DNA from: Comamonadaceae bacterium
Lineage (GTDB): Bacteria > Pseudomonadota > Gammaproteobacteria > Burkholderiales > Burkholderiaceae_C
Direction: 5' to 3'
Length of the DNA stretch: 64,000 nt
Assembly: GCA_947478725.1 (NCBI GenBank)
Contig: CANJWZ010000013.1
Span: 1-64,000 of the forward strand
Shown: positions 1 to 64,000 of the stretch, piece by piece
Layout of the letters: every line of letters begins with the position of its first letter
Position numbering within the stretch: the first letter of the stretch is position 1
The notes under the pieces: generated by a model
The model's database searches: none
What the model saw: the letters and a program-made list of their open reading frames with translations, nothing else
What the model was told of the DNA's origin: nothing
Position numbers and translations under genes: made by a program

Positions 1-102
1 CCAAAACTGTCGCTCCACTCCTCGCCGAAGCGACGGCGCACCCGGCGAACGCATCGCTCCTCGCCCCGTCAATTTCTGCATCCATTCTGCGGGTCGTCCC
101 AT
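1..102 (-). mobile_element. IS30-family transposase, N-terminal part (cut by window edge)
   Basis: Reads leftward off the window edge from an ATG at 102 that has a strong GGAGG ribosome binding site 5 bases upstream. The 34 visible residues begin MGRPAEWMQKLTGRGAMRSP and run on to RRGVERQFW. This matches the start of a group of IS30-family transposases from memory; no search was run. The helix-turn-helix and DDE catalytic domains would lie outside the window, so integrity cannot be judged. Confidence 0.6.
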
Positions 103-150
103 AAACACCTCCTTGGTTAAGGTGTTGCGACGACCGGTTGAATACGCCCT
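103..150. mobile_element. Probable terminal end of the IS30-type element
   Basis: Non-coding stretch just upstream of the transposase start, containing GTGTTGCGACGACCGGTTGA followed by ATACGCC. I recognise this as the style of terminal inverted repeat found with this transposase group. The outer boundary near 150 is an estimate, because the partner inverted repeat and the target duplication are outside the window. Confidence 0.4.
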
Positions 151-222
151 GTGACTCTGAACGAGAAATCACAGCCCGACCAGCTTTTTGATGCGCAAAT
201 TGCTATGGAAAACGATGACTGA
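151..222 (+). pseudogene. Possible 3' remnant of a gene cut by the IS element
   Basis: Directly after the presumed IS end one frame stays open for about 23 codons and ends in QLFDAQIAMENDD then TGA. It has no start of its own and is too short to identify. It could be the tail of a gene interrupted by the insertion, or chance. Only low confidence is justified. Confidence 0.2.
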
Positions 223-249
223 GCGCCGCAGTGCGCAGGCGAGCCTTTA

Positions 250-320
250 ACGCTACTCCTGATTTGGTAGCTGCTTACCTTGATTTTTATTGGGCTAGAG
301 GCCGATTTAGCCCCTTTGAA
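250..320. repeat. Dispersed repeat family A (AT core), intergenic copy
   Basis: Holds GCTACTCCTGATTTGGTAGC and then CTGCTTACC, followed by GGGCTAGAGGCC and a short GCCCC/GGGGC inverted pair up to about 335. The core GCTACT-n-TAGCTGC recurs at many places in this window, both between and inside genes. It fills most of the gap between the IS end and the end of purC; I see no gene in the remainder. Confidence 0.6.
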
Positions 321-389
321 ACGGGGCGGTCCAAAACCGACCTGAAACGGCTTGGTGACGGCTTTTTTTAATCCAAGCTGGGACCAGGC

Positions 390-1295
390 TCAGGCCATCA
401 GCCGCGTCAAAGCTTCCTGATACTTCGCCGCCGTCTTGGCGATCACCTCATCCGGCAGGCGCGGGGCGGGTGGGGTTTTGTCCCAAGGTTTACCGTTGAT
501 GCGCACGGTTTCTAGCCAGTCGCGGACAAACTGTTTGTCGTAGCTGGGCGGGTTCAGGCCGGCGGCAAACGCCGCTTGGTAGCCTTCAATCGGCCAGTAG
601 CGGGACGAGTCGGGCGTCAGCACCTCGTCCATCAGGGTCAGCGTGCCGTCTTCGCTCAGGCCAAACTCGAACTTGGTGTCGGCAATGATGATGCCTTTGG
701 TCAGCGCAAAAGCGGCAGCGGTTTGGTAAATCTCTATGCTGATGCGTTTTATTTTTTCTGCCAAGTCAGCGCCCACTACCGCCACCACCTGCTCGTAGCT
801 GATGTTTTCGTCATGCTCGCCCTGCGCTGCCTTGGCTGCGGGGGTAAAGATCGGCTCGGGCAGCTGGCTGGCGTTTTGCAGGCCTGCTGGCAGCGCCACG
901 CTGCAAACGGATTGTGTGGCCTGGTATTCGGCCCAGCCGCTGCCGGCCAGGTAGCCGCGCACCACGGCCTCGACCGGAATCGGTTTGAGGCGCTTGACCA
1001 GCATGGAGCGCTGGGTCACTTGCGGTAGTTCGGCTGCCAGCACCGCGCTTTCGGGTGCGTCGCCTGTCAAATGGTTGGGGCAAATGTGGCCCAGCTTGGC
1101 AAACCAGAACAGCGCCATTTGCGTGAGCAGCGCGCCCTTGCCGGGAATGGGTTCGCCCAAAATCACGTCAAACGCGCTGATGCGGTCGCTGGCCACCATC
1201 AGCAGCCGGTCTTTGCCGACCGCGTAGTTGTCGCGGACTTTGCCTCGGGCCAGCAGGGGGAGGGAGGTGATGGAGGATGTGTGAACGGTGGTCAT
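390..1295 (-). CDS. purC: Phosphoribosylaminoimidazole-succinocarboxamide synthase
   Basis: SAICAR synthetase, the ATP-dependent joining of CAIR and aspartate in cytosolic purine synthesis. The 301 residues match the usual length of the longer bacterial form. Family features are the N-terminal [11 protein letters not shown] and [10 protein letters not shown] segments, the [15 protein letters not shown] segment, and IADTKFEFG further on. An upstream TTG at 1304 is possible, but the ATG at 1295 gives the usual MTTVHTSS start. The gene is followed downstream by a repeat and an IS end rather than by other pur genes. Confidence 0.95.
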
Positions 1296-1300
1296 AAAAG

Positions 1301-1696
1301 TCAAAGTAGCTTTAAGCGCTTGTCAACCAGCGCCAACATTAAAAAATCGCGGTCAGCCTGTAGCAGCGGCACATCGGCTTCGATGGCACAGGCGGCTATC
1401 AGGCAGTCGTTGGGGCTGCGAATCGTGATACCTTGCCAGCGGCACCTGGCATAGAGCAACGATGCGCTACGGGCCAATTCAAACGGGTCGGGGCTTGCAT
1501 AAAGGGAAAGCTCATCAAGAGCTGTCTGCAATCGCATGAAATGTTGCGCGTTGCTTGCGCCTTGCAACACCTCGCGGTAAACCACTTCAGGGACCCACAC
1601 AGGACTGGCATTGTTGAATGCTCGCCTGAGCTCTAGATCAGCCCGCGAACCGGTAACACGCAAAAATTCAATCCAGGCTGACGTGTCAACGATCAC
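1301..1696 (-). CDS. vapC: PIN-domain ribonuclease toxin, VapC type
   Basis: 131-residue PIN-domain protein. It starts with the conserved [12 protein letters not shown] (first acidic metal ligand), has a central acidic residue, and has [20 protein letters not shown] with the C-terminal acidic cluster. PIN toxins cleave RNA, often initiator tRNA, when freed from their antitoxin. Translation starts at a GTG that overlaps the stop of the upstream antitoxin gene by 4 bases, so the pair is translationally coupled. It ends 5 bases before the purC start, so purC expression may be partly linked to it. Confidence 0.85.
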
Positions 1697-2049
1697 GTTG
1701 CAGCTCGCACAGAACTCCCGCGCTTTGACTTGGGCTGCACAGGGCTCGCAGGTTTTTTGCGATGCTCATCGAATTGCTTTTCATGCGCCAACCGGGCTTC
1801 TTCAAACGTATGCCAGCCCCGCCGCTCGAGCGCAGCCTGTGTCAGGCCATAAGGCCCCCTTGGGTCGTAGTCGGGGTCTATCAAGTTTTCAGCCTGCATG
1901 GCCAGAAGGCTTGAATAGTCCGGCTTGCGCACATACGCCCTGAGAGCCGCCTCAACCGCTGCCTTCTTGGTAGTCACCCGCGCCAGCGTCATGGCCTGGG
2001 CGATCAGCTCGTCGTCTAAAACAATGTTGGTTCGTGTGTTCATGGTCAT
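1693..2049 (-). CDS. vapB: Antitoxin, VapB type (ribbon-helix-helix)
   Basis: 118 residues. The N-terminal part TNIVLDDELIAQAMTLARVT then TKKAAVEAALRAYV is the ribbon-helix-helix DNA-binding module of VapB-like antitoxins. The C-terminal part is less typical and somewhat long, ending in a basic tail. It overlaps vapC by 4 bases and probably represses its own promoter. A second ATG lies two codons downstream (2043). The pair sits between purC and fbaA, which points to acquisition, though base composition is not obviously foreign. Confidence 0.8.
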   Translation of the reverse strand: MTMNTRTNIVLDDELIAQAMTLARVTTKKAAVEAALRAYVRKPDYSSLLAMQAENLIDPDYDPRGPYGLTQAALERRGWHTFEEARLAHEKQFDEHRKKPASPVQPKSKRGSSVRAAT

Positions 2050-2064
2050 ACACCTTAGATGTGT

Positions 2065-2075
2065 ATAACGATTAT
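2065..2075. promoter_or_regulatory. Candidate VapB operator palindrome
   Basis: ATAA-CGA-TTAT is a perfect inverted repeat 16 bases upstream of the vapB start, inside the AT-rich stretch that must hold the promoter. Autoregulatory antitoxins usually bind such sites. This is inferred from position and symmetry only. Confidence 0.35.
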
Positions 2076-2088
2076 GCCACCGAGCAAG

Positions 2089-2124
2089 CCCGCTTCAACC
2101 CCCGCTTCAACCCCCGCTTCAATC
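2089..2124. repeat. 12-bp tandem repeat, three units
   Basis: CCCGCTTCAACC occurs three times in a row, the last copy ending TC. It lies between the vapB promoter and the 3' end of fbaA. Function unknown; it may simply be slippage DNA. Confidence 0.7.
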
Positions 2125-2129
2125 GCAGC

Positions 2130-3194
2130 TCAATGCACCACTTGCGCCAGCTCACCCTTGGCGTATTTGCCCGCCACCACTTGCAGCGTCTCGCCTTTGA
2201 TCTTTGCGCCCTGGCCTTCGCAGCCAAATTGCAGATAACGCTCTTTGCAAATCGCTTTGGCGGCGGCGGTGGCGGGCTTGAGCCATTCGCGGGCGTCAAA
2301 TTTGGATGGGTTTTCATGCAAAAACTTGCGCACGGCGGCGGTCATGGCCAGGCGAATGTCGGTGTCGATATTGATTTTGCGCACGCCAAACTTGATGGCT
2401 TTTTGAATCTCTTCGACGGGCACGCCGTAGGTTTCTTTCATGTCGCCGCCGTATTCACGGATGATGGCCAGCAGGTCTTGCGGCACGCTGGACGAGCCGT
2501 GCATGACCAGATGCGTGTTGGGGATGCGGCGGTTGATTTCTTGAATGCGGCCAATCGCCAGAATGTCGCCGGTGGGCTTGCGGGTGAACTTGTAGGCGCC
2601 GTGGCTGGTGCCGATGGCAATGGCCAGCGCGTCAATTTGGGTGCGCTTGACGAAGTCTGCCGCTTGCTCGGGGTCGGTCAGCAGCTGATCCATGGTCATG
2701 GTGGCGTCGGTGCCGTGGCCGTCTTCCTTGTCGCCCTTCATGGTCTCCAGGCTGCCCAGGCAACCCAGCTCGCCTTCAACCGTGATGCCCTTGATGTGGG
2801 CCATGTCCACCACCTTGCGGGTCACGTCCACGTTGTAGTCGTAGTCCGCAATGGTTTTGCCGTCGGCCATCAAACTGCCGTCCATCATCACCGAGCTGAA
2901 GCCCAGGTTGATCGCGCCCTGGCACACATCAGGGCTTTGGCCGTGGTCTTGGTGCATGACCAGCGGAATGTGCGGGTAGGCTTCAATCGCGGCGGCGATC
3001 AGGTGCTTGATGAACGACTCGCCAGCGTACTTGCGGGCGCCTGCGCTGGCTTGCAAAATCACTGGCGCACCGACCTCGTCGGCGGCTTGCATCACGGCTT
3101 GCACCTGCTCCAGGTTGTTGACGTTGAAAGCTGGAATGCCATAGGTGTTGACTGCCGCATGGTCCAGCAGCTCGCGCATTGATACGAGTGCCAT
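2130..3194 (-). CDS. fbaA: Class II fructose-bisphosphate aldolase
   Basis: Zinc-dependent aldolase interconverting fructose 1,6-bisphosphate with dihydroxyacetone phosphate and glyceraldehyde 3-phosphate. 354 residues from the ATG at 3194 (AGGA upstream) give the usual [20 protein letters not shown] start. Metal-binding features include [15 protein letters not shown] and the later [12 protein letters not shown]. The sequence resembles the cbb-type aldolases found in betaproteobacteria. It lies just upstream of pyk and pgk on the same strand, forming a small glycolysis block. Confidence 0.95.
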
Positions 3195-3291
3195 GATGAA
3201 ATCCTGAAAATGTTGGGTTTGGAAAGACTTGGCAACGATGCTGGGCCTGCTAACTGCCCCGTCACTCAAGTGATGACTCAAGCCATAGATT

Positions 3292-3480
3292 CTACCGTTT
3301 AGCCTGATTTGCCTGAACAAAAGCCGTCACCCGCTCCAGCACGGGCGCGCGGCTTCTGAGCACTGAGGCCAGGACGGCCACGATCGTGACGTGGTTGACG
3401 GTGTCGTACAGCTCTGACTCGACGCGCACACCGCTGCCTGTCAGGCGCTGTGCCATGCCCACCGTGCTGCGCTGGGCAGA
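3292..3480 (-). pseudogene. C-terminal remnant of an alpha/beta-hydrolase (esterase type)
   Basis: Between fbaA and pyk one minus-strand frame reads MAQRLTGSGVRVESELYDTV, NHVTIVAVLASVLRSRAPVL, then [14 protein letters not shown] and a stop. This is the normal tail of carboxylesterase-like alpha/beta hydrolases, with the catalytic histidine in YDTVNH and the [10 protein letters not shown] end. An in-frame stop lies a short way upstream and nothing upstream matches the rest of the enzyme. I read it as a decayed fragment of about 60 residues. Confidence 0.6.
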
Positions 3481-3718
3481 TACACATCGTGCCCATCTAT
3501 TCCTCGCTTGGATTCAGTTAACGGCGGAACACCCTGTCAGACAAAACAAGCAGCCTGCGCTTAGAAATTCAGGTTTTCGGGATGAAGTGCAAGGCGCACG
3601 GAGCACAGCACACCGGAATGCACTTGTGTGCATGAGGATTGCGAGCACCGCCGAATGCCATGTGTTCGCTGACGCTCCGTGCCGCAATTCGCCCGAAAAA
3701 TGAATTTATAAGCGCAGG
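3481..3718. other. Gap without a supported gene
   Basis: No convincing coding sequence. It contains a short perfect hairpin at 3618-3633 (ATGCAC-TTGT-GTGCAT). Open frames here are short or extensions of frames antisense to pyk. Confidence 0.4.
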
Positions 3719-5152
3719 CTACGCCACCCGGCAAATTTTTAGCATATTCGTCCCGCCCGGCGCGCCCATTGGCTCGCCGCAGGTGATGGCATACACGTCG
3801 CCACTTTGCACAATTTTGCGGTCCAGCAAGTGACGCTCGGCCTGGTTCAGTGCGGTGTCGCGGTCGGCGCTGGTGTCCATCAGCAGCGGCCGCACATTGC
3901 GGAACAGCGTCATCTTGCGCTGGGTGCTGACGCGCGGCGTGAGGGCATAAATCGGCACGCGTATGTCGTGGCGGCTCATCCACAGCGCGGTCGAGCCGCT
4001 GTCGGTCATGGCCACAATCGCCTTGGCCCCTAAGTGGCTGGCGGTGAACAGCGCACCCATGGCAATCGACTGGTCAATGCGGGCAAATTGCTTGCCGGTG
4101 AAGTCAGCGTCAATTTCTTTGTACTCGGCTTTTTCAGCCTCCAGGCAAATGTTGGCCATCTCGACAATCGTTTCCAGCGGGAATTTGCCAGCAGCAGTCT
4201 CTGCGCTCAGCATCACCGCGTCGGTGCCGTCCAGCACGGCGTTGGCCACGTCGCTAACTTCAGCACGCGTGGGCACCGGGTTCAAGATCATGCTTTCCAT
4301 CATTTGCGTGGCGGTGATCACCACCTTGTCTTGGGCGCGCGCCATTTTGATCATGCGCTTTTGCAGGGCTGGCACGGCCGCATTGCCGACCTCCACCGCC
4401 AGGTCGCCCCGCGCCACCATGATGCCGTCGCTGACACGAAGAATTTCGGCCAGGTTCGGAATCGCCTCGGCCCGCTCAATTTTGGCAATCAATCCAGGCT
4501 TGTGTTTGTACTGAGCGGCGGCCACGTTGCAGAGCTGGCGCGCCATTTCCATGTCAGTGGCGTTCTTTGGAAAGCTCACCGCCACGTAGTCGGCCTGAAA
4601 GCTCATCGCGGTTTTGATGTCTTCCATGTCCTTGGCCGTCAGCGCAGGGGCGGTCAGGCCGCCACCTTGCTTGTTGATGCCCTTGTTGTTTGACAGCTCG
4701 CCGCCAAGCTTGACGGTCGTGTGCACCGCCTCGCCGATCACACGGTCGACTATGAGCACAATCAGCCCGTCGTTCAGCAGCAGCACATCGCCGGCTTTGA
4801 CATCGCGCGGCAACTCCTTGTAGTCCAGCCCCACGCCCTTGATGTCGCCGAGCTCGTCACGCGACGCGTCGAGCACAAACTTCTCGCCTGGCACCAGTTG
4901 GACCTTGCCATCGGCAAACTTGCCAACCCGGATCTTCGGGCCTTGCAGGTCGGCCATGATGGCCACTTCGCGCCCTGCCTTGACAGCGGCCTCACGCACC
5001 AGAGCCGCCAGATGGATGTGGTCCTGCGCCTTGCCGTGGCTGAAGTTCAGCCGCACCACATTGACACCCGCAGTGATCATGGCCTCCAGCATGGCGGGCG
5101 TGTTGGACGCAGGGCCCAAAGTGGCAACGATTTTGGTGGCGCGACGTGGCAT
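3719..5152 (-). CDS. pyk: Pyruvate kinase
   Basis: Transfers phosphate from phosphoenolpyruvate to ADP, the last step of glycolysis. 477 residues from the ATG at 5152, chosen over 5164 because GGAG lies 6 bases upstream of it. Family motifs are TKIVATLGPAS at the N-terminus, NFSHG, IMADLQGPKIR, the KIERAEAIPNL segment with its catalytic lysine, MVARGDLAVE, and the ATQMMESM segment. The C-terminal domain ends with GEPMGAPGGTNMLKI. Full length. Confidence 0.95.
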   Translation of the reverse strand: MPRRATKIVATLGPASNTPAMLEAMITAGVNVVRLNFSHGKAQDHIHLAALVREAAVKAGREVAIMADLQGPKIRVGKFADGKVQLVPGEKFVLDASRDELGDIKGVGLDYKELPRDVKAGDVLLLNDGLIVLIVDRVIGEAVHTTVKLGGELSNNKGINKQGGGLTAPALTAKDMEDIKTAMSFQADYVAVSFPKNATDMEMARQLCNVAAAQYKHKPGLIAKIERAEAIPNLAEILRVSDGIMVARGDLAVEVGNAAVPALQKRMIKMARAQDKVVITATQMMESMILNPVPTRAEVSDVANAVLDGTDAVMLSAETAAGKFPLETIVEMANICLEAEKAEYKEIDADFTGKQFARIDQSIAMGALFTASHLGAKAIVAMTDSGSTALWMSRHDIRVPIYALTPRVSTQRKMTLFRNVRPLLMDTSADRDTALNQAERHLLDRKIVQSGDVYAITCGEPMGAPGGTNMLKICRVA

Positions 5153-5212
5153 GCTTGACTCCATGTGATTTAGTGTCTTATTCTCACATGGTTACGGGGC
5201 TGTGGTCACCAG

Positions 5213-5241
5213 CCGCTCCCGAAACATGAGCGCCCGAATTT
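5213..5241. repeat. Dispersed repeat family A, fragment between pyk and pgk
   Basis: GCTCCCGAAACATGAGCGCC matches GCTCCTGAAATATGAGCG in the repeat-derived segment of fmt near 7781. It ends at the pgk stop codon, suggesting insertion directly behind the gene. Confidence 0.4.
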
Positions 5242-6433
5242 AGCCTGCCGCCCGCTTTTGCAAAATCTCAAACGCTGGCAGGGTCTTGCCTTCGAGCACT
5301 TCCAGAAAGGCGCCACCGCCAGTCGAGATGTAGTCAACCTGCTTTTCAATGCCGTACTTGGCAATCGCAGCCACCGTGTCGCCGCCGCCAGCGATGGAAA
5401 ATGCACTGCTTGCAGCAATCGCTTTGGCAATGCCTTCGGTACCGCGCGAGAAGGCTTCAAATTCAAACACGCCGACCGGGCCGTTCCAGACGATGGTGCC
5501 TGCGGCCATCAGCTGCGCCACCAAAATGGCGGTGGTTTTGGGGCCGATGTCGAGGATCAAGTCGTCGTCTGCCACCTCACTGGCAGCTTTGATGATGGCC
5601 GGCGCATCTGCCGCAAAAGCTTTGGCGGTGACGACATCCACCGGAATGGGCACCGCCGCTCCGCGCGCTTTCATCGCCTCCATCACGGCGACCGCTTCGG
5701 GCAGCAAATCTTTTTCAGCAAGACTTTTGCCGATGCTTAGGCCAGCAGCCAGCATGAAGGTGTTGGCAATGCCGCCGCCCACGATCAACTGGTCGACATT
5801 GGCGGCGAGCGCCTTCAAAATCGTCAGCTTGGTGGACACCTTGCTGCCCGCCACAATCGCCACCAGCGGGCGGCGCGGGCGGGTTAAAGCTGTTGATATG
5901 GCGTCCATCTCAGCGGCGAGCAGCGGCCCGGCGCAGGCAATCTTGGCGTACTGGGCAATGCCGTAGGTCGATGCCTCAGCGCGATGTGCGGTGCCAAAAG
6001 CGTCGTGCACAAACACATCGCACAGCGCCGCCATTTTGAGGGCCAGCGCTTCGTTGTTTTTCTTCTCACCGACGTTGAGGCGGCAGTTCTCCAGCATCAC
6101 CAGCCCGCCCGGCTGAACCGCCACGCCATCGACCCAGTTGGCGAGCAGCGGCACATCGCGGCCCATCAACTCGCCCAGGCGTTTGGCCACGGGCGCTAGT
6201 GAATCAGCGGGTTTGAATTGCCCTTCGCTTGGACGACCCAGGTGCGAGGTAACCATGACGGCAGCGCCTGAATCAAGCGCGAGTTGAAGGCAGGCCATAG
6301 ACGCGCGGATTCGCGTGTCTTCGGTGATCTGGCCGCTGGCGTCTTGGGGCACATTGAGGTCAGCACGGATGAAAACACGCTGGTCCTTGATTTGGCCCTG
6401 CGCACACAAGTCTGTAAAGCGAATGAAGTTCAT
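5240..6433 (-). CDS. pgk: Phosphoglycerate kinase
   Basis: Makes ATP from 1,3-bisphosphoglycerate. 397 residues from the ATG at 6433; the longer open frame upstream is not supported. Motifs: [12 protein letters not shown] near the N-terminus, [13 protein letters not shown], and the C-terminal nucleotide-binding segments WNGPVGVFE and STGGGAFLE. Lies 85 bases downstream of azlD on the same strand and just upstream of pyk. Confidence 0.96.
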
Positions 6434-6518
6434 GGATAAATGGTAGGTGATGTCACACAGCTGAGAACCGCAAATTGTAAGCAGAGGGTTTATCAAGCAG
6501 GGGCCGCGGGGGTCACAT

Positions 6519-6863
6519 TCACCAGCCGAGACCAATGTGCAAAGGCAAGTAAACAGTCATACCCGCCACGATCGTGCCAAACATGCCGCGCCGCCAGTAA
6601 AACCAGGCCAGCCCCACCGCGACGGCATACAGACGAGCATCTTTGTAGGTGCTGATGAACTGCCCCTGGGTCATGACCATCTCGGGCACGATCACGGCGG
6701 CCAATGCGGCGATGGGGGCGTAATACAGGCCCCGCTCGGCCCACGCAGGCAGCGTCCATGTCTTGCTGGAGATAAAGAAAAAACCACGGGTGAGCACTGT
6801 CACCAGCGCCATGCAGACGATGGTGGTGACGGTCCACCAGTCGGTGGTGGCCAGCGGGTTCAT
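6519..6863 (-). CDS. azlD: AzlD-family membrane protein
   Basis: 114 residues with about four hydrophobic helices, of the AzlD family, the small partner of AzlC in branched-chain amino acid export. TRGFFFI and [18 protein letters not shown] are family-like. It starts inside the end of azlC with a 4-base ATGA overlap, so the two are translated together. Confidence 0.85.
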
Positions 6864-7591
6864 GGCACGACACCTGCCGGCGCTTGCGGATTTTTGGGTT
6901 TTTCAAGCAGCAGACAAATGGCCACCGCCGCCGCGATGGCCACCAAAATATTGAGCTTGAGCGGCAAGGCGAACACGGCAACCGCCGCCGCGCCCGCCAC
7001 ACCGGCAGACACCGCCCGCAGCCGGTCGGTGATGAGCGAACACAGCACACCCAGCAGCGCCAACAGGCCGGCAAAACTCAAACCCCAGGCCGGCGGAATC
7101 GCATTGGCCAGCACAATGCCCAGCAGGCCGGGAATCGTCCAGCTGAGCCAGTTGACCGCGCTGTTGCCCGCCCAATACGCGTCTTGCGCCTGACGCACCG
7201 CAGCGTCTGATGACGGTTGCGGATAACGCCGGGTGAACAGCACATAGCTCAAATCAGCCGTCAAGTAGCCGCTGAGCATGCGCCGCCACAGCGGCAGGTG
7301 CATGACGTAAGGCCGCAGGTGCGCGCTGAACACCACAAAGCGCAGATTGACGCAAAACGCAGTGGCCAGAATCACCCACATGGGTGCGCCAGCCGCTATC
7401 AAGGGAAGGGCGGCCAACTGCGAGCTGCCGGCAAAAACCGTCAGTCCCATCAGCAGCGCTTCGGGCAAACTCAGGCCCGACTTGACCATCGCCACACCGG
7501 TCATCAGCCCCCAAGAGGCAATGCCTGGCGCCACCGATGACATGTCGCGCACACCGCGCCGAAACTCGGGATGTTGAAAAACTGTCGTCAT
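6860..7591 (-). CDS. azlC: AzlC-family branched-chain amino acid exporter subunit
   Basis: 243-residue polytopic membrane protein of the AzlC/YgaZ family, thought to export branched-chain amino acids together with AzlD. The sequence carries the family pattern [31 protein letters not shown] and an R-x-YP segment in the middle. It overlaps fmt upstream and azlD downstream by 4 bases each. The def-fmt-azlC-azlD order suggests one transcript. Confidence 0.88.
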
Positions 7592-8670
7592 GCTGGCAGG
7601 TTGCCGAACAGCATGCCGGGCTGCACGTCAAAGCCACGCAAAAAATCAGCCACAGCCAATGACTTGCCACCGGCTTTTTGCAGACGCGTGATGCGCAGCA
7701 GCCCGTCGCCAGTGACCACGTCAATGCCGTCGTCTTGGACGTCAAATACGGCCCCAGCCTCAGTTATATCTGCACCAGTAGCTCCTGAAATATGAGCGTC
7801 TTGCAGCTTGATGACCTCACCATTCAACACGCTGCTGGCACCCGGAAAGGGGTTGAAGGCGCGGATGCGGCGTTCAATCACTGCGGCGCTTTGGGTCCAG
7901 TCAATCGACGCTTCGTGCTTTTCAATCTTGTGGGCGTAGGTGACCCCTTCAGCCGGTTGCTTGACTGGCCTGAAGCCGCCACAGGCTGCGAGCTCAAGGG
8001 CTTCAACCACCAGACGCCCGCCGAGTGCGGCCAGTTTGTCATGCAGGGTTGGGGTGGTGTCGTGCGGTGCAATGTTTTGTGCTTCGACCAGCAGCATGGC
8101 GCCCGTGTCCAGCCCGGCGTCCATCTGCATGATGGTGATGCCTGTCATGGCATCGCCCGCCTCAATGGCACGGTGAATCGGCGCTGCTCCGCGCCAGCGG
8201 GGCAACAGCGATGCGTGAATATTAAGACAACCCAGTTTCTTGGCCCCCACGCTTTTGGCTTCGCCGCTCTTCGAGAAGGCTTCGTCTAATACGCTGCCCC
8301 CCGAGGGGGCTAATGTTCCTAGGGGCGGCCCGTCGGAAAATTCCGGGCACATCGTGTCCAGCACCCACTGCGGCAATATCAGCCCGTAGGCCGCCACCAC
8401 CATCACGTCGGCTTGGGCAGCGTCAATCGCACTTTTGGCGGCCTGCGCGTCGTCCGGGTACTTGCCGTCCAGGCGCAAGCTTCGCGGCTGGGCAAGCGTG
8501 ATGTTTCGCTCTTGGGCCCACTGCTTGACGGGAGAAGCTTGCAGTTTCAAGCCGCGCCCGGCGGGCCGGTCGGGCTGGGTCAGCACCAGGGCGATGTCAA
8601 AACCAGCGGCGTGCAGTTTTTCGAGGGCCACACGGGCAAACTCTGGGGTTCCCGCGAAAATAACACGCAT
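7588..8670 (-). CDS. fmt: Methionyl-tRNA formyltransferase carrying an in-frame repeat insertion
   Basis: Formylates initiator Met-tRNA with 10-formyl-THF. 360 residues from the ATG at 8670, longer than the usual 310-320. It opens with [20 protein letters not shown] and has GLILP, the catalytic region [16 protein letters not shown] (Asn150, His152) and GLDTGAML. The extra length sits mainly at residues 107-144, directly before the catalytic strand: [19 protein letters not shown] and following, encoded by a family B repeat. A second low-GC patch near 7761-7800 ([16 protein letters not shown]) resembles repeat family A. The frame is intact and the gene is normally important for growth, so the loop is presumably tolerated. 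Confidence 0.93.
7761..7800. repeat. Dispersed repeat family A, inside fmt
   Basis: Plus strand reads TGCACCAGTAGCTCCTGAAA then TATGAGCG. On the coding strand it is GGA GCT ACT GGT GCA GAT ATA ACT, the same GCT-ACT frame as the copies in gatA and glcE. AT-rich against the gene around it. Confidence 0.45.
8240..8350. repeat. Dispersed repeat family B (GC-rich), inside fmt
   Basis: Contains GCCCCCACGCTTTT, then CGCTGCCCCCCGAGGGGGCT, then GGGGCGGCCCG. The same blocks in the same order occur on the opposite strand at 50276-50352 inside the amidohydrolase gene. Edges are approximate. Confidence 0.75.
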
Positions 8671-8680
8671 CAATCGCCCA

Positions 8681-9184
8681 TCAATCGGATTTAAGCTGCT
8701 TGATCATCTTGGTCTTGATGCGGTTGCGCTTGAGCGGCGACAAATACTCGACAAACACCTTGCCGATCAAATGGTCCATCTCATGCTGGATACACACCGA
8801 CAACAGGCCATCGGCCTCGTGGGTGTGGGTTTTGCCGTCCAGGCCAAGCGCCTCTACTTTGACAGCCAGCGCGCGCTCCACCCCGTCGTAAATACCGGGC
8901 ACCGACAGGCAGCCTTCTTCATTGATCTTTTTCTCGTCGCTGGCCCAGGTGATGGTGGGGTTGATGAGCACCAGCGGCTTGTCACGCTCTTCGCTGACGT
9001 CGATCACGATCACACGTTCATGCACGTTGACTTGCGTGGCAGCCAAGCCGATGCCTTCGGCGGCGTACATGGTTTCGAGCATGTCGTCGATCAGCGTTTG
9101 CAGGCGTTTGTCGACCACGGCAACGGGTTTGGCCACCGTGTGCAGGCGGGGGTCGGGGTAACGTAGGATTGTCAGTTGTGTCAT
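8681..9184 (-). CDS. def: Peptide deformylase
   Basis: Metal hydrolase removing the formyl group from new proteins, the functional partner of Fmt. 167 residues from the ATG at 9184 ([20 protein letters not shown]). All three active-site motifs are present: [17 protein letters not shown] with the metal-binding cysteine, and QHEMDHLIG with the two histidines and catalytic glutamate. Lies 10 bases upstream of fmt on the same strand. Confidence 0.96.
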
Positions 9185-9337
9185 GAGAAGCAAATCAGTT
9201 ATCGCTATTTTCGCAAATTTTCAGTTCTTTTCAGCATGCAAGGCCTTCGGTCGCTGCATTTTCGTTGCTTGATCAAGGGCGTAAATACAAAATCTATGGT
9301 ACTTTCTCAGGCCCCAGTCTCCTCAAGAGCTTTCAAG

Positions 9338-10555
9338 ATGAACCATACTTTTGCTCAGTTCTCTCGCCTGTTCATAGCGCTCGCGGCCTTCGGCTTGGGC
9401 AACGCCGCTCACGCCCAGAATTTACCGATCACCAGCGGCCAAAAAGCCACGGCAAGCCAGGTGGCAAAAACCGGCGTGCCACTGCCAGACCTGGCGCCCA
9501 ACGCACCCGACAGTTACACCGTCAAAAGTGGCGACACCTTTTGGGCCATCTCAGGCCTGTTTTTGAAAACGCCATGGCGCTGGCCCGAGCTGTGGGGCAT
9601 GAATTTGCAGGACATCAAAAACCCACACCGCATTTACCCAGGTCAGCAACTGGTGCTGGAGAAAACCAATGGCCGCGCCACCTTGCGCACAAAGCGGGCC
9701 AGCGCCTTTGACAGCCCGCCCACCGAGTCTGTGCGGCTGTCGCCCCGCACCCGGGTTGAATCGCTGGCCGATGCATCGATTCCAGCACTGGCGTCACGCA
9801 TGATCGAACCCTTTTTGGCAGAGCCCCTGATTGTTGACGCGGATGCCTTCTCTGTAGCGCCGCGAATCGTGGCTGCGCAGGAAGGCCGGGTGTTGCTCAG
9901 CCGAGGTGACCGGGCTTATGCCCGCGGTGACTACAGCAATGCGGCAGGCAAGCCGCTGAGCGACGCCAAAGGCCAGCCTGTCGGCTACCGCGTCTTTCGC
10001 AATGCCACGCCGTTAAAAGACCCCACCACGGGCGCCATCCTTGGCTATGAAGCGCAGTTTGTGGGTCGGGCAGAACTGGTGCGCGGCGAGTCGGTTCAGC
10101 AGGTCTTGCGCAAGGATGGAACGTACGCCGACGAAACCGTGCCCGCCACCATCGACATCGTGTTTGCCAAGGAAGAAATGCGCGTCGGCGACCGGCTGGT
10201 GGCCGAACCCGAGCGCAGCTCACAAAGCTACGTGCCGCGGGCACCCGCGGTTCCCGTGGCGGGTCAAATTGTGTCGGTTTACGGCAGTGCCGTGCGTTTT
10301 GCGTCAGCAAACGAGGTGGTGGTGATCAACCGGGGCAGCAAGGACGGCATGGAGCGCGGCCACGTGATGGCTATTTTGAAAGATGGCGAACGCCTGACCG
10401 ACCGCACCGACAGCGCCACCACATCCATCAAGCTGCCCAACGAGCGCAATGGTTTGCTGATGGTGTTTCGCACCTTTGACAAGCTGTCTTACGCGCTGGT
10501 GCTGCAAATCACCGACGGCGTGAAAGTTGGCGACCGCATCGCCAACCCCAACTGA
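9338..10555 (+). CDS. Exported LysM-domain protein
   Basis: 405 residues from the ATG at 9338. A signal peptide covers about residues 1-26 (hydrophobic core, then AAHAQ). A LysM peptidoglycan-binding domain follows at about 55-110 (YTVKSGDTFWAISGLFL, PGQQLVLE). The rest is a long domain without catalytic motifs I recognise. It probably binds the cell wall in the periplasm. The position between def (divergent) and dprA is familiar in this bacterial group. The longer open frame from 9176 is rejected because it would hide the signal peptide. Confidence 0.85.
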   Translation: MNHTFAQFSRLFIALAAFGLGNAAHAQNLPITSGQKATASQVAKTGVPLPDLAPNAPDSYTVKSGDTFWAISGLFLKTPWRWPELWGMNLQDIKNPHRIYPGQQLVLEKTNGRATLRTKRASAFDSPPTESVRLSPRTRVESLADASIPALASRMIEPFLAEPLIVDADAFSVAPRIVAAQEGRVLLSRGDRAYARGDYSNAAGKPLSDAKGQPVGYRVFRNATPLKDPTTGAILGYEAQFVGRAELVRGESVQQVLRKDGTYADETVPATIDIVFAKEEMRVGDRLVAEPERSSQSYVPRAPAVPVAGQIVSVYGSAVRFASANEVVVINRGSKDGMERGHVMAILKDGERLTDRTDSATTSIKLPNERNGLLMVFRTFDKLSYALVLQITDGVKVGDRIANPN

Positions 10556-10590
10556 GCCGAATTGAACCCGTCACAAGCCAGGCACGAGCC

Positions 10591-11736
10591 TTGGAGCGCG
10601 CTGAACTCAAAGCCTGGTTGCGCCTGACGCTGAGCCCGGGCGTGGGCAACGAAACGGCACGCAAACTGCTTGCCGCTTTCGGGTCGGCTGAGGCCGTGTT
10701 TGGGCAAAGCCCAGCCGCGTTGCGCCAACTAGGCAGCGACAAACTGGTCAGCGCCATCACCACCGAGCCCCCCAAACTGGCCGATCTGCTGCAAGCCACG
10801 TGTGACTGGCTGGCAGGTGCAGACAACCGCGCCGTTGCGCCGATTGGCAGCACGCACTACCCGGCAGCCTTGCTCCAGATTGAAGACCCGCCGCTGGTAC
10901 TTTACATGATGGGAAGCCCCATAAATCATGCACTAAGCGCTATTTATAACATAGCATCGAATCTCGCCATCGTTGGCAGCCGCAACCCCACGCCACAAGG
11001 TGAACAAAACGCCCGGCAGTTTGCCAAAGCCTTTGCCGAGCAGGGCTTGTGCATTGTGTCTGGCATGGCACTGGGGGTCGATGGCGCGGCGCATGACGGC
11101 GCCTTGCTGGGCAGCGCAAGTCGTGAAGGCTGCGCGACCATGGCCGTGGTCGGCACCGGCCTGGACCGCGTCTATCCCAAAAAGCATTTGGCGCTGGCGC
11201 ATCGCATTGCGGCCAACGGCTTGATCATCAGCGAATTCCCTCTGGGCACGCCACCTCTGACCGCCAACTTTCCCAAACGCAACCGCATCATTTCGGGCTT
11301 GTCAGTGGGCACGCTGGTGGTCGAAGCTGCGCTCAAATCAGGCTCGCTCATCACAGCACGCATGGCCGTTGAACAAGGCAAAGAGGTGTTTGCTATTCCC
11401 GGCTCCATTCACTCGCCGCAGTCGCGCGGCTGCCATTATTTGATCAAGCAGGGCGCCAAGTTGGTGGAGACCGCACAGGACGTGATGGAGGAATTGAACA
11501 TCCCTTTGCCAGCCGGCATACGCTTGCCGGGCGATGATGATGGCGACGACGAAGCAGCCGAGGGCGATTCGTCATTCCTGTCGGCGCTGGGCTTTGACAT
11601 GGTCAGCCTGGACGCCATCCAGGCCCGCACCGGGCTGCCCACGCCCGAGTTGCAAGCCAGGCTGCTTGAGCTTGAGCTCGACGGCCTGCTTATGCGGCTG
11701 CCTGGTGGCTTGTTTCAACGGGTGTCGAAAGGCTGA
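10591..11736 (+). CDS. dprA: DNA-processing protein DprA
   Basis: Loads RecA on incoming single-stranded DNA during natural transformation. 381 residues. The Rossmann-type core carries LAIVGSRNPTPQGE, IVSGMALGVDGAAHDGAL, and PKRNRIISGLS with SGSLITARMA. A C-terminal winged helix follows a DDDGDDEAAEG linker. The start appears to be TTG at 10591; no in-frame ATG fits better. Residues about 109-125 (GSPINHALSAIYNIASN) are a low-GC stretch that looks like a family A repeat in the loop before the Rossmann fold. The last 47 bases overlap the convergent ior gene. Confidence 0.92.
   Translation: MERAELKAWLRLTLSPGVGNETARKLLAAFGSAEAVFGQSPAALRQLGSDKLVSAITTEPPKLADLLQATCDWLAGADNRAVAPIGSTHYPAALLQIEDPPLVLYMMGSPINHALSAIYNIASNLAIVGSRNPTPQGEQNARQFAKAFAEQGLCIVSGMALGVDGAAHDGALLGSASREGCATMAVVGTGLDRVYPKKHLALAHRIAANGLIISEFPLGTPPLTANFPKRNRIISGLSVGTLVVEAALKSGSLITARMAVEQGKEVFAIPGSIHSPQSRGCHYLIKQGAKLVETAQDVMEELNIPLPAGIRLPGDDDGDDEAAEGDSSFLSALGFDMVSLDAIQARTGLPTPELQARLLELELDGLLMRLPGGLFQRVSKG
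10921..10956. repeat. Dispersed repeat family A, inside dprA
   Basis: CACTAAGCGCTATTTATAAC then ATAGC: an AT-rich block with the AGCGCTATTTATA core, in frame, within an otherwise GC-rich gene. It lengthens the loop before LAIVGSRNP by roughly ten residues by eye. Confidence 0.45.
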
Positions 11737-14700
11737 AGTCCTTCATCAGCCCGGCCCACTGCAAGCGCGCGGTTTTGACGTTGCGCTCTTTCACATGGCC
11801 AAAGCCTTTGATGAGTTCCGGAATGCGCGCCACATCAACAGCCAGCGCATGGTTGCTGGCGTTCAGGGTATTGAGCAGCGTATCAATGGAGGCCTTGTAG
11901 TCAACGATCAGCGCCCGCTCCATCTGGCGCTCTTGCGTTTTGCCAAACACGTCAAGCGCCGTGCCACGCAAGCCTTTGAACTTGGCCAACACTTTGAAAG
12001 CCGTCAGCATCCAGGGCCCGAACTTTTGCTTTTGCAACTCGCCCTTCTCGTTTTTCTTCGAAATCATCGGCGGCGCCAGGTTGTAATTGATTTTGAAATC
12101 GCCTTCAAACATGGCGTTGACTTTGTTTAAAAACGTCGTGTCGGTGTGCAGGCGTGCGACTTCGTATTCGTCTTTGTAGGCCATCAGTTTGAACAGGTAG
12201 CGGGCCACGTTTTGCGTGAGCAGGGTTTTACCCAGACCTGACTCGACACGCTCGACCTTGCGCACAAATGCTTCATATGTTTTGGCATAGTCAGCGTTTT
12301 GGTAAGCGGTTAAAAATTCAACCCGCTTGGCCACCAAGACATCGACGCTGCCACTTGCCTGCCGGGATTCAGGCATAGCAATCACATGGGCGGGTGCAAA
12401 CAACTTCTCAACCGATGGCAAGTCATGCGCCGCGCGGCGGCCCCAGGCAAAGGCGGTTTTGTTGTTGTCCACCGCCACCGCGTTGAGTTCGATGGCGCGA
12501 ATCAGTGAATCAAGGCTCAGCGGTATCCAGCCTTTTTGCCACGCATAGCCCAGCAGCATCGGGTTGGTATAAATGCTGTCGCCCATCAGCTTGGTGGCGG
12601 CCAGGTCGGCATTGAAGATGCCAAGCTTGTCGGCACCCACAGCTTTTGAGATTTCCGCCTGGCAAGCGCTACCGGGATTGGTCCACGCGCCGTTGTGCAC
12701 AAACGATGCCGTCGGCGCGCTGTGGGCATTGAGCACCACATGCGTTCTGCCGGTCTGCGTGCGCAGCATGGTTTCCTTGTTGGCCGCCACGATGGGGTCG
12801 CAACCGATGATCAGGTCTGCACCGGCTGTGCCCACCCGCGTGGTGCAAATATCACCCGGCGCGTTGGCAATCAGCACATGGCTCCAGGTGCTGCCACCTT
12901 TTTGCGCCAGGCCTGCCGCGTCTTGCGTGACGATGCCTTTGCCTTCAATGTGCGCAGCCATGCCCAGCAGTTGGCCGATGGTGATGACACCGGTGCCGCC
13001 CACGCCAGCCACCACGGCGCCCCAGACTTGCGATGTGAGCAGCTCATCGATAACAGGCGCTGGCAGCTCGCCCAAGGCGTGAGGGTTGAGCGTGTTGTCT
13101 GCCTTGCTTTTTTTCTTGAGCTGGCCGCCTTCAACCGTGAGGAAGCTCGGGCAAAAACCTTTGACGCAGGAGATGTCTTTGTTGCAGGTGCTCTGGTTGA
13201 TTTGCCGCTTGCGGCCAAACTCGGTCTCCAGCGGCTCCACGCTCATGCAGTTGGACTGGACGCTGCAGTCGCCGCAGCCTTCACAGACCAGTTCATTGAT
13301 CACCACGCGCTTGGCCGGGTCGACCATCGTGCCGCGCTTCCTGCGGCGGCGCTTTTCAGTCGCACAGGTCTGGTCGTAAATGATGACGGTGGTGCCTTTG
13401 ATCTCGCGCAGCTGCTTTTGCAGCGCATCGAGTTCATCACGGTGGTGCACCGTCACGCCTTGCGCCAGTGCGACGCCGTCGTACTTTTCAGGCTCGTCAG
13501 TCACGACAATGGTTTTGACAGCGCCTTCTGCCAGCATCGACTGGGAGATCTGCCCCACAGAGTGGCCTTCGGGTCGCTCGCCAATTTGCTGGCCGCCCGT
13601 CATCGCTACCGCGTCGTTGTACAAAATTTTGTAGGTGATGTTCACGCCTGCGGCAATCGACTGGCGAATCGCCAGCAAGCCGCTGTGAAAGTAAGTGCCA
13701 TCGCCCACGTTGGCAAACACGTGCGTGTCGTGGGTGAAGGGTTGCTGGCCCACCCAAGGCACGCCCTCACCGCCCATTTGGGTAAAGCCCATGGTTGACC
13801 GGTCCATCCACAGCGCCATGTAGTGGCAGCCAATACCGGCCATGGCGCGCGAACCTTCAGGGACTTTGGTGGACGTGTTGTGCGGGCAACCCGAGCAAAA
13901 CCACGGCGTGCGTTCGCTGTCGACAGTCAGCACTGTGAGCGATTTTTCTTTGGCCTCCAGCACGGCCAGGCGGGCGTCAATGCGGGCTGTCATGTCAGCA
14001 TCGAGACCGAGCTTTTTGACCCGCTGGGCAATCGCTTTGGCAATCAGTGCAGGCGACAAATCAGCATTGGCGCGCAGCAGCGTGTTGGCCGATGGGTTGG
14101 GCATGCTCCACTCCCCGCCACCGTGTTGGCCAGCGTCACCAAACTTGCCCACAATGTTGGGCCGCACATCAGCGCGCCAGTTGTACAGCTCTTCTTTGAG
14201 CTGGTATTCAATCACTTGGCGCTTTTCTTCGATCACCAAAATTTCTTGCAGGCCGGTGGCAAATTCACGCGTCAGCTGCGCCTCCAGCGGCCACACCACG
14301 CCCACCTTGTGCAACCGGATGCCCAGCTGCTGACAGGCGGTATCGTCCAAACCCAAATCCATCAGCGCCTGGCGCGTGTCGTTGTAGGCCTTGCCGCTGG
14401 CGATCATGCCAAACCGGTCCTGCTTGCTTTCAATCGCGTTGTAGTTCAGCCGGTTGGCGCGGATGTAGGCCAGTGCGGCATACCACTTGGTGTCAAACAG
14501 CCGCTCTTCTTGCGCCAGCGGCGCGTCGGGCCAGCGAATATGCACGCCACCCGGCGGCATGGCAAAGTCGGTGGGGATGTTGATGTGCACCCGCTCCGGG
14601 TCAATCATCGCGCTGGCGGACGATTCAACAATTTCCTGAATCGTCTTCATGGCCGCCCACACGCCGGAGTAACGGCTCAGCGCAATTGCGTGCAGGCCAA

Positions 14701-15280
14701 GATCCAGAATCTCCTGCACGCTGGCCGGAAAAAACACCGGTAGACCGCAGGCTTTGAAAATATGGTCGCTCTGGTGTGCAGCAGTTGAGCTTTTTGAAAT
14801 GTGGTCGTCCCCTGCAATCGCTAACGCCCCACCCCAAGGCGTGGTGCCGGCCATATTGGCGTGCTTGAAGACATCCGACGTGCGGTCAACCCCAGGCCCC
14901 TTGCCGTACCAGATACCAAACACGCCATCAAACTTGTTGCTGCCCGGTGGCGCAAAACCCAGTTGCTGCGTGCCCCATACGGCGGTGGCGGCCAGCTCTT
15001 CATTGACACCGGGTTGAAACACGATGTTGCGCGCCTTCAGGTATTTGGCGGCCTTCCATAGCGCCTGGTCATAACCGCCCAGGGGCGAGCCACGGTAGCC
15101 CGAGATGAAGCCCGCTGTGTTTTTACCTTGCAGCTTGTCGCGCAATTGCTGGAGCATCGGCAGCTTGACGAGCGCCTGCACGCCGCTCATGAAGGCGTGA
15201 CCGTAGTCCAAACTGTATTTGTCATCCAGAGTGACTGTTTCCAGTGCTTTACGAATGTGGTCAGGCAGCGGGGCGTTCAT
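11690..15280 (-). CDS. Indolepyruvate ferredoxin oxidoreductase, fused subunits
   Basis: Large (1196-residue) fused 2-oxoacid:ferredoxin oxidoreductase of the indolepyruvate family, which oxidatively decarboxylates aryl pyruvates to acyl-CoA using thiamine diphosphate and Fe-S clusters. The N-terminal part (to about 600) is alpha-like, with ISGYRGSPLGGYD near the start and a TPP-binding domain (DGTYFHSG). A ferredoxin-like segment at about 660-710 carries CEGCGDCSVQSNC. The gamma-like domain begins near 735 (VAGVGGTGVITIGQLLG). Divergent from an Lrp-type gene that probably controls it. The 3' end overlaps dprA by 47 bases in the convergent sense. Confidence 0.9.
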   Translation of the reverse strand: MNAPLPDHIRKALETVTLDDKYSLDYGHAFMSGVQALVKLPMLQQLRDKLQGKNTAGFISGYRGSPLGGYDQALWKAAKYLKARNIVFQPGVNEELAATAVWGTQQLGFAPPGSNKFDGVFGIWYGKGPGVDRTSDVFKHANMAGTTPWGGALAIAGDDHISKSSTAAHQSDHIFKACGLPVFFPASVQEILDLGLHAIALSRYSGVWAAMKTIQEIVESSASAMIDPERVHINIPTDFAMPPGGVHIRWPDAPLAQEERLFDTKWYAALAYIRANRLNYNAIESKQDRFGMIASGKAYNDTRQALMDLGLDDTACQQLGIRLHKVGVVWPLEAQLTREFATGLQEILVIEEKRQVIEYQLKEELYNWRADVRPNIVGKFGDAGQHGGGEWSMPNPSANTLLRANADLSPALIAKAIAQRVKKLGLDADMTARIDARLAVLEAKEKSLTVLTVDSERTPWFCSGCPHNTSTKVPEGSRAMAGIGCHYMALWMDRSTMGFTQMGGEGVPWVGQQPFTHDTHVFANVGDGTYFHSGLLAIRQSIAAGVNITYKILYNDAVAMTGGQQIGERPEGHSVGQISQSMLAEGAVKTIVVTDEPEKYDGVALAQGVTVHHRDELDALQKQLREIKGTTVIIYDQTCATEKRRRRKRGTMVDPAKRVVINELVCEGCGDCSVQSNCMSVEPLETEFGRKRQINQSTCNKDISCVKGFCPSFLTVEGGQLKKKSKADNTLNPHALGELPAPVIDELLTSQVWGAVVAGVGGTGVITIGQLLGMAAHIEGKGIVTQDAAGLAQKGGSTWSHVLIANAPGDICTTRVGTAGADLIIGCDPIVAANKETMLRTQTGRTHVVLNAHSAPTASFVHNGAWTNPGSACQAEISKAVGADKLGIFNADLAATKLMGDSIYTNPMLLGYAWQKGWIPLSLDSLIRAIELNAVAVDNNKTAFAWGRRAAHDLPSVEKLFAPAHVIAMPESRQASGSVDVLVAKRVEFLTAYQNADYAKTYEAFVRKVERVESGLGKTLLTQNVARYLFKLMAYKDEYEVARLHTDTTFLNKVNAMFEGDFKINYNLAPPMISKKNEKGELQKQKFGPWMLTAFKVLAKFKGLRGTALDVFGKTQERQMERALIVDYKASIDTLLNTLNASNHALAVDVARIPELIKGFGHVKERNVKTARLQWAGLMKDFSLSTPVETSHQAAA

Positions 15281-15398
15281 GGTTTTTGTCTCCGGGAATA
15301 GCAGTTTTTACTCAAGCAAAGTGTATGCCGATTACGCGGATAAATCATTGCGTGATTGGTCTGTTTTAGCCTTTTCAAAGCAAGGATCTTGCTGCAAA

Positions 15399-15887
15399 AT
15401 GCAGTTTATGGAAAAACTCGATAAGTTTGACGTCGCTATTTTGGTGCAACTGCAAACCGATGCGCGCCAAACCAATGCCGAGCTGGCCTCGCGGGTCGGC
15501 CTGTCTGCCGCGCCCTGCTGGCGGCGCGTGCGCGCGCTTGAAGAGGCCGGCTTCATCACCGGTTACCGGGCTGAGATCAATCGCCACAAAATCGGCCTGG
15601 GGGTGCTGGCCTTTGTGCGGCTGGACGCCGACCGTAACAGCGCAGACGCCACGGGTCGCCTCGAAGAGGCGATCAAACACATGCCTGAAGTCGTGGCCTG
15701 CCACTACATCAGCGGCACCGGCACCTTTGAGCTGCAAGTGGTGGCTCAGGACCTGGAAACCTTCAGCCAGTTCGCCCTGAAAAAACTCATGAGCCTGCCG
15801 CATGTGAAAGACATTCACACCAGCTTTTCTCTGGGGGAAGTCAAAGCCAGCAGCGCGCTGCCGTTAGGACATTTGGGGCTGGGTTAA
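15399..15887 (+). CDS. Lrp/AsnC-family transcriptional regulator
   Basis: 162 residues from the ATG at 15399, which has AAGGA about 12 bases upstream; an ATG at 15408 is possible. The N-terminal helix-turn-helix reads LDKFDVAILVQLQTDARQTN then AELASRVGLS. The C-terminal half is the RAM effector-binding domain (HYISGTGTFELQVVAQDLE). Such regulators usually respond to amino acids and control the divergent gene, here the indolepyruvate oxidoreductase, with 118 bases between the two starts. Confidence 0.9.
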   Translation: MQFMEKLDKFDVAILVQLQTDARQTNAELASRVGLSAAPCWRRVRALEEAGFITGYRAEINRHKIGLGVLAFVRLDADRNSADATGRLEEAIKHMPEVVACHYISGTGTFELQVVAQDLETFSQFALKKLMSLPHVKDIHTSFSLGEVKASSALPLGHLGLG

Positions 15888-15949
15888 TCACAGAGGTTGC
15901 GACGCATCTGAATGTGCACGCCAGCCCATGCGTCACGAATTGGTCACAA

Positions 15950-16513
15950 ATGGTTTTTAGTATTCAAAAGGTGAAAAGCATCAAGAAAACTCTCGGCTGG
16001 TTCAGCCTTTTTGTGTCGCTAACGATGTTCAGCGCCCACATCGCTTCGGCCCAAACCATGCCCGCGCCTACCGGCGCAGCGACTGAGCTTCGGTTTCGGG
16101 ATTTTTTCCGGATGCCGATGGGCCCGCGCGGACTGGAGATCAGCGACACCTTGCGCCGCGCCGATGGCAAGACTGTGACGCTCACCGGCTACATGGTGCA
16201 GCAAGAGACCCCCGCCATCGGTTCTTTCATGCTGACGCCGCGCCCCGTGCAAATGAGTGAGCACGCAGACGGCAACGCAGACGACTTGCCGCCCGCCACC
16301 GTGCTGGTTGAACTGGACCCAACGCAAAAAGACTGGGCCGTGACTCATGTGCGCGGCCTCATCTCTTTGACAGGCAAGCTGGCGGTAGGTCGCCATGAAG
16401 GACTGGATGGGCGCATTTCTTGGGTGCAACTTCAGCTTGGTGCCGACGCCGCGCGCAGCATGAGCCCGCCTGAGCAGGCGCTGCACCAGCAAAGCCATCA
16501 GCACAAGCATTGA
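15950..16513 (+). CDS. Exported protein of unknown function, DUF3299-like
   Basis: 187 residues from the ATG at 15950; a GTG at 15914 is also possible. A signal peptide covers about the first 35 residues (FSLFVSLTMFSAHIASAQ). The body has KTVTLTGYMVQQETPAIGSF then MLTPRPV, which reminds me of DUF3299 proteins, but the usual cysteine-containing metal-binding part is missing. The C-terminus is histidine-rich (HQQSHQHKH), hinting at metal binding. It precedes the alkaline phosphatase on the same strand, 151 bases apart. Confidence 0.65.
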   Translation: MVFSIQKVKSIKKTLGWFSLFVSLTMFSAHIASAQTMPAPTGAATELRFRDFFRMPMGPRGLEISDTLRRADGKTVTLTGYMVQQETPAIGSFMLTPRPVQMSEHADGNADDLPPATVLVELDPTQKDWAVTHVRGLISLTGKLAVGRHEGLDGRISWVQLQLGADAARSMSPPEQALHQQSHQHKH

Positions 16514-16664
16514 CATCAAGTCTGACCACCTTTACGCATGTTGTGTCTTTAGATTCCGGTTTTTAGTCTCTTTGTTTCTGGTTTTTTCTGTTTCTTCCGC
16601 GCCTTCAATGCGACCTTTGCCGTCATCCGATGTTCATTTTTTCGTGATCTAAACCAAGCCCTCC
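16514..16664 (+). promoter_or_regulatory. Leader of the alkaline phosphatase gene with a possible Pho box
   Basis: T-rich spacer. At 16620-16637 CCGTCAT-CCGA-TGTTCAT has the 7-4-7 layout of a PhoB site (consensus CTGTCAT repeated); the first half matches 6 of 7 and the second 4 of 7. Regulation by phosphate starvation is likely for this gene family, but the site itself is only a candidate. Confidence 0.3.
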
Positions 16665-18743
16665 ATGAAATCTATCAAACACCCCATTTCAAAACAGTTT
16701 CATACGCACCTGCTAGCGCTTGTGATCGCAGCTACGGCTGCGACCTGCTGGATTGGCGCAGCGCAAGCGGCGCCATCGGTGAGCCGGTTGACACCGCCGA
16801 GCGAGCTGTTTTCAAGCGGCAATGCCGCGCCCGTGATTGCCCGGTTTTTACCCGGCCAGCGCTTTGACCTTCAGGCCACCTTGCGACCCGACGATGCGGG
16901 CAAGACCATCACCGGCGCTCGTTTTTCAATCGACGGCAAACTGGTGCAAGCGACTGTGGCGCTGCGCGACTGCAGCGCCGGCTGCAACACGGGCATCCCC
17001 AAAAATGCCGTTGTGGCCACCGTTCGGGCGGTGACTGTGGCCAGGCAAGGCCTGCATACTTTCAGCGTGAGCGGCACACAAAGTGATGGTCAGACCGTCA
17101 CGGCCACTGGCAATTTTGAGGTTGTGCCCCTGGTGGTGGGCGGCCAGAAGATCAAAAACATCATCATCATGCTGGGCGATGGCATGGGCGCAGCGCAGCG
17201 CACCGGGGCTCGCATTGTGTCGGGCGGCTACGCCCAGGGCAAAGCCATCGCACCCCTGGCAATGGACACGTTTCCTGTGACAGGCATGGTTAAAACCGCG
17301 TCCCTCAACTCGGTGGTCACTGACTCTGCGCCAGGCATGACAGCGTATGTTTCGGGCAATAAAAACAACAACAATGAAGAGGGTGTGTTTCCGGATGACA
17401 CCACCGATGTCTTTGACAACCCGCGCATTGAGTATTTGAGTGAGTACCTGCACCGTACCCAGGGCAAGGCGCTCGGCCTTGTGACCACATCAGATGTGTT
17501 TGACGCCACACCCGCGGGCAACGCTGTGCACACCAGCAGCCGGGGCGCAGGCACCGGTATCGTCGATCAATATCTTGATGACCGCGGCCTGACGGGCTTG
17601 TCGGTGCTGATGGGTGGCGGACGCAAATGGTTTTTGCCGGCCAGCACGCCAGGCTCCGAGCGCGGCGATAAAACCGACTACGCTTTTTCCAGCACCGATG
17701 CGCACACGTCAGAGATTGTCAAGCGCTGGGGTGCAGCGCCAGGAAAGATCGACAAAGAGCGTGACTTGCTGGCCGATTTTCAAAGCGCCGGATTTCGCTA
17801 CGCTGCCGACAAAACAGCGCTGGATGCGATTGACCCCACCAAGACGGATCGCTTGCTGGGCCTTTTTGCCTACGCCAACATGAACGTCGCGCTTGACAAA
17901 ATTGACGGTCGCCGCAGCCGGCAAAAAGGTTTGACCGGCCGCGTGGTGGACGATTTTGGTCTGCCGGACCAACCCATGCTCGACGAGATGACAGTCAAGG
18001 CGCTGGCGGTTCTCGAGCGGCAGAAAAACGGCTTTGTCCTGATGGTTGAGGGCGCATCGATCGACAAACAGGCGCACAACATGGACACCGAGCGCTGGTT
18101 GCTGGACACCATCGAGTTTGACCGTGCCATCAAGGTTGCACAAGAATTTTCGCGTCGCCGGGGCGACACGCTGGTGATCGTGACCGCAGACCATGAATGC
18201 TCTGGCGCGGCTTTGATTGGCGGCTCCATGGTGACCGATGCCAAGCTGCAAGAACTGGTTCGCGAAGGCGGCGCGGCCAACTTGCGAGACAGCGTTGTGG
18301 GCATTTACGAGAAGGCGGGCTTTCCCAAATACAAAATGTCTGGCGACGGCTACCCGCAAACCACCGACATAGACTACCGCCTGCTGGTGGGCTATGGTGC
18401 CAATTCAGACCGTTTTGAAGACCAGCGTACCAACGACAAGCCGCTGCAGGACTCGCAGCAGCCATTTGTCAAAAAAGAACCTTTGTCAGCCTACCCGGCC
18501 AGCCCCATGGCGCGCGACGCCGAAGGCAAATACATGGTGACGGGCCAGGTGCCGGGCTCCAGCGCGGTTCACACGGCCACCGACATTCCGCTGTCCGCGT
18601 TTGGGCCGGGCGCTTGGGCTTTTACCGGCTTGATGGACAACACCGACGTGTTTTTCAAACTGGCCCAGGCATCGCTCAAAGGCGCGGTCATGCCAGAGGG
18701 CCTGATGAGCAAAACAGGCTCTGGCAAACGCAAACCCCAGTAG
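16665..18743 (+). CDS. Alkaline phosphatase with N-terminal Ig-like domain
   Basis: 692-residue secreted phosphomonoesterase. Signal peptide about 1-36 (AAQA cut). Residues 40-155 look like an Ig-like or Big-type domain (RFSIDGKLVQATVAL, GLHTFSVSGT). The PhoA-superfamily domain starts near 165 with NIIIMLGDGMG (metal-binding Asp172), then VVTDSAPGMTAYVSG with the Ser221 nucleophile, MVEGASIDKQAHNMD and VTADHECSG for the other metal ligands. Longer than E. coli PhoA because of the front domain and inserts. It probably frees phosphate from organic esters in the periplasm. Confidence 0.88.
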   Translation: MKSIKHPISKQFHTHLLALVIAATAATCWIGAAQAAPSVSRLTPPSELFSSGNAAPVIARFLPGQRFDLQATLRPDDAGKTITGARFSIDGKLVQATVALRDCSAGCNTGIPKNAVVATVRAVTVARQGLHTFSVSGTQSDGQTVTATGNFEVVPLVVGGQKIKNIIIMLGDGMGAAQRTGARIVSGGYAQGKAIAPLAMDTFPVTGMVKTASLNSVVTDSAPGMTAYVSGNKNNNNEEGVFPDDTTDVFDNPRIEYLSEYLHRTQGKALGLVTTSDVFDATPAGNAVHTSSRGAGTGIVDQYLDDRGLTGLSVLMGGGRKWFLPASTPGSERGDKTDYAFSSTDAHTSEIVKRWGAAPGKIDKERDLLADFQSAGFRYAADKTALDAIDPTKTDRLLGLFAYANMNVALDKIDGRRSRQKGLTGRVVDDFGLPDQPMLDEMTVKALAVLERQKNGFVLMVEGASIDKQAHNMDTERWLLDTIEFDRAIKVAQEFSRRRGDTLVIVTADHECSGAALIGGSMVTDAKLQELVREGGAANLRDSVVGIYEKAGFPKYKMSGDGYPQTTDIDYRLLVGYGANSDRFEDQRTNDKPLQDSQQPFVKKEPLSAYPASPMARDAEGKYMVTGQVPGSSAVHTATDIPLSAFGPGAWAFTGLMDNTDVFFKLAQASLKGAVMPEGLMSKTGSGKRKPQ

Positions 18744-18767
18744 CAAGGGGGTTGACACCTGTCACGA

Positions 18768-18793
18768 AAGCCAGCGAATTGCTGGCTTTTTTC
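18768..18793 (+). terminator. Intrinsic terminator behind the alkaline phosphatase gene
   Basis: Perfect 8-base stem AAGCCAGC / GCTGGCTT with loop GAATT, followed by a run of T. Lies 25 bases after the stop codon, between two convergent genes. Confidence 0.85.
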
Positions 18794-18829
18794 GGCCCCT
18801 GTTTTTTCGAGCCGCTGCAGGCAGGCCCT

Positions 18830-20290
18830 TTAAGCTGCGCCCGAGCTTTTGGCGTTGGCAAACCTCACGGCAATGCGTGTGCCCACCGATTCAGGGCGTC
18901 CCGTCAGCATGGCGTCTTCAATACTGACTGTCGCATCATGCTGGTTGGCAATCTCGACCACAATCGCCAGGCCCAGACCTGAGCCGTCGACGTTTGTGCC
19001 TAGCGCGCGATAAAAGGGCTGAAAGACCAGTTCACGTTCAGCCGCTGGAATGCCGGGTCCGGAATCTTCAACCAGCAGCACCAGCACCCCGCTGAACGAG
19101 TCTGTCAGCAGCCGCAGTGTGACCTGGCCCTTTTCTGGGGTGTAGGCAATCGCGTTGTCCAGCAGGTTGCGCACCAGCTCTTTGAGGAGCGTGGGGTTGC
19201 CTTCAAGTTGCGTGGCTGCCCCCCCTGGCTCCGGTCCGTCGTAGCCCAAATCAATCTGCTTTTCAAGCGCGCGGGGCACGGAGTCGGCCATGATTTCGCT
19301 GGCAATACTGACAAAGTCTAGCGCTTGCTTGGGCAAGCTGCGGCCCGTGGCTTCTGCGCGTGCCAGTGCCAGCAACTGGTTAACGGTGTGGGTGGCGCGA
19401 ATGCTGGATTTGCCGATATGTTTGAGCGACTTTTTCAGCTCGTCGGCATTGGTTTCGCGCTGTGCCAGGTCGGCTTGCATCCGCAAGCCCGCCAGCGGTG
19501 TTTTCAATTGGTGTGCGGCATCGGCTAAAAAGCGTTTTTGAGTGGTCAAGGACACTTTCAAACGGCTCAGCAGGTCGTTCATGGAGGACACCAGTGGCGC
19601 CACCTCTTCGGGTACTGCGGTGTCATCCAGCGGGCTCATGTCATCTGGTTTGCGTGCGCGGATGCGCTTTTCAAGTTGCGCCAGCGGCTCGATACCGCGC
19701 ACCAACGCCAGCCACACCAGCAGCACCGCCAGCGGCAGCGTGACAAACTGCGGCACCATTGTGCCCTTGACGATTTCAGTGGCCAGGGTCTTGCGTTTTT
19801 CAAGGGTTTCGGCCACCTGCACCAACACCCGACCTGTGCTTTTGTCGGCCACCTTGATCCAGGTGTAGGCGACGCGAACTTCTTCGCCGTTGATCACGTC
19901 TTCACGCAATCGCACTTCGTTATCGGGCACTTTTTCGTCTTCAACCGGCGCTGGCAAATCACGCTCGCCAGCCAAAAGCTCGCCCCGCGAACCCCGTACC
20001 TGGTAGTACACCAGGTCGGTGTCATCAGCTCGCAAAATCTCACGTGCCGGACCGGTCAGGTTGAATTGCACCTGGTTGTTTTTGACCGCCACAAACTTGC
20101 TGAGGGCTTGCACGTTGAACTCAAGAGCGCGGTCAAACGGCTTGCCAGCAATGTTTTGCGCCACCAGCCAAGTCAGCCCAAGGCTGATCGGCCACAGCAG
20201 CAGCAGCGGCGTAAGCATCCAGTCAAGAATTTCGCCGAACAGGCTTCGGCGCTCACGTTGAAATATCCTTATGGCCAAACGAGCCCCCAC
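18830..20290 (-). CDS. Sensor histidine kinase, TctE/QseC-like, start rebuilt by a repeat
   Basis: 486-residue membrane kinase. Transmembrane helices lie near 25-45 and 178-198 around a 2CSK_N-type periplasmic domain. HAMP follows, then the phospho-acceptor His260 in AAHQLKTPLAG, the N box (ELVRNLLDNAIAYTP) and G boxes (EDSGPGIP, GSGLGLAIV). The usual N-terminus MNFQRERRSLFGEILDW is broken. RERRSLFGE begins here, but the matching ATG-AAT-TTT-CAA stands 200 bp upstream (20469-20458), separated by a GC-rich repeat and out of frame. The frame is now open from a GTG at 20290 within the repeat end. Works with the response regulator upstream. Confidence 0.85.
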   Translation of the reverse strand: MGARLAIRIFQRERRSLFGEILDWMLTPLLLLWPISLGLTWLVAQNIAGKPFDRALEFNVQALSKFVAVKNNQVQFNLTGPAREILRADDTDLVYYQVRGSRGELLAGERDLPAPVEDEKVPDNEVRLREDVINGEEVRVAYTWIKVADKSTGRVLVQVAETLEKRKTLATEIVKGTMVPQFVTLPLAVLLVWLALVRGIEPLAQLEKRIRARKPDDMSPLDDTAVPEEVAPLVSSMNDLLSRLKVSLTTQKRFLADAAHQLKTPLAGLRMQADLAQRETNADELKKSLKHIGKSSIRATHTVNQLLALARAEATGRSLPKQALDFVSIASEIMADSVPRALEKQIDLGYDGPEPGGAATQLEGNPTLLKELVRNLLDNAIAYTPEKGQVTLRLLTDSFSGVLVLLVEDSGPGIPAAERELVFQPFYRALGTNVDGSGLGLAIVVEIANQHDATVSIEDAMLTGRPESVGTRIAVRFANAKSSGAA

Positions 20291-20463
20291 GGTCGCTCAC
20301 TTCGTGTAGTTCCCTGCCCTTGCAGGCCGCCGCTTGCCAAAGGCTTCGCTTGTGTCGCCTGTCCAAACCTGCTCAAGCAGGTTTGGAGCCGCAGGCTCCA
20401 GCCCCCGAGGGGGCCGCTGCGCCTGCGGCCTGGCAAAGCCAGGCCCAAAGCCCCTGCTTGAAA
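20264..20463. repeat. Dispersed repeat family B, inserted in the kinase start
   Basis: GC-rich element with CCCCCGAGGGGG, a perfect inverted pair CAAACCTGCT/AGCAGGTTTG, and GAGCCCCCAC near the other end. TTGAAA stands at both edges (20258-20263 and 20458-20463), consistent with a 6-bp target duplication. Exactly 200 bp separate the two copies, so the insertion shifts the reading frame. It also carries a spurious open frame (20269-20469, minus) that starts at the displaced ATG. Confidence 0.75.
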
Positions 20464-20496
20464 ATTCATTTTTTTACCTTTGAAAAGCGTATGAAG

Positions 20497-21171
20497 TTAA
20501 CTTGGGATTTTTTCCAGGCAATAGCCGAGCCCGCGAACCGTCGCAATCCGAATCGGCCCCTTTTCAATCTTCTTGCGCAAGCGGTGGATGTAGACCTCAA
20601 TGGCGTTGTTGCTGACTTCCTCGCCCCACTCGCACAGTCTTTCAACCAGCTGGTCTTTGCTGACCAATCGGCCTGCGCGTTGCAGCAGCACCTCCAACAG
20701 GCCGAGCTCGCGGGCGGACAAATCGATCATGGCGCCGTCAATGGTGGCGACGCGGCCGCCCTGGTCGTACACCAGCGGGCCGTGTTTGATGGTGCTGCTC
20801 GCCGCGCCCGCGCCGCGTCTGACCAAGGCGCGCACGCGGGCTTCGAGCTCTTGCAATGAAAATGGCTTGGCCATGTAGTCGTCTGCGCCGTAGTCCAAGC
20901 CTTTGACCCGCTCTTCCACGCTGTCAGCGGCTGTCAAGATCAATACCGGCAGAGTGGAGCCACGGGCTCGCAAGCGCTTGAGCACCTCCAGCCCATGCAT
21001 CCGGGGCAGGCCCAAGTCCAGAATCAGCAAGTCAAACTCGGTGTTGGTCATCAGGGCTGCATCGGCTTCCGACCCGCTGGCCACGTGGTCTGCCGCCGCG
21101 CCGGAGGCACGCAGCGTGCGCAGCAGGCCGTCGGCCAGCACCTGGTCGTCTTCGGCAATGAGAATTCGCAT
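20497..21171 (-). CDS. Response regulator, OmpR/TctD-QseB type
   Basis: 224 residues from the ATG at 21171. The receiver domain starts MRILIAEDDQVLADGLLRTL, with phospho-acceptor Asp52 in LILDLGLPR and the conserved lysine in YMAKPFSL. A C-terminal winged-helix DNA-binding domain ends GPIRIATVRGLGYCLEK. It lies directly upstream of its kinase; the native spacing was 27 bases before the repeat moved in. Comparable systems sense tricarboxylates or host signals, but the ligand here cannot be told. Confidence 0.92.
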   Translation of the reverse strand: MRILIAEDDQVLADGLLRTLRASGAAADHVASGSEADAALMTNTEFDLLILDLGLPRMHGLEVLKRLRARGSTLPVLILTAADSVEERVKGLDYGADDYMAKPFSLQELEARVRALVRRGAGAASSTIKHGPLVYDQGGRVATIDGAMIDLSARELGLLEVLLQRAGRLVSKDQLVERLCEWGEEVSNNAIEVYIHRLRKKIEKGPIRIATVRGLGYCLEKIPS

Positions 21172-21229
21172 AGTTGTCTCCGGGCTGGTCTTGTGTATAA
21201 AACAAATTTTAGGCTTTTGAGCCAGGCAT

Positions 21230-21706
21230 CTAGCTGGCACCAGCATAGGCCTCCAGCCCCAGGGCGACCACAGTGGCCACGTCCTGTCCCACGGCGGTCT
21301 TGAATTCTGTTTCAGCTTGCGTCACAGCCCGCTCAAATGCACCCAGCCAGAGCAGCCCGTCATCGGTAAATCGGACGGTTTTGGCGCGCTTGTCGTAAGC
21401 GTCAAGCTCGCGCGTGACCAGCCCCCAAGCTTCGCACTGCGTGACCAAATCACCCATCGCCTGCTTGCTCATGCCGGCGCTGCTGGCCAGGTCGGTCAGG
21501 CGCGAGCCTTTGATCGCCAGATGCCGCGTGATGTGGATGTGCGCTGCGCCCACCTGGTCGCGCGCCGCCAGGTTAGACAGTGCCAGCGGCACCAACACGT
21601 CGCGCGACATCAGCCACAGCACCCGCTCGTCAAAGCGCCGCAGCGCGTGGCCCATGAGGCGGCCCAAATGTGTGACGCGCCAGCTGGGCTCGGGTGAATT
21701 TTCCAT
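21230..21706 (-). CDS. MarR-family transcriptional regulator
   Basis: 158 residues with a winged helix in the middle (SRLTDLASSAGMSKQAMGDL then VTQCEAWGLVTRELDAYDKR), the wing being YDKRAKTVRFTDDG. Such proteins usually repress nearby genes and are released by small aromatic ligands. Divergent from recA; the 141-base gap holds a 19-base perfect palindrome that could be its operator. The target genes are not obvious. Confidence 0.85.
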   Translation of the reverse strand: MENSPEPSWRVTHLGRLMGHALRRFDERVLWLMSRDVLVPLALSNLAARDQVGAAHIHITRHLAIKGSRLTDLASSAGMSKQAMGDLVTQCEAWGLVTRELDAYDKRAKTVRFTDDGLLWLGAFERAVTQAETEFKTAVGQDVATVVALGLEAYAGAS

Positions 21707-21767
21707 GCTTTGAGCTTAACTTATTTAATCAGGCAAACTGACTAAAAACAGCATTTACTTATTTCAA

Positions 21768-21786
21768 CAGTACTCATACAGTACTG
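21768..21786. promoter_or_regulatory. 19-bp perfect palindrome in the marR-recA gap
   Basis: CAGTACT-CATAC-AGTACTG, perfectly symmetric. MarR dimers bind sites of this size, so it may be the autoregulatory operator. It touches the candidate LexA box (21782-21801), so the two could be read together. Confidence 0.45.
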
Positions 21787-21801
21787 GTCATGTAAACAGT
21801 T
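21782..21801 (+). promoter_or_regulatory. recA: Candidate LexA (SOS) box upstream of recA
   Basis: TACTGGTCATGTAAACAGTT fits the CTG-N10-CAG pattern and agrees with the long consensus at the outer positions. It lies 46 bases before the recA start. SOS control of recA is expected in this group. Confidence 0.6.
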
Positions 21802-21847
21802 TATTGCAAGCTGTTTGAATAATTTCAACCCACCCAAGGAGCTTTTC

Positions 21848-22993
<1,146 letters not shown>

Positions 22994-22996
22994 TGT

Positions 22997-23040
22997 TTTT
23001 TGGCTCCAAACACTGCTTCTGAGCCTTTTTTGGAGCCAAA
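22997..23040. repeat. Large inverted repeat behind recA
   Basis: TTTGGCTCCAAA and TTTGGAGCCAAA form a 12-base perfect stem around a spacer of about 18 bases. There is no T run after the second arm, so it is not a classic terminator. It could modulate recA-recX read-through or mRNA stability. Confidence 0.5.
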
Positions 23041-23070
23041 TGTGCCTGCAGCCCAAGTAATGCCTAGTCT

Positions 23071-23095
23071 AAAAGCTACTGAAATAGTAGCATTC
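23071..23095. repeat. Dispersed repeat family A, recA-recX gap
   Basis: AAAAGCTACTGAAATAGTAG followed by CATTC: the AT core in intergenic position, with GCTACT and AGTAGC as facing arms. Confidence 0.55.
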
Positions 23096-23124
23096 TGAAA
23101 TCATCGCGATCACCACAACACCCC

Positions 23125-23637
23125 GTGAACGACCCAGCTGCCTCACCTTCCGGCCACGCTTCAGGCACAGGCAAATCCGGCTTTGCGCTGTCTCTCAAAG
23201 GCCGCGCGCTGCGGCTGCTGTCGGGCCGGGAGCATTCGCGGGCCGAGCTGGAGCGCAAATTGGCAGCGCATGAAGAAGTCCCCGGCCAGCTGGCCGCCGT
23301 GCTGGACGAGCTGCAGGCCAAGGACTTCATCAGCCAGACCCGGGTGCTTGAATCTGTCATCAACCGCCGCCAGGCCAAACTGGGCGCGTCCCGCATCAAG
23401 GGCGAGCTGCAGCGCAAGGGACTGGACGCCGACAAGGTGGCCCAGGCGATGGACGGCTTGAGGGCCACCGAGCTGGCGCGCGCGCGCGAGGTGTGGCGCA
23501 AAAAGTTTGACAGCAAAGCCGATGCGGGCACCAGCCCTGCCGACAAAGCCAAACAAATGCGCTTTTTGGCAGCACGCGGCTTTGGCGCTGACGCAATCCG
23601 TCGGGTGGTGTCTGGGGCGGGCGAAGACGGCGACTAG
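23125..23637 (+). CDS. recX: Regulatory protein RecX
   Basis: 170 residues from a GTG at 23125. Built of the three-helix repeats of RecX (LKGRALRLLSGREHSRAELE, QAKDFISQTRVLESVINRRQ, MRFLAARGFGADAIRRVVSG). RecX binds and trims RecA filaments. It directly follows recA, the standard arrangement. Confidence 0.93.
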   Translation: MNDPAASPSGHASGTGKSGFALSLKGRALRLLSGREHSRAELERKLAAHEEVPGQLAAVLDELQAKDFISQTRVLESVINRRQAKLGASRIKGELQRKGLDADKVAQAMDGLRATELARAREVWRKKFDSKADAGTSPADKAKQMRFLAARGFGADAIRRVVSGAGEDGD

Positions 23638-23704
23638 GGCAGCGACACAACACCGACCTTACCGGGTGGCGGCTCTGTCACCGGCATGAGCGAAAATAGG
23701 GACG

Positions 23705-24121
23705 ATGAATTTACAAAAAATACTCGTCCCGCTCGCCGTCGTCGGCGCCGCCGCAGTGGCCTGGCAATCCTACGGCTGGAAGGGCATCGTGGTGGTCGTC
23801 AGTGTGCTGATGTTTGGCATCCTGCTGCACTTTAGCCGCATGATGCAGGTCTTGAAGCGAGCCGCGCACCGGCCCGTTGGCTATGTTGACAGTGCCGTGA
23901 TGCTGAACGCCAAACTCAAACCCGGTGCCACGCTGCTGCACGCGGTGGCCCTGACGCGATCGCTGGGCCTCCTGAAAAGCATCAAGGGCGAGCAGCCCGA
24001 AGTGTTCGAATGGAAAGACGGCAGTGAGTCGGTGGTGACCTGTACCTTTGTCGGTGGCAAGCTGGCGCACCATAAGCTGGTCAGGCCAGGCGCCGACCAG
24101 CAGCTCACCCATCAAACGTAA
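23705..24121 (+). CDS. Membrane-anchored protein of unknown function
   Basis: 138 residues. Two hydrophobic segments at about 7-20 and 27-43 (GIVVVVSVLMFGILLHFSRM) form an N-terminal hairpin in the membrane. The soluble tail contains SAVMLNAKLKPGATLLHAVA and a beta-rich end. I cannot assign a family. It is co-directional with recX upstream and ilvE downstream and appears a normal gene of this genome by composition. Confidence 0.7.
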   Translation: MNLQKILVPLAVVGAAAVAWQSYGWKGIVVVVSVLMFGILLHFSRMMQVLKRAAHRPVGYVDSAVMLNAKLKPGATLLHAVALTRSLGLLKSIKGEQPEVFEWKDGSESVVTCTFVGGKLAHHKLVRPGADQQLTHQT

Positions 24122-24157
24122 AATCACGACTTCTAGAATTTTCACATCAGGACAAAC

Positions 24158-25102
24158 ATGGCAACAGCAGCACCCCAAACGATGGAAGACCGTGACGGCA
24201 AGATCTGGATGGATGGCCAGATGGTCGAGTGGCGCGACGCCAAAATTCATGTGCTGACGCACACCCTGCACTACGGCTGCGGCGCTTTTGAAGGCGTGCG
24301 CGCCTACCAACTGGCGAACGGAAGTACCGCTGTTTTCAGGCTGGAGGAGCACACCGAGCGGCTGTTCAACAGCGCCAAGATTTTGCGCATGAAAATTCCG
24401 TTCAGCCAAGAAGAAGTCATGCAGGCCACACTGGCTGTGGTGCGCGAAAACAAGCTGCCCAGCTGCTACATTCGCCCACTGACCTGGATTGGTTCAGAAA
24501 GATTGGGCGTGTCACCCAAGGGCAACAAAATCCACTTGATGGTCGCGGCTTGGCCGTGGGGCGCCTATTTGGGTGACGACGGTTTGAAGCGCGGCATTCG
24601 CGTGAAAACATCCAGCTTTACCCGGCACCATGTCAACATCACCATGATTCACGCCAAGGCGGTGAGCAATTACACCAACTCGATTTTGGCCAACATGGAA
24701 GCGACCGACGAGGGTTACGACGAAGCGCTGCTGCTGGACCCGCAAGGCTTTGTGTCTGAAGGCGCCGGCGAAAACGTGTTCATCGTGCGCAAAGGCGTGG
24801 TGTACACGCCTGACTCAAGTGCTGGCGCTCTGAACGGCATCACCCGCAACACGATCTTCTCGATCTGCCAGGACTTGGGCCTTGAGCTGAAAGAAAAGCC
24901 GATCACGCGCGACGAAGTCTACATCGCTGATGAGGCGTTTTTCAGCGGCACGGCGGCAGAAGTCACGCCGATTCGGGAGCTGGACCGGATCGAAATCGGC
25001 AGCGGTTCACGCGGCCCCATCACCGAGAAAATCCAGGCGGCGTTTTTTGACATCGTCAATGGCCGCAACCCGAAATATGCGTCGTGGCTGGCAAAGGTCT
25101 GA
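24158..25102 (+). CDS. ilvE: Branched-chain amino acid aminotransferase
   Basis: PLP-dependent class IV transaminase for leucine, isoleucine and valine. 314 residues. Motifs: HTLHYGCGAFEGVRAYQ near the N-terminus, the PLP lysine region MIHAKAVSNYTNSILANMEA, EGAGENVFIVRKG, and the late DEAFFSGTAAEVTPIRELD. Preceded by a short AGGAC site. Close to a zinc-finger gene downstream (5 bases). Confidence 0.95.
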   Translation: MATAAPQTMEDRDGKIWMDGQMVEWRDAKIHVLTHTLHYGCGAFEGVRAYQLANGSTAVFRLEEHTERLFNSAKILRMKIPFSQEEVMQATLAVVRENKLPSCYIRPLTWIGSERLGVSPKGNKIHLMVAAWPWGAYLGDDGLKRGIRVKTSSFTRHHVNITMIHAKAVSNYTNSILANMEATDEGYDEALLLDPQGFVSEGAGENVFIVRKGVVYTPDSSAGALNGITRNTIFSICQDLGLELKEKPITRDEVYIADEAFFSGTAAEVTPIRELDRIEIGSGSRGPITEKIQAAFFDIVNGRNPKYASWLAKV

Positions 25103-25107
25103 AGCGG

Positions 25108-25317
25108 ATGACCACCTCCTCCCTGATCGAGCTGCTGGCGTCTGATCTGAACGGACAAGGCGGGATCTACTGCCCGAGCGCCAAGGCGCACATGCAAATC
25201 TACAGCAGTCACCCCAAGGTGTACCTGGACGTGGCCCGCACAGGCCAGGCCAAGTGCCCGTACTGCGGCACGGTGTACGCGCTCAAAGCGGGTGAACACT
25301 CCGGCGCTGGCCACTAG
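25108..25317 (+). CDS. Small CHCC zinc-finger protein
   Basis: 69 residues. The pattern GIYCPSAKAHM ... HPKVYLD ... AKCPYCGTVYAL fits the zf-CHCC domain that is also found in the NDUFS6 subunit of mitochondrial complex I. The role in bacteria is unclear. Start at the ATG 25108, only 5 bases after ilvE, so probably co-translated. waaF starts right after its stop codon. Confidence 0.85.
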   Translation: MTTSSLIELLASDLNGQGGIYCPSAKAHMQIYSSHPKVYLDVARTGQAKCPYCGTVYALKAGEHSGAGH

Positions 25318-25318
25318 C

Positions 25319-26401
25319 GTGCCTCGCCCCTTCCAAACGGCCGCCGTGGGACCGGCTTCAGCTGGTTTTTCGGGCCGTAGCCGCCCCCTTGAGGGATCGG
25401 CTGGAAGCCGCATCGGGGGGGAGTCATTGGTCATCGCCCCACAGTGGATTGGCGATGCCGTCATGACAGAGCCGCTGCTGCTGCGGCTGGCGGCGCGCGG
25501 AGAGCGCCTCACGGTAGGCGCATTGCCCTGGGTGGCACCGGTATACCGGGCCATGCCACAGGTGGCTGACGTGATTGAATTTCCGTTTGCGCACGGCGGT
25601 TTGCAGTTCAAGGCGCGGCGCGGTATTGCGCGGCAAATGGAAGGTCAGTTCGACGCGGCTTATGTGCTGCCCAACTCGCTAAAAAGCGCCCTTCTGCCGT
25701 TTTTGGCGAGTATTCCCAAACGCATTGGCTACTTGGGTGAAGCACGCATTGGGCTGCTGACGCACCGATTGAAGAACCCCAAGAACAAGCCGCCCATGGT
25801 GGCGTTTTACTCGGCGCTCAGTGGCGAGGCCGGGTTTGAATCAGACCGACCGCAACTGCATATTCCGGATGCGCACATCGACGATTCCCTGGCCAGCCTG
25901 GGCTTGACGCGTGGTGCGTATGCCGTGTTTGCGCCGGGCTCTGAATACGGCCCGGCCAAGCGCTGGCCGGCGGCGCATTACGCAGAACTGGCCATCCAAC
26001 TGGCGATGCCGGTTGTGCTGCTGGGTTCGGGCAAAGAGGCGGGTTTGTGCGAAGAGATTGCCAGCGCGGCTAAAAATTGTCTGAATCTGGCAGGAAAAAC
26101 GCCTTTAACCCAAGCAATACATGTGCTGGCAGCTAGCAAAATAATAGTGAGTAACGACTCGGGCCTGATGCATGTGGCGGCAGCACTGGGCGTGCCGCAG
26201 GTGGCCATCTTTGGCTCCAGCAGCCCGCTGCACACGCCGCCCTTGAGCGACAAGGCGGCGGTGCTGTGGCTCAAAAGCGATGCGGCATACCAACCACCGC
26301 TAGATTGCTCGCCCTGCTTTGAGCGCGAATGCCCGCTGGGCCACACACGTTGCCTCAATGACATCAGCGCCGCGCAAGTGCTGGCGGCGATGCCCCTTTA
26401 G
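25319..26401 (+). CDS. waaF: Lipopolysaccharide heptosyltransferase II, N-terminus from a repeat
   Basis: Adds the second heptose to the LPS inner core at the cytoplasmic membrane face. The native-looking sequence begins SLVIAPQWIGDAVMTEPLL. Diagnostic segments are FAPGSEYGPAKRWP and VSNDSGLMHVAAALGVPQVA then IFGSSSPLHTPPL. No ATG stands before SLVIAP. The frame is open to a GTG at 25319 directly behind the zinc-finger stop, through about 35 residues encoded by a family B repeat (GFSGRSRPLEGSAGSRIGG). So the start region was changed by insertion. A low-GC patch at 26125-26149 resembles family A. Confidence 0.85.
   Translation: MPRPFQTAAVGPASAGFSGRSRPLEGSAGSRIGGESLVIAPQWIGDAVMTEPLLLRLAARGERLTVGALPWVAPVYRAMPQVADVIEFPFAHGGLQFKARRGIARQMEGQFDAAYVLPNSLKSALLPFLASIPKRIGYLGEARIGLLTHRLKNPKNKPPMVAFYSALSGEAGFESDRPQLHIPDAHIDDSLASLGLTRGAYAVFAPGSEYGPAKRWPAAHYAELAIQLAMPVVLLGSGKEAGLCEEIASAAKNCLNLAGKTPLTQAIHVLAASKIIVSNDSGLMHVAAALGVPQVAIFGSSSPLHTPPLSDKAAVLWLKSDAAYQPPLDCSPCFERECPLGHTRCLNDISAAQVLAAMPL
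25325..25423. repeat. Dispersed repeat family B at the start of waaF
   Basis: Contains GCCGCCCCCTTGAGGG and then GCATCGGGGGGG, the facing C and G runs of family B, with CGGCCGCCGTGGG at the left. It separates the zinc-finger stop from the conserved start of WaaF. No clear target duplication seen. Confidence 0.6.
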
Positions 26402-26413
26402 GCCTTTGGGCCT

Positions 26414-27598
26414 TTAGACGTTAGGCAGTTCCACCACAAAGGTGGCCCCGCCACCGGGCCGGGCTTCGCAGCGCACGGTGCCGCCGTGTCGTTGGGCGAT
26501 GGACTTGACCAGCGCCAGACCCAGACCGACGCCGCCTTCTCGCTCACTGGCACCGGGCAGCCGGTAAAACGGCTCAAAAATGCGTTCGCGCTGGGCTGGC
26601 GGCACGCCGGGGCCACGGTCATGCACCTTGATCACGGCCAGCGCCTGATCGGCAGCACCGTATTTGGACAATTCCAGGCTGATGTCGCCCGTGCTGTAGC
26701 GCCGGGCGTTTTCAAGCAAGTTGCGCATCAAGCGGCGCAGCAGGCGAGGTGAGCCGGCCATCACCAGGCTTTGCCCGGTGGTTGAGATGCCCAGCTCGGC
26801 ACCGGCTTTGGCGCACTCTTCAGCGGCCAGACCGGTCAGATCGAGCTGCTCAAATGGCTCCGCGTCGGCCTGCCTCGCATCCAGCCGGCTGGCCAGCAAG
26901 ATCTCGTCGATCAGCTGGTCCAGCTCGTTGATGCTGCGTAACACCTCCAGGCGCTGCGGCGATGCGGCATCTCCGCTCATCAGTTCGAGGCTCATTCGGA
27001 TGCGGGCCAAGGGTGAGCGCAATTCATGCGATGCGTTGGCCAGCAGCGACTTGTGCGAGTTCATCAGCGTTTCAACACGCTGGGCGGCGTGGTTAAAGCG
27101 TTCGGCCAGAAAAGCCACTTCGTCTTTGCCTTCGGCATTCACCCTGGCAGACAGGTCCCCCTGGCCCCAGCGCTCGACACCACGTTGCAGCGCCTCCAGG
27201 CGCAGCGTGAGCCGCCGGATGATGGGGTAGGCACCCACTGCCACCGCCAGGCCAACCAGACCCAGCATCCAGCCAAAACCAAAACCCAGTGGCGGGCGAC
27301 CGAACGGTCCCGCGCCAGGGGGGCGAGGAGGACGCGGCAACAGCATGTAGAGGGTCTGACCGTCGTTGGTGGTGACATCAAACTCCAGCCCGCTACCGGG
27401 CTTGCGGCCGGGCTTGGTTTGCGCGCTGCCAATCACCTCGCCGGCTTGGTTATGCACCAGTATTTCGCGGATCGGCAGCTCGCGTGGCTCGCGCGTGGCA
27501 TGCCACACACCTGCTGCCGCAAACGTCAGCACCACCACGGTGGCCACCACCGCCAGCCAGATGCGGACGTAAAGCTTTGATGTAAAACGCGACCACAT
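26414..27598 (-). CDS. Sensor histidine kinase (HAMP type)
   Basis: 394-residue membrane kinase. Transmembrane helices at about 11-33 and 107-127 enclose a small periplasmic domain with a proline-rich end (LPRPPRPPGAGPFGRPP). HAMP is at 128-180, phospho-acceptor His191 in ASHELRSPLARIRMSLE, the N box LMRNLLENARRYS, and G boxes HDRGPGVPP and GVGLGLAL. Overall CpxA-like, signal unknown. Lies 17 bases downstream of its response regulator gene. Confidence 0.9.
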   Translation of the reverse strand: MWSRFTSKLYVRIWLAVVATVVVLTFAAAGVWHATREPRELPIREILVHNQAGEVIGSAQTKPGRKPGSGLEFDVTTNDGQTLYMLLPRPPRPPGAGPFGRPPLGFGFGWMLGLVGLAVAVGAYPIIRRLTLRLEALQRGVERWGQGDLSARVNAEGKDEVAFLAERFNHAAQRVETLMNSHKSLLANASHELRSPLARIRMSLELMSGDAASPQRLEVLRSINELDQLIDEILLASRLDARQADAEPFEQLDLTGLAAEECAKAGAELGISTTGQSLVMAGSPRLLRRLMRNLLENARRYSTGDISLELSKYGAADQALAVIKVHDRGPGVPPAQRERIFEPFYRLPGASEREGGVGLGLALVKSIAQRHGGTVRCEARPGGGATFVVELPNV

Positions 27599-27615
27599 CA
27601 GTTGTTCGTCCCGTT

Positions 27616-28323
27616 TTAGTCTTGCTGCTTGGCAAAGACGTAACCCACGCCACGCACCGTGAGGATACGTTTCGGCTCTTTGGCATCCACCTCAATCGCG
27701 TTGCGAATGCGGCCCATGTGCACGTCAATGGAGCGGTCAAATGCCTCCAGCTCGCGGCCGCGTACCGCCTCCATGATCTGGTCGCGGGTCAGCACTCGGC
27801 CGGCCCGCTCGGCCAGGGCCACCAGCAAGTCGAACTGGTAGGACGTCAGCTCGCAAGGCTTGCCTGAGATGCTGACAACACGCGCATCGCGATCAATCTC
27901 GAGCGAGCCAAAGCGCATGACCTTGTACGCACTGCTGATGCCGGCCACCACTTCGCTGCCGCGCCTCAAAACCGCCCGAATACGCGCCAGCAGTTCGCGC
28001 GGCTCAAAGGGCTTGGGCAGATAGTCATCAGCACCCATTTCCAAACCCACTATGCGGTCCATCGGGTCGCCCTTGGCGGTCAGCATCAGCACGGCAATCG
28101 CCGGGCTGGCCGCTTTGATGCGGCGGCACACTTCCAGACCGTCCATGTCGGGCAGCATCAGGTCCAGGATGACCAGCTCAGGTGGCGTGGTTTGCAGCGC
28201 ATCCAGACCAGTAGCGGCATCAGCCGCATGGGTAAACCCATAACCGGACTGACGCAAATACTCGCCCACCATGCTGGCCAGGCGGGTATCGTCTTCAATC
28301 ATGAGCAAGTGTTGTTGGGCCAT
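27616..28323 (-). CDS. Response regulator, OmpR family
   Basis: 235 residues from the ATG at 28323. Receiver domain with LLMIEDDTRLASMVGEYLRQ, phospho-acceptor Asp54 in VILDLMLPDMDG and lysine in DDYLPKPFEPRELLARIRAV. Winged-helix output domain ends ILTVRGVGYVFAKQ. Directly upstream of its kinase and 72 bases downstream of the AmpG-like gene, all on one strand; control of that permease is possible but not shown. Confidence 0.92.
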   Translation of the reverse strand: MAQQHLLMIEDDTRLASMVGEYLRQSGYGFTHAADAATGLDALQTTPPELVILDLMLPDMDGLEVCRRIKAASPAIAVLMLTAKGDPMDRIVGLEMGADDYLPKPFEPRELLARIRAVLRRGSEVVAGISSAYKVMRFGSLEIDRDARVVSISGKPCELTSYQFDLLVALAERAGRVLTRDQIMEAVRGRELEAFDRSIDVHMGRIRNAIEVDAKEPKRILTVRGVGYVFAKQQD

Positions 28324-28395
28324 GAAGCTATCCTTGCTGGGTTGCGGCAAGCAAGTTTGTCGCTTGGGTAAAGATCGGGTAAACCGCGCCGGGGG

Positions 28396-29766
28396 CTACT
28401 TGCCGGGCGCTGGGCGCTGCATGCGCGATGCCAGCCAGACCAGCACCAGCACGGGCAAGCCCAGCAAGGCAGTGGCCGTAAAAAAGTGGCTGTAGCCGAA
28501 CGCATCGACATACTTGCCAGAATAGCCCGCCAGAAATTTGGGCAACAGCAGCATCATTGAGCTGAACAGCGCGTACTGCGTGGCGGAGTAGTTGATGTTG
28601 GTCAGGCTGGACAAATAGGCAATGAACGCTGCCGACGCAATGCCGCTGGACAGGTTGTCGGCCGATATGACAAACGTCAGTGCCCACACATCATGGCCGC
28701 GCGAGCCCAGCCAGGCAAACAGCAGGTTGCTGCCCGCAGACAGCACCGCGCCCAGCATCAACACGCGCATCACGCCAAAGCGCATGGCCAGCACACCGCC
28801 GACAAAGGCACCTACCAGCGTCATGATGACGCCATAGATTTTGGTCACTGCCGCCACTTCGTCCTTGGTGTAGCCCATGTCCACATAAAACGGATTGGCC
28901 ATGATGCCCATCACCACATCGCTGATGCGATAAATCGCAATCAGCGCGAGGATCAAGATGGCCTGCTTGCCGTAGCGGCGCAAGAAGTCGGCGAACGGTT
29001 CAATCAAGGCGCTTTTCAGCCACTCGGCGGCGTTGCGCGCCGGGGGTATCAAGCGCATGGCGGGCTCAGGCGACAACAGCACGGTAGCCACGCCCAGCAA
29101 CATTGACGCGGCCATCACCCAGTACGCGGTTTGCCACGCGCCTTGCTGGTAGCCCACCACACCCGTCACTTCAGCCCGCGCGGCAATCCACAGGGCACCC
29201 GCACCGGCCCAAATCATCGCGATGCGGTAGCCGGTTTGGTAGGCGGCGGCCAGGGCGGCCTGACGGTCGGTGTCGGCTGATTCAATTCGGTAGGCATCCA
29301 GTGCAATGTCTTGCGTGGCCGAGCCAAAGGCGATCGCCAGCGCGCACCACACCACCGGCATGAGGGCCAGGCGCGGGTCGGTCAAACCGATGCCGATCAG
29401 CGCGCTGATGATGACGATTTGCGAAGCCAGCAGCCAGCTGCGCCGGCGGCCCAGCAGGCGCGTGAGGACCGGTATCGGCATGCGGTCGACCAGCGGCGCC
29501 CACACCCACTTGAAGGCATAGGCCAAACCAACCCAGCTCAGGTAGCCAATGGTGGTGCGGTTGATACCCGCCTCACGCAGCCAAAAGCTCAGGGTGCCAA
29601 ACACCAGCAGCAGCGGCAGCCCGGCTGAAAAGCCCAGCAGCAGCATGCGCAGCGTGGCAGGCTCGGCGTAGACGGCGAACACCTCGCGCCACGGCTTGTT
29701 GACTTTTTCGCTTGTGGGCGTGTATGGTGCTGCTGTCATGGTGGATGAAGGGTTTTTATCTGACAT
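28396..29766 (-). CDS. ampG: AmpG-like muropeptide permease (MFS)
   Basis: 456-residue major facilitator with about 12 membrane helices, of the AmpG type, which imports anhydro-muropeptides for cell-wall recycling. Family-like segments are LLLGFSAGLPLLLVFGTLSF then WLREAG, VWAPLVDRM, and ATQDIALDAYRIE. Start at 29766 or 27 bases inside at 29739. Divergent from the M48 protease gene with only 31 bases between starts. Confidence 0.82.
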   Translation of the reverse strand: MSDKNPSSTMTAAPYTPTSEKVNKPWREVFAVYAEPATLRMLLLGFSAGLPLLLVFGTLSFWLREAGINRTTIGYLSWVGLAYAFKWVWAPLVDRMPIPVLTRLLGRRRSWLLASQIVIISALIGIGLTDPRLALMPVVWCALAIAFGSATQDIALDAYRIESADTDRQAALAAAYQTGYRIAMIWAGAGALWIAARAEVTGVVGYQQGAWQTAYWVMAASMLLGVATVLLSPEPAMRLIPPARNAAEWLKSALIEPFADFLRRYGKQAILILALIAIYRISDVVMGIMANPFYVDMGYTKDEVAAVTKIYGVIMTLVGAFVGGVLAMRFGVMRVLMLGAVLSAGSNLLFAWLGSRGHDVWALTFVISADNLSSGIASAAFIAYLSSLTNINYSATQYALFSSMMLLLPKFLAGYSGKYVDAFGYSHFFTATALLGLPVLVLVWLASRMQRPAPGK

Positions 29767-29797
29767 GTTTCAAATCACTTTTGAGTATTATTAAGCG

Positions 29798-30640
29798 ATG
29801 TGCTTTTTATGCGACGCAAAATCTTCCGCCTGGTTTAGCCGACGGGCATTTTTAGGGGCTGCTGGCTCTGCTGCCATGGCAGCGCCGGTTGCGCCTGCTT
29901 TGGCGCAGGTGGACGTGGGGCCGTCGTCTGGCCTGCGCAAGCTGGTGCCGGCTGAAGAGCTTGAAGATGCCGCCAGCCAGCAGTACGCCCAGTTGCTGGC
30001 CGACGCCCGTGCAAAAGGCGCGCTGGCCCCACCCGGTAACCTGCAATTGCAACGCCTGCAGCACATTGCCGCCAAGCTGGTGCCACAAACCGCACAGTGG
30101 AACGACCGTGCCAGACAATGGAAGTGGGAAGTCAATTTGCTGGGCAGCAAACAGATCAACGCGTTTTGCATGCCGGGCGGCAAGATCGCTTTTTACACTG
30201 GCATTTTGAACCAGCTCAACCTGAGCGACGACGAAGCCGCGATGATCATGGGCCACGAAATGGCCCACGCCCTGCGCGAGCATGCGCGGGCCAGGATTGC
30301 CAAAAGCAAGGGCACGGGCGCAGTGCTGTCGATTGGCGCGCAACTCCTCGGCCTGGGCCAGTTGGGCGAGGTTGCCGCAAGTCTTGGCACACAACTGCTG
30401 ACCCTGAAATTCAGCCGTGAAGACGAAACCGATGCCGACCTGGTGGGACTGGAGCTGGCCGCACGCGCTGGCTACAACCCACAAGCCAGCGTCAGCCTGT
30501 GGGAAAAAATGGGGCAGGCCAGCAGCGGGGCAGGCGGCCCGAGCTTTTTGTCGACCCATCCGTCAGGGCCGCAGCGCATTCAGCAGCTACAAGCCAATGT
30601 ACCCAAGGTGCAAGGGCTGTACCAGCGCGCCGGGGGCTGA
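29798..30640 (+). CDS. Exported M48-family metalloprotease
   Basis: 280 residues. A short N-terminal CFLC stretch is followed by a signal peptide with two arginines (SRRAFLGAAGSAAMAA), so Tat export is possible. The zinc site is GHEMAHALREHAR with the third ligand in EDETDADLVGLELAARAG. Similar to BepA/LoiP-type periplasmic proteases that look after outer-membrane proteins. Followed 63 bases later by lemA on the same strand. Confidence 0.88.
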   Translation: MCFLCDAKSSAWFSRRAFLGAAGSAAMAAPVAPALAQVDVGPSSGLRKLVPAEELEDAASQQYAQLLADARAKGALAPPGNLQLQRLQHIAAKLVPQTAQWNDRARQWKWEVNLLGSKQINAFCMPGGKIAFYTGILNQLNLSDDEAAMIMGHEMAHALREHARARIAKSKGTGAVLSIGAQLLGLGQLGEVAASLGTQLLTLKFSREDETDADLVGLELAARAGYNPQASVSLWEKMGQASSGAGGPSFLSTHPSGPQRIQQLQANVPKVQGLYQRAGG

Positions 30641-30703
30641 GTCTCAGATTTTTAGGGCCTACACCCCAAAAATCAATGATCCCGATCACGGCAAGGACCC
30701 TGC

Positions 30704-31306
30704 ATGACCCCGTCACAAATCATTTCTCTGGCCATGACGGCTTTGCTCATCTTTTGGGCTGTTGGCGCGTACAACCGACTGGTGCGGCTGACAAACACCA
30801 TCGCCAATGCCTTTGGGCATATCGACGTGCAGCTCAAGCGCCGTTACGATCTGATCCCCAATCTGGTGCAAGCCTGCAAAAAATACCTCAGCCATGAGCG
30901 CGAAACCATGGCGGCTGTCATCAGCGCGCGCAATCAGGCCAAAGCCGCCAGCGATGCGGTTCGCAGCCGCCCCACCAGCGCACTGGCCGTGACCACACTG
31001 GCGGCGGCCGAGCAAACCTTGACAAGCAGCTTGGGCAGCCTGTTTGCCTTCAATGAAGCCTACCCGGAATTGAAATCCGACCAAACCATTCGTGAGCTCA
31101 GCGAGGCCCTGAGCAGCACCGACAACCAGGTGACGTTTGCGCGTCAGGCGTTTAACGACGCCGTGCTCGACTACAACCATGCGCGGGGGCAGTTCCCAGC
31201 GGTGTTGATTGCCAAACTGTTCAGCTTTGCGCCGTCAGCGATATGGCAAGCGGCCGAAAGCGCTGATCAGCACACAGATTTGCGGATCCGGATGTCCGAT
31301 CGATAA
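30704..31306 (+). CDS. lemA: LemA-family protein
   Basis: 200 residues. One N-terminal membrane helix (ISLAMTALLIFWAVGAYNRL), then the LemA coiled helical domain with QLKRRYDLIPNLVQACKKYL and the FNDAVLDYNHARGQFPAVLI end. The function of LemA is not settled; genes for it often lie beside membrane proteases, as here. AAGGA ribosome site precedes the start. Confidence 0.9.
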   Translation: MTPSQIISLAMTALLIFWAVGAYNRLVRLTNTIANAFGHIDVQLKRRYDLIPNLVQACKKYLSHERETMAAVISARNQAKAASDAVRSRPTSALAVTTLAAAEQTLTSSLGSLFAFNEAYPELKSDQTIRELSEALSSTDNQVTFARQAFNDAVLDYNHARGQFPAVLIAKLFSFAPSAIWQAAESADQHTDLRIRMSDR

Positions 31307-31371
31307 ATTCTGGGCCGGCGCGGCTGAAAGCTTGCTGTTTTGAATAAGCAAATGACAAATCGATGGAAGCA

Positions 31372-31432
31372 CGCGCTGGTTGCAGCAGCTTAACTACTGG
31401 ATACTCCCATGTCCGAGTACGCTGCAGCGCGT
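31372..31432. other. Long imperfect hairpin in the leader of the cytochrome gene
   Basis: CGCGCTG-GTT-GCAGC at the left pairs with GCTGCAGCGCG at the right around a loop of about 34 bases, with a 3-base bulge. It stands 35 bases before the cytochrome c start, after the lemA stop. It could end lemA transcription or act on the fcc message; no T run follows. Confidence 0.35.
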
Positions 31433-31466
31433 TAAATTCTGACTTGAACCAACTCACGGAATCATC

Positions 31467-31802
31467 ATGACCATCAAACCTATGGCCGCCTTCGCTGTCT
31501 TTTCCGTCGCGATCATTGGCCTGACAAACAACGCGTTGGCGCAAACAGATGCCGGCAAAGAGGCGCTGTACGTCAAAAGCCTGGCCGCCACCTGCGCCAA
31601 CTGCCACGGCACCAACGGCGTTGCCGTGACGGGCTCCAGCGTCACGTCGCTGGCGGGCCTGGACAAGGCCTACACCGTGGCACAAATGAAAGCCTTCAAG
31701 ACCGGCACCCGCCCCGCCACCGTGATGCACCAGCTCAGCAAGGGCTACAGCGACGCGCAGATTGAGGTGCTCGCCGCGTATTTCGCAGCACAAAAGAAAT
31801 AA
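31467..31802 (+). CDS. Periplasmic cytochrome c, sulfide dehydrogenase subunit type
   Basis: 111 residues with a signal peptide (about 1-26, ending ALAQ). The single heme site is Cys43-Ala-Asn-Cys46-His47 (TCANCHGTNG), and the axial methionine is likely in RPATVMHQLSKGYSD. Small class I cytochromes of this form pair with FccB-like flavoproteins to carry electrons from sulfide. Gene spacing to fccB is 11 bases, so they form one unit. Confidence 0.85.
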   Translation: MTIKPMAAFAVFSVAIIGLTNNALAQTDAGKEALYVKSLAATCANCHGTNGVAVTGSSVTSLAGLDKAYTVAQMKAFKTGTRPATVMHQLSKGYSDAQIEVLAAYFAAQKK

Positions 31803-31813
31803 GAAAGTTCATC

Positions 31814-33118
31814 ATGACCAAAACAACGCTTTCCAGTCGCCGTGCGTTTTTGCACTCGTCTGCCGCCCTGAGTCTGCTGGGCATCTCTGGCTTGTCCGCT
31901 TGCGCCAGCATGTCAGGTGTGCCATCCAAAGCCAAAGTGGTGGTGATTGGCGGCGGCTACGGCGGCGCAACGGCGGCCAAGTATGTGCGCCTGCTGTCGG
32001 ATTACAAAATTGACGTGGTGCTGATTGAACCGCAAGAGGCGTTTGTGTCGTGCCCGATGTCCAATCTGGTCGTCAGTGGCGTCAAGCAACTCGACTTTCT
32101 TACCACCTCCTACGCCGGTTTGAGCAAGAACCACGGCATCACGGTTGTCAAAGATTTTGCAGACAGCATCGATACCGCCAAAAAAACCGTCACTTTGCGC
32201 GGTGGAAGCGTGATTGCCTACGACAAGCTCGTGGTGTCGCCCGGTGTTGATTTGATGTTTGGCGGCATCGAAGGCCTGCAGGCCGCCCATGCCAGCGGCC
32301 AGATACTGCAAGCTTGGAAAGCCGGACCCGAAACCGTGGCGCTGCGCCAGCAGCTGCAAGCCATGCCCGACGGCGGCGTGTTTGCCATCACGATTCCAGA
32401 AGCGCCCTATCGCTGCCCACCCGGCCCTTATGAGCGGGCATCGGTGGTGGCCGGTTATTTCAAGGCCAACAAGCCCAGATCAAAGGTGCTGATTCTGGAT
32501 GCGAATCCGGATGTCACGTCCAAGCCCGGACTGTTCAAGAAAGTCTGGGCTGAGCAGTACCCGGGCATGGTCGAGTACCGTGGTCAGCATAAGGCGGTGG
32601 CGGTTGATGCCAAAACAAACACCGTCAAATTCGATGTCCAGGACGATGTGAAAGCGTCTGTGCTGAATGTGCTGCCGTCCATGCGTGCCGGGGCCATTGC
32701 TGTGAAGACCGGGCTGAACAACCAGGCCAACAACCGCTGGTGCGGCGTGAACTACCTGACCTTTGAGTCCACCGCCGCCAAAGACGTGCACGTGCTGGGC
32801 GACTCGATTCAGGTGGCACCAGCCATGCCCAAAAGCGGGCACATGGCCAACAGCCACGGCAAGGTGGCCGCCAGCGCCATCGTGGCCCAGCTGTCGGGCT
32901 GGGACGTGAACCCTGCACCGATGCTGACCAACACCTGCTACAGCTTTGTGGACACCAAAAACGTGATTCACGTGGCCAGCGTGCATGAATACGTTGCCCT
33001 TGAGAAAACCTTCAAGACGGTGGCGGGCTCGGGCGGTATCAGCACCGCACCCAATGAGCTGGAAGGCGTGTATGCCCTGAACTGGGCCAGCAACATCTGG
33101 GCAGATACGCTGACGTGA
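31814..33118 (+). CDS. fccB: Flavocytochrome c sulfide dehydrogenase, flavoprotein subunit
   Basis: 434 residues. Tat-type leader (SSRRAFLHSSAALSLLGISG) ending near a cysteine. FAD-binding VVVIGGGYGGATAAKYVRLL follows. The family cysteines appear in EAFVSCPMSNLVVSG and in LTNTCYSFVD, expected to form the redox disulfide that handles sulfide. The C-terminal FCSD domain is present. With the cytochrome it oxidises sulfide to sulfur species in the periplasm; SoxF is a close relative and the alternative name. Confidence 0.88.
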   Translation: MTKTTLSSRRAFLHSSAALSLLGISGLSACASMSGVPSKAKVVVIGGGYGGATAAKYVRLLSDYKIDVVLIEPQEAFVSCPMSNLVVSGVKQLDFLTTSYAGLSKNHGITVVKDFADSIDTAKKTVTLRGGSVIAYDKLVVSPGVDLMFGGIEGLQAAHASGQILQAWKAGPETVALRQQLQAMPDGGVFAITIPEAPYRCPPGPYERASVVAGYFKANKPRSKVLILDANPDVTSKPGLFKKVWAEQYPGMVEYRGQHKAVAVDAKTNTVKFDVQDDVKASVLNVLPSMRAGAIAVKTGLNNQANNRWCGVNYLTFESTAAKDVHVLGDSIQVAPAMPKSGHMANSHGKVAASAIVAQLSGWDVNPAPMLTNTCYSFVDTKNVIHVASVHEYVALEKTFKTVAGSGGISTAPNELEGVYALNWASNIWADTLT

Positions 33119-33372
33119 TCTGAGTCCTGCGGCAGCTTGGCCCTTTGGGTCGCGATGACGCAGGCTCAGCACGCCGTGGCACAAAAAGATGCCGAATTGG
33201 GGCAGATCGCTCCGACTGCGGGAAAGTCCCAGTGCACTGTCTCAGTGCATTGCTTAACATCCGTGCATTGCATCAGCGCTTGACGGCGCTGTATGCGAGA
33301 AGCCGAGGAGACACCATAAAAGGACAGCGTGTCAGCCCTGCCAACACAAACGGCAGGACGGGCACACCCAAC
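33119..33372. other. Non-coding stretch between fccB and a strong terminator
   Basis: About 250 bases without a believable gene (a 95-codon frame has no protein-like features). It holds GGGA-AAG-TCCC, the palindrome CAGTGCACTG followed by a near copy CAGTGCATTG, and GCCGAGGAGACACC. It may be just the 3' leader of the fcc message or an independent small RNA. Confidence 0.3.
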
Positions 33373-33404
33373 AAGAGCGCTGGAAATCCCAGCGCTCTTT
33401 TTTT
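33373..33404 (+). terminator. Strong intrinsic terminator
   Basis: 11-base perfect stem AAGAGCGCTGG / CCAGCGCTCTT with loop AAATC, then seven T. It ends either the fcc transcript, 255 bases after the stop codon, or a small RNA encoded in between. Confidence 0.9.
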
Positions 33405-33463
33405 GCCCAAATCAAGCCCTGAAAATCCATGAAATCGGGCTTAGTCCCAACGGATACATGATC

Positions 33464-33487
33464 TAGTAGCTCTTAAATAGATAGCAA
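33464..33487. repeat. Dispersed repeat family A, upstream of the TSUP gene
   Basis: TAGTAGCTCTTAAATAGATA followed by GC, the AT core of family A, 35 bases before the start codon. Confidence 0.5.
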
Positions 33488-33521
33488 TTGACGAACGTTG
33501 CCAAATGCGACAATCACCCGC

Positions 33522-34280
33522 ATGGAATTGTTGATCGTCACGCTGGCCTCGCTGCTGGCCGGTTTTGTGGACTCGATTGTGGGCGGCGGCGGGCTGATTT
33601 TGGTGCCAGCCCTGTTTGCCGTCTTTCCGACCACCCACCCGGCCACCCTGTTTGGCGTCAACAAGGGTGCCTCCGTCTGGGGGACGGCGGTGGCCACTGT
33701 GCAGTACGCCAGCCGGGTGCAAATGCGCTGGTCGGCCCTGCTGCCAGCGGCGGGGGCAGGCTTTGCGGGCTCTTTGGCCGGGGCCTGGCTGGTGACCCTC
33801 ATTTCGGGCGGCTTTTTGCGCAAGGCACTGCCCTTTGTGCTGCTGGCGGTGCTGGCGTATACGCTCGTCAAAAAAGACCTGGGCCGTACGCACGCGCCAC
33901 GCTTTAGCGGCGCCGCCGAAACCCTCGCCGCCTGCTGCATCGGCCTGGTGCTGGGTTTTTACGATGGGTTTTTCGGGCCAGGCACAGGCAGCTTTTTGGT
34001 ATTTTTATTTGTGCGCTGGCTGGGCTATGACTTTTTAAACGCATCGGCCTCAGCCAAGTTGCTCAACACCGCCACCAATCTGGCGGCCCTGCTGCTGTTT
34101 GCCTACAAGGGCCATGTGTGGTGGCACTTTGCCTTGAGCATGGCGCTGGCCAACATCGTGGGCAGCCTGCTGGGTGCGCGGCTGGCGCTCAAGCATGGCT
34201 CTGGCTTTGTGCGGCTGGTGTTTATCGTGGTGGTCAGCGCGCTGATTTTAAAAACCGGGTTTGATGCGTTTTTAAAATAA
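33522..34280 (+). CDS. TSUP-family membrane transporter (sulfite exporter TauE/SafE-like)
   Basis: 252 residues, about eight hydrophobic helices in two halves, with the family signature ASLLAGFVDSIVGGGGLILV then PAL and, in the second half, LGFYDGFFGPGTGSFLVFLF. Members export sulfite, sulfoacetate or other organosulfur anions. Standing downstream of a sulfide dehydrogenase, a role in sulfur-product export is plausible but not shown. ATG at 33522 chosen over 33498. Convergent with mrdA, 12 bases apart. Confidence 0.88.
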   Translation: MELLIVTLASLLAGFVDSIVGGGGLILVPALFAVFPTTHPATLFGVNKGASVWGTAVATVQYASRVQMRWSALLPAAGAGFAGSLAGAWLVTLISGGFLRKALPFVLLAVLAYTLVKKDLGRTHAPRFSGAAETLAACCIGLVLGFYDGFFGPGTGSFLVFLFVRWLGYDFLNASASAKLLNTATNLAALLLFAYKGHVWWHFALSMALANIVGSLLGARLALKHGSGFVRLVFIVVVSALILKTGFDAFLK

Positions 34281-34292
34281 TCTCTGGGACTG

Positions 34293-36353
34293 TCAAGGAC
34301 TGGTTTTGGCGGCCAGCTTGATGCTTTTTGGCGCTGGCACTGCGGGTGCAACCGTTGCCACTGGCTTGCCCACCGGTACCAGACCCGCCACGCCGGCACC
34401 GCCGGAGCCGCCAGGCAATAAGTTAGTCATGTCAGCCGCGCGGCGCGGCTTGCCAATCGGCGCACCGGCCTGGCCCAGCTTGACAGCGGCCATGTCTTCT
34501 TCGCTGGGGTACTGGCCCATCAGCATGTAGTCAAAAGCGCGTCTGGCCAGCGGTGCTGCGGCCGCAGCGCCCCAGCCTGCGTTTTCAACAATCACAGCAA
34601 TCGCAATTTTGGGGTCATCTGCCGGAGCCATGGCAATGTACAGCGAATGGTCGCGCTGTGACTCTTCGAGTTTTGCACTGTTGTACTTGGTGTTGGCGCT
34701 GAGGGCCACCGCCTGGGCCGTACCGGTCTTGCCGCCGCTGAGGTAGCCGGCTCCGGCAAACACCCTGGCCGAGGTGCCGCCTTGAGTCACGCCCAACAGC
34801 GCCTGGCGAATGATGGCCACATGTTCAGGCTTGTAACCCAGATCGACCGGTGCCGCCAGCGGCAGCTGCTTCATGCTGCGGGTGACCGAGTCTTGCGTGC
34901 CGATGACCAGACGCGGCTTGTGCTGGATGCCGTTGTTCACCACGGCTGCCGTGGCCTGCGCCAGTTGCAGCATGGTAAAGCTGTTGTAGCCTTGGCCGAT
35001 GCCCAGCGAGATGGTTTCCCCGGCGAACCACTTTTGCGCTTCTGCCTTTTTGAAGTACCGCTTCTTCCAGGCCTGGCTGGGCAAGATGCCCCGCACCTCG
35101 CCGTTGATGTCGATGCCGGTGATCTGGCCAAAGCCGAGCGGCTTCATGAAATCATGAATCGCGTCGACACCCATCTCATTGGCCAGCGAGTAAAAGTAAA
35201 CATTGCTCGACTCGACAATCGCACGGTTCATGTCCATGATGCCGCCCTTTTCATTTTCAGGGCTGCCAAACCGCCTGCCACCAAACATGAAAAAACCAGG
35301 GTCATTGATGAGTGTGGTGGCCGCACGTTTGCCGGTGTGCAGCGCCGCCATCGCCATGAAGGGCTTGTAGGTGGAGCCGGGCGGGTAAGTGCCGCGCAGC
35401 GCCCGGTTCAGCAGGGGCTTGTCCGTCGATTCATTGAGCTCCTGCCAGCTCTCAGCGTCGATGCCGTCCACAAACAGGTTCGGGTCAAAAGTGGGCTTGC
35501 TGACAAAGGCCAGCACGTCGCCGGTTTTGGGGTCAATGGCCACCAGCGCGCCGCGCCGGTCGCCAAACATTTCCTCCACCAGGTGCTGCAGCTTGATGTC
35601 AATCGACAGCATCACCGTGTCACCCGGCGTGGCCGGGTTGGTGGCCAGCTTGCGCACCGCGCGGCCACCGGCGGATGTTTCGACCTGGTCAACGCCGGTG
35701 GTGCCATGCAGTTGCTGCTCAAAGCTTTGCTCCACCCCCAGCTTGCCAATGTAGTCGGTGCCGCGGTAATTACCCTGGTCATCGCTGTTGTCGATGGCTT
35801 CTTTCTCGCTCTGGTTGATGCGGCCTATGTAGCCCACCACATGGCTGCCCAGCGGGCCATAGGGGTAGCTGCGAAACAGCCGCGCCTTGATGTCAACACC
35901 CGGAAAGCGAAAACGCTGGGCAGAAAATCGCGCCACCTCTTCGTCTGTCAGGCGGGTGCGAATCGGCAATGATTCGAAGTTTTTGGACTCTTCTCGCAAG
36001 CGCTTGAAACGGCGCTTGTCGCGCAACTGAATGTCGATGACAGAACCCAATGCAGCGATGGTCTCGTCCAGATTGCCGACCTTCGATGGCGTGATTTCCA
36101 GCGTGTAAGCCGAGTAGTTGGTGGCCAACACAATGCCGTTGCGGTCCAGTATCAGGCCCCGGTTGGGGACGATAGGCACCACCGCCGTGCGGTTACTTTC
36201 GGCCTGCTCGTTCAGATCAGCGTGACGGTAAACCTGCAGATACACCAGCCGCACTGCCAGCAAGAAAAATGCGCACAACACCACCAGGCTGGCCATCATC
36301 ACACGCCCACGAAAGCGCGACAGGTCGGCTTCAACGTTGCGGAGTTCAGTCAT
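34293..36353 (-). CDS. mrdA: Penicillin-binding protein 2 (elongasome transpeptidase)
   Basis: Cross-links peptidoglycan during rod-shape elongation. 686 residues from the ATG at 36353, overlapping mreD by 4 bases; the much longer open frame is antisense-like in mreD. Single N-terminal membrane helix (about 18-38), the dimerisation domain, then the transpeptidase with PPGSTYKPF (catalytic Ser near 327), ESSNVYF and SGGKTGTAQA. An alanine/proline/valine-rich tail makes it longer than E. coli PBP2 (about 630). No rodA follows; the next gene is on the other strand. Confidence 0.95.
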   Translation of the reverse strand: MTELRNVEADLSRFRGRVMMASLVVLCAFFLLAVRLVYLQVYRHADLNEQAESNRTAVVPIVPNRGLILDRNGIVLATNYSAYTLEITPSKVGNLDETIAALGSVIDIQLRDKRRFKRLREESKNFESLPIRTRLTDEEVARFSAQRFRFPGVDIKARLFRSYPYGPLGSHVVGYIGRINQSEKEAIDNSDDQGNYRGTDYIGKLGVEQSFEQQLHGTTGVDQVETSAGGRAVRKLATNPATPGDTVMLSIDIKLQHLVEEMFGDRRGALVAIDPKTGDVLAFVSKPTFDPNLFVDGIDAESWQELNESTDKPLLNRALRGTYPPGSTYKPFMAMAALHTGKRAATTLINDPGFFMFGGRRFGSPENEKGGIMDMNRAIVESSNVYFYSLANEMGVDAIHDFMKPLGFGQITGIDINGEVRGILPSQAWKKRYFKKAEAQKWFAGETISLGIGQGYNSFTMLQLAQATAAVVNNGIQHKPRLVIGTQDSVTRSMKQLPLAAPVDLGYKPEHVAIIRQALLGVTQGGTSARVFAGAGYLSGGKTGTAQAVALSANTKYNSAKLEESQRDHSLYIAMAPADDPKIAIAVIVENAGWGAAAAAPLARRAFDYMLMGQYPSEEDMAAVKLGQAGAPIGKPRRAADMTNLLPGGSGGAGVAGLVPVGKPVATVAPAVPAPKSIKLAAKTSP

Positions 36354-36868
36354 AGTGGCCGGTTCTGGTCTGGGTTGGGTGCTCGACGCTGCGGCACCAG
36401 CAGCATGATGCTGACCACGGGCCACAACAAAGACTCCAGCAGCGGCGCCATCAGCAGCGACCAGCCAGGGAAAGTGCCGCCGCTTATGAGTCGAATGATC
36501 AGCTCCACCCCGTGCGCCACCGCAAACAAGGGCAGCACCTGCAGCGCCTGCGTGGGCACTGAAAACCACAGCAAGCGGCGGTGAATCATGGTGGCAAAAA
36601 AGCTCAGCGCGGTGTAGCTCAGCGCGTGCTGGCCGAGCAGCGAGGACTGATGCACGTCTATCCCCAAACCAAACATGAAGGCCAGACCGATCCCCACCCG
36701 CAGCGGCTGGTGCACGTTCCAGAACACCAGCACCAGGGCCATGAAGTCCGGCATCCAGGCGACCCGGCCCAGTGGCAACATATTCAGCAGCAGCGCGGCA
36801 ATCAGGCTGGCCCAAATGAACAGCGGATTGGCGGGCAGAAGCAGGTGCTGGCCTGAGGGCATCATCAT
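36350..36868 (-). CDS. mreD: Rod shape-determining protein MreD
   Basis: 172 residues, about five hydrophobic helices, with FIWASLIAALLLNMLPLGRV, GLGIDVHQSSLLGQHALSYT and ELIIRLISGG typical of MreD. Part of the elongasome linking MreB to PBP2. Starts with three methionine codons (36868, 36865, 36862) and overlaps both mreC and mrdA by 4 bases. Confidence 0.92.
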   Translation of the reverse strand: MMMPSGQHLLLPANPLFIWASLIAALLLNMLPLGRVAWMPDFMALVLVFWNVHQPLRVGIGLAFMFGLGIDVHQSSLLGQHALSYTALSFFATMIHRRLLWFSVPTQALQVLPLFAVAHGVELIIRLISGGTFPGWSLLMAPLLESLLWPVVSIMLLVPQRRAPNPDQNRPL

Positions 36869-37785
36869 TTGAGCGCTCCTTTTTTGGACGCCACTGTCGG
36901 CTCGGATGTTTCAGGCCTGGCGGATATCTGCGCCGACACAGGCTTGACCACCATCACATGCCGCGCTCCTGTGACCAGCGCCTGAGGCGTGCAGTAAATC
37001 TTGGCGAATGCCGATTCGGCGCGACGTTCAATCTTGCTGATTTTGGCAACTGGCAAGCCCGACGGGTACACGCCATCGACCCCGCTGGTGGTCAGCAAAT
37101 CACCTTGCTGCACATCTGAATTGCTTCCCATAAACCGCAGTTCCAGACTACCGCCCGGCTGTGTGGTGTCGCCGTAGGCCACACTGCGTGCACCGGTGCG
37201 CACATTCAGCACCGGGATGGCCAGGTCACGGTCAATCACCAGCGTCACTTCGCTGACGAGGGGATGCACGCGCGTCACCTGACCCAGCACGCCGGACTCA
37301 TCGAGCACCGGAGAGCCAAGCGCCACGTCTTGCAGCAGGCCCTTGTCAATGATGATTTTTCGGGTGTAGGGGTCGGCCGCGTCATACAGCACTTCTGCGG
37401 CCATGACCGTGGTGGCCAGCTGCTCGCGCAGGCCCAGGATTTTGCGCAGGCGGCTGTTTTCCTGCAACAGTTGCTCGACCTGCCCGGCACGCAGTGACTG
37501 CAGGGCCAGCTTGCGCGCGGCCTGTTCGCTGCTCGAGGTGGCTTGGTCCAGCCCCGAGAAGTAAGCACTGCTGCCGCGCACAAGGCGCACCGGTTGCAAG
37601 GCCAGCCACTGCACCGGATAAAGCGCGGTGCTGAGGGCCGAGCGCACCGGCTGCGTGATACGAAAACGCACATCAGCCACCATCAGGAACAGCGACAAGG
37701 CACTGAAAAACAGCAGTTTCGAAAGGGCCGATGGCCCCTGCTTGAAAAACGGCGGTGGCGAGCGGTCAAGGGTTCCTAATGGCAT
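36865..37785 (-). CDS. mreC: Rod shape-determining protein MreC
   Basis: 306-residue periplasmic elongasome scaffold. One membrane helix at about 22-38, then a coiled coil (SEQAARKLALQSLRAGQVEQ, LLQENSRLRKILGLREQL) and the two beta-barrel domains, with IDKGLLQDVALGSPVLDESG then VLGQV as family signature. Encoded between mreB and mreD, 45 bases from mreB. Confidence 0.95.
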   Translation of the reverse strand: MPLGTLDRSPPPFFKQGPSALSKLLFFSALSLFLMVADVRFRITQPVRSALSTALYPVQWLALQPVRLVRGSSAYFSGLDQATSSSEQAARKLALQSLRAGQVEQLLQENSRLRKILGLREQLATTVMAAEVLYDAADPYTRKIIIDKGLLQDVALGSPVLDESGVLGQVTRVHPLVSEVTLVIDRDLAIPVLNVRTGARSVAYGDTTQPGGSLELRFMGSNSDVQQGDLLTTSGVDGVYPSGLPVAKISKIERRAESAFAKIYCTPQALVTGARHVMVVKPVSAQISARPETSEPTVASKKGALK

Positions 37786-37830
37786 GTCTTGCTACCGCAG
37801 CGCTGATGGGGGACGGATGCTCTGGACGGC

Positions 37831-39142
<1,312 letters not shown>

Positions 39143-39442
39143 ATGGCACTGACAACCCAAGACATCGCAAGAGTCGCCAATCTGGCGCGACTGGAGCTGC
39201 GGCCAGACGAAACCGAGCGCGTTCTCGGCCAGCTCAATGGCTTTTTCAAATTGGTAGCGCAGATGGAGGCGGTCAACACCGACGGCGTCGAGCCGCTGGC
39301 ACACCCGGCCGCCATTTTGGGCGAAGTGGCCCTGCGCCTGAGGGACGACACGCCCAATGAGCCCAACCAGCGAGACGCCAGCCAGCGCAGCGCCCCGGCG
39401 GTAGAACGCGGCCTGTTTCTTGTGCCCAAAGTGATTGAATAG
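39143..39442 (+). CDS. gatC: Glutamyl/aspartyl-tRNA amidotransferase subunit C
   Basis: 99 residues ([20 protein letters not shown] ... [15 protein letters not shown]). The small linker subunit that wraps GatA and holds GatA and GatB together in the enzyme that makes Gln-tRNA or Asn-tRNA by amidation. The stop codon TAG abuts the gatA start directly. Confidence 0.95.
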
Positions 39443-40963
39443 ATGAACGCCATGAGCACAAACCTTGATTTGCATGATTTGGGTGTCTTTGACCTGGCGG
39501 CCAAACTGGCCGCTGGCCAGGTCAGCAGTGTTGAAGTGACGCAGCATTTTTTAAACCGCGTAAAAAGCGAACAGCTGGGTGCGTTTTTGGCAACAGATGC
39601 AGATGTGTCATTGGCCCAAGCCAAAGCCGCTGATGTGCGGCTGGCTGCGGGCGAACGTACGCCGCTGCTGGGCGTGCCGCTGGCGCACAAAGATGTGTTT
39701 GTCACGCGTGACTTTGCGACGACAGCGGGCTCCAACATGCTGGCCAACTACCGCAGCCCGTTTGATGCCACCGTGGTCAGCAAGCTGGCCCAGGCAGGCA
39801 TGGTGTCCCTGGGCAAGCTCAATTGCGACGAGTTCGCCATGGGCTCGGGCAACGAGAACAGCGCCTACTTTCCCGCCAAAAATCCGTGGGACACCAGCCG
39901 GATACCGGGTGGTTCATCGGGCGGCTCGGCCGCTGCTGTGGCAGCGCGCCTGATTCCAGCAGCCACCGGCACCGACACCGGCGGCTCGATTCGCCAGCCC
40001 GCATCGCTCACCGGCATCACCGGCATCAAACCCACCTACGGCCGCTGCTCGCGCTACGGCATGGTGGCCTTTGCCAGCAGTCTGGACCAGGCCGGGCCGA
40101 TGGCGCGCAGCGCACTCGACTGCGCGCTGCTGTTGTCCGCCATGGCCGGGCCAGACCTGGACCGCGACTCCACATCGCTGGACATGCCAGCTGTGGATTA
40201 CGCTACTGATTTAATAGCTGCCAGTCTCAGTCGTCATGGCGATTCAGCCCAAAAACACCCTCTAAAAGGTCTCAAAATCGGTCTGCCAAAGCAGTTTTTT
40301 GGTGCCGGATGCGCGCCCGACGTGCTGCTCGCCGTTCGCAGCGCGCTGGCTGAGTACGAAAAGCTGGGCGCCATGCTGGTCGAGGTTGATTTGCCGCTCA
40401 CCGAGCTGTCGATTCCGGTCTACTATGTCATCGCACCTGCCGAAGCCAGCAGCAACCTGAGCCGTTTTGACGGCGTGCGTTACGGGCATAGGGCTGCCAA
40501 CTACACCGACCTGACCGACATGTATAAAAAGTCGCGTTCTGAAGGCTTTGGCGATGAAGCCACCCGCCGCATCATGATTGGCGCCTATGTGCTGTCGCAC
40601 GGCTACTACGACGCCTACTACCTGAAAGCGCAAAAAATCCGCCGCCTGATCGCGCAAGACTTTCAAAAAGCCTTCACACAGTGCGACATCATTGCCGGGC
40701 CGGTATCACCCACCGTCGCCTGGAAGATCGGCGACAAAAAAGCCGACCCGGTGGCCAACTACCTGGCCGACATTTACACCCTGTCGTCCAGTCTTGCAGG
40801 CTTGCCTGGCATGAGCGTGCCGGCAGGCTTTGGCGAAGGCGGTATGCCAGTGGGCTTGCAGTTGATTGGCAATTACTTCAAAGAGGCGCAGTTGCTGGGC
40901 GCTGCGCACCAGTTTCAGATGGCCACCGATTGGCATCTGCGCAAGCCGGAAGGGTCGGTATGA
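39443..40963 (+). CDS. gatA: Glutamyl/aspartyl-tRNA amidotransferase subunit A, with repeat insertion
   Basis: 506-residue amidase that frees ammonia from glutamine. The Ser-cisSer-Lys triad lies in [11 protein letters not shown] (Lys), [13 protein letters not shown] and [15 protein letters not shown] stretch at residues about 253-273 ([20 protein letters not shown]) before [13 protein letters not shown] is AT-rich at DNA level and begins with the family A core, so it is a repeat read in frame. The ATG at 39443 follows the gatC stop directly; 39452 is an alternative. Confidence 0.95.
40202..40260. repeat. Dispersed repeat family A, inside gatA
   Basis: GCTACTGATTTAATAGCTGC is the cleanest core copy of the window. 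It is followed by a short stretch ending near AAAAACACCC. Read GCT ACT GAT TTA ATA GCT GCC, encoding ATDLIAA. Confidence 0.65.
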
Positions 40964-42456
40964 GCACCACAACATCAGGGCTGGTTCAAGGCTACGAAGT
41001 CGTCATCGGCTTTGAAACCCATACCCAACTGACCACGCAGTCCAAGCTGTTCAGCCGCGCCTCCACATCCTTTGGCGCCGAACCCAACACCAACGCATCG
41101 GCGGTTGACTTTGCGCTGCCCGGCGCGCTGCCGGTGATGAACAAAGGCGCGGTGCAGCGGGCGATCGAGTTTGGTTTGGCCGTCAATGGCCACATCGCCG
41201 AAAGCAGTGTGTTTGCGCGCAAAAACTACTTTTACCCCGACCTGCCCAAGGGCTACCAGATCAGCCAGTTTGAGATTCCGGTGGTCCAAGGTGGGGCGGT
41301 TGAGTTCTTTTTGGACGGTGAGAAGAAAACCGTGCGCCTGGTACGAGCGCACCTCGAAGAAGATGCCGGCAAGTCGCTGCATGAAGACTTTGCTGATATG
41401 ACCGGCATTGATCTGAACCGCGCCGGCACGCCGCTGCTGGAGATCGTGACCGAGCCGGACATGCGCTCAACCGCTGAGGCTGTTGCCTACGCCAGAGAAC
41501 TGCACAAGATCGTGACCTGGATTGGCATTTGCGACGGCAACATGCAAGAAGGCAGCTTCAGGTGCGACGCCAACGTGTCGGTGCGCAAACCGGGTGAGCC
41601 GCTGGGCACACGGCGCGAGATCAAAAACCTGAACAGTTTCAAGTTCATGCAGCAGGCGATGGACTATGAGGTGCGCTGGCAGATTGAACAGCTTGAAGAC
41701 GGCCACACCATACAGCAGGCTACCGTGCTGTTTGACCCGGACACAGGCGAGACGCGGGCCATGCGCAGCAAGGAAGATGCGGCGGATTACCGTTACTTTC
41801 CGGACCCGGATTTGCCGCCGCTGATGATCGGGCGGGATTGGGTTGAGAAGGTAAAGCTTGCGATGCCAAAACTCCCACAAAAACTTGCAGAAAGTTTCGT
41901 TGAAAAGTATGGATTGTCTGCATACGATGCGGCTCAACTTACTCAAAATCCTGAGTTCGCTAAATATTTTCAAGCGCTGGTGGATTTAACTGGCGAGGCT
42001 AAAGCCTGTGCAAATTGGATGCTTGGTGAACTTACCGCTTATCTAAATCGTACTGGTTTGCCGGTAGACGACATTGAAATTCCGGGTCCTGTTTACATGG
42101 CAGCGACGATCAAGCGCGTCCTCGACGGTACCGTCAATGCCAACGTTGGCAAAACAATTTTCTTTGAATTTCTTGTGAAAGTAAGAAAAACTCGTTCCGA
42201 GCTTTTTGAACTTGCGCAAGTGGTTACGGAAATAGATAAGTTCATTGAGCTTCACGATTTGCGTCAAATCAACGACTCCAGCGAACTCGAAAAAATCATC
42301 GACGACGTTCTGGCCGCTAACGCGAAGAACGTTGAAGAAATCCGCGCAGGCAACACCAAAGCCATGAATGCTTTGGTCGGTCAGGCCATGAAGGCGACCA
42401 AAGGCAAGGCCAATCCGGCGCAGGTCAATGAGTTGCTGAAGAAAAAAATCGGCTAG
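40960..42456 (+). CDS. gatB: Glutamyl/aspartyl-tRNA amidotransferase subunit B, mosaic
   Basis: 498-residue subunit that binds the misacylated tRNA and activates it with ATP. N-terminal kinase-like cradle: [48 protein letters not shown]. Tail domain ends [20 protein letters not shown]. It starts 4 bases inside gatA (ATGA). From about 41850 to 42290 codon use changes sharply to AT-rich codons (CTT, ACT, GCT, CGT, GAA), and the protein in the tail ([20 protein letters not shown]) differs from what I expect for this family group. Both flanks are normal, so this looks like a recombined block. Confidence 0.93.
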
Positions 42457-42483
42457 TTGGCGATTTGACCAGAGAGTAAAAGC

Positions 42484-42500
42484 GCTCCTGAATCAGGAGC
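42484..42500. repeat. Perfect palindrome within a family A repeat behind gatB
   Basis: GCTCCTGA-A-TCAGGAGC, perfect. The surrounding stretch to about 42540 (CTGCTAGCCCAAGCAG and following) is in the style of the dispersed family. It lies between two convergent genes and may double as a transcription end. Confidence 0.55.
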
Positions 42501-42563
42501 TGCTAGCCCAAGCAGTCATTGGCTTTCAGCCTCTTTTAATACAAAACGACCTTTTGAGGGTCC

Positions 42564-43163
42564 TCAAGGCTTTTTCGGCACCGCAGACGCTTGGGCAGTG
42601 CCTGCCACGCCCCATTGCGGCTTGAGCTTGGCCGCCTCATCGTCAAACCGTTTGTTGATACGGCTTTTCTCGGCATCCTGCTCGTCCATCAAGCGCTTTT
42701 GCACGGCGATGCTGGCGTCGGTTTCGTCCAGCCGCTGACTCAATGCAGGAGGTGTTTTGCCGGGGGTACTTTTGTAAAACTGCAGCTCGCTGACGATGCC
42801 CTTGCGGTACTCACCGAGCTCTTGCAGTCTTTTGACAGCGCCAGCACTGGCTGCGGTGGACTGCTCCAGTGCTGTTGCGCGTTCTTTGTCGTGGCTGGCG
42901 CGGTCGGGGTAGCGTGCCATCTGGGCGCGGTCTGTGGCGCTGGGCGGAGGTGCCAGCACACGCTTGACCGTACCCGACGGGTTCAACTCTGTCTGGACGC
43001 GGTCCATGCACTCGGCAATCGGACGGTCAGAGGTGAGCTTTCGGCCCTTGTCGTCGACACACGAATAGATGGACCGCGCCATCACGCTGCCCGACATCAG
43101 GCCCCACAGGACGACGGCCGCTGCAGACTTCAAAGCAGATGTTCCGGCATGGTGATGTGACAT
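42564..43163 (-). CDS. Exported DUF4124-type protein
   Basis: 199 residues with a signal peptide (cut near VMARS). The N-terminal domain SIYSCVDDKGRKLTSDRPI is the DUF4124 pattern seen in small envelope proteins of beta- and gammaproteobacteria. The rest is a charged, coiled-coil-like helix (LDETDASIAVQKRLMDEQDA). Function unknown. Lies 9 bases downstream of pyrE on the same strand. Confidence 0.8.
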   Translation of the reverse strand: MSHHHAGTSALKSAAAVVLWGLMSGSVMARSIYSCVDDKGRKLTSDRPIAECMDRVQTELNPSGTVKRVLAPPPSATDRAQMARYPDRASHDKERATALEQSTAASAGAVKRLQELGEYRKGIVSELQFYKSTPGKTPPALSQRLDETDASIAVQKRLMDEQDAEKSRINKRFDDEAAKLKPQWGVAGTAQASAVPKKP

Positions 43164-43172
43164 CCTGACTCC

Positions 43173-43871
43173 TCAATTGACGCCGTAGCGTTCACGGTAA
43201 GCCGACACGGCTTGGTGGTGCTCGCCCAGCGAAGCACCCTTTTCAGATGCCAGATAGTCCAGCAAATCGGTCAGGGACGCAATCGCACTGACCTGCAAAC
43301 CCAGGGTCTTGGTGACATATTGCACGGCGCTGTAGCTCACATCCACGCCGTTTTCAATCGCTTTTTCCTGGCGGTCAAGCGCAATGGCCACGGCATGCGG
43401 CACAGCACCCGCGGCTTTGATGATGGCAATCGACTCGCGCACGGCAGTACCTGCTGACATCACGTCGTCCACAATCAGCACCCGGCCTCTGACGGGCGCG
43501 CCCACCAGCGTGCCGCCCTCGCCGTGGTCTTTGGCCTCCTTGCGGTTGTAGGCAAACGGCAGGTTGCGGCCCAGGCGGGCCAGCTCAATGCTGACTGCCG
43601 CCGCCAGCGGAATGCCTTTGTAGGCAGGCCCAAAAATCATGTCGAACTGCAAGCCGTTTTTTTGCTCTTCGGCCAGCAACTGACGCGCATAAAATTGCGC
43701 CAGGCGGCCCAGTTTGGCGCCGTCGTCAAACAGCCCCGCGTTGAAAAAATAAGGGCTCATGCGCCCGGCCTTGGTTTTGAATTGCCCGAACTTCAGCACA
43801 CCCGATTCGATGGCAAACTGAACGAACTCATGCGCCAGTGTGTTGCCGCGATTAATCTCTTGCCCCGCCAT
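43173..43871 (-). CDS. pyrE: Orotate phosphoribosyltransferase
   Basis: Makes orotidine monophosphate from orotate and PRPP in pyrimidine synthesis. 232 residues. Family features are GVLKFGQFKTKAGRMSPYFF, FGPAYKGIPLA, FAYNRKEAKDHGEGG and the PRPP loop VLIVDDVMSAGTAVRES. The start codon lies only 12 bases from the divergent xth start; AAGGG 9 bases upstream serves as its ribosome site. Confidence 0.95.
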   Translation of the reverse strand: MAGQEINRGNTLAHEFVQFAIESGVLKFGQFKTKAGRMSPYFFNAGLFDDGAKLGRLAQFYARQLLAEEQKNGLQFDMIFGPAYKGIPLAAAVSIELARLGRNLPFAYNRKEAKDHGEGGTLVGAPVRGRVLIVDDVMSAGTAVRESIAIIKAAGAVPHAVAIALDRQEKAIENGVDVSYSAVQYVTKTLGLQVSAIASLTDLLDYLASEKGASLGEHHQAVSAYRERYGVN

Positions 43872-43883
43872 AGGAGTTGACCC

Positions 43884-44687
43884 TTGTTTAAATTAACCAG
43901 TCTGAACCTGAACGGTATCCGTTCTGCCACCAGCAAGGGCCTGGAAGCTTGGCTGGAAAGTTACCAACCGGATTGTATTTGCGTGCAGGAGGTCAAAGCC
44001 CAAGCCGCAGACGTGCAGGGCAAGTTTGAAGCGCTGGCCGGGCTGAAAGGCTATTTTCATTTTGCCGAGAAGAAGGGCTACTCCGGTGTTGGCATTTATT
44101 CAAAGCATGAGCCCAGCGATGTGATCGTCGGCTACGGCTCGACAGAATTCGACGCGGAAGGCCGCTATCTTGAGCTGCGCTTTGACAGGCCGGGCCGCAA
44201 AAACCTGCCCAAGCTGTCCATCATCAGCGCGTACTTTCCAAGTGGCTCGTCTGGCCCCGAGCGGCAAGAGGCCAAGTTTCGTTTTTTGGCCGAGTTTTAC
44301 CCGCACCTGCTGGCCCTGATGCAAGAGCGCGACTACGTGCTGTGCGGCGACATCAACATCGCGCACCAAGAGATTGACTTGAAAAACTACAAGGGCAACA
44401 AAAAGAACAGCGGCTTTCTGCCTGAAGAGCGTGCGTGGATGACACGACTGCTCAGCGAGGCCGGCAAGGTGGACGTGTATCGCCAGTTGCAACCCAGCAC
44501 CACCGACGCCGCCTACACCTGGTGGAGCAACCGGGGCCAGGCCTACGCCAACAACGTGGGCTGGCGGCTCGACTACCACCTGGCCACGCCGGCTGTGGCG
44601 GCACTGGCCAAGACCGAACACATTTACAAAGAGCAGAAGTTTTCTGACCATGCGCCGATGACGGTGAACTACGAGCTGGCCTTGTGA
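43884..44687 (+). CDS. xth: Exodeoxyribonuclease III
   Basis: DNA-repair AP endonuclease and 3'-5' exonuclease. 267 residues. Motifs: KLTSLNLNGIRSA, CVQEVKAQ (metal Glu), YSGVGIYSK, GDINIAHQEIDLKN and the SDHAPM end with the catalytic Asp-His. The start must be TTG at 43884: a stop codon lies in frame two codons upstream and TAGGAG is 7 bases upstream of the TTG. The site overlaps the pyrE start codon on the other strand. Confidence 0.95.
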   Translation: MFKLTSLNLNGIRSATSKGLEAWLESYQPDCICVQEVKAQAADVQGKFEALAGLKGYFHFAEKKGYSGVGIYSKHEPSDVIVGYGSTEFDAEGRYLELRFDRPGRKNLPKLSIISAYFPSGSSGPERQEAKFRFLAEFYPHLLALMQERDYVLCGDINIAHQEIDLKNYKGNKKNSGFLPEERAWMTRLLSEAGKVDVYRQLQPSTTDAAYTWWSNRGQAYANNVGWRLDYHLATPAVAALAKTEHIYKEQKFSDHAPMTVNYELAL

Positions 44688-44787
44688 TGCAAGCCATGAT
44701 GAATCTGATGATGTACGGCTACAAACAGGCGAGCCGACAGACTATTAGCGCGTTTCTGCCTGGTATCGCTGACGCTTCGCCAAAGCC

Positions 44788-46536
44788 TTAAACCCCCGCC
44801 TGAATCCACTCCGCCGCTTTTTCAGCAATCATCAGGGTTGGTGAATTGGTATTGCCGCTGGTGATCAGTGGCATCACCCCGGCGTCGACCACCCGCAGGC
44901 CCCTGATGCCGCGCACCCGCAGGTGCGAGTCAACAACTGCCATGACGTCATCGTCGCGCCCCATCTTGGTCGTGCCGACCGGATGAAAAATGGTGGTCGC
45001 AATGTCGCCTGCCAGCTTGGCCAGTTCGTCATCGGTTTGAAACTGCACGCCCGGCCTGAACTCTTCGGGCTGGTACTTGGCCAGCGCGCTTTGGCTAACG
45101 ATGTGTCGCGTCACGCGCAGTGAATCAGCAGCGACTTTTTTGTCTTCTGCCGTGCTCAGGTAATTGGGCGCGATGGCGGGGGCGTCTTCAAAGCGCGGGC
45201 TTTTGATGTTGACCGTGCCGCGGCTGGTCGGGGCCAGATTACACACGCTGGCGGTGAAGGCATTGAAACTGTGCAGCGGCTCGCCAAACGCATCCAGCGA
45301 CAGCGGCTGCACGTGGTACTGGATGTTAGGGTAGGCGCGCCCTGGGTCTGAACGAGTGAAGGCACCGAGCTGCGACGGTGCCATGCTCATGGGGCCGGTG
45401 CGCTTGAGGAGATATTCCAGACCAATGCGCGCCTTGCCAAAGGTGCTGCTGGCCAGCGTGTTGAGAGTTAAATTTTTAGCACCCGTGATTTTGTACACCG
45501 AGCGGATTTGCAGATGATCCTGCAAATTGGCACCGACGCCGGGCAGGTGGTGCACGACATCAATGCCATGCTGCTGCAGCAGCGCGCCGGGGCCAATGCC
45601 CGACAGTTGCAAGATTTGCGGTGAACCGACAGCGCCGGCGCACAAAATCACCTCGCCGATCAGGCCTTTAGCGGCACCCGAATCGCGTGTGGCCATCACC
45701 TGGATACGCTCCAGGCCGGTCCACACCTCTACCCCGGTGCAGCGCTGGCTGCCGTCGGGCTGCTTTTCCACCAACACTTTGCAGACTTGGGCCTTGTTCC
45801 ACATTTCAAAGTTGGGCCGGCCGTAGCAGGTGGGGCGCAAAAAGGCTTTGGCGGTGTTCCAGCGCCAGCCGTCTTTCTGGTTCACTTCAAAATAGCCCAC
45901 GCCCTCGTTGTTGCCCCGGTTGAAGTCGTCGGTGGCGGGGATGCCGGCCTGCACTGCGGCTTCAGAAAAAGCGTCCAGCACGTCCCAGCGCAGGCGCTGC
46001 TTGTCGACTTTCCACTCACCGCCCGCCTTGTGGTGGCGCAGCAGCTTTTGGTACGGGTTGGCCTTGTTTTGCATCAGCTCAGGGGCGGTACCGAGCGCGC
46101 CATGAAAGGCGCTGGCACCCTTGTAATGGTGCTCATGCAGCTTGAAATAAGGAAGGCTGTTGTCCCAGCGCCAGGCCATGTCGCCTGTCAGTTGCGCCCA
46201 GTCGTCATAGTTGTGGGCTTGGCCCCGCATGTAAATCATGCCGTTGATGCTGGACGAGCCGCCCAGCGTTTTGCCGCGTGGGTAACGCAAGGCCCGGCCA
46301 TTCAAGCCGACTTCTGGCTCGGTGTTGTAGAGCCAGTCGGTACGCGGGTTGCCAATGCAATACAGGTAACCGACCGGGATATGAATCCAGTGGTAGTCGT
46401 CTTTTTTGCCCGCTTCGATCAACAACACTTTTTTGGACGCGTCAGCACTGAGCCGATTGGCCAACAGGCAGCCAGCGGTACCGCCGCCCACGATGATGTA
46501 GTCAAAGATCAGCTGGTCGTCAGTGGTGTTTTGCAT
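44788..46536 (-). CDS. GMC-family FAD oxidoreductase (alcohol/choline dehydrogenase type)
   Basis: 582 residues from the ATG at 46536. FAD fold DYIIVGGGTAGCLLANRLS, GMC signature 1 (YPRGKTLGGSSSINGMIYMR) and signature 2 (GAVGSPQILQLSGIG), C-terminal active-site region TIFHPVGTTKMG and the ending SGNTNSPTLMIAEKAAEWI. Related to choline and polyethylene-glycol dehydrogenases; the natural alcohol cannot be told. No bet genes nearby, so a choline role is not supported by context. Confidence 0.88.
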   Translation of the reverse strand: MQNTTDDQLIFDYIIVGGGTAGCLLANRLSADASKKVLLIEAGKKDDYHWIHIPVGYLYCIGNPRTDWLYNTEPEVGLNGRALRYPRGKTLGGSSSINGMIYMRGQAHNYDDWAQLTGDMAWRWDNSLPYFKLHEHHYKGASAFHGALGTAPELMQNKANPYQKLLRHHKAGGEWKVDKQRLRWDVLDAFSEAAVQAGIPATDDFNRGNNEGVGYFEVNQKDGWRWNTAKAFLRPTCYGRPNFEMWNKAQVCKVLVEKQPDGSQRCTGVEVWTGLERIQVMATRDSGAAKGLIGEVILCAGAVGSPQILQLSGIGPGALLQQHGIDVVHHLPGVGANLQDHLQIRSVYKITGAKNLTLNTLASSTFGKARIGLEYLLKRTGPMSMAPSQLGAFTRSDPGRAYPNIQYHVQPLSLDAFGEPLHSFNAFTASVCNLAPTSRGTVNIKSPRFEDAPAIAPNYLSTAEDKKVAADSLRVTRHIVSQSALAKYQPEEFRPGVQFQTDDELAKLAGDIATTIFHPVGTTKMGRDDDVMAVVDSHLRVRGIRGLRVVDAGVMPLITSGNTNSPTLMIAEKAAEWIQAGV

Positions 46537-46993
46537 AGGTCTGTATTTTGCACGTGTAGGACAGCGCCCCGCACCGAGCAACAGCAAAGGTCTGAAGGCC
46601 TAGTCTGCGCCGTGCTCTGTGTGTGGACGGCTGGTGCTCCAGCGATTGAAGAGATTGACCAGTGGCTGCAGCAAAACGCGGCCCGCTAGCCCAGCCATGG
46701 CCCCAATACCTACAAGCACCTTCCCCAAATGACGGCAGGAGCGGTTCGGCTTGTGAATTTCCCGGTGACCCCCGGCTCGAATCCAATTAAGCTACGATAC
46801 TGACAAAAACGCATTATGTTACAAGTATGCGCAAATTCCCCTAAGACACTGATGCAAAAAGTACATTTCACCCTGATTTCAACGCCATAAAGGCATTTAT
46901 GAATGCGAGCAGTACTGAGCGTAACAAGTATGTCGGCACACCGACGGCGCCGTTGTTGGCGGTGACCCAGCAGACATTGTGGCCCTTGGTTGA
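46537..46993. other. Long intergenic stretch with traces only
   Basis: About 450 bases between the GMC gene and a decayed DUF4116 fragment. On the minus strand 46600-46728 could encode a 42-residue hydrophobic peptide from a TTG (KVLVGIGAMAGLAGRVLLQP and onward), unproven. On the plus strand 46899-47000 is open but has no recognisable protein. A T-loop-like CTCGAATCC at 46777 does not belong to a foldable tRNA. Confidence 0.35.
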
Positions 46994-47194
46994 AACGAGA
47001 TCTGCAGGGTCGCTGTTCAGAAAAATGGCCCTGTACTCCAGAACATCGAAGAGCCAACGCCAGAGGTGCGCATGACCGACGTTCAGCAAGACGGCTGGGC
47101 GATCAAGCTGGTCAAGGACGCCAATTTGCGCTTTGCGATCAAACAGGTCCTTATCGCAGAAGGCCAAGGCGTCGATGCGCCGCGTCCGGGCTAG
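46994..47194 (+). pseudogene. 3' remnant of a second DUF4116 repeat gene
   Basis: Following an in-frame stop, the frame reads EICRVAVQKNGPVLQNIEEP then TPEVRMTDVQQDGWAIKLVK and the same end as the intact gene (FAIKQVLI...GVDAP then a stop). About 140 bases at the 3' end are nearly identical to 47760-47905, including bases after the stop. So the gene was duplicated in tandem and the front copy has lost its start and most repeats. Confidence 0.8.
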
Positions 47195-47230
47195 ATCAAG
47201 TCAATTTTTTTCGCAAAAAAAGGAATCACC

Positions 47231-47899
47231 ATGACAACCATGACCACCGCCACCGTTGAAAAAATCAAGGCCAGGGCAATGGAGTTTAATGCGGTTCAAT
47301 CGAATCCGCACGACTTGGCCGCTGTTCAGCAAAATGGCTTGGCACTCAAGTTGGTCAAACACCAAACGCCATGGCTATGCCTGGCTGCTGTTCAGCAAAA
47401 TAGCCATGCGCTTGAATTCGTTAAAAACCAGACGCCAGACATTTGCATGGCTGCCGTTCAACAAAATGGCAACGCGCTTGAATTTGTCAAACACCAGACA
47501 CCAGACATTTGCATGGCCGCTGTTCAGAAAAACGGCCAAGCGCTTGCATTTGTCAAACACCAGACACCAGAGATTTGCATGGCCGCCGTTCGGCAAAATG
47601 GCTGGGCGCTTCAGTTCGTCAAAGACCAGACACCAGAGCTGTGTATGGCCGCTGTTCAGCACCGGGCGCAAGCGCTTTACTTTGTCAAAGACCAAGCGCC
47701 AGAGGTGTGCATGGTCGCTGTTCAGCAAGATGGCAAGACAGTCCATTTGGTCAAAGACCAAACGCCAGAGGTGTGCATGACCGCCGTTCAGCAAGACGGC
47801 TGGGCGATCAAGCTGGTCAAGGACGCCAATTTGCGCTTTGCGATCAAACAGGTCCTTATCGAAGAAAGCAAGGGCGTCGATGCGCCATGTGCGGGCTAG
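47231..47899 (+). CDS. DUF4116 repeat protein
   Basis: 222 residues with an AAGGA ribosome site. It consists almost wholly of about eight copies of a 22-residue repeat of the form xICMAAVQQNGxALxFVKxQ-TP, coded by 66-bp DNA units. The DUF4116 domain has no known biochemical role; long arrays occur in protists, giant viruses and some bacteria. The capped ends are MEFNAVQSNPHDLAAVQ and KLVKDANLRFAIKQVLIEES. No signal peptide. Repeat DNA identity suggests recent expansion. Confidence 0.8.
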   Translation: MTTMTTATVEKIKARAMEFNAVQSNPHDLAAVQQNGLALKLVKHQTPWLCLAAVQQNSHALEFVKNQTPDICMAAVQQNGNALEFVKHQTPDICMAAVQKNGQALAFVKHQTPEICMAAVRQNGWALQFVKDQTPELCMAAVQHRAQALYFVKDQAPEVCMVAVQQDGKTVHLVKDQTPEVCMTAVQQDGWAIKLVKDANLRFAIKQVLIEESKGVDAPCAG

Positions 47900-48007
47900 A
47901 TCAAGTCAACTTTCACCGAGCGGATTGACGATGGCCAGCAACGTGACGAGGGGCTTGAAGTCCATTAGAAAATTACTTCAGGCCAGCAGATTTTTTCGCA
48001 GGGCCAT

Positions 48008-48754
48008 TTATCTACCACCGGCAACGTCAATGATGGCGCCTGTCGTGTAGCCCGATTTTTCGCTGATGAGCCACATGATGGCTTCAGCCACCTCAGCAGC
48101 GGTACCGGCGCGCTGCATGGGCACCTGGGGTGCGAGGTCGCGCACACGGTTGGGCAGCCCGCCCGAGGCGTGAATCTCGGTGTCGATGATGCCGGGCCGC
48201 ACGGCATTGACACGAATGCCTTCTGCTGCCACTTCTTTGGCCAGGCCCACGGTGAAGGTGTCAATCGCGCCTTTGGCTGCGGCGTAGTCCACATACTGGC
48301 CGGGCGCGCCCAAGCGGGCTGCGGCGCTGGACACATTGACGATGGTGCCGCCTTCTCCCTGGTAACGTGTGCTCATGCGCTGGACGGCTTCACGGGCGCA
48401 CATGAAAGAGCCCAACACATTGACGGCAAACATGCGCTGCAGCCGCTCCGCGCTCATGGCATCGACGCGGCTGGTCATGTCGACCACGCCTGCGTTGTTG
48501 ACCAATGCTGTGAGTCGGCCCAGCTTGGCATCGACTTTTTTGAACATGGCCAGCACATCGGCCTCAACAGCCACATCGGCCTGCACGGTGATGGCCGTGC
48601 CGCCGCTGGCGCGGATGTGCCGCACCACTTCGTCAGCAGCCAGCGAGTTGGCCGTGTAGTTGACAGCCACCGCATAGCCCTGGCTGGCCGCCAGCAGCGC
48701 CACGGCCGCACCTATGCCGCGAGAGCCGCCAGTAATGATGAGGACTTTGCTCAA
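48008..48754 (-). CDS. Short-chain dehydrogenase/reductase
   Basis: 248 residues. NAD(P)-binding LIITGGSRGIGAAVALLAAS, NNAG in LVNNAGVV, and the catalytic set Ser142/143 with Tyr157-x3-Lys161 (VDYAAAKGAID). Resembles the FabG-like group of glucose or 3-oxoacyl reductases; the substrate is not deducible. The start is TTG at 48754 with GGAG five bases upstream; no ATG is available. Confidence 0.88.
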   Translation of the reverse strand: MSKVLIITGGSRGIGAAVALLAASQGYAVAVNYTANSLAADEVVRHIRASGGTAITVQADVAVEADVLAMFKKVDAKLGRLTALVNNAGVVDMTSRVDAMSAERLQRMFAVNVLGSFMCAREAVQRMSTRYQGEGGTIVNVSSAAARLGAPGQYVDYAAAKGAIDTFTVGLAKEVAAEGIRVNAVRPGIIDTEIHASGGLPNRVRDLAPQVPMQRAGTAAEVAEAIMWLISEKSGYTTGAIIDVAGGR

Positions 48755-48825
48755 AGCTAACTCCTGTCGCCACGCGAATTTGCTATAACAATGTACTTCA
48801 CCTTCTTAACTACCGGAGATACAAC

Positions 48826-49515
48826 ATGGGCCACTTCATTCACCTCAAAGCCGCCGACGGCTTTTCAGTCCCCGCCTACCTGGCCCAGCCTGCAGGCAAG
48901 GCCAAAGCAGCCATCGTGGTGATTCAGGAAATCTTCGGCGTGAACTCGCACATTCAGGCCGTGACCGACCGCTTTGCCGCGCAGGGCTATCTGGCCATTG
49001 CGCCGGCCATGTTTGAGCGCGTCACGCCAGGCGCCGATCTGGGCTACCAGCCAGAGGACATGACGGCCGGCATGGGCCTGAAAACCGCAGCCACTGCCTT
49101 GCCCGGCGCTGGCGTGATGCAGGACATCCAAGCCGCCATTGACCACGCCGCGCAGGAAACCGGTGGCAAGGTCGGCATGATTGGTTTTTGCTGGGGTGGC
49201 CTGCTGACCTGGCAGTCGGCCTGTACCCTGAGCGGCCTCAGTGCCGCAGCGCCCTACTACGGAGGCGGCATGACGGCACCGTCAGAAGTCGCACGCCAGC
49301 CGAAGTGCCCGGTGATGGCCCACTTTGGCGAGAAAGACCATTACATCCCGATGGATGGCGTGAACGCCTTTGCCGCAGCACACCCGGAAGTGACAGTCCA
49401 CGCCTATGCGGCTGACCACGGCTTTAACTGCGACCAGCGCGGCTCGTACAACCAGCCCGCTGCAGACCTGGCGCGTGAACGCACGCTGGCGTTTTTTGCC
49501 GACAAGCTGGCGTAA
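48826..49515 (+). CDS. Dienelactone hydrolase family protein
   Basis: 229-residue alpha/beta hydrolase. The nucleophile is Cys122 in MIGFCWGG, Glu35 in VVIQEIFGVN is the residue that activates it, and the histidine is in ADHGFNCDQRGSYN. Members open dienelactones in chlorocatechol breakdown or act as general carboxymethylenebutenolidases; there are no catechol genes nearby. GGAGA site upstream. Divergent from the SDR gene. Confidence 0.9.
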   Translation: MGHFIHLKAADGFSVPAYLAQPAGKAKAAIVVIQEIFGVNSHIQAVTDRFAAQGYLAIAPAMFERVTPGADLGYQPEDMTAGMGLKTAATALPGAGVMQDIQAAIDHAAQETGGKVGMIGFCWGGLLTWQSACTLSGLSAAAPYYGGGMTAPSEVARQPKCPVMAHFGEKDHYIPMDGVNAFAAAHPEVTVHAYAADHGFNCDQRGSYNQPAADLARERTLAFFADKLA

Positions 49516-49537
49516 AGTCATTTGAAGGGGCTGCCAG

Positions 49538-50563
49538 ATGACTCAAAAAGCCACTTTTGGGGCTTGTTTTAGGCCGGTAGCCCAATTTATGCTTAGGCGA
49601 TCAGCTCCTCTTTTTATAGCGTTTGTTTTGTCCATGTGTCTCACGGCGCAAGCCGCCGACTACACCGGCCCCTTGTTTGACGCGCACCTTCACTACAACG
49701 AAGACGCCTGGAACGGCAAGACCGGACCTCACCCGGTGGGCGACGTGCTGGCACGCATCAAAAGAAGCGGCGTCAAAGCCATCATTGCCAACAGCCGCCC
49801 GAACGATGGCAGCAAGGCGCTGGTCAATGCCGCGCTGGGTAGCAACGACCTGACGGTGGTGCCCTTCATTCGCCTGTACCGCAACCGGGCTGACTACGAC
49901 AGCTGGTTTAAAGACGAGACGATTTACGACATGGTGGTGGCTGAGTACGCGCGTGGCGTGAGCGTCGCGTCAAACCGGGTTGAGTTCAGAGGCATAGGCG
50001 AGTTTCACTTGTACGACAGCGCCAATGCGAACGGCGCGGTGGCTAAAAAACTGATGCAGTTTGCGGCCAAAAACAAACTGGCTGTTTTGGCCCACGTGGA
50101 CGACACAGCGGTTGACCTGCTGATGGCACACGCGCCAGATGCCAGACTGATCTGGGCGCACACCGGCATTGGCGGCGCACCTGCGGCGCGTGTAGATGCG
50201 CTGTTCAGCAAATACCCGCAACTGATGGGCGAGCTGTCGTACCGGCCCGGCTTGACCTGCGATGGTGGCAGGCTCGACGCCGGGCCGCCCCAAGGCGAGC
50301 AAGCCCCCTCGGGGGGCAGCGAACGACACGAAGTGCAAAAGCGTGGGGGTCCATATCTCTGCCCCGAATGGCGAGCGCTGCTGCTGAAGCACCCAACCCG
50401 CTTCATGATCGGCTCAGACACCTGGGTCAACCAGCGCTGGCAATACTATGAAGAGCTGATGAAGGGCTACCGGGTGTGGCTGGGTGACCTGCCGGCTGAC
50501 GCCGCACGCAGGATTGGCTGGACCAATGGCGCGGACCTGTTTGGGGTGAAAACAGGCAACTGA
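49538..50563 (+). CDS. Exported amidohydrolase-type TIM-barrel protein with two repeat-derived segments
   Basis: 341 residues. The signal peptide hydrophobic core ([16 protein letters not shown]) is encoded by a family A repeat. The mature part begins with [16 protein letters not shown] (metal HxH of the amidohydrolase fold), then [16 protein letters not shown] and MIGSDTW. Between [16 protein letters not shown] and [15 protein letters not shown] lie 28 extra residues ([20 protein letters not shown] then QKRGGPYL) from a family B repeat, exactly 84 bp between two CTC codons. Natural substrate unknown. ATG 49538 has AAGGGG upstream; 49589 is an alternative. Confidence 0.82.
49595..49622. repeat. 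Dispersed repeat family A in a signal-peptide region
   Basis: GATCAGCTCCTCTTTTTATA followed by GCG: the GCT-xCT-n-TTT-ATA-GC core, read GCT CCT CTT TTT ATA GCG. Confidence 0.5.
50276..50359. repeat. Dispersed repeat family B, inside the amidohydrolase gene
   Basis: GGGCCGCCCC, then AGCCCCCTCGGGGGGCAGCG, then ACACGAAGTGCAAAAGCGTG and GGGGG. It matches the fmt copy block by block and shares ACACGAAGTG...GTGGGGG with the kinase copy. CTC stands at both edges (50273 and 50357). Confidence 0.8.
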
Positions 50564-50596
50564 TCGCTTCAGGCCGCGACGAGTGGTCAAGTCATC

Positions 50597-50758
50597 ATGT
50601 CCAAAAACCAACTGATGCTGTGCAGATGGAATCGCCACTTCGCGTCAAAATCTGCCAGAGCCAGAGCCCATCTGGGCCCGTATTTGCAGCGCATGCTGGC
50701 CAGGTCTGCGGTGGCCAAGGCGTTGGAGGTAGAAGGGCTGGAGCAGCCCTGGGTTTGA
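50597..50758 (+). pseudogene. C-terminal remnant of a glutathione S-transferase
   Basis: Short frame MSKNQLMLCRWNRHFASKSA, RARAHLGPYLQRMLARSAVA, then KALEVEGLEQPWV. The stretch HLGPYLQRMLARSAVAKALE is the usual end of bacterial GST proteins (Y-x-x-RM-x-RP-AV-x-x-A-L-x-x-EGL). The N-terminal thioredoxin domain is missing. A fragment left beside the higBA insertion. Confidence 0.6.
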
Positions 50759-50792
50759 AATTGACGCCAAATTATTGATATATGACATTTAG

Positions 50793-50805
50793 TCCCAATT
50801 TGGGA
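50793..50805. promoter_or_regulatory. Candidate HigA operator
   Basis: TCCCAA-T-TTGGGA, a perfect 13-base palindrome 12 bases before the higB start, behind a TTGACG box at 50761. HigA usually represses its own operon from such a site. Confidence 0.55.
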
Positions 50806-50817
50806 TTAAAATGCAGC

Positions 50818-51123
50818 ATGCGCGTTATTTCAAAAGCAACTTTGGTGGAGTTTTGGCAAATGCACCCTGCATCAAGACACGCATTGCAGACGTGGTTTGA
50901 AGATGCAAGCCGAGCTAAGTGGCGATCTCCACAAGATATTAAATTGCGGTATGCAAGCGCAAGTTTTGTCTCTAGCAATCGGGTAGTTTTCAACATCAAG
51001 AGCCATGATTACCGCCTGGTCGTTGCAGTGGCTTACCGATTTGGCGCTGTGTACATCAAGTTCTTAGGTACCCACAAGCAATACGATACCGTGGATGCCG
51101 CCACCGTAGAAAGCTCATCATGA
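50818..51123 (+). CDS. higB: mRNA-cleaving toxin, HigB type
   Basis: 101 residues (MRVISKATLVEFWQMHPASR, ... FNIKSHDYRLVVAVAYRFGA, VYIKFLGTHKQYD). This is the HigB toxin fold of the RelE superfamily, which cuts mRNA on the ribosome. ATG at 50818 chosen over 50782, because the earlier start would overlap the operator. Low GC compared with neighbours, so probably acquired. Overlaps higA by 4 bases. Confidence 0.88.
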   Translation: MRVISKATLVEFWQMHPASRHALQTWFEDASRAKWRSPQDIKLRYASASFVSSNRVVFNIKSHDYRLVVAVAYRFGAVYIKFLGTHKQYDTVDAATVESSS

Positions 51124-51521
51124 AAAAGCAAGCCGCTAAAACCATTGCGCCTATCAAGCCCATCCGTACTGCCGAGGATTACAAGGCAGCGCTGGCCTTG
51201 GTCGCTCCTTATTTTGACAATGAGCCAGAAATCGACAGTGATGCAGGCGCGCACTTTGAAGCGATGGTGACCTTGATTGAAGCTTATGAAGCTAAACACT
51301 ACCCAATCACACCGCCAGACCCGATTGAAGCTATCTTGTTTCGCATGGAGCAACAAGGCTTAAAACCGAAAGACCTGGAACCCATGATCGGCCAACTCAA
51401 CCGGGTATACGAGGTACTCAACGGCAAACGCAAACTGACCATGGCGATGGTGTGGCGCTTGCACACGGGGTTGGGCATACCGGCCGAGAGTTTGATTCGC
51501 CAGCCGGGGTCAGTTATCTGA
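51120..51521 (+). CDS. higA: Antitoxin HigA (helix-turn-helix)
   Basis: 133 residues. The N-terminal half carries the toxin-binding part (ALALVAPYFDNEPEIDSDAG), the C-terminal half the helix-turn-helix (KPKDLEPMIGQLNRVYEVLN then GKRKLTMAMVWRLHTGLGIP). The order toxin before antitoxin is typical for hig loci. Neutralises HigB and represses the operon. Confidence 0.9.
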   Translation: MKKQAAKTIAPIKPIRTAEDYKAALALVAPYFDNEPEIDSDAGAHFEAMVTLIEAYEAKHYPITPPDPIEAILFRMEQQGLKPKDLEPMIGQLNRVYEVLNGKRKLTMAMVWRLHTGLGIPAESLIRQPGSVI

Positions 51522-51573
51522 ATTCAAACGATTTGGTGTGGAGGTTTTCGTGATGATTGACAGTGAGCGTGAC

Positions 51574-51617
51574 AGCGCTGGAACCCTTTCAAGACTCGAA
51601 GGACTCAGCGCTCTTTT
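51574..51617 (+). terminator. Possible terminator behind higBA
   Basis: AGCGCTG and CAGCGCT face each other over a 25-base loop, followed by CTTTT. The rest of the 256-base gap to glcF shows no gene. Confidence 0.35.
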
Positions 51618-51778
51618 GGGGCTAAAACCAAAACTGGCGTGGAGCGGCTGAGATGATAAAAAGCGATTGGCAGAAAACAGACTTTGGCTTTTTCTTGGAA
51701 CGCGTTGCTGAATCTTGACGGCAATGCTCGTTCAGGTTTGGGCAGTTTTTCTGATTTCAGTGGGCCGTGAATCACAGA

Positions 51779-53008
51779 CTACCCTGCCTGATTTAACGCC
51801 TCATCGAGCACCTCAACCCAATGCCGCACCGGCGTGACTGTGCCGCTTTGCAAGTGGGTGATGCAGCCGATATTGGCTGAGACGATGACCTCGGGCTTCA
51901 TCTCGCTCAGGTTGCCGAGCTTGCGGTCACGCAGTTCATAAGCTATTTTTGGCTGCAGCACCGAGTAAGTACCCGCCGAACCGCAGCACAAATGCGCTTC
52001 GCAGCTGGCCGTTTTGACGTTAAAGCCCAAGGCGCCCAGGTGCTGCTCAACGCCGCCGCGCAGTTGCTGGCCGTGCTGCAGTGTGCAGGGTGGGTGAAAG
52101 GCGATTTGACCTGCTTTGGCTGTCACTTTGTCTTTCAGGCGTTCGACCAGATCCGGCAGCAACTCGCTCAGGTCTCGCGTCAGCGCGCTGATGCGTTCGG
52201 CTTTTGCGGCGTACTGCGCGTCGTCTGCCAGGGCTTGGCCGTAGTCTTTGACCATGCTGCCGCAGCCTGATGCGTTCATCACAATCGACTCAATACCGCT
52301 TTCAACATGCGGCCACCATGCGTCAATGTTGCGGCGCATCTCTTCTTTAGCGCCGTCTTGGTCGTTGAGATGGAATTTAACAGCGCCGCAGCAACCGGCT
52401 TTTGGGGCCACCACCACCTGCACGCCTGCAGCGTCCAGCACACGGGCCGTGGCTGAATTGATGTTGGGCGACATGGCCGGTTGCACGCAGCCTTCGAGCA
52501 TGAGGACCTTGCGCGCGTGGCTGCGGCTGGGCGTGATACCTGCGTCCTGTTTGGCGGGCACCTTGTTTTTAAGGGCGCCTGGCAGCAGCCCCCGCACCGC
52601 CTGGCCCAACGCCATGGCCGGGCCAAACAGCGGTGACGGCAGACCTTCCTTGAGAGCCCAGCGCACCGCTTTTTCAGCCATGGGCCGTTCGACACGCTGA
52701 TCGACCAGCTTGCGGCCAATGTCGATCAAATGCCCGTATTGCACGCCGCTCGGGCAGGTGGTTTCGCAGTTGCGGCAGCTCAGGCAGCGGTCCAGGTGCA
52801 ACTGGGTTTTACGGGTCGGCGTTTCGCCTTCCAGCACCTGCTTGATCAGGTAGATGCGTCCACGCGGGCCGTCAAGCTCGTCACCTAGCAGCTGATAGGT
52901 GGGGCAAGTGGCGGTGCAAAAGCCGCAGTGCACGCACTTGCGCAAAATCGCTTCGGCCTGAAGGCCTTCTGCAGAGTTTTTAAATTCAGGAGACAGGTTG
53001 GTTTGCAT
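51779..53008 (-). CDS. glcF: Glycolate oxidase iron-sulfur subunit
   Basis: 409 residues with two [4Fe-4S] motifs: C25-x2-C28-x2-C31-x3-C35 (CVHCGFCTATCPTYQ) and C75-x2-C78-x2-C81-x3-C85 (CLSCRNCETTCPSG). The C-terminal half has two CCG-type domains (PKAGCCGAVKFHL, EAHLCCGSAGTYS). Passes electrons from glycolate to the quinone pool. Downstream of glcE by 12 bases; glcD is not in this operon. Confidence 0.94.
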   Translation of the reverse strand: MQTNLSPEFKNSAEGLQAEAILRKCVHCGFCTATCPTYQLLGDELDGPRGRIYLIKQVLEGETPTRKTQLHLDRCLSCRNCETTCPSGVQYGHLIDIGRKLVDQRVERPMAEKAVRWALKEGLPSPLFGPAMALGQAVRGLLPGALKNKVPAKQDAGITPSRSHARKVLMLEGCVQPAMSPNINSATARVLDAAGVQVVVAPKAGCCGAVKFHLNDQDGAKEEMRRNIDAWWPHVESGIESIVMNASGCGSMVKDYGQALADDAQYAAKAERISALTRDLSELLPDLVERLKDKVTAKAGQIAFHPPCTLQHGQQLRGGVEQHLGALGFNVKTASCEAHLCCGSAGTYSVLQPKIAYELRDRKLGNLSEMKPEVIVSANIGCITHLQSGTVTPVRHWVEVLDEALNQAG

Positions 53009-53020
53009 GTTGTGAGCTCG

Positions 53021-54190
53021 TTACCAGTCTGCGTACATGCGGTGTGGATTGAAAACACCGGCGGGGTCAAATTCACGTTTTAACTCGCGGTGGATTCGGT
53101 CTAAGGGCGGCTTCAGGCTGTCGAATCGAGCGATTGAGCCCTTTTTATAGGCGTCAGCAGCTATAAAAAGAGTAGCGCTTCCGCCGACTGAAGCCGTCAG
53201 CTCGCGCAGCCGCTGGCCGTGCTGTGCATCAGCCCGCACCCAGCGCTGGCCGCCATGCCATTCCATCAGCGGCGAATCAGGCAGGTCCAGCGGCGGTGTG
53301 GTTTGCGGCACTGACAAGCGCCACAGGTCTTGCGTGTCTGTGCGTTCTTTGAACCACGGCAACTGCTGGTCGCGGCACAGCTGCCAATCGGCGGCGGCTT
53401 GGCTGTTGGACAGGCGCTGCCCGCCCAGCTTGACGCAAGCGGCCTCCACCGCCGCCACCGCACCGCGCAGCCGCAGGTACAGCGCGCCCTTGCCGCTTTC
53501 TTCAAGCCAGCAACTGGCATTCATGGGCAGCGGCTGGCCGCCCCAGCTGTGGAGCTGGGTCAAGGCCTGGGCCTGCGACATGTCAAATCTCAAGGTTGCC
53601 TCTAGCGGGGCAACGGGCAACACCTTCAGGCTGACCTCGGTCAGCAGCCCCAGCGTGCCCATGCTGCCGACCACCAGACGCGACACGTCGTAGCCGGCCA
53701 CGTTTTTCATGACCTGACCACCAAAGCTCACATGTTCGCCCTTGCCGTTGATGAGTTTGACGCCCAGCACGTAGTCACGCACGGCACCCACACTGGCCCG
53801 GGCCGGGCCGCTCAGGCCTGCAGCGACCATGCCGCCTACGGTCGCTACGCTCCCTGCGGCGATGCCGCTGGACTGAGTACCGCCGCTTGATAGCGGCGCG
53901 GTGCTGTTTGTATTGAAGTGCGGCGGTTCAAACGGCAGGCACTGGCCTTGGGCCAGCAGCAGCGCTTCCAGCTCGGCCAAAGGGGTTCCTGCCAGAGCGG
54001 TGACGACCAGCTCAGTCGGTTCGTAGCTGACAACGCCTTTGAGCGGTGTGGTGTCGAGGATGTCGCCTTGCAACGATTCGGCATAAAAATCCTTGCTGCC
54101 GCCCCCACGCAGGCGAAGTGTTGTGCCAGCCGCAGCAGCAGCACGAACCTGGGCGGCGATAGATGAGATGAGCTCTGTTTGTGCAACCAT
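53021..54190 (-). CDS. glcE: Glycolate oxidase FAD-binding subunit
   Basis: 389 residues. PCMH-type FAD domain: TLRLRGGGSKDFYAES, AALSGPARASVGAVRDYVLG, GGQVMKNVAGYDVSRL. C-terminal end LKREFDPAGVFNPHRMYADW is the family signature. Residues about 338-352 (SATLFIAADAYKKGSIARF) sit where family members have a glycine-rich loop and are encoded by a family A repeat. Acts with GlcF and a GlcD subunit that must be encoded elsewhere. Confidence 0.93.
   Translation of the reverse strand: MVAQTELISSIAAQVRAAAAAGTTLRLRGGGSKDFYAESLQGDILDTTPLKGVVSYEPTELVVTALAGTPLAELEALLLAQGQCLPFEPPHFNTNSTAPLSSGGTQSSGIAAGSVATVGGMVAAGLSGPARASVGAVRDYVLGVKLINGKGEHVSFGGQVMKNVAGYDVSRLVVGSMGTLGLLTEVSLKVLPVAPLEATLRFDMSQAQALTQLHSWGGQPLPMNASCWLEESGKGALYLRLRGAVAAVEAACVKLGGQRLSNSQAAADWQLCRDQQLPWFKERTDTQDLWRLSVPQTTPPLDLPDSPLMEWHGGQRWVRADAQHGQRLRELTASVGGSATLFIAADAYKKGSIARFDSLKPPLDRIHRELKREFDPAGVFNPHRMYADW
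53146..53178. repeat. Dispersed repeat family A, inside glcE
   Basis: Coding strand GCGCTACTCTTTTTATAGCT then GCTGACGCC and TATAAAAAGGGC. Read GCT ACT CTT TTT ATA GCT GCT, encoding ATLFIAA. Confidence 0.65.
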
Positions 54191-54269
54191 GGTCAGATGG
54201 TAAGCGGGACGAGCCTGAGTCAGTTTGAATTTTTTGAACAGGCCCTGTTCGCTTTTTTAATGCGGCCTG

Positions 54270-55178
54270 TCAGTCCCGGTAGAAATTAACGGGCAATCCC
54301 GCCACATCAACCCGCATCGACAAGACGCAGCCCGACTGCGGATACGCCTGTAGTTCCGCATCGCTGCGGCTGTAGCAAGCCGTGGTGAGGTAAAGCGTCT
54401 TCAAGTCGTCGCCGCCAAAGCAAGGCATGGTGGGGCACTGGGCAGGCACAGGAATGCTGGCCAGTTCTTCACCGCCAGGCGACAGCTTGCAGATGCGTGC
54501 GCCTTCAAACATGGCCACGTAGTAGTTGCCTTCCACGTCAACCGCTGCGCCGTCGGGCCGACCGCCATAGTTTTGATAGCCATCCTTGCCAAACTGCCAG
54601 CCTGCGGGCTTGCCCGTCCACCGTTTGAAAACGCGCTCGTTCGTCATGGCGCTGGTGGCGGCATGGAAGTCCCAGGCGCGTACGGTGTGGGTGGGCGTGT
54701 CGGCCCAGTACAGGGTGTTGGCATCAGGCGACCAGGCCAGGCCATTGGCGATGGTCGCATTGCTGACTTGTTGCGCCAACGCGCCGTCATTCAGGACGAA
54801 AAGCCCAGCGCTGGCAGACGTGCGCGGCTCAAACATCGTGCCCGCCCAAAAGCGCCCTGCCGGGTCTGCCTTGCCGTCGTTAAAACGTGTGGTGGCGGTG
54901 TCGTGCATGCCAGAGGCCAGCTTGACGAGCGCACCACCCCACTGGCGCGCACGGTAAATGCCATCCCGCAGGGCAATCACCAGCCCGCCTGATTCAGCCG
55001 GCGCGATGCTGCCGGGCTCAGTCGGCATGGCCCAGCTCTCCACGCTGCCCATAAAAATATTGCAGCGGTAAATGCACTTGCCTGGAATATCGACCCAGTA
55101 CAGCATCAGCTCATGCGGGTGCCAGAACGGCGACTCACCGAGTTCGAAGGCTTGGGGGGTCAGGGCTTGCCAGGTCAT
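54270..55178 (-). CDS. SMP-30/gluconolactonase-family protein
   Basis: 302 residues, a six-bladed propeller lactonase. Family features: GESPFWHPHELMLYWVDIPG at the N-terminus with the metal glutamate, RFNDGKADPAGRFWAGTMFE, NGLAWSPDANTLYWADT with the metal Asn and Asp, and GRPDGAAVDVEGNYYVA. Opens sugar-type lactones with a divalent metal. It starts 6 bases after the ABC transporter ATPase gene and so appears to be the last gene of the import operon. Confidence 0.9.
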   Translation of the reverse strand: MTWQALTPQAFELGESPFWHPHELMLYWVDIPGKCIYRCNIFMGSVESWAMPTEPGSIAPAESGGLVIALRDGIYRARQWGGALVKLASGMHDTATTRFNDGKADPAGRFWAGTMFEPRTSASAGLFVLNDGALAQQVSNATIANGLAWSPDANTLYWADTPTHTVRAWDFHAATSAMTNERVFKRWTGKPAGWQFGKDGYQNYGGRPDGAAVDVEGNYYVAMFEGARICKLSPGGEELASIPVPAQCPTMPCFGGDDLKTLYLTTACYSRSDAELQAYPQSGCVLSMRVDVAGLPVNFYRD

Positions 55179-55184
55179 GGCGGT

Positions 55185-56210
55185 TTAAATCCGTCCTTCT
55201 TGAACCGCATGGCATGCCACCTTGATGCCGTGCAGGCTGGTCAAAACCGGCCGCTCGCTGCGGCAACGGTCATTGGCATGGGGGCATCTGGGGTTGAAGG
55301 CGCAGCCTGCAGGCGGATTCAAGGGGTTGGGCACTTCGCCCTGCACCGCAGTGCGGGCGCGGCCGGTGTCGCGCATGTTGGGGATGGCATCGAGCAACAT
55401 GCGGGTGTACGGATGGCGCGGCGTGGCAAACAGCGATTGTTTGTCGGCCAGCTCCACCAGTCGGCCCAGATACATCACGCCAACGCTGTCGCTGACGTGC
55501 CGCACCACGGCCAGGTTGTGGCTGATGAACAGATACGTTAAACCGCGCTTTTTTTGCAGGTCCTTCATGATGTTCAGCACCTGCGCCTGCACGCTCACAT
55601 CAAGGGCGCTGGTCGGCTCGTCACACACCAAAAACTCGGGGTTGGTGGCCAGCGCCCGGGCAATCGAGATGCGCTGACGCTGGCCGCCCGAAAACTGGTG
55701 CGGGTACTTGGGGCCATCGAGCGGGCTCAGACCGACTGACGTGAGCAGGTCACCGACCTTGGCTTTCAGCTCTGCCGCGTCAGTGATGATGCCGTGTTCT
55801 TTCAGCGGCTCGCCAATGATGTCTTCGACCACCCAGCGCGGATTGAGCGAGGCATACGGGTCCTGAAAGATCATTTGAATGCGCTCGCGCAGCTTCAAAC
55901 CGGCGTTGTTTTTTCTGCTTTGATAGGTGGCGTGCGCGTCCACGCCGTCAAACGTCATGCCGCCGCGCGTTGGCTGGTACAGGCCCACCATCAGCTTGGC
56001 CACGGTGCTTTTGCCGCAACCGGACTCACCGACCAGTGCCAGGGTTTTGCCTTTTTCAATCTCAAAACTCACGCCATCGACGGCGTGCAACAAGAGCTTG
56101 GGCTGGCGCTCGAGCACACGCGTGAGCAGGCTGGCAGAGACATCAAAGGTCATGGAGATGTCGTTGACCACCACCAGCGGCTTGTTAGCCACGTTATCAA
56201 GCGCGCTCAT
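55185..56210 (-). CDS. Peptide-type ABC transporter ATPase (OppF/DppF)
   Basis: 341 residues from the ATG at 56210, overlapping the upstream ATPase gene by 4 bases. Walker A GESGCGKST, signature FSGGQRQRISIARAL, Walker B LVCDEPTSALD, and the C-terminal oligopeptide motif [19 protein letters not shown] with cysteines that often hold an Fe-S cluster. Powers the importer together with its partner ATPase. Confidence 0.93.
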   Translation of the reverse strand: MSALDNVANKPLVVVNDISMTFDVSASLLTRVLERQPKLLLHAVDGVSFEIEKGKTLALVGESGCGKSTVAKLMVGLYQPTRGGMTFDGVDAHATYQSRKNNAGLKLRERIQMIFQDPYASLNPRWVVEDIIGEPLKEHGIITDAAELKAKVGDLLTSVGLSPLDGPKYPHQFSGGQRQRISIARALATNPEFLVCDEPTSALDVSVQAQVLNIMKDLQKKRGLTYLFISHNLAVVRHVSDSVGVMYLGRLVELADKQSLFATPRHPYTRMLLDAIPNMRDTGRARTAVQGEVPNPLNPPAGCAFNPRCPHANDRCRSERPVLTSLHGIKVACHAVQEGRI

Positions 56211-57172
56211 GCGCCCACTCCAGCCAGCCAGCAGGCCGCACGTGTCGCACCTGCGCTGACAAGCTCGGGGCGCTCCACTTGGCATCGGTCAAAAACTTTG
56301 GGGCAGCGCGGATTGAAGGCGCAACCTGTGGGAATGGCATTCAAGCGGGGCATGGCGCCGTCAATCTGGTTCAGGTAGTCGCGGTCCTGCGTGATGTCGG
56401 GAATCGACGCCATCAGTCCTGCGGTGTAGGGGTGCGCGGGTTGGTTGATGACTTCATGCACCGGCCCAATTTCAACAATCCGCCCGGCGTACATCACCGC
56501 CACGCGGTCACAGGTCTCCGCGATCACGCCCATGTCGTGGGTGATCAGCATCACCGCTGCGCCCCGGTTTTTGCAGATGTTTTTCAACAAGCTGATGATC
56601 TGCGCTTGAATCGACACATCGAGTGCGGTGGTCGGCTCGTCGGCCACGATCAACTTGGGCTCAGCGGCCAACGCCAATGCAATCACCACCCGTTGGCGCA
56701 TACCGCCTGAGAACTGGTGCGGGTAATGGTCAATGCGCTGCTCGGCCGCCGGAATGCCGGTGTCTTTGAGCAGGTCAATCGCGCGCCTCCTGGCCTCGGC
56801 GTTGCTGACGGGCAAGTGCGCCTGAATGGTTTCAGTCAGCTGTTTGCCCACGCTGTACAGCGGGTTGAGCGAGGTGAGCGGGTCCTGAAAAATCGCGCCG
56901 ATTTTGCGCCCACGGATGTGGCGCAACTCGTCGTTCGTCAAGTTGTCAATGCGCTGGCCTTCCAGCAAAATCTCGCCGCTGGCAATGCGGCCTGGCGGCT
57001 CCAGCAGGCCAATGATGGACGCACCCGTCAGCGACTTGCCCGCGCCCGATTCACCGACCACACCCAGAATTTCGCCAGGGGCAATGTCAAAAGAAATACC
57101 GTCAATGGCGCGCAGCGTGCCGCGCCGATTCGGGAACTCGACGACCAAGTTTTTAACGCAGAGAAGTGACAT
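56207..57172 (-). CDS. Peptide-type ABC transporter ATPase (OppD/DppD)
   Basis: 321 residues from the ATG at 57172 ([20 protein letters not shown]); three codons more are possible. Walker [12 protein letters not shown], signature [16 protein letters not shown], Walker [14 protein letters not shown]-terminal motif [20 protein letters not shown]. Separated from the dppC-like gene by a family B repeat. Confidence 0.93.
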
Positions 57173-57181
57173 GGCAGCCAT

Positions 57182-57277
57182 GGTGGTGTCTTTACAAGCG
57201 GCAGCCGCAGAACCGGCTTTGCCGGGCTGCTGGCTGTGCCCCCTTGAGGGGGGAGCGCCGAAGGCGCACGGGGGTGT
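57182..57277. repeat. Dispersed repeat family B inside the ABC operon
   Basis: GTGCCCCCTTGAGGGGGGAG, then CGCCGAAGGCGCACGGGGGT. The element begins right behind the stop codon of the permease gene and ends just before the next start, so it is the whole intergenic spacer. It can fold and might lower expression of the ATPases. Confidence 0.7.
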
Positions 57278-58189
57278 TCATCTGAGTCTGGGGTTCAGCG
57301 CATCGCGCAGCCAGTCGCCCAGCAAGTTCACACTCAGCGCAATGATGACCAGCATCAGCGCCGGGAACACCGTGATCCACCATTCGCCTGAAAACAGATA
57401 GTCATTGCCCACGCGAATCAGCGTGCCGAGCGAGGGTGAGGTGGGCGGCACGCCAACGCCCAAAAACGACAGCGTCGCTTCAGTGATGATGGCCGTTGCC
57501 ACTTGAATCGTGGCCAGCACCAGCACCGGGCCCAGCACATTGGGCAGTACGTGGCGCATCATGATGCGTATCGGCGCCACGCCTGTGACGCGCGCGGCCT
57601 GCACATATTCCTTGTTGCGTTCCACCAGCGTCGAGCCGCGAACGGTGCGGGCGTACTGGACCCAGCCGGTCAGGGAGATAGACACGATCAGCACCCCAAA
57701 GGCCAGCGACTCGTGCGCATTTGGGAACATCGCGCGGCCCACGCCTGCAATCAGCAATGCCACCAAAATGGCCGGAAAGCTCAGCATCACGTCGCACAGG
57801 CGCATCAAAAAACTGTCCAGCCAGCCGCCCAGAAAGCCCGCCAGCAAGCCCATCAGCACGCCAAAAGCCACAGAAATGATCACCGACGCAAAACCCACCG
57901 CCAGCGAGATGCGGGCGCCATACATCAGGGTCGACAAAATGTCACGGCCCTGGTCGTCGGTGCCCAGCAAAAAAGCGCGCTTGCCTTCCGCCTCCCAGGC
58001 GGGCGGCAGGCGGGCGTTCGACAGCTCCAGCGTGGTCAGGTCAAACGGGTTGTGCGGGGCTATGTAGCCCGCAAAAACCGCAGCCACCAGGCACACCAAC
58101 GCCACCAACGCTGCGGCGATCGCCATCGGTGAAGTTTTGAAGCTGTAGCCGACATCGGTGTCCAGCCAGCGTGTGATGGGATTACTCAC
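57278..58189 (-). CDS. Peptide-type ABC transporter permease (OppC/DppC)
   Basis: 303 residues, GTG start at 58189. About six membrane helices, with the EAA loop (YVQAARVTGVAPIRIMMRHV LP) facing the ATPases, and LLGTDDQGRDILSTLMYGAR typical of the DppC type. The stop codon TGA stands at the edge of a family B repeat. Confidence 0.92.
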   Translation of the reverse strand: MSNPITRWLDTDVGYSFKTSPMAIAAALVALVCLVAAVFAGYIAPHNPFDLTTLELSNARLPPAWEAEGKRAFLLGTDDQGRDILSTLMYGARISLAVGFASVIISVAFGVLMGLLAGFLGGWLDSFLMRLCDVMLSFPAILVALLIAGVGRAMFPNAHESLAFGVLIVSISLTGWVQYARTVRGSTLVERNKEYVQAARVTGVAPIRIMMRHVLPNVLGPVLVLATIQVATAIITEATLSFLGVGVPPTSPSLGTLIRVGNDYLFSGEWWITVFPALMLVIIALSVNLLGDWLRDALNPRLR

Positions 58190-58210
58190 GCGATAACAAG
58201 TACTTGAAAG

Positions 58211-59809
58211 TTACTTGATGCTCATCCATTTGAAGAACATGAAGTTGTCGGCCAGTTGCACCAGCTGAACTTTTTTGCTCACACCCCAGGCCAGTGCTTG
58301 CTGGTGCAGCGGCAGGTGACCCACGTCGTCAGTGTGCAGTTTGAAGGCTTCAGTAATGTAGGCCTGACGCTTGGTTTTATCGGTTTCCGACTGAATCTTG
58401 GTGATCAGCTCGTCCACCTTGGGGTTGCAGTAAGCGCCCAGATTGAACTGGCCTGAGCCTTTGTCGTCCACGCAGCGCATCGCTGCGTTCAAAGCATTGT
58501 GGGCATCGTAAGTAGCGGGCGTCCATCCCAACAGGTAAAAGCTTGTGTCGCGGCGCAAGATTTTCGGAAAGTAGGTGCCTTTGGTTTCGGCCTGCAAATT
58601 GATTTTGACATTGATGCGCGACAGGTTGGCGGCCACGGCCTGGCAAATTTCGCCGTCGTTCACATAACGGTCGTTCGGGCAATTCATGCTGACCTCAAAC
58701 CCGGCGCCGTAGCCAGCTTCAGCCATCAGTTTTTTGGCGGCTTCCACATCAAACGGGAGGCGCTTGACGGCAGCGTCAAACCCATTGATGCCAGGGCCGA
58801 CCATCAGCGCCGACGGGTTGGCGGCGCCACGCATCACGGTGCGCTTGATGCCTTCAATATCGATGGCCTGGTAAAACGCCTGGCGCACGCGCTTGTCCTT
58901 GAAGGGGTTTTTACCCTTCACGCTCGAATACAGCAGCTCGTCACGCTTTTGGTCCATGCCCAAAAAGATGGTGCGCAGCTCGGGGCCGGTCATGGCTCTG
59001 GCGTTTGCACTGGCGTTGACACGCGCGATGTCCTGTACCGGTACCGGCTCCATCACATCAATTTCGCCAGATATCAAAGCGGCGACGCGGGTTGGGTCGT
59101 TGCCGATCGGGGTGAAGATCACCTCGTCGATATTGCCCTCAACCTTGCCCCAGTAGTTGCCGCTTTTGCTGAAGGTGGTTCGGATGCCGGGCTGACGCTC
59201 GCGAACCCGATACGGGCCCGTGCCATTGGCGCGAAACGACGCGGCGTTTTCAACCCCCTTACGGCGGTCTACCGGTCGAACGGCCTGGTTGGTTTCGCAC
59301 CATTTTTTGCTCATCATGTAAACCAGCGACAGCATGTCCGGCAAGATCGGAAACGGGCCCTTGGTTTCGATGTCGACCACATGATCATTGACCTTGCGCA
59401 CCTCCTTGATGTCGTTCACGTAGCTCTTCATGTCCGAACCGTCTGCGCCCGCGCGTGCCAGGCTGAACAGCACGTCATCTGCCGTGAAAGGCGAGCCGTC
59501 ATGAAATTGCACACCCTTGCGCAGCTCAAAACGCCACACGGTGGGCGTGGGCTGGCTCCACTTGGTGGCCAGCAGCGGTGCCAGGCTCAAGTCCTTGTTA
59601 CGACCTGCCAGCGGCTCGTAAACGTTGGCGGTGGCGCTTAACTGCAAGGACTCGCTGAGCGAGTGCGGGTCCATCGACAGGATATCGCCCTGGTTGCTGA
59701 TGCGGATGGTTTTGGCATTCAGGCCACCCATCATGCCCGCTACTAAAAATAGAGCAGCTCCCGCGCGCACTAACTGGGCTAGAGCTGATTTTTTAATGTG
59801 ATTTGACAT
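58211..59809 (-). CDS. Peptide-type ABC transporter substrate-binding protein (second in operon)
   Basis: 532-residue periplasmic binding protein of SBP family 5: RISNQGDILSMDPHSLSES, LRKGVQFHDGSPFTADDVLF, ANGTGPYRVRERQPG, KDKRVRQAFYQAIDIEGIKR. The signal peptide (about 1-32) has its hydrophobic core GAALFLVAGMM encoded by a family A repeat. Located between the M20 hydrolase and dppC genes. The ligand is unknown; family members bind peptides, nickel, opines or sugars. Confidence 0.9.
   Translation of the reverse strand: MSNHIKKSALAQLVRAGAALFLVAGMMGGLNAKTIRISNQGDILSMDPHSLSESLQLSATANVYEPLAGRNKDLSLAPLLATKWSQPTPTVWRFELRKGVQFHDGSPFTADDVLFSLARAGADGSDMKSYVNDIKEVRKVNDHVVDIETKGPFPILPDMLSLVYMMSKKWCETNQAVRPVDRRKGVENAASFRANGTGPYRVRERQPGIRTTFSKSGNYWGKVEGNIDEVIFTPIGNDPTRVAALISGEIDVMEPVPVQDIARVNASANARAMTGPELRTIFLGMDQKRDELLYSSVKGKNPFKDKRVRQAFYQAIDIEGIKRTVMRGAANPSALMVGPGINGFDAAVKRLPFDVEAAKKLMAEAGYGAGFEVSMNCPNDRYVNDGEICQAVAANLSRINVKINLQAETKGTYFPKILRRDTSFYLLGWTPATYDAHNALNAAMRCVDDKGSGQFNLGAYCNPKVDELITKIQSETDKTKRQAYITEAFKLHTDDVGHLPLHQQALAWGVSKKVQLVQLADNFMFFKWMSIK
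59739..59762. repeat. Dispersed repeat family A in a signal-peptide region
   Basis: Plus strand CGCTACTAAAAATAGAGCAG then CTCC. Coding strand GGA GCT GCT CTA TTT TTA GTA GCG, giving GAALFLVA, the core of the signal peptide. Confidence 0.55.
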
Positions 59810-59850
59810 GTTTTTCCTTTATATTGAATTAAAAAGAGCGAAAAAATCGT

Positions 59851-61092
59851 TTACACAACCAGGGGCAAGGACTGCTCCACCAAACCCGCAAACAGCGCTG
59901 CCCCCAGTGGCAGCACCTCGTCGTTGAAGTCGTAGCGGCTGTTGTGCAAAAAGCAGCCGGCTTGACCCAGCCCGTCGCCTTGGCCCAGACGCAGATAGGC
60001 GCCGGGCTTGGCCTGCAGCATGAATGAGAAATCCTCCGCACCCATGCTGGGCACGATGTCGCGGGTGACGTTGTCTTCACCGATCAGCATGGCGGCCACA
60101 TCCGCTGCGAACATGGCCTCAGCCGGGGTGTTGATGGTGGCCGGGTAAATGCGCTCGTAGTGCATGGTGGCTGTGGCACCAAAGGCTTCAGCCACCGACG
60201 CAATCAGGGTGTGCAGACGTTTTTCAACCATGTCCTGCACCTCGGCATTGAAGGTGCGCACCGTGCCGACCAGTGTGGCGGTGCCGGGAATCACGCTCAT
60301 GGCACCCAGGTCGCCCGCGTTCATGGCGCAAATGCTGACCACCGCACTGTCTTGCGGTTTGACGTTGCGCGACACGATGCTTTGCGCTGCCGTGATGATG
60401 TGCGCCGCTACCAGCACCGGGTCAATCGTCATGTAAGGGTGTGCGCCGTGGCCGCCCTTGCCTGTGATGGTGATGGTGATGCGGTCCGCCGCAGCCATCA
60501 TGGGGCCACGGTTGACGCCCACCGTACCTGGCGGCATCGATGGCCAGTTGTGCATGGCATACGCTGCCTGCACCGGAAAGCGGTCAAACAGGCCGTCCTC
60601 CATCATGGCCTTGGCACCGGCGTAGCCTTCTTCGCCGGGCTGAAAAATCAGCACCGCTGTGCCATCAAAATTGCGAGTTTCAGCCAGGTAACGCGCGGCA
60701 CCCACCAGCATGGTGGTGTGGCCATCGTGACCGCAGGCGTGCATCTTGCCGGGCTCGCCCGACTTCCAGCCGAAGGCGTTGTGCTCGGTCAGGGGCAGTG
60801 CGTCCATGTCGGCCCGCAAGCCAATCATGTTGCCCGGGTTGTTGGCGTTTCGGCCCTTGCCATAAATGATGCCCACCACGCCGGTCTTGCCAATGCCGGT
60901 GTGAATGTCATCCACGCCGCACAGCTCAAGGGCCTGCTTGACGCGGCTGGCGGTGTACACCTCTTCAAAACCCAGTTCGGGGTGAACGTGCAAGTCACGC
61001 CGGAACGCGGTGAGCTCCGGGTGAAAGGCGCTGATGGCAGCAAAGGCGCGGCCACTGGCCAGCACGGGAACAGGTTTAACAGCAGTCAGCAT
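59851..61092 (-). CDS. M20-family amidohydrolase (hippurate/aminoacylase type)
   Basis: 413 residues from the ATG at 61092, whose A is also the last base of the permease stop (TGATG coupling). Metal-binding motifs: RADMDALPLTEHN, HACGHDGHTTMLVGAARYL, FQPGEEGYAGAKAMMEDGLF and late GAEDFSFMLQAKPGAYLRLG. Cleaves N-acyl amino acids or related amides in the cytoplasm, probably acting on what the ABC system imports. Confidence 0.92.
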   Translation of the reverse strand: MLTAVKPVPVLASGRAFAAISAFHPELTAFRRDLHVHPELGFEEVYTASRVKQALELCGVDDIHTGIGKTGVVGIIYGKGRNANNPGNMIGLRADMDALPLTEHNAFGWKSGEPGKMHACGHDGHTTMLVGAARYLAETRNFDGTAVLIFQPGEEGYAGAKAMMEDGLFDRFPVQAAYAMHNWPSMPPGTVGVNRGPMMAAADRITITITGKGGHGAHPYMTIDPVLVAAHIITAAQSIVSRNVKPQDSAVVSICAMNAGDLGAMSVIPGTATLVGTVRTFNAEVQDMVEKRLHTLIASVAEAFGATATMHYERIYPATINTPAEAMFAADVAAMLIGEDNVTRDIVPSMGAEDFSFMLQAKPGAYLRLGQGDGLGQAGCFLHNSRYDFNDEVLPLGAALFAGLVEQSLPLVV

Positions 61093-62072
61093 CAATGGCC
61101 TCCAGATTTGCCCACGCGCAAACGCGGGTCCACCACAAAGTAAAGCAAGTCAACCACCAGGTTGATCACCACAAAAATCAGCGCTGTCAGGCACAGGTAG
61201 GCGGCCATGACCGGAATGTCAGCAAACGTCACCGCCTGAATGAACAGCAGCCCCATACCCGGCCATTGGAACACCGTCTCGGTGATGATGGCAAAGGCAA
61301 TCAGCGCGCCCAGTTGCAAACCGGTGATGGTGATCACCGGCACCAGCGTGTTTTTAAGCGCATGGCCGAAATGGATGGCGCTGTTGGACAGGCCGCGCGC
61401 GCGCGCAAACTTGACGTAATCGGTGCGTAGCACCTCCAGCATTTCCGCCCGCACCAGGCGCATGATGAGGGTGAGCTGAAAGATCGCCAACGTGAGCGCG
61501 GGCAGCACAATGTGGTGCCAGCCGCCTGCGGTCAGCAAGCCCGATGTCCACCAGCCAAACTGCACCACATCGCCGCGGCCAAAACTGGGGAACCAGCCCA
61601 GCCCCACCGCAAACAGCAAAATAAGCAAAATGCCGACCAAAAATGTTGGCAAGGACACCCCCAGCAGCGACACTGTCATGAACAGCTGGCTTAAAAACGT
61701 GCCGCGTTTGAGCGCAGCATAAACCCCCATGGGAATACCGAGCACCAGCGCCAGCACAGCAGCGACGCCCGCCAGTTCAAGGGTGGCCGGCAGGCGTTCG
61801 GAAATCAGGCGCGACACTTTGGCACCCTGACGCAGGCTGAGCCCAAACTCACCCTGGACGGCGTTCATCAAAAAGTTCCAGAACTGCACCACAAAGGATC
61901 TGTCCAGGCCAAGATCGGCCCGCAACTGAACGATTTGCTGCGGCGTGGCGTCCTGCCCCAACAAAAAGACCACCGGGTCGCCCACGTACTGAAACAGCAA
62001 AAACGAGATCAGTGCCACCGACACCATCACGATGATGGCTTGCAACAGGCGCTGAAGAATAAATGCAAACAT
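61092..62072 (-). CDS. Peptide-type ABC transporter permease (OppB/DppB)
   Basis: 326 residues, about six membrane helices. N-terminal FILQRLLQAIIVMVSVALIS, GLDRSFVVQFWNFL, EAA loop TDYVKFARARGLSNSAIHFG and the typical end VDLLYFVVDPRLRVG. Partner of the dppC-like permease although the M20 and second binding-protein genes stand between. Confidence 0.92.
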   Translation of the reverse strand: MFAFILQRLLQAIIVMVSVALISFLLFQYVGDPVVFLLGQDATPQQIVQLRADLGLDRSFVVQFWNFLMNAVQGEFGLSLRQGAKVSRLISERLPATLELAGVAAVLALVLGIPMGVYAALKRGTFLSQLFMTVSLLGVSLPTFLVGILLILLFAVGLGWFPSFGRGDVVQFGWWTSGLLTAGGWHHIVLPALTLAIFQLTLIMRLVRAEMLEVLRTDYVKFARARGLSNSAIHFGHALKNTLVPVITITGLQLGALIAFAIITETVFQWPGMGLLFIQAVTFADIPVMAAYLCLTALIFVVINLVVDLLYFVVDPRLRVGKSGGH

Positions 62073-62235
62073 GGGAGGTGGGGATAAATCGGTCAGGGTT
62101 GATATTAGCGCAGCAAGTAGCGCGCCAACGCGGGGCCTGCCTGATGTCCTGCTTTCGTCTGTCCCGGGCGTGTCATTTGCAGCACATGGATCAAAGCAAC
62201 TAAAAGCCTTTTTGATATGTGCGGCGTCAAAAACC
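62073..62235. other. Spacer between first binding protein and permease
   Basis: 163 bases on the coding strand without a gene, longer than other joints of the operon. It contains ATCAAAAAGGCTTTTAGTTG, a weak AAAAGGCTTTT hairpin right after the stop, which might attenuate transcription so that the binding protein is made in excess. Confidence 0.3.
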
Positions 62236-63804
62236 TCAGTTCACTTTGACCAGCCGCCAGTCAATCCGGTTATCCGCGCGGTGCACCACGTCGATGTTTT
62301 TCTTCATCGCCCAGGGGATGATCTGGTTGTGCAAGACGAGGTGGGACACATCGGTGTGCGACAACTCCAGCGCTTTTCCGATCAGGTCGTTGCGGTTTGA
62401 CATGTCGGTTTCTTTTTTGATGCGTTCCACCAGCGCGTCCATTTGCGGGTTGGAGTACCGGCCCAGGTTGTAGTTGCCGTCGCCGCCCACACCGACACTG
62501 CGCACCAGTGACTGCAGGCTGTACAGCGCGTCAAAGGTGGGCACGCCCCAGCCCAGCATGTAAATGCTGGCTTCATAGCGCTGAATCATCGGGAAGTAGG
62601 TGACCAGCGGCAGCGTGCGCAGCTTGGCCTTGACGCCAATTTTGGACCACATGGCGGCCACCGCCTGGCAGATTTCCTCGTCGTTGATGTAGCGGTTGTT
62701 CGGGCAGGCGAAGTCGACCTCAAAGCCGTCTTTGTAGCCTGCCTCTAGTAGCAATTTTTTAGCCGCTTCGATGCTGAAAGGGTAGCGGGCATCGACCTTT
62801 TTGCTCCAGCCGTTGACCTGCGGCGAGATCAACGTACCGGTGGGCTGGCTCAGGCCGCGCATGATGACCTTGTTGAGCGTGACGATGTCGATGGCCTGGC
62901 CCAGCGCCTTGCGCACGCGAACGTCTTTCAATGGGTTTTTACCCTTGATGTTGGAGCCGGGCAGCTCGTCACGGAACTGGTCCATACCAAAGAAGATGGT
63001 GCGGTTTTCAGCGCCGTCCAGCACCTTCAGGGCTTTGTTGGTACGCAGGCGTCCCAGGTCTTGCGGGCTGGGGTCCAGCACCAAATCAAGCTCGCCAGAC
63101 AGCAAGGCCGCGGCCCGGGTGGCCTCCGATTTGATGGGGGTGTAAACAATCTCGGTCACATTGCCATCGAGCTTGCCCCACCAATTGGGGTTGCGCTTGA
63201 AGACCAGCTTCTGGTCGGGCTGCCAGCTGTCCACCACATAGGGGCCGGTGCCCATCGCATTGCGGTGTGAAAAACTTTCATCTTTGGTTTTGATGTCTTT
63301 CGGCTCCGTTGCCTTGTTTTTCTCGGACCAGGCCTGGCTCATCATGCGCAGTTCGGTCAACTGGTTCATCAGCACCGGATTCGGCGCTTTGAGCAGGATG
63401 TCGATCTCGCTGTCACTGACCCTGACGACCTTGTCGATGCCTTGTGCATACACGCCGTAATTTGACGTTTTGGCCATCGCACGATTGAGTGAGAACACCG
63501 CGTCATCGGCGGTAAAGGCGCTGCCGTCGCTGAACTTGACACCTTTTCGCAGCGTGATGCGCATCTGTGTGGGGCTGGTCAGCTTCCAGGCGGTGGCCAG
63601 TTGCGGTTCAATTTTGAAGCTCTTGCTGTTGTAGTACACCAGTGACTCATACACCGCCGCATGCACGCCATTGCCGAGCGCGTTGTTTTGCGAGTGAATG
63701 TCCAGCGTCGGAATGTCGCTGGCGCTGGCCCATCTGAATGTTTTGGCGCTGGCGTTGTGGCTCAGTGCCAGAGCAGTCACCAGCAAGGCGAGTTTGAATG
63801 TCAT
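62236..63804 (-). CDS. Peptide-type ABC transporter substrate-binding protein (first in operon)
   Basis: 522 residues from the ATG at 63804. Signal peptide about 1-20 (ALLVTALALSHNASA). SBP family 5: FRWASASDIPTLDIHSQNNA, LRKGVKFSDGSAFTADDAVF, MGTGPYVVDSWQPDQKLVFK, KDVRVRKALGQAIDIVTLNK. Clearly related to, but distinct from, the second binding protein of this operon. First gene of the transcription unit in this window. Confidence 0.93.
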   Translation of the reverse strand: MTFKLALLVTALALSHNASAKTFRWASASDIPTLDIHSQNNALGNGVHAAVYESLVYYNSKSFKIEPQLATAWKLTSPTQMRITLRKGVKFSDGSAFTADDAVFSLNRAMAKTSNYGVYAQGIDKVVRVSDSEIDILLKAPNPVLMNQLTELRMMSQAWSEKNKATEPKDIKTKDESFSHRNAMGTGPYVVDSWQPDQKLVFKRNPNWWGKLDGNVTEIVYTPIKSEATRAAALLSGELDLVLDPSPQDLGRLRTNKALKVLDGAENRTIFFGMDQFRDELPGSNIKGKNPLKDVRVRKALGQAIDIVTLNKVIMRGLSQPTGTLISPQVNGWSKKVDARYPFSIEAAKKLLLEAGYKDGFEVDFACPNNRYINDEEICQAVAAMWSKIGVKAKLRTLPLVTYFPMIQRYEASIYMLGWGVPTFDALYSLQSLVRSVGVGGDGNYNLGRYSNPQMDALVERIKKETDMSNRNDLIGKALELSHTDVSHLVLHNQIIPWAMKKNIDVVHRADNRIDWRLVKVN

Positions 63805-63916
63805 GTGCAGTCCTTTGCGCTTTTGAAGCGCAGGGTGGATCAAAGCGCAAACTATGCCTCAAACCACCTGCTGCGGGTCACCGGGCTTTCACTAAGAACA
63901 GCACAGCGCCGGGGTG
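63805..63916 (-). promoter_or_regulatory. Region upstream of the ABC operon
   Basis: 112 bases between the first binding-protein gene and the end of an upstream gene on the same strand. GGACTGCAC just before the start serves as weak ribosome site. I see no clear promoter box; read-through from the upstream gene is possible. Confidence 0.25.
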
Positions 63917-64000
63917 TCAGTGCAGCGATATCGGCGTATTGGCCAAGCCGCTGTAGCCTTCCAGCGTGTCTTCAATTTCTTGCTGGGTCGGGGTGTTTTG
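63917..64000 (-). CDS. C-terminal end of an unidentified gene (cut by window edge)
   Basis: Last 27 codons of a minus-strand frame, QNTPTQQEIEDTLEGYSGLA then NTPISLH and a TGA stop. GC-rich in codon third positions like genuine genes here. Too short to assign a family. Confidence 0.45.
   Translation of the reverse strand, partial: QNTPTQQEIEDTLEGYSGLANTPISLH

Follow-up and report, generated by a model that had tools for sequence, protein, structure and literature searches.

The best-known cases of mobile repeats that lie in frame come from Rickettsia, and the MITE Chunjie is said to have inserted in an operon without disturbing it. The Rickettsia palindromic elements (RPE; Ogata et al., 2000, 2002) are dispersed, structured repeats that lie in frame in unrelated metabolic genes, and in-frame repeats outside Rickettsia are called merely conceivable in the consulted sections of a review (PMC10969869). 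The Betaproteobacterial repeat element (BRE; Hot et al., 2011) is described, in the consulted parts of its report, as a GC-rich and mostly intergenic unit of about 90 bp, often arranged in tandem arrays whose units adjoin or stand a few bases apart; some BRE overlap the ends of open reading frames or lie within coding sequences, and the hosts include Bordetella, Polaromonas JS666 (29 elements), Delftia, Acidovorax and others (PMC3110155).

A GC-rich repeat that recalls each of these systems in some respects was found between a response-regulator gene and a sensor histidine kinase gene in the window, the whole stretch of 64,000 nucleotides analyzed here (Comamonadaceae bacterium, contig CANJWZ010000013.1); both genes and the repeat copy are on the minus strand. 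The response-regulator gene (20497..21171, TctD/PmrA/QseB-like) was assigned a start at ATG 21171 (MRILIAEDD) and ends in the stop codon 20499-20497. Its NCBIfam matches were below curated cut-offs, and the protein was 91-100% identical among BLAST-matched relatives, with one exception. The kinase gene (18830..20278) has its likely native start at TTG 20278 (MAIRIFQRERRSLFGE...), as placed from Pfam domains and the N-termini of relatives; Pfam 2CSK_N, HisKA and HATPase_c all matched above cut-offs. The kinase of a Polaromonas MAG (locus L061, genome G015) was 97% identical, and the other near matches were also from Polaromonas; on these grounds the genome was taken as that of a Polaromonas. 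The repeat copy (20283..20462, 180 bp), delimited by BLAST, pattern search and copy alignment, has the conserved ends TTCAAGCAGGGGC and CGTGGGGGC. It is a long form, common among relatives, with an extra middle of about 82 bp (20320..20401) that is absent from short-form copies on copy comparison. This middle contains a perfect 12-bp inverted repeat at 20362-20387 and also occurs at G000:C6:48445-48574 and in many copies of relatives.

The first-pass annotation held that a mobile unit had inserted here with a 6-bp target duplication (TTTCAA) and had split the kinase start. The details on which it drew are present in the sequence: on the minus strand, ATG-AAT-TTT-CAA stands at 20469-20458, separated by 27 bases from the regulator stop and preceded at 7 nt by AAAGG, a ribosome-binding-site-like motif (20477..20481), CGT-GAG-CGC runs from 20257 with a second TTTCAA (20263-20258) before it, and the distance from hexamer to hexamer is 200 bp. 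ATG 20469 with its AAAGG is a plausible translation start, parted from the kinase body by the repeat. The duplication itself was rejected, because the left hexamer is mostly repeat end and the right one consists of conserved kinase codons. Position by position, the left TTTCAA agreed in 8, 18, 16, 23, 20 and 22 of 23 other aligned copies from this genome, and the six bases before it in 1-10 of them; conservation therefore starts at TTCAAGCAGGGGC, and five of the six bases are the repeat's own end. At that place, TTCAA was found in 11/23 and full TTTCAA in 5/23 of these copies. The right TTTCAA supplies the F-Q codons before RERR, and F-Q was found there in 50/61 junctions, among them 10 of the 11 insert-free junctions where the kinase overlaps the regulator. 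The 61 comprise the window and 60 named loci; 5 loci were omitted as incomplete or too distant, and L126 was unused. A third TTTCAA lies in the spacer (20485-20480). No target-site duplication or terminal inverted repeat flanking the window copy was found. At the sister loci L095 and L096, an insertion at the regulator-kinase junction is flanked on either side by TTGAAAA, with the TTGA stop-start overlap at each end; an insertion that duplicated this overlap would spare both genes.

The composite MNFQ-RERR, which had been expected as the kinase start, was read at 0/61 called starts. The nearest in-frame starts gave M-A-(I/L)-R-(I/L)-F-Q or M-(R/K)-(L/I)-F-Q directly before RERR, with variants in more distant relatives, and the case that the annotation had set against its own proposal, homologues that normally start with GARLAIRIFQ, thus largely applies. 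It had likewise considered that all relatives might carry the same 200 bp; only L061 among the 61 junctions has this copy, and at the others the genes overlap or are separated by a short spacer, by differently oriented copies or by other sequence. At L115 (G012), among the nearest relatives, ATG-GCA-ATT-CGC-ATC-TTC-CAG stands nine bases past the regulator stop and no repeat is present; the window reads TTG-GCC-ATA-AGG-ATA-TTT-CAA at 20278. Because homologues start likewise before RERR, the latter was taken as native coding sequence, and TTG 20278 is likely the native kinase start, left intact by the repeat. The proposed cutting of the kinase start, with poor production of the kinase, did not stand, as native start codons before F-Q are still there and the kinase is intact. 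The GTG in the repeat end (20288..20290) that had been suggested as a replacement is a possible alternative start, but would add four unconserved residues. ATG 20469 was disfavored as the kinase's own start, since no relative's kinase begins so, and was retained as the start of a bridge frame (below). What survives of the inserted mobile unit is a dispersed repeat that lies between the genes and looks like an insertion, without a TTTCAA target duplication.

The GC-rich stretch between the hexamers was confirmed as recurrent, with 56 BLAST pieces in its own genome (the first being the window itself). Most copies there matched query bases 8-68 and then directly 151-188, which defines a short form, about 105 nt long. 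A search with a strict pattern built on the CCCCCACG end gave 49 copies in this genome vs. 0 for a reversed control, and 2 matches in the window vs. 0 expected. The second window match (50243..50349, plus strand) lies in frame in a gene for a 341-aa amidohydrolase-like protein (49538-50563), to which it adds about 35 residues; the Pfam Amidohydro_2 profile spans the insert with E 5e-4, below cut-off. A lone exact copy of the opposite repeat end, CAAGCAGGGGCCGCGG, was noted at 6494-6509 (plus strand) near the start of a phosphoglycerate-kinase-like gene, so named from reading its translation, and is perhaps a remnant. Strict pattern counts in eight relatives ranged from 2 to 127, and at least one copy was present in 42/90 genomes sampled across the family, this genome included. 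With the window copy as BLAST query, matches were obtained in 34/61 genomes, all of them within the genus. The end motif alternates between CACTTCGTG and CGCTTCGCG, which looks like a preserved short stem. No terminator-like or promoter-like site was found in the repeat. A known structured RNA was set aside, with no Rfam match above gathering score in the whole window and three senseless matches below it.

The repeat resembles BRE in being GC-rich, in its short form of about 105 nt and in tandem periods of 83-84 in other genera (83-84 in G142 and G083, 84 in G014; the window locus is not tandem), and the 38 pattern matches in G032, taken as JS666, compare with 29 BRE published for that strain (PMC3110155). 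The window copy, a long form, differs by its additional 82 bp or so, and in-frame insertion in named genes, a fixed distance from stop codons and bridge frames are features of the present repeat that are absent from the consulted parts of the BRE description (PMC3110155). Membership in the BRE family is probable, the match being by description and not by sequence. With MITEs, Chunjie included, the repeat shares its small size, its non-coding nature and a position within an operon in which both genes are kept, whereas neither terminal inverted repeats nor a target duplication were demonstrated for it. Like the REP sequences associated with RAYT transposases, it is a short, structured, multi-copy repeat near gene ends. 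It differs in having no association with a Y1_Tnp gene, and in length (80-180 bp vs. 20-40 bp for REP in the consulted part of PMC3733652). Y1_Tnp, the REP transposase family, occurred once or twice in 11/11 genomes whatever the copy number of the repeat (2 to 127 where counted), and the repeat pattern was near 0/6 Y1_Tnp loci (one locus per stretch of 2.0-3.4 kb); with the repeat absent beside these loci, a REP/RAYT mobilizer was set aside. Presence and absence among relatives point to mobility of the repeat, and no mobilizer was found.

The regulator-kinase junction varied widely among the 61 loci. The two genes overlapped by four bases (TTGA or GTGA) without an insert in 11, a copy in the window's orientation lay next to the kinase in 15 (12 of these also had a forward copy before it), a forward copy stood alone in 9, and the remaining 26 had other spacers. 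Several repeat families seem, from these sequences, to land at this junction. On a tree of the 61 kinases, built quickly and with 17/57 inner branches open, the repeat family was gained or lost at the junction no fewer than 11 times, and 17 switches from one junction type to another were counted. The spacers of L062, L122, L067, L069, L084, L109 and L111 resembled other dispersed repeats (for example, CGCAGAGG...CTCTGCG palindromes, CTTCCCCC..GGGGGAAGG, AAAATGATAGCTA).

Elsewhere in the genome, copies were found both behind and inside genes. Among copies classed as lying behind a coding region, the CCCCCACG end began 0-22 nt after the stop codon in 12/13 here, 13/13 in G024 and 30/30 in a G026 sample; 25 copies outside genes comprised 24 between co-directional genes, 1 between convergent genes and none between divergent genes. 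With genes called by a codon-usage script and not by a standard gene finder, 22 of the 49 copies in this genome lay in a single open frame flanked on either side by coding signal (under a laxer rule the count was 23, of which one, L142, precedes its gene). The corresponding counts were 5/20 in G024 (20 of 23 copies sampled) and 2/45 in G026 (45 of 127 copies). Control places 700 bp away scored as in frame in 44/96 cases here, 22/40 in G024 and 47/90 in G026, so that in-gene copies are at chance level in this genome and depleted in the other two. Enrichment within genes is accordingly not claimed, control places scoring as high or higher; the notable point is that in-gene copies keep the frame. 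All forward in-gene copies used a single frame (9/9, APTL...), and the reverse copies used two (13/13, with L142 set aside).

Of the 22 proteins with in-gene copies, 20 were scanned, and in 16 of these, family profiles matched both before and after the insert: mpl, fdhD, metX, thrC, radA, recQ, AMP nucleosidase, holA, gcvP, DUF2126, purL, hydantoinase B, an EF-Tu-like (cysN-like) protein, a methylmalonyl-CoA mutase with MeaB domain, recG and an alpha/beta hydrolase. One of the others gave the sub-cut-off match described above (49538-50563), two matched on one side and one had no match. Orthologues of three of these genes were compared, with inserts assigned to the repeat family by reading. For metX, 11/20 alignable loci of the genus carried the repeat family in one loop (some copies degenerate, one locus with two), 8 had a short loop and one had a long loop of other sequence. 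For thrC, 4/21 carried the repeat, one a different in-frame repeat, one a short other insert and 15 none. For radA, 2/21 carried it, one copy being degenerate. All 62 segments aligned from these orthologues (62/62), with or without an insert, were multiples of three, with the frame uninterrupted. The counts indicate that the same loop takes inserts repeatedly, like the regulator-kinase junction. In the G012 thrC (L246), a different GC-rich repeat (CCCTCACCCTAGCCCTCTCCC...) lies in frame in the same loop as the CCCCCACG repeat of other species. One bin (G020) contains two radA genes (on C242 and C28), one with a degenerate insert and one without. The likeness to RPE, which is one of working principle, lies in the stop-free, in-frame presence within unrelated protein-coding genes (22/49 copies) and in the single frame of the forward in-gene copies (9/9). 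The repeat differs from RPE in host group, in length (about 105 or 180 bp vs. about 150 bp for RPE in the consulted sections of PMC10969869) and probably in sequence, and 27/49 copies here are not in frame in genes. Literature searches found no report of in-frame copies in Polaromonas.

At the window junction, a frame of 66 codons, referred to here as the bridge frame, runs stop-free from ATG 20469 across the repeat and closes with TAA 20271-20269 (20269..20469, minus strand), 10 nt inside the kinase start. The frame has the same length in L061/G015, and 3/66 residues differ between the two genomes; selection on the peptide sequence is therefore not visible. GGGGG of the repeat end (20284..20288) precedes TTG 20278 by 5 nt, where a Shine-Dalgarno sequence would stand, and both are partly paired in the predicted fold (unpaired values 0.82 to 0.05 for GGGGG and 0.20 to 0.42 for TTG). 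Bridge frames, defined as starting within -5 to +40 of the regulator stop and open to the kinase start, were counted at the 37 junctions with a spacer of at least 60 nt, and expectations were taken from dinucleotide shuffles. Frames starting with ATG were present at 13/15 junctions with the repeat in the window's orientation vs. 1.7 expected, at 2/9 forward-only junctions and at 2/13 with other spacers. With any start codon, the counts were 13/15 (4.1 expected), 5/9 (4.1) and 4/13 (2.9), respectively. The 15 junctions fall into about five groups on the kinase tree and are not independent, so nominal P values are not quoted. In the same class, GGGGG of the repeat lies 2-11 nt before the kinase start in 15/15, and predicted pairing with what we take to be the 16S tail sequence was -8.4 kcal/mol or stronger in 15/15 vs. 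1/46 of the other junctions. Genome-wide, copies just behind a stop codon had a bridge frame in 40/55 cases vs. 32.0 expected when the short spacer alone was shuffled, a weak excess, and bridge frames were rejected as a strong genome-wide rule.

The explanation favored here, to which a probability of about 0.55 is given as a whole, is that the repeat inserted with both genes left intact and that translation may be relayed from regulator to kinase. The repeat, which is GC-rich, structured and dispersed in Polaromonas and other genera of its family, would have placed a copy in the regulator-kinase junction before the lineages of this genome and L061/G015 separated, and the kinase would have retained its native N-terminus (TTG 20278). 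Ribosomes finishing the regulator could restart at ATG 20469, cross the repeat, stop at the TAA ending at 20269 and re-initiate at TTG 20278 with the aid of GGGGG. Regulator and kinase may in this way be kept translationally coupled by the repeat, and the C/G-rich spacer would not be left untranslated, a state that could invite Rho-dependent termination. The same translatability would explain the survival of many copies in frame within genes. In favor of this explanation stand the native kinase start, the repeated occupancy of the junction, the ATG bridge frames and predicted 16S pairing in one class of junctions, and the in-frame copies; against it stand the non-independence of these junctions, the weak genome-wide bridge excess, the largely compositional openness of the repeat, the partial pairing of GGGGG and TTG and the lack of visible selection on the bridge peptide.

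Other explanations were weighed against the same observations. That a mobile unit duplicated TTTCAA and split an MNFQ-RERR start, leaving a poorly made kinase, is highly improbable: ATG 20469, its AAAGG site and both hexamers are present, but the left hexamer is five-sixths conserved repeat end, the right one is the F-Q of insert-free junctions, and native start codons before F-Q persist. The repeat could instead be a neutral passenger, with junctions and surface loops simply tolerating insertions and with the bridge frame and the GGGGG spacing arising as by-products of a GC-rich element with one fixed end. Comparison with shuffled sequences agrees with this, as open frames numbered 145 vs. 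128 for in-gene copies and 387 vs. 358 for the remaining copies; the repeat is thus barely poorer in stops than its shuffles, and its openness is mostly a matter of base composition. The small genome-wide bridge excess and the unrelated sequences that fill the same junction and the same thrC loop (L246) also fit neutrality. The excess of ATG bridge frames in one class of junctions, far above expectation, and the constant placing of GGGGG before the kinase start in that class do not, and we regard neutrality as possible but rather doubtful.

A role in setting kinase dose is also unlikely, to a slightly greater degree. Strong hairpins would here cause pausing on the message or its cleavage, or mask the kinase start, and so yield less kinase relative to regulator; the predicted RNA fold of the repeat (-97.3 kcal/mol, z -3.0) and the partial pairing of the start region are in keeping with this, against which stand the lack of a terminator-like site in the repeat, the lack of an Rfam match above threshold and the 11/61 relatives whose insert-free junctions work. 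We give still less weight to the view that the repeat is a typical MITE or remnant of an insertion sequence, mobilized by a known transposase. Its many copies and lineage-specific presence, together with the TTGAAAA that flanks the insertion in L095/L096, would suit such an origin, but no terminal inverted repeat or target duplication was found for the window copy, and Y1_Tnp was present in all 11 genomes regardless of copy number, with no pattern near the six loci.

Taken with the in-gene copies, the favored relay reading suggests that the repeat is mobile DNA that is tolerated, or persists, where it can be translated. The window locus is ordinary as an intergenic insertion and was wrongly read as a broken kinase start; its interest may lie in the in-gene copies elsewhere and in the possible bridge. 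By analogy with RPE, it is tentatively proposed, at somewhat below even odds, that this is a translation-compatible mobile repeat of free-living betaproteobacteria, which would be carried either in frame as a loop of 25-45 residues in housekeeping enzymes or, between coupled genes, as a relay made of a stop-free frame and GGGGG. With its states of overlap, one copy, two copies and other spacers, the junction forms a natural series in which the translational coupling of operons after an insertion could be measured. In Polaromonas, whose members are free-living and partly culturable, natural pairs of one enzyme, one member with the insert and the other lacking it, number in the dozens, and they make it possible to test directly how functioning proteins acquire new peptide segments.
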